Source of the DNA: Candidatus Aminicenantes bacterium RBG_13_64_14
GTDB lineage: Bacteria > Acidobacteriota > Aminicenantia > Aminicenantales > Saccharicenantaceae
Length of the DNA: 11,259 nucleotides
Reading direction: 5' to 3'
Assembly (NCBI GenBank): GCA_001773855.1
Contig: MEXZ01000086.1
Location: 2,585-13,843, forward strand
The notes under the pieces: model-generated
Seen by the model: only the letters and a program-made list of their open reading frames with translations
Databases searched by the model: none
What the model was told of the DNA's origin: nothing
In this document: in pieces, positions 1-11,259 of the stretch
Numbering within the stretch: the stretch's first letter is position 1
Layout: each line of letters begins with the position of its first letter
Made by a program: the position numbers and the translations under genes

Positions 1-1005
1 CCGGGCCATTTCCCGGAAAGGCTCGAAGACGTCCTCCGTCCGCTCCTCCATAACGATGCCGGGGGCCGCTTCCGCCTGGGAAGTCAGGAAGAGGAAGTGG
101 ATGGCCGTGGACGAATCGGAGAAGGCCCTTTTGACGGCCTCGACGTCGAACGTCGTGTCCCGCTTGGAAAAATCGAAGAGGCTCATGACGCTGAGGATGA
201 CGTCGACCCGGCCGTTATAGAGGCCCAGGAACTGGTTCATGATCTTGGGGTCGAGGTTGGGGACGAACTCCCTCTGGTAGAAGAGGAAGACGTCCTTCTG
301 CCCCTCGATGGTATTGAGATACCGGGCGAACTCGAGGAACTGCTTCTCGTCGACCTGGCGCAGGGCCTCGAACCGGCTCAGGTTGGCCGCGTAGTTTTGG
401 AGCTGCTCTTCGAAGGACCCTCCGGAGAACTGGCCTTCGATGGAGGAGGCGCCCCCGCTGATGGACCCGGCCAGGTTCCGGGCGATACCCTTCAGGTCCT
501 CGAGGAGGGACCGGTACTCGGAATTGCCGATGAGGATATCGCGGCGGACGAGGCCGACGAGCCTCTTCAGGATCTGCGAGCGCTCCTGGCCGAACGAGGC
601 CTCCGCCCTCATCCGATAGGTCTTCATGGGCGTCACCACGACGAGGCTGTCGCCCGGGATGAGCACGTTGTTCATGAAAAACTCGAGGCCCTCGTCGAGC
701 CGGGGGTCGAACTCGCTCATCTCGAAGACGAGGGTGAAATGGCGGGCCATCCTAGGGGCGAACGCCCTGGCTTCCTCGCGGCGCTCGATGTTCGTTTTCT
801 TGACGAGGTAGACGGCTTCGAGCTTCTGCGGCTTGTCGTTATCCCAGACTTCGAAATCGTCGAGCATCAGCGTGTCGACGAACGCGGCGCCCTTGAAGAC
901 GCGGACGGGGATCTCGATGTTGACCGTCTTGGTCTCGTGCTGGATGGTCTGGGCGGCGGCGAAGGCGAGCGGCGCCGCCGCTATCAGCCAGATCCATTTC
1001 CTCAT
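1..1005 (-). CDS. Secreted VWFA-related (acidobacterial type) protein, C-terminus cut by window edge
   Basis: The visible part is 335 residues and runs off the left edge with no stop codon. It starts with a Sec signal peptide (MRKWIWLIAAAPLAFAAAQ; likely cleavage near residue 18), so the protein is exported. Residues 28-70 have the N-terminal strand pattern of the VWFA-related acidobacterial family (compare TIGR03436): VNIEIPVRVFKG, then FVDTLMLDDFEVWDNDKPQ, then VYLVKK. A VWA-like core follows: HFTLVFEMSEFD (89-100), a helix, VPGD-like IPGDSLVVVTP (116-126), and GQKDVFLFYQREFVP (235-249). The MIDAS motif, normally DxSxS, reads EMSEF here (95-99), so metal binding is doubtful. The start is supported by a GGGGAG Shine-Dalgarno 5 nt upstream of the ATG. 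It lies 13 nt after the SDR stop codon, so it is probably co-transcribed. Family recognition is by eye; the molecular role is unknown. Confidence 0.75.
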   Translation of the reverse strand, partial: MRKWIWLIAAAPLAFAAAQTIQHETKTVNIEIPVRVFKGAAFVDTLMLDDFEVWDNDKPQKLEAVYLVKKTNIERREEARAFAPRMARHFTLVFEMSEFDPRLDEGLEFFMNNVLIPGDSLVVVTPMKTYRMRAEASFGQERSQILKRLVGLVRRDILIGNSEYRSLLEDLKGIARNLAGSISGGASSIEGQFSGGSFEEQLQNYAANLSRFEALRQVDEKQFLEFARYLNTIEGQKDVFLFYQREFVPNLDPKIMNQFLGLYNGRVDVILSVMSLFDFSKRDTTFDVEAVKRAFSDSSTAIHFLFLTSQAEAAPGIVMEERTEDVFEPFREMAR

Positions 1006-1018
1006 GGGCGCTCCCCGT

Positions 1019-1735
1019 TCACATCTTCCAGGTGCCGGCGACGATCAGGTTGGCCCCGGTGACGGAGGCCGCCTTGTCCGAAGCGAAAAAGGCCACGGCC
1101 TCGGCGACATCCTCGAACGTCCCCAGCTGGGACTCGGAGAGGTCTCGCGCCTGGGGCAGGGCCCCGCCCCGGATGAGGCCCGGCGAAACCATGTTGACGG
1201 TGATGCCGTTCGCGACCTCCGAGGCCGCCGCCGTCCGGGTCAGCAGCAGCAAGCCCGTCTTGGCCACGGCATAGGGCGCGATCGTCGGGAACGCCCCGAG
1301 GTGCTCGGCCCGGCCATAGCCGATGTTGACGATCCGCCCCCACTTCCGTTTGCGCATCCCGGCGAGGGCGGCCTTGGCGCAGAAATAGGACCCGAAGAGG
1401 TTGCCGCGGAGGACGCGCTCCCAGTCGGCGACTTCGAGCTGGTCCCAGGGCTTGACGAGGAACGGCCCGACGTTATTGACGAGGATGTCGATGCGGGCGA
1501 AGCGCTCCTCGACTTTCTTGATGAGACCGGCGGCCTGGGCTTTCTTGGTCAGGTCGGCCCTGAAGGCGGCGCTGAGCTTGCCCTTCTCGCGGATGGCGGC
1601 GGCCAACTCCTGGGCCTCGTCGCGGCGGGTGAGATAATGAACGGCGACGCCGGAAACGTCCTCGGCCAGCCGGAGGGCGATGGCCCGGCCCATGCCCCGG
1701 CTGGCTCCGGTGACCAGGGCGATCCGCAGGCTCAT
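1019..1735 (-). CDS. SDR family NAD(P)-dependent oxidoreductase (FabG-like, atypical active site)
   Basis: This 238-residue protein has the usual length of a classical short-chain dehydrogenase. Seen in the sequence: the nucleotide-binding TGASRGMG at 9-16, NNVG at 87-90, the structural Asn in RGNLFG (N112), the Y155-x3-K159 pair in PYAVAKTG, and VSPGLIR at 183-189. The expected catalytic Ser about 13 residues before the Tyr is absent: the strand reads IVNIGYGRAEHLG, and no Ser occurs between residues 117 and 171. The enzyme is therefore SDR-fold, but its chemistry may be altered. It may resemble the FabG-like subgroups that have NIG(F/Y) at this point. It begins 4 nt after the ammonia-lyase stop with only a weak Shine-Dalgarno, which points to translational coupling. 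The most likely role is reduction or oxidation of a product linked to the lyase, but the substrate cannot be read from the sequence. Confidence 0.88.
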   Translation of the reverse strand: MSLRIALVTGASRGMGRAIALRLAEDVSGVAVHYLTRRDEAQELAAAIREKGKLSAAFRADLTKKAQAAGLIKKVEERFARIDILVNNVGPFLVKPWDQLEVADWERVLRGNLFGSYFCAKAALAGMRKRKWGRIVNIGYGRAEHLGAFPTIAPYAVAKTGLLLLTRTAAASEVANGITVNMVSPGLIRGGALPQARDLSESQLGTFEDVAEAVAFFASDKAASVTGANLIVAGTWKM

Positions 1736-1739
1736 GGCG

Positions 1740-3263
1740 TCACTTCAGGGTCCCGACGGCGCTTTCGACGGCGTCGAGGATCTCCCCGGATTCGACGACC
1801 TCTTTGAGCTTGTTGATGTCGTTGTAAAGAGGCCGATCCTCCTCGAGGTGGGCGACGTACTTACGGATGACGTCATGGGCGGCCTGGATCCCCTTGCTGG
1901 GTTTATGGGGAGCGCGGAAATCGACGGCCTGGGCCCCGGCCATGAGCTCGATGGCCAGCACGGCCTGGGCGTTGTCGATGATCTGGCGCGTCTTGAGGGC
2001 CGTGGTCATGCCCATGCTGACGAAATCCTCCTGGTCGGCCGCGGCCGGGATGGACCCGGTGGCCGCGGGGTGGGACAGGATGCGGTTCTCGCAAACCAGG
2101 GCCCCCGCCGTGTACTGGGTCAGCATCAGGCCCGAGAACATGCCCGCGCCCTTGGTCAGGAAGGCCGGCAGGCCGGCGTTGAGATGCGGGTTCATGAGGC
2201 GGTTGTGGCGCCGCTCCGAGAGGACGGCGATCGTGGTCACGGCCGTGCCCAGGAGTTCGAGGGCGAAGGCCATGGGCACGCCCTGGAAATTGGCGCCGGT
2301 CAGGACGAGCTGTTCGTCGGGGAAGAAGACGGGATTGTCGGCCGCGCCGTTGAGCTCGATCTCGATCATGTAGCGGGCCCACTTGAGGGCGTCGCGGCCG
2401 GCGCCGACGACCTGCGGCGTGCTCCGGAGGCTGTAGGCGTCCTGGATCTTTTTTCCCGGCCGCGTCAAAAGCTCGCTCCCCTCGGTGATCTGCCGGACGT
2501 TTGCGGCGGATTCCAGGGCGCCGGGGTAGCCGCGGGTCTTTTGAAGCCGCTCGTCGTAGGCCTTCATGTTGGCGTTGAGAACCTCGAGGGTCATGGCCGC
2601 GGCGATCTCGGACATTTTGAGCCAGCGGTGGACATCGTAGACGGTCAGGGCGGACATCCCGGCGATGACGTTCGAACCGTTGATCATGGCCAGGCCGTCG
2701 CGGGCGTGGAGGACGATGGGAGCGATGCCGGCCCGCTTGAGGGCCTCCGCGCCGGGTAGACGCTCGCCCTTGTAGAAGGCCTCGCCTTCGCCCATCGGGA
2801 CGAGGGCCATCTGGGCCATAGGGGAAAGGTCACCGCAGGCGCCGACCGAGCCTTTCTCGCACATGACGGGCGTGACGCCCTTGTTGAGGAGCTCGATGAG
2901 GGTTTCCGTGACTACCGGGCGGAGTCCCGAGTGGCCGTGGCAGTGGCAGTTGATCCGGCTGAGGATGGCTGCCCGGACGATCTCGGCGGGCATGGGCTTG
3001 CCGTACCCGGCGGCATGGCTGTATATAAGATAGCGCTGGTATTCCTCAACCTGATCCTGGGTCAGGACGACGTTGGCCAGCTCGCCGATCCCGGTATTGA
3101 CGCCGTACATGATCTCGTTTTTCTTGATCTTGTCCTCGAGGAGGGCCCGGCATTTTTCGATGCGTTTCCTGGCCTCGGGCGCGAGGATGACGGGCTCGCC
3201 GCCGCGAGCTACCTGGACGACCTTTTCGACGGTCAGGCCGCTTCCGCTCATGGTGATGGACAT
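1740..3263 (-). CDS. HAL/PAL/TAL-family aromatic amino acid ammonia-lyase with Ala-Cys-Gly MIO motif
   Basis: This is a 507-residue member of the histidine/phenylalanine/tyrosine ammonia-lyase family, which eliminates ammonia using an MIO prosthetic group built from an internal Ala-Ser-Gly. I start it at ATG 3263: an AGGAGG lies 7 nt upstream, whereas the in-frame TTG at 3269 would be 1 nt from it. With this start the numbering lines up with Pseudomonas HutH: YGVNTGIG (Y53), SHAAG (H83), MIO triad at 142-144, N195 in MINGSN, QDAYSLRSTPQ around 274-284, NFQG (F326) and DQEDF (E412). The His and Glu favour a HAL-like over a plant PAL-like pocket. The triad is Ala-Cys-Gly (codons GCC TGC GGT), not Ala-Ser-Gly; HutH's usual NFH and QEDH are NFQ and QEDF. 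No hutU, hutI or hutG is nearby. I therefore leave the substrate and gene symbol open. It is the first gene of a run with the SDR and VWFA genes. Confidence 0.92.
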   Translation of the reverse strand: MSITMSGSGLTVEKVVQVARGGEPVILAPEARKRIEKCRALLEDKIKKNEIMYGVNTGIGELANVVLTQDQVEEYQRYLIYSHAAGYGKPMPAEIVRAAILSRINCHCHGHSGLRPVVTETLIELLNKGVTPVMCEKGSVGACGDLSPMAQMALVPMGEGEAFYKGERLPGAEALKRAGIAPIVLHARDGLAMINGSNVIAGMSALTVYDVHRWLKMSEIAAAMTLEVLNANMKAYDERLQKTRGYPGALESAANVRQITEGSELLTRPGKKIQDAYSLRSTPQVVGAGRDALKWARYMIEIELNGAADNPVFFPDEQLVLTGANFQGVPMAFALELLGTAVTTIAVLSERRHNRLMNPHLNAGLPAFLTKGAGMFSGLMLTQYTAGALVCENRILSHPAATGSIPAAADQEDFVSMGMTTALKTRQIIDNAQAVLAIELMAGAQAVDFRAPHKPSKGIQAAHDVIRKYVAHLEEDRPLYNDINKLKEVVESGEILDAVESAVGTLK

Positions 3264-3270
3264 AGTCAAG

Positions 3271-3276
3271 CCTCCT
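3271..3276 (-). promoter_or_regulatory. Shine-Dalgarno AGGAGG of the ammonia-lyase gene
   Basis: On the minus strand AGGAGG is followed by CTTGACT and then ATG (3263). The 7-nt spacing is ideal for that ATG and only 1 nt for the TTG at 3269, so this site decides the start. Confidence 0.8.
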
Positions 3277-3286
3277 CAGGGTGAAA

Positions 3287-3316
3287 TGTAGGGTCGTGAT
3301 GCATTTGAGCCCTACA
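3287..3316. promoter_or_regulatory. 7-bp dyad at the lyase transcription start (possible operator or leader hairpin)
   Basis: TGTAGGG (3287-3293) and CCCTACA (3310-3316) are perfect inverted repeats 16 nt apart. The dyad begins next to the -10 box of the lyase promoter and ends 10 nt before its Shine-Dalgarno. A repressor site or a 5' leader hairpin are both possible. Confidence 0.4.
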
Positions 3317-3345
3317 ACTTTAGCGGAACTCGCCTAACATGGCAA
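3317..3345 (-). promoter_or_regulatory. Sigma70-type promoter of the ammonia-lyase operon
   Basis: On the minus strand TTGCCA (3345-3340, 5 of 6 matches to TTGACA), a 17-nt spacer, then TAAAGT (3322-3317, 4 of 6 matches to TATAAT). The predicted start is near 3310, giving a leader of about 46 nt. Confidence 0.55.
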
Positions 3346-3360
3346 GAACAAGAAGGGGTC

Positions 3361-3400
3361 AAACCAGCTTTTTACGCAAAAATGCCCAAAAAGCTGGTTT
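3361..3400. repeat. 13-bp perfect inverted repeat between divergent promoters
   Basis: AAACCAGCTTTTT (3361-3373) and AAAAAGCTGGTTT (3388-3400) pair perfectly around a 14-nt loop. With one mismatch and one G-T pair the stem can extend outward through GGGGT (3355-3359) and ATCCC (3402-3406). It is AT-rich in GC-rich surroundings and lies between the -35 boxes of the two divergent genes. It has no T-tract and ends no gene, so it is not an ordinary terminator. A REP-like mobile palindrome or a regulator site fits better. Confidence 0.6.
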
Positions 3401-3412
3401 AATCCCATCCGG

Positions 3413-3441
3413 TTGCTTGCCCCCTCCGCCTGTGCTATAAG
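3413..3441 (+). promoter_or_regulatory. Promoter of the threonine dehydrogenase gene
   Basis: TTGCTT (3413-3418), a 17-nt spacer and TATAAG (3436-3441, 5 of 6 to TATAAT). The predicted start is near 3448, followed by a CGGAG Shine-Dalgarno at 3472-3476, 9 nt before ATG 3486. The -35 box is weak, so activation may be needed. Confidence 0.55.
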
Positions 3442-3485
3442 TATCACTCAGTTTTTCGAATATCTCCCGAGCGGAGTCATTCCTC

Positions 3486-4463
3486 ATGGCTAAAGAGACG
3501 AAAAGAATCATGATGACGGGCGCGGCCGGACAGATCGGCTCCGAGCTAGCCCAGGCTCTGCGGAAAAAGCACGGCGCCGACAACGTCCTCGTCACCGACC
3601 TCGTCCGCCCCCCGGCCGCACTTGCCGAAGCCGGACCTTTCGAGTTGCTCGACGTCACCGACCGCCGGGCCCTGGATGGTCTCATCGGGAAATACGCCGT
3701 CGACACGGTCTATCACCTGGCCACCCTGCTCTCCGCGACGGGCGAAAAGAACCCTCAGAAAGCCTGGGACGTCAACATGAACGGGCTCTACAATGTCCTC
3801 GAAACGGCCCGCGCGCGCGGCCTCGCCCGGGTTTTTTCACCCAGCTCCATCGCGGTCTTCGGCCCGGCGACACCTCGGGAAAACACGCCCCAGGACACCG
3901 TTCTCGACCCGACGACGATGTACGGCGTGACCAAGGTCGCTGGGGAGATGTTGTGCGATTACTACGTCCGAAAATACGGCCTCGACGTCCGGGGCTGCCG
4001 GTATCCCGGCATCATCAGCCACCAGACCCTGCCCGGCGGCGGCACGACGGATTACGCCGTGGCCATTTACTACGAGGCCGTCAAGGACGGCCGTTACACC
4101 TGTTTCCTCCGCAAGGACACGCGGCTCCCGATGATGTACATGCCCGACTGCCTCAAGTGCACGCTCGACCTCATGGAGGCGGACTACAGGAAGCTCAAGC
4201 ACCATTCGAATTTCAACGTGACAGCCATGAGCTTCTCGGCCGGAGAGCTGGCCGCCGAGATCCGCAAGCACATTCCGTCCTTCGAGTGCCGCTACGAACC
4301 GGATTTCCGCCAAGCCATCGCCAATTCCTGGCCGGCATCGATCGACGATTCAGCGGCCCGCGAGGAATGGGGATGGAAGCCCGACTATGACCTGGCTGCG
4401 ATGACCGTGGACATGCTCGCTGCCCTCGCTAAAAGGCAGGCCGCGGGCACCCTGAATTACTGA
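3486..4463 (+). CDS. L-threonine 3-dehydrogenase, extended-SDR (epimerase-like) type
   Basis: This 325-residue protein is a cytosolic extended SDR of the NAD-dependent epimerase family. Seen: TGAAGQIG (11-18) for NAD, acidic D38 at the end of strand 2, SPSSIAVFGP (118-127) with the active-site serines, and Y146-x3-K150 in MYGVTKVAGE. It also has the signature blocks of the threonine dehydrogenase subfamily: RYPGIIS (172-178), GGGTTDYAV (184-192), LPMMYMPDCL (214-223), FNVTAMSFS (243-251), and DFRQAIANSWP followed by SIDDS and WGWKP (273-299). The family oxidises L-threonine to 2-amino-3-ketobutyrate with NAD, which then goes to glycine and acetyl-CoA via Kbl. This type differs from the zinc-dependent Tdh of E. 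coli, and no kbl gene is in the window. It is divergent from the ammonia-lyase operon and convergent with the aminopropyltransferase gene. The assignment rests on clear subfamily motifs. Confidence 0.9.
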   Translation: MAKETKRIMMTGAAGQIGSELAQALRKKHGADNVLVTDLVRPPAALAEAGPFELLDVTDRRALDGLIGKYAVDTVYHLATLLSATGEKNPQKAWDVNMNGLYNVLETARARGLARVFSPSSIAVFGPATPRENTPQDTVLDPTTMYGVTKVAGEMLCDYYVRKYGLDVRGCRYPGIISHQTLPGGGTTDYAVAIYYEAVKDGRYTCFLRKDTRLPMMYMPDCLKCTLDLMEADYRKLKHHSNFNVTAMSFSAGELAAEIRKHIPSFECRYEPDFRQAIANSWPASIDDSAAREEWGWKPDYDLAAMTVDMLAALAKRQAAGTLNY

Positions 4464-4469
4464 AGCCGC

Positions 4470-5327
4470 TTATTTCGCCTTGGCCAGCTTATCCGCCAGG
4501 AAATTCGGCAGGGCGAAGGCCGCCCGGAAGACAGCGGGGTTGAAATAGCGCAGTCCGTCGGGGATGTAAAGCGTCCTGATTTCCGCCGGATTCACCTCGT
4601 CCGACAGGAAGTTGTAGCACCACGTCCCGACCGGATAGGTGGGCACGGGGCCGAGGTAGAGGGGGGAATGGCGAAAGATCTTCTTGAGGAACACGCTCTT
4701 CCTCGCGTGCGAATCCAGGTGCAGCATGAGTGAGCCCGCCTGCGCGGCGATGATGCCGCCAGGATTGAGCTTGAATTTGAGTTTCTTATAGAACGCCTGC
4801 TGGTGGAGGACCGTCGAAGGGCCGACGGGGTCCGAGGAATCGACCATGATGACATCGAACGTCTCCCGGACCTTGTCGATGAAAACGTTGCCGTCGGCAA
4901 CGACAAGCTCGGCGCGCCCGTCCCTGAACGTCTTCCTCAGCCAGGGGAAGTGGTCGCGGCAGGCCTCGATGACCTGGCCATCGATCTCGACGAGCCACGC
5001 TTTTTTGACCGGGTGCTTGAGGACCTCGCGGAGCGCCCCTCCGTCTCCTCCGCCGATGATCAGGACTTTCGCGGGCCTCGGATGCGAGGCCATGGCCGGG
5101 TGGACGAGCATCTCGTGGTAATAGAACTCGTCCCGCTCGGTCGTTTGGACGAGCCCGTCGAGCAGGAGCACGCGGCCGTAGTCCTTGTTGCGGATGATCT
5201 CGATCCGTTGGAACTTCGACTTCTCTTCGTAAAGAACGTCCTTCACGGTAAAGAAGATCCCGGAGGCGCCGGTCTGGTATTCCCGGGCCTCGGTTTTTTT
5301 TGCGTTAAGCGCTTTGGTTGTTTTCAT
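4470..5327 (-). CDS. speE: Polyamine aminopropyltransferase (spermidine synthase)
   Basis: This 285-residue cytosolic enzyme has the normal length for SpeE. The family transfers an aminopropyl group from decarboxylated S-adenosylmethionine to putrescine, giving spermidine and methylthioadenosine. Seen: the N-terminal beta domain with GRVLLLDGLVQTTERDEFYYHEML (51-74), GGGDGG (92-97) in the Rossmann fold, VEID with E114 for the nucleotide ribose, ADGNVF (144-149), the catalytic loop VDSSDPVGP (162-170, D163), and YPVGTWCYNFLS (231-242). The start has AGGAAGG 6 nt upstream of the ATG. An 8-A run lies in the coding strand shortly after the start (5294-5301). The first 18 residues are lysine-rich and not conserved. 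The stop codon is 6 nt from that of the convergent threonine dehydrogenase, with no room for a terminator between them. The acceptor could also be another diamine or agmatine. No speD or speA is nearby. Confidence 0.92.
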   Translation of the reverse strand: MKTTKALNAKKTEAREYQTGASGIFFTVKDVLYEEKSKFQRIEIIRNKDYGRVLLLDGLVQTTERDEFYYHEMLVHPAMASHPRPAKVLIIGGGDGGALREVLKHPVKKAWLVEIDGQVIEACRDHFPWLRKTFRDGRAELVVADGNVFIDKVRETFDVIMVDSSDPVGPSTVLHQQAFYKKLKFKLNPGGIIAAQAGSLMLHLDSHARKSVFLKKIFRHSPLYLGPVPTYPVGTWCYNFLSDEVNPAEIRTLYIPDGLRYFNPAVFRAAFALPNFLADKLAKAK

Positions 5328-5351
5328 GTTTGGCCTTCCTCTCGAGCCCTT

Positions 5352-5357
5352 ATCATA
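5352..5357 (-). promoter_or_regulatory. speE: Possible -10 box of the aminopropyltransferase gene
   Basis: On the minus strand TATGAT matches TATAAT at 5 of 6 positions and would give a leader of about 18 nt. No good -35 hexamer lies 16-18 nt upstream, so this is weak unless an activator helps. Confidence 0.3.
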
Positions 5358-5381
5358 GCATACGCCGTAAGTCCTTAATTG

Positions 5382-5421
5382 GCGATTTCGGGGCCCGAAA
5401 ATAGCGATTTAAGCCCGAAAA
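5382..5421. repeat. Two spaced copies of a GCGATTT...GCCCGAAA motif, the first palindromic
   Basis: Copy 1 (5382-5401) reads GCGATTTCGGGGCCCGAAAA and contains a perfect dyad TTTCGGG-g-CCCGAAA (5386-5400). Copy 2 (5404-5421) reads GCGATTTAAGCCCGAAAA. The copies start 22 bp apart, about two helical turns, upstream of the possible speE -10 box. They look like paired binding sites. A role at the 3' end of the SpoIID transcript is the alternative. Confidence 0.4.
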
Positions 5422-5467
5422 ACCACTCCCCCAGAGCATCATATTACTATAAACAAACGAGTTGCTG

Positions 5468-5479
5468 TGGTCCGACCCC
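5468..5479 (-). repeat. GGGGTCGGACCA motif overlapping the SpoIID stop codon
   Basis: On the minus strand the SpoIID stop codon runs directly into GGGGTCGGACCA, which holds the dyad GGTC-g-GACC. The plus strand at 3355-3366 carries the near match GGGGTCAAACCA beside the 13-bp inverted repeat. Short GGGGTC-type palindromes resemble REP-like elements, but no transposase is present here. Confidence 0.3.
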
Positions 5480-7686
5480 TAATAGATTTTGTCGAGCTTG
5501 ATGCCGCGGTAGTATTTCTTGAGGATGTCCTGGTATTTGCCGCCGGCCACGGCCATGCCGTAGGCGCCGACCTGACAGAGGCCGACACCGTGTCCCCAGC
5601 CGCGGCCCGAGAACGTGAGCGTATCGACGCGCCCGGCCTCGTCGTAGGACCGGTCCACGACGAACAACGTGTCGCGGAGACCCAGCGCGGCCCGGATCTG
5701 GAACCCGCGGACCGTCGCGCTGTTGTCCTTCCCGGTGACAACGAGCTCGGTGACCCGGCCCGACGCGCCCCGCGACTTGACGCCGATGTCGACGAGGACG
5801 CCGATGGGATACGACTGGTTGATCAGGGCCTCGAGCTCCTGGCGCGTTTTCCGGACCTGCCAGCGGTTGAACCGCGAGAACCGGTCGAGGACGTTCGAGT
5901 TCGGAGGGTAGAAGACCTCCAGATAGGCGACCTGGCCCTCCCGCTCGAGCCAGCGGACATTCTCGCCGCCGAGAAGTGTCAGTTTCGTGGCGAACGTCGT
6001 CTCCCCTTCGACCGTCCGGAGCAGCCGGACGTGGTTGGAAAGGGCGAGCGTCTTCCGTTCGAAATCCTGGCCGACTTCGATCGTACCCTTCCCCGCCACC
6101 CGGAACGTCCCGGATTGGAAGAAGTCCTTCTGGTCCTTGACGATGCGGGCCAGGGCCACGGCCAGTTCGGCCCGGCTGACAGCCCGGAGGGGGTCTCCGG
6201 AGCGCACGGCGGCCGGGACAAGCCCCGATTGCATACAGTAGGCCATGGGCCCGCGGTCCCTGCCCTGGACCTGGGGGACGTCCTTGAGGATGAAATCCAC
6301 CTCGCCCGGCAGAAGCAGCTGTTCGATCCGTTCCTGCCAACCGAAGGCCTCGACGAGGAGACGGGCCAGACCGATGAAATCCAGGGCCGCGGAATTGGGA
6401 ACGAATCCCTGGTCCTTGACGCCAAGGAGCCGGCGCGTGTCCTTGATCCATTCGACCGCCTCGTCGAAGGACACCTCCTGCCGGAAGTCCAGGGGTTTGG
6501 CGCCCATGGGCACGATACCCAGGCCGAGAAGGAGGGCGACGTCGAGGCTGGCGTTCCGGCCGTCGATGGTGATGGGCACGACCGGGGTCCTGGCCTCGAT
6601 CAGCCATTCCGGTTGCTTCTCGAGGGTGCATTCGACGCTCTTAAGGTAGGGAGCGGGACGGCCGGCGAAGACGCTCTCGACATTCTCGGTCTTGCCGCCG
6701 CAGGTGCTCGTATAGAGGGCATTGATCAGCTCGCCCCGATAGCGCATGACTTCGCCCTTCGTCTCGTCCACCGCCCGGGTGCTCAGGGGGTGTTCGGACG
6801 ACATGCCCAGGTAGAGCTGGGACCGCGGCGTATTGACCAGGTCGTAGCCGAATTGCTTGAACTGGCCCTTGTTCTTGAGAGCGTATGTCCGGGCGGCCAC
6901 GGCCTGGGCCTTGAGCGCCTCGAGGGCGTTGAACTGGCCGGGCGAGAGCTCGCCGGGGACGACGCTCTTCAGGTAGTCCTCGAGGTTGACGACGTTGGTG
7001 AGGATGATCCCCTTCCGGCTCCCTTTCATGATCAGGAAGCCTCTGTAGCTCCGCCCGTTGAGGCTGAGAAAACTCTGGGGGTTACCGGGGATGAAGTAGA
7101 TGGTCGATTCCCGGCCGAGGGGCTTAAGCTCGTCGGCGATGAGCATCCAGATCGACTGGGCCCCCGCCTCCGTGATGTCCTCGCGGTCGATCCAGACGTC
7201 CTTTACGCCGGCCGCGTTGAGCTGCGCGATCTTGGCCAAAGCGTCGCCTCGGGTCAGGAAATCGCCGAGCTTGATCTCGAAGACGCCGGCGGCGTCCGCT
7301 TGGGAATCTTCGGCGACATAGACATTACCGCCGATCCTGCTCTTGAAGCCGGCGGCCAAGAGGTCCGCCTCTTCCCGTTCCTTGGCGTGGGCCAGGAGGA
7401 TGACGTACTTCTCCGTGATCTTCTCCGCTCCCCCCTTGATCTGGACCTCGTCGGCATCGTCGGCGATCAGCTTGTAGCCCGTGTCGACCTCGTAGATCTT
7501 CATGCCCGAGGAGGAGCGGATGCGGATGTCCGGGAGGTTCGTGCCCAGGCCGATGGTGATGACCGGCTTGGGGATCATGAAGCCGTGGAAGAAAGCCCCT
7601 TCCGTCCCAAATTCGACAGGGATCCCCCCGAAGAAAAGGAAGGCGGCGATCGGGATAAACAGGTACTTATTCTTGCGAAACTTCAT
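5479..7686 (-). CDS. SpoIID/LytB-domain exported protein with SPOR-like region
   Basis: This 735-residue protein starts with a basic stretch and a hydrophobic segment (MKFRKNKYLFIPIAAFLFFGG), a signal peptide or anchor. Residues 92-168 look like a SPOR domain: KYVILLAHAK, a helix, NVYVAED, GVFEIKLGDFLTRGDAL, LNAAGVKDVWIDRE. The SpoIID domain follows: LEDYLKSVVPGEL (235-247), ALKAQAVAARTYAL (257-270), TSTCGGKTE (326-334), and far downstream GRGWGHGVGLCQVGAYGMA (694-712). SpoIID-type proteins are lytic transglycosylases acting on peptidoglycan glycan strands, preferring stripped ones in Bacillus, and SPOR domains bind such glycans; cell-wall remodelling is therefore likely. The interval of about 360 residues between the CGG and GRGWGHG motifs is unusually long. 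Part of it (481-517, MAYCMQSGLVPA to SRAELAVALARIV) resembles an SLH repeat. There is no clear Shine-Dalgarno, but the next upstream in-frame codons reach a stop without another start. Confidence 0.88.
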   Translation of the reverse strand: MKFRKNKYLFIPIAAFLFFGGIPVEFGTEGAFFHGFMIPKPVITIGLGTNLPDIRIRSSSGMKIYEVDTGYKLIADDADEVQIKGGAEKITEKYVILLAHAKEREEADLLAAGFKSRIGGNVYVAEDSQADAAGVFEIKLGDFLTRGDALAKIAQLNAAGVKDVWIDREDITEAGAQSIWMLIADELKPLGRESTIYFIPGNPQSFLSLNGRSYRGFLIMKGSRKGIILTNVVNLEDYLKSVVPGELSPGQFNALEALKAQAVAARTYALKNKGQFKQFGYDLVNTPRSQLYLGMSSEHPLSTRAVDETKGEVMRYRGELINALYTSTCGGKTENVESVFAGRPAPYLKSVECTLEKQPEWLIEARTPVVPITIDGRNASLDVALLLGLGIVPMGAKPLDFRQEVSFDEAVEWIKDTRRLLGVKDQGFVPNSAALDFIGLARLLVEAFGWQERIEQLLLPGEVDFILKDVPQVQGRDRGPMAYCMQSGLVPAAVRSGDPLRAVSRAELAVALARIVKDQKDFFQSGTFRVAGKGTIEVGQDFERKTLALSNHVRLLRTVEGETTFATKLTLLGGENVRWLEREGQVAYLEVFYPPNSNVLDRFSRFNRWQVRKTRQELEALINQSYPIGVLVDIGVKSRGASGRVTELVVTGKDNSATVRGFQIRAALGLRDTLFVVDRSYDEAGRVDTLTFSGRGWGHGVGLCQVGAYGMAVAGGKYQDILKKYYRGIKLDKIY

Positions 7687-7716
7687 AGGGAACCAGCTGA
7701 CTATATGGACGGATCT

Positions 7717-7745
7717 ATGCTAGCGGATGCGGACAAGCTTGTCAA
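7717..7745 (-). promoter_or_regulatory. Promoter of the SpoIID-domain gene
   Basis: On the minus strand a perfect TTGACA (7745-7740), a 17-nt spacer and TAGCAT (7722-7717, 4 of 6). The start would fall near 7710, leaving a leader of about 24 nt. The SpoIID gene can thus be transcribed apart from the glycosidase gene upstream. Confidence 0.6.
7732..7743. promoter_or_regulatory. 12-bp perfect palindrome overlapping the SpoIID -35 box
   Basis: GACAAGCTTGTC is fully self-complementary and covers four bases of the TTGACA hexamer plus the start of the spacer. This is a typical place for a repressor site. A 12-bp palindrome is suggestive but may be chance. Confidence 0.35.
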
Positions 7746-7798
7746 GCGAAAAATCTAGATGTGCTACCCGGGCGCGCAATTGCCACAATATCTTGTAT

Positions 7799-9970
7799 TT
7801 AGTAGTGTTTTTTTACCGGGTTCGCCGCTCTGCTACCGTCGGGGACAGCCCTGAAATCCGCCGACCAATCGACCGTCCCGCTCTCGCCGGGAAGCAGCTT
7901 GACCCTGACCGTGAGGCCCTCGTTTTTCTTCTCGAGGACCGTGGCGCCCGGGCAGTCAAACTTGTCCAAACGATACCCCTCGGGCTCGGTCAGGAAGAGC
8001 TCGTAAGGGTCGCCGGCGATGACGAAGCTCCTCCCGGAAAGCCTTCCGTCCGCCCATCGGACATCCGCCAGGTCCACCCCGCCGCAGGTGACATGCCGGC
8101 TCGTGGCGATGACCTGGGGGCGGGGCTGCCTTTCCCGGATGACCAGAGCCTGCGAGCGGAAGATGGGATCGAGCGGGCCCGAAGCGAACGAACCGGTGAA
8201 GCTCCCCAGAAGCTGCCGCGTCCAGAACTCGAAGACGTAGTATTCCTTCCCGGGGTCTAGACCGAGGTCGGCGAACCGGATCTCCCGGACGGACTCGCCC
8301 GTCCGGCCGAGGACCATCCAGTCCTCGAAAGGCCGGGCGATCTCGAGAAGGAAGAGGTCGCAGGTCGGCTGAAGGCCGGCATCGAAGACCCGGGAGCCGG
8401 AGCCGCTGACCTCGGCCCCGACGCGGCCGAGCTCGTCGGACCTCGACGGGTCGACGTCGAAGATCTGCCCCGGTCGGGTCCAGAGGACGGGCGCCGCCCG
8501 GCGGGCGGGCTCGACGGCCTCCGTCCGGTAGAGCTCCGGCTTGTCGGTCAGCAGCAGGATCGACCCGGTGAGCGATGTCACGAGGGTCGATTTGTAGCGG
8601 TCCTCGTTGAGTTCGATGTGGTCCGGGTCGTTCCGCCACACGACGTTGTTCCAGGAGTTGAACTGGGCCAGACCGGCGTAGGAGAAGCCGTCCGTTCCGA
8701 TCCGGCAGCCGTCGAGGAGGCCGATGAGCTCGGGCCGGATGCCCCAGCAACCGAGGAGGAAAAAATCCCGGCCGATCTCCTGGCGGATCGCCTCGAGGTA
8801 GCTTCTGTAGGCGGCGACGAGGTTGCTCTTGGTCCTCTCGAAATGGCCGGCATGGGCGTTGTATCCTTCGTAACGAAGGTGGCGCAGGGCGTCGACCTTG
8901 TAGTATTCCCAGCCCATTTCCCGCAGACCACGGTACACCGGCCTGACCACGGCGTCGACCGCCTCCGCCTTCGAGGCGTCGAGGCTGAACTCGATCCAGC
9001 TGCCGCGGGCGGGGCGCCCCGTCTCGTCGCTCACGAACCAGTCCGGTCGCGAGGCGGCGAAATCGGCCTGCTTGAAGGCGACGTTGGTCCAGATGCCCGG
9101 CTTCAGGCCTTTGCTCTTGATGTAGCGCGGCAGGAATCCCAGCCCGCGGGGAAACTTGGCGTTCGCTTCGAGCCAGAGCTCGGGCAATCCCTCGCCGCGC
9201 TGATAGCCGTCATCGATCTGGAGGTATTCGTAGCCGAACGGCAGGAGGACGGTCGAGAGCGTATCGGCCGTCTCCACGATGTCCCTTTCCGTCACCTTGT
9301 CAAGGAAAGCGAACCAGGAGATCCAGCCGGCGACGGGATGCGGCCAGATCTTGTAGGTCCACGGTTCGAAGAACTCGAGGCCCCGGTGAACCTGGTAGAA
9401 CCGAGGCCGGAAACGGACAACGATCTCGCCGCCCTCGGCCTCGAAGCCGTATTGCCGGATTCCCGGCTCTTCCTCGAGGCACCTGACCGAGGCCCGCGGC
9501 CCGGCGTCGACTGAAAACGCCCAGTCCCGGCCCCGGTCGTAGACGGCCCGGTTGAGCAGGCTGCGGCTCGCACCGGAAACGTGCCGGACCATGACCGGAC
9601 CGCGGTCGCGGCGGTCGGCTTCGCAAGGGAACGACTCGGGGCCGCCGAAGAGAGTGCCTATGAGCCGGATCTTGCCGCCCCGATCGCGGGGGGTCAGGAG
9701 GATGACCTGGCTGACGGCATCTCCCGACCGAAAGACGTTGATCTTGGCCTCTACTCCGGACTCGACCCCGGAGATCTCACCCGTGAATATCTCCCGGCCA
9801 TCATAACGGATGCGGAGCTTGTTCCCTTTGATGGAAACGTGGGCAGCCTCATTCGGCGGCGGCGCCGAAGCCGGTCCCTTCCTGCCGCAAGATGCCAGAA
9901 CCGCGGCCAACCCCAAGACCACCATGGCAACGATCACGGACACCCCTTTAGATGTCAGGCGTTTCTTCAT
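7799..9970 (-). CDS. GH36-like (alpha-galactosidase clan) lipoprotein
   Basis: This 723-residue protein begins with a lipoprotein signal ending in LASC (25-28), so C28 is probably lipidated and the enzyme sits at the membrane facing outward. Residues 45-200 form a beta-rich N-terminal domain. The catalytic (beta/alpha)8 barrel shows GWISWFAFLDKVTERDI (215-231), YEYLQIDDGYQ (247-257), NAKFPRGLGFLPRYI (270-284), KPGIWTNV (290-297), YYKVDALRH (356-364) and FLLGCWG..CRIGTDG (404-428). By family logic D360 in YYKVD is the nucleophile and D427 in RIGTD the acid/base. WRNDPDHIELNE (445-456) is also typical, and a beta-sandwich C-terminal region follows. Clan members hydrolyse alpha-galactosides or related alpha-linked sugars; the exact substrate is not visible. 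Start: GAGGAG 6 nt before the ATG. It stands alone, with no transporter or sugar kinase beside it. Confidence 0.85.
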   Translation of the reverse strand: MKKRLTSKGVSVIVAMVVLGLAAVLASCGRKGPASAPPPNEAAHVSIKGNKLRIRYDGREIFTGEISGVESGVEAKINVFRSGDAVSQVILLTPRDRGGKIRLIGTLFGGPESFPCEADRRDRGPVMVRHVSGASRSLLNRAVYDRGRDWAFSVDAGPRASVRCLEEEPGIRQYGFEAEGGEIVVRFRPRFYQVHRGLEFFEPWTYKIWPHPVAGWISWFAFLDKVTERDIVETADTLSTVLLPFGYEYLQIDDGYQRGEGLPELWLEANAKFPRGLGFLPRYIKSKGLKPGIWTNVAFKQADFAASRPDWFVSDETGRPARGSWIEFSLDASKAEAVDAVVRPVYRGLREMGWEYYKVDALRHLRYEGYNAHAGHFERTKSNLVAAYRSYLEAIRQEIGRDFFLLGCWGIRPELIGLLDGCRIGTDGFSYAGLAQFNSWNNVVWRNDPDHIELNEDRYKSTLVTSLTGSILLLTDKPELYRTEAVEPARRAAPVLWTRPGQIFDVDPSRSDELGRVGAEVSGSGSRVFDAGLQPTCDLFLLEIARPFEDWMVLGRTGESVREIRFADLGLDPGKEYYVFEFWTRQLLGSFTGSFASGPLDPIFRSQALVIRERQPRPQVIATSRHVTCGGVDLADVRWADGRLSGRSFVIAGDPYELFLTEPEGYRLDKFDCPGATVLEKKNEGLTVRVKLLPGESGTVDWSADFRAVPDGSRAANPVKKHY

Positions 9971-10032
9971 CGGTCTCTCCTCGTTTATTGATGGGCGTCA
10001 TGGGACTCGCCGCCGCGCACTCGATCCCGTCC

Positions 10033-10061
10033 ATTTTATCCGGGCTCTGCGCTAATGACAA
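10033..10061 (-). promoter_or_regulatory. Promoter of the GH36-like lipoprotein gene
   Basis: On the minus strand TTGTCA (10061-10056, 5 of 6), a 17-nt spacer and TAAAAT (10038-10033, 5 of 6). The predicted start near 10026 gives a leader of about 56 nt. Confidence 0.65.
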
Positions 10062-10127
10062 CGCTAAACGCATCGTGAGGGGCTTTTCGCTTCAAACTAA
10101 GATAAAGTGACACACATCTAATGGGCA

Positions 10128-10366
10128 TGGAGGCGGCCGCCGGAAATCGGGGCGAGGGGAATATCGGAGAGAGCATAAGCGGTGATTTAGTCGGTCGGCG
10201 TGACGGACGAGGGCAGTTTCAGGGGAAACCGCCAAAACGTGTTTGAGCTCGGCGTAGCGCACGCCGAGCGAGTTGTTTTGGTGCCGAGTCCGGTGCGATG
10301 ACCGGCGTGAAAAATCACCGCAGCGAACGAAGATATTCCCCGAAGCCCCTCCGCGGCCGTCGTCCA
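10128..10366. other. ~240-nt self-complementary element: structured RNA or palindromic mobile element
   Basis: The two halves pair in strict mirror order. Helices seen: TGGAGG with TCgTCCA (10128-10133/10360-10366, one bulge, one G-T), CGGCCGC/GCGGCCG (10134-10140/10353-10359), GGA/TCC (10142-10144/10350-10352), GGGGC/GCCCC (10149-10153/10345-10349), GGGGAATATC/GATATTCCCC (10156-10165/10332-10341), GCGGTGATTT/AAATCACCGC (10179-10188/10312-10321), CGGTC/GACCG (10192-10196/10300-10304), GGAC/GTCC (10205-10208/10288-10291), CGCCAAAA/TTTTGGTG (10230-10237/10276-10283) and apical GCTCGGCGT/ACGCCGAGC (10247-10255/10261-10269) with a 5-nt loop. A side hairpin GTTTC/GAAAC lies at 10216-10229. Internal loops are conserved-looking and unequal. 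I recognise no known RNA family, and the strand cannot be decided. A MITE-like or ssDNA-folded mobile element is an equal alternative. Confidence 0.6.
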
Positions 10367-10380
10367 ACATAGCGGAGGGG
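10346..10380. other. 9-bp hairpin overlapping the right arm of the folded element
   Basis: CCCCTCCGC (10346-10354) pairs with GCGGAGGGG (10372-10380) around a 17-nt loop. The left arm is the same sequence used by the outer helices of the large element, so the two folds exclude each other. Confidence 0.45.
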
Positions 10381-10392
10381 GCTGGGAGGCCG

Positions 10393-10411
10393 GGGGATAT
10401 GCATGATCCCC
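10393..10411. other. 6-bp hairpin GGGGAT/ATCCCC
   Basis: GGGGAT (10393-10398) and ATCCCC (10406-10411) flank a 7-nt loop holding ATGCAT. It lies between the folded element and the next promoter, without a T-tract. Confidence 0.3.
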
Positions 10412-10459
10412 ATCATTGCCAGAACGGGCAGCGTCCCGCGGCCAAGCGGTGATAGAGGA

Positions 10460-10475
10460 ATTCGCGGCGGCGAAT
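10460..10475. promoter_or_regulatory. 6-bp dyad ATTCGC/GCGAAT upstream of the last gene
   Basis: ATTCGC and GCGAAT flank a GGCG loop in the spacer to -35 zone of the following promoter. The direct repeats GTGATAGA at 10448 and 10476 bracket it, making a compact control region. Confidence 0.3.
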
Positions 10476-10479
10476 GTGA

Positions 10480-10497
10480 TAGAATTCCGGGGAATTC
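10480..10497 (+). promoter_or_regulatory. Extended -10 promoter overlapped by a palindrome
   Basis: TGaTAGAAT gives an extended -10 (TAGAAT 10480-10485, 5 of 6) with no clear -35. The perfect dyad GAATTCC-gg-GGAATTC (10482-10497) covers the -10 and likely start, an operator-like position. An AGGGAG Shine-Dalgarno follows at 10501-10506, 8 nt before ATG 10515. Confidence 0.45.
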
Positions 10498-10514
10498 ATT
10501 AGGGAGACCGGACC

Positions 10515-11259
10515 ATGAAAAAAGCGCTCCTCGCGGCCCTCGCGGGCTTGTGCCTCCTCCAGGCGGGGCTTCCCAGTCCTAACCGGACCGGGGCAGGGCT
10601 TGCCAGTCCCGGTCCGGTTAGGGCCGGGGCGGGGTTGGCCGCCGTCGACAGCCTGTCCCAGCTCTTCGGCCCGGGCAAGGCCGTCCTCGACCTCGACGGA
10701 GACGGTTTCCCGGAGAAGCCGGCCGTCACCATCATCATCCCCGACAAGCCAACGGCCCGCGAGGTCGCCCTGGCCGCCGACATCGCCGCCCGGGTCAATT
10801 TCGAGAGCCTGGCCGTCGACTTCGGGCTCGTCCGACGGGAATCGGAGGTCGCCGGCCGGCAGCCCATCCCCTTCCCGATCCTCATCGGCAGCAACCTGGC
10901 CTGGGTCCGTGAAGCTTTGAAGGAGCGCCGGCTCGACCCCGTCTCGCTCGGCCCGAACCGGGGGCTGGTGTTCCTGTTCGCCCGGAAAAATCAGCGCGGC
11001 ATCGCCTGCGTCGCAGGGTCGGACGAGGCCCTCCTCCGGACCGGACGGGCCTTTTTCCTGCGCTGGCCGTATTTTTGGGAAGTCTGGGGCAGCGAGATCG
11101 GGGCCACCTACATGAGCCTCGAGAACGATCTGGCCGCGTTCCTGGCCGCGGCGGGAGTCAAGTTCCAGAAGACGGTCATCCGGGATGCGCTTTACGAATT
11201 CCCCGTCGACCCCGGCCCATCGGACGGCCTCCGGGCCTTAACCTTCGACCAGGGCCAGA
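10515..11259 (+). CDS. Secreted protein of unknown function, C-terminus cut by window edge
   Basis: 248 residues are visible before the right edge. The start is set by AGGGAG 8 nt before the ATG. A Sec signal peptide (MKKALLAALAGLCLLQA) leads into a Gly/Ala/Pro-rich linker (residues 18-43) made of two 10-residue repeat units. The mature part begins near VDSLSQLFGPGKAVLDLDGDGFPEKP (44-69); the DLDGDGFPE stretch resembles the calcium-binding or FG-GAP-like loops of secreted proteins. It continues with alternating strands and helices: AVTIIIPDKPT, a helix rich in Ala, PFPILIGSN (119-127), NRGLVFLFAR (148-157), GIACVAGSDEALLRTGRAFFLRWPYFW (162-188). I do not recognise the family and assign no function. 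Codon use is GC3-rich like its neighbours. It is divergent from the glycosidase gene across the folded element. Confidence 0.75.
   Translation, partial: MKKALLAALAGLCLLQAGLPSPNRTGAGLASPGPVRAGAGLAAVDSLSQLFGPGKAVLDLDGDGFPEKPAVTIIIPDKPTAREVALAADIAARVNFESLAVDFGLVRRESEVAGRQPIPFPILIGSNLAWVREALKERRLDPVSLGPNRGLVFLFARKNQRGIACVAGSDEALLRTGRAFFLRWPYFWEVWGSEIGATYMSLENDLAAFLAAAGVKFQKTVIRDALYEFPVDPGPSDGLRALTFDQGQ
10566..10622. repeat. 15-bp perfect inverted repeat plus 30-bp-period direct repeat inside a coding region
   Basis: CCTAACCGGACCGGG (10578-10592) and CCCGGTCCGGTTAGG (10608-10622) pair perfectly around a 15-nt spacer. GGGCTTCCCAGTCC (10566-10579) recurs as GGGCTTGCCAGTCC (10596-10609), 13 of 14 bases and exactly 30 nt apart, so the reading frame is kept. 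The block sits just after the signal peptide and encodes a low-complexity linker. Confidence 0.75.

Follow-up and report, generated by a model that had tools for sequence, protein, structure and literature searches.

A branched intergenic element in Candidatus Aminicenantes is probably an old or derived copy of an order-wide, MITE-like repeat family with a conserved core

The window analyzed here is an 11,259-nt stretch of the genome of Candidatus Aminicenantes bacterium RBG_13_64_14. A 239-nt segment of it (positions 10128 to 10366) is flanked by a melibiase-like gene (7799 to 9970, minus strand; Pfam PF02065, E 7.8e-9) and an open reading frame that begins at 10515 and runs off the window, and whose first 248 amino acids give no Pfam match. 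The segment itself has no coding capacity, and a 92-aa minus-strand reading frame listed over it is without support. Farther along lie an incomplete copy of a second palindromic repeat, called type C below, a possible arm remnant, and a promoter-like sequence ahead of the downstream gene (Table 1). By eye, the same promoter is found in relatives that lack the element, such as G011, and the orthologous place in G004 holds what looks like a solo left arm that ends in the same letters as AAGCGGTGAT.

An earlier note on this DNA, made from the letters alone, described the segment as folding on itself through nested helices in mirrored order. These helices are real. RNA folding of 10128 to 10366 yields -132.8 kcal/mol for the + strand (z -7.45) and -110.8 kcal/mol for the - strand (z -6.87), and on either strand none of 200 dinucleotide shuffles folds as well. 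The two perfect 10-bp pairings pointed out in that note are present (GGGGAATATC with GATATTCCCC, 166 nt apart, and GCGGTGATTT with AAATCACCGC, 123 nt apart), and its apical stem with a 5-nt loop can be read directly (GCTCGGCGT/ACGCCGAGC, 10247 to 10255 and 10261 to 10269). The boundaries need revision, as the part common to the copies described below is 10149 to 10348 rather than 10128 to 10366, and the outer arms are present in only some copies. The core aligns with our covariance model R1 at 217.8 bits (E 3.9e-52), a score obtained with the window copy among the sequences from which R1 was built. Directly outside the basal stem, GA faces GA in most copies (by eye), and the tip of apical hairpin 2, GGCGT-AGCGC-ACGCC in the window, varies in length in other families.

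The note recognized no signature of a known RNA, and Rfam 15 agrees with it: the window has no gathering-level match, and the matches listed up to E 5 for 16 and 11 further loci lie off the element. In the open-licence literature on RNAs, repeats, and MITEs of Aminicenantes, we found no description of this element.

Table 1. Features of the intergenic element and its surroundings, in window coordinates.
Feature	Position	Strand	Remarks
Conserved core (model R1, full length)	10149..10348	+	Three-way junction on a basal stem, with two apical hairpins
Left outer arm	10128..10148	+	Paired in the fold; in part of the copies of the own genome and relatives
Right outer arm	10349..10366	+	Pairs with 10128-10148
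Basal stem, left arm, GGGGAATATC	10156..10165	+	Partner 10332-10341
Basal stem, right arm, GATATTCCCC	10332..10341	+	Helix 2
Second stem, left arm, GCGGTGATTT	10179..10188	+	Helix 4
Second stem, right arm, AAATCACCGC	10312..10321	+	Helix 4
Apical hairpin 1, GTTTC-AGGG-GAAAC	10216..10229	+	Helix 9; stem letters covary between copies
Apical hairpin 2	10230..10283	+	Strongly conserved UGUUUGAGC / GCGAGUU internal loop
Type C palindromic repeat, partial copy	10384..10443	+	60-nt match, 85%, in L020
AAGCGGTGAT	10444..10453	+	Possible remnant of an older left arm (by eye)
Promoter (extended -10-like) for the downstream gene, TGTGATAGAAT	10475..10485	+	By eye

The element is present many times in its own assembly (G000; 1.79 Mb in 161 contigs, 71% complete), where BLAST finds 26 matching places. 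The best 11 of these cover 94 to 321 nt of the query at 82 to 100% identity, and the remainder are shorter pieces. Among 60 genomes searched by BLAST, all 13 of the genus carry the element, and none of the 47 others does (21 from the same family, 26 from the order). These copy numbers rule out a single-copy RNA gene and fall on the side of a mobile repeat, which is how the earlier note had proposed to read multiple copies. The pattern GAGNGAGCATNAGCNGTGATTTAG recurs in 25 stretches of GTDB genome contigs, all from MAGs titled Candidatus Aminicenantes except for one titled Acidobacteria bacterium. Phage and plasmid records hold no match to the window element and viral contigs no exact match to the pattern; an origin from phage, plasmid, or virus was therefore rejected on searches with the genus sequence as query.

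Covariance models extend the distribution to several families of one Candidatus Aminicenantes order. Model R1 has matches in 28 of 94 genomes of the order, including a single match in G002. When 150 candidates were scored, R1 gave 16 matches in G000, 29 in G004, 7 in G010, and 4 in G003, and model R2, which was built from 33 diverse matches, gave 33 in G048, 33 in G034, 34 in G061, 30 in G065, 14 in G049, 13 in G036, and 6 in G013, with none in G015, G020, G037, or G040. The element is short (about 180 to 300 nt across copies) and multicopy, with 1 to 34 matches per positive genome. With seven candidates scored per genome, R2 matches at least 14 of 347 genomes sampled across the phylum, and 13 of the 14 belong to the order. 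The two matches outside the order, L229 and G364:C25:1081-1277, both come from G364 (R2, best E 2e-10) and are doubtful; L229 keeps UGUUUGAGC / GCGAGUU without the other loop motifs.

Two genomes show further features of distribution and composition. In G061, a single-contig genome, 16 of the 31 listed copies (of 34) lie within 420 kb (contig 1, 2.18 to 2.60 Mb), roughly opposite the contig ends, and none of 5000 random placements was as dense; a replication-strand test in this genome gave no strand assignment, because the sampled GC skew is too noisy in mid-contig. In G065, copies L282 to L301 have a GC fraction of 0.51 within the element and 0.33 in the flanks.

The copies are modular. In copies elsewhere, the window-type (type A) basal stem bears short caps instead of the three-way junction, the junction is also found on a different basal stem (type B), and in L020 and L070 its place is taken by the type C palindrome. 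Type C is a GC-rich repeat scattered in the genus, either nested inside the element or replacing it; besides the partial copy in the window, it was located in L020 (1424 to 1584), L161, L162, and L173. An extra hairpin domain is present in L015 and L016, and two copies of the own genome (C158 and C118) carry a side hairpin in opposite orientations. Three G049 copies (L222, L231, and L239) have common sequence far past the model ends, which constitutes another kind of outer arm.

Flanking genes allowed us to group copies into 17 orthologous sites that are occupied in at least two species of the genus, a grouping of our own in which some sites rest on one shared gene only. Within several of these groups the module type differs between species, and in 3 of the 17 the element is inverted (L014/L064; L031 versus L047 and L055; L069 versus L044 and L077). 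Occupation of 17 sites in this manner is more persistence than mobile junk needs, and it counts against assignment of the element to the MITEs.

Two orthologous sites were surveyed in each of the 13 genus genomes. At the first, R2 matches occur in five genomes (G004, G011, G001, G012, and G006; by eye, type A in G012 and type B in G006), and G004 carries a second, inverted short element besides its match. The type C palindrome is present in two genomes (G005 and G000), and neither R2 match nor type C is found in the remaining six (G010, G009, G002, G003, G007, and G008), of which G008 has a different upstream gene by eye. At the window site, the melibiase-like neighbor lies within reach in G000, G004, G011, G003, and G008. 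Only G000 has an R2 match there; the element is not matched at all in G011 and G003, a 41-nt piece of it is present in G008, and G004 has an apparent solo left arm (by eye) that BLAST with the window element missed at E 1e-3. None of the eight remaining loci has a melibiase match within reach; in some of them (G005, G006, and G012) the available flank is short. Filled and empty orthologous sites, by which MITEs can be recognized, are thus both represented.

Direct signatures of transposition came from flanks of up to 300 nt, read for 20 of the 33 copies in G034 and 20 of the 30 in G065, taken from the best-scoring. In G065, which belongs to another family, the element extends past the model to inverted repeats that begin with GGTTCTCTTCCATTTTGTGTGGG. 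Nine of the 20 copies share ends beginning with GGTTCTCTTCC (mismatches allowed in two) together with an 8-bp direct repeat at one boundary, -50/+35; the repeat is exact in seven and has one mismatch in two, the duplicated words are mostly different among the nine (for example, AACAAGAT, AATAAAGT, and GATTTATC), and the nine cores are 91.8 to 98.4% identical. When any boundary is accepted, an 8-bp repeat with at most one mismatch accompanies a terminal repeat in 11/20 copies (0 to 4 with permuted flanks), and exact 8-bp repeats are found in 7/20 (0 to 1 with permuted flanks). ISL3-type transposons likewise produce an 8-bp duplication and have ends that start with GG, a likeness confined to the ends of the G065 element.

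Elsewhere the signal is thinner. In G034, 2 of the 20 copies combine a terminal repeat with a duplication (0 in five permuted trials). Two G046 loci (L226 and L236) have the same -30/+25 boundary as L273 of G034. Six of 20 further places in other genomes (19 loci) pass in a reading made without a control (L154, L157, L226, L233, L235, and L236); L157 is the same copy as L282, and some of the other passing places are of low complexity or lie elsewhere. Among 73 copies from the window's own genus, just 2 pass, which is the chance level (0 to 3 when permuted), and a fixed-offset scan of 72 genus copies for target duplications found none. The window copy has no terminal repeat with target duplication when up to two mismatches are allowed. 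Terminal inverted repeats and target duplications therefore come from the longer flanks of two relatives only, and the low count in G034 and the chance level in the genus argue against a MITE, as does the failure to find the element at 19 Y1 transposase loci of the genus. Given the G065 repeats and duplications, we conclude that the family moves, or has moved, as a MITE, and we file the window copy as a relative of that family rather than as a proven member.

On balance, we consider it probable that the window element is a copy, likely old or derived, of an order-wide, MITE-like, non-autonomous family built on a conserved, branched core that forms on one strand. The case for mobility is good at the level of the family and only indirect where the window copy itself is concerned. 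The earlier note preferred a structured RNA and kept a palindromic mobile element as its main alternative. It is this alternative that is favored by the number of copies, the terminal repeats and duplications of relatives, and the filled, empty, and fragmentary sites; the part of the RNA proposal that stands is the conserved, strand-preferring fold. In this reading, a DDE transposase supplied in trans would cut and join the ends of the element, and the core would be kept because its folded + strand, as a transcript or as single-stranded DNA, is recognized by something in the element's life.

Support for the fold comes from compensatory changes, which are strong both within the genus and across families. 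The genus alignment comprises 24 of the 27 copies that have both arms (three with inserted domains were left out), and 22 of its 64 consensus pairs carry such changes. In an alignment of 93 R1 matches, which include short variants and make up 89 distinct rows, both sides have changed in 58 of the 64 pairs, the basal stem shows compensatory changes in 10/10 pairs, and 94.7% of cells pair, compared to 78.0% when shuffled and 30 to 47% when the partner is slid. For 33 diverse matches, compensatory changes occur in 51/64 pairs and 95.2% of cells are paired (75.2% shuffled); for a cross-family set of 28 matches, the corresponding values are 54/64 and 91.7% (66.9% shuffled, 37 to 49% slid). Because the model served both to find the rows of these last three alignments and to align them, the paired-cell percentages lean toward the structure, and the compensatory changes weigh more. 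Recurrent motifs also unite the copies (GAUUUAGCC / GGCGU.AAAAAUC; GAGGG.A / GCCGAG; and UGUUUGAGC / GCGAGUU). As judged by these sequence comparisons, the core structure is under selection. The earlier note had hoped that copy number and covariation would separate a mobile repeat from an RNA gene, but here both signals are present together.

The fold also prefers one strand. All 24 genus copies fold lower on the + strand, and RNAalifold assigns them -84.9 kcal/mol on this strand versus -50.0 kcal/mol on the other. Counted over all pairs, there are 93 G.U cells and 11 A.C cells; in covarying pairs the counts are 35 and 9, and in the covarying pairs of the cross-family set they are 50 and 18. 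Among the covarying pairs shared by the predictions for both strands, the excess is weak (9 to 5), and thus the asymmetry may in part be a product of fitting the + structure. A symmetric cruciform without strand preference is disfavored by this asymmetry, although any structure fitted to the + strand is itself biased toward G.U. The preference leaves room for a role of the core as a structured RNA.

The best surviving alternative builds on this point and proposes a dispersed, functional structured RNA, similar to a small RNA or ribozyme, that spreads by transposition. The core would be transcribed, fold, and act, and only the core would matter, such that selection would keep it, and not the terminal repeats, across the order. 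Different ends and outer modules would carry the same RNA, often placed so that its 3′ end adjoins a promoter, and the RNA would be kept at some sites after loss of the ends. Such a role is consistent with the covariation across families, the G.U versus A.C asymmetry, GA pairs that face each other within internal loops (by eye), and cores that are recognizable although the outer arms differ between copies. It also agrees with the conservation of unpaired columns, 19 of 67 of which are at least 95% identical in copies that range from 48 to 67% GC. These columns were counted in 26 of the 28 cross-family rows (alignment A4), after the doubtful G364 match and one short variant were dropped. In the same rows, however, 19 of 113 paired columns are equally invariant, and the mean top-letter frequency is 0.715 for unpaired and 0.708 for paired columns. 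Thus, a subset of loop letters is nearly invariant, but unpaired letters are on average no better conserved than paired ones, and the proposal that junction letters overall are better conserved than stems was abandoned.

Transcription into the element is also not apparent from predicted sigma70-like promoters. Pairs of this type reading into its 5′ side occur at control level in the genus (6/37 versus 7/37 shuffled), in 0/20 copies in G065, and in 1/20 in G034. Orientation is unbiased in tandem gene pairs (8 sense and 12 antisense sites), which argues against a functional transcript and led us to reject a sense 5′ UTR element, and sites without the element exist. On this evidence, we regard a transposon-borne RNA with its own function as unlikely, yet as the alternative to be taken most seriously.

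The position of the element relative to neighboring genes is polar. Promoter-like pairs reading away from the 3′ end accompany 20 of 37 non-redundant genus copies, compared to 5 of 37 when shuffled, and their -10 boxes lie 26 to 107 nt away. In 7 of the 20 this distance is 26 to 29 nt, which places the -35 box a few nucleotides from the end of the core. Consistent with this, the 20 nt directly past the 3′ end contain the starts of 11 TTGA[CT] words versus 1 to 4 per later bin, and nine copies have such a word at 0 to 12 of the 3′ end versus one at the mirrored place of the 5′ end. Neighboring start codons are nearer to the 3′ end (median 64.5 nt, versus 176 nt from the 5′ end; p = 3e-4 after de-duplication), and the distance of stop codons from the two ends does not differ significantly (p = 0.14). 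Pairs reading away from the 5′ end accompany 14/37 copies (6 when shuffled), at 61 to 155 nt. The 3′ placement is seen in G034 (7/20, above the 95% level of shuffles) and not in G065 (2/18), and it may reflect where the element prefers to insert, the loss of copies from every place where they do harm, or a function.

Other aspects of gene context are less distinctive. Promoter-like pairs read into the element from its 3′ side in 9/37 copies (3 when shuffled). An avoidance of convergent genes, suggested by raw counts, vanished upon comparison with long gaps that lack the element, a baseline of only 22 gaps. Ten proteins were scanned, eight of them neighbors with diverse Pfam matches, and no theme emerged.

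If function explained the 3′ placement, the folded strand might be a DNA-level cis element, that is, a protein-binding or topology site with its 3′ end at a -35 box. This proposal would account for the 20 of 37 promoter-associated genus copies, the clustering of TTGA[CT] words, and the G034 placement, but it has to contend with the G065 result, with 17 of 37 genus copies that have no such promoter, with promoters that are present also where the element is missing (by eye), and with neighbor proteins that share no theme. We therefore judge it to be improbable.

Least probable is a REP/RAYT (REPIN) system or a set of integron attC sites: despite the strand-specific hairpins of the element, Y1 transposases in most genomes examined (75 of 94 in the order), and a variable tip that we take to resemble attC sites, the 19 Y1 loci of the genus gave a single R1 match (11.4 bits, E 0.1) and so do not have the flanking expected of REP/RAYT, one Y1 locus has different hairpins of its own, G005 (96% complete) carries the element with no Y1 match, and integron integrase exceeds the cut-off in 4/94 genomes of the order and 0/13 of the genus. 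At L204 of G004, a Y1-transposase gene lies between similar 32- to 37-bp hairpins of another kind (beginning with GAAGGTACCAGGTCT; 354 to 419 and 1430 to 1505), possibly a REP/RAYT pair. A retroelement such as a group II intron or retron was likewise rejected, as RVT_1 occurs in 12/94 genomes of the order and 3/13 of the genus, and the element carriers G004, G005, and G001 have no match.

Among known systems, REP/REPIN sequences with RAYT resemble the Aminicenantes element in being dispersed palindromes, and Y1 proteins are present in most genomes of the order; the element is nevertheless larger, branched, and not found beside the 19 Y1 genes. Parallels are also offered by ERIC/IRU, YPAL/RU-2, RUP, and Correia, which are small, multicopy, and highly base-paired bacterial MITEs; a review of small mobile sequences marks target duplications for four of the seven families in its table (PMC2229807). 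The Aminicenantes element shares these three properties. The same review notes that YPAL has neither A+T richness nor TA ends and that its mobility was deduced from sites found filled or empty (PMC2229807), which is also how mobility was judged here. The Aminicenantes element differs from these families in its phylum, its core of about 200 nt with outer arms, the GGTTCTCTTCC ends and 8-bp duplication seen in a related genome, and a branched core whose stems show compensatory changes in several families of an order, this last comparison drawing on covariation in the Aminicenantes element alone.

Modularity is reminiscent of the BOX elements of streptococci (boxA-boxB-boxC), in which boxB can be absent or repeated between outer modules, other flanking modules occur in Streptococcus suis, and the spaces between convergent genes are enriched in copies (PMC3049150). 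In the Aminicenantes element, by comparison, basal and apical modules differ between species at the same genomic site, and its contexts match those of other long gaps (on the small baseline mentioned above).

These findings suggest that the interior of a small bacterial repeat can keep a branched fold across several families while its stems, outer arms, and ends change. If this is true, then the folded strand must be recognized, either by the transposition machinery or by a cellular partner. Concrete leads come from the modules that differ at shared sites and from the polar position of copies beside -35 boxes, and the covariance models provide a means of annotating it in an uncultured lineage.
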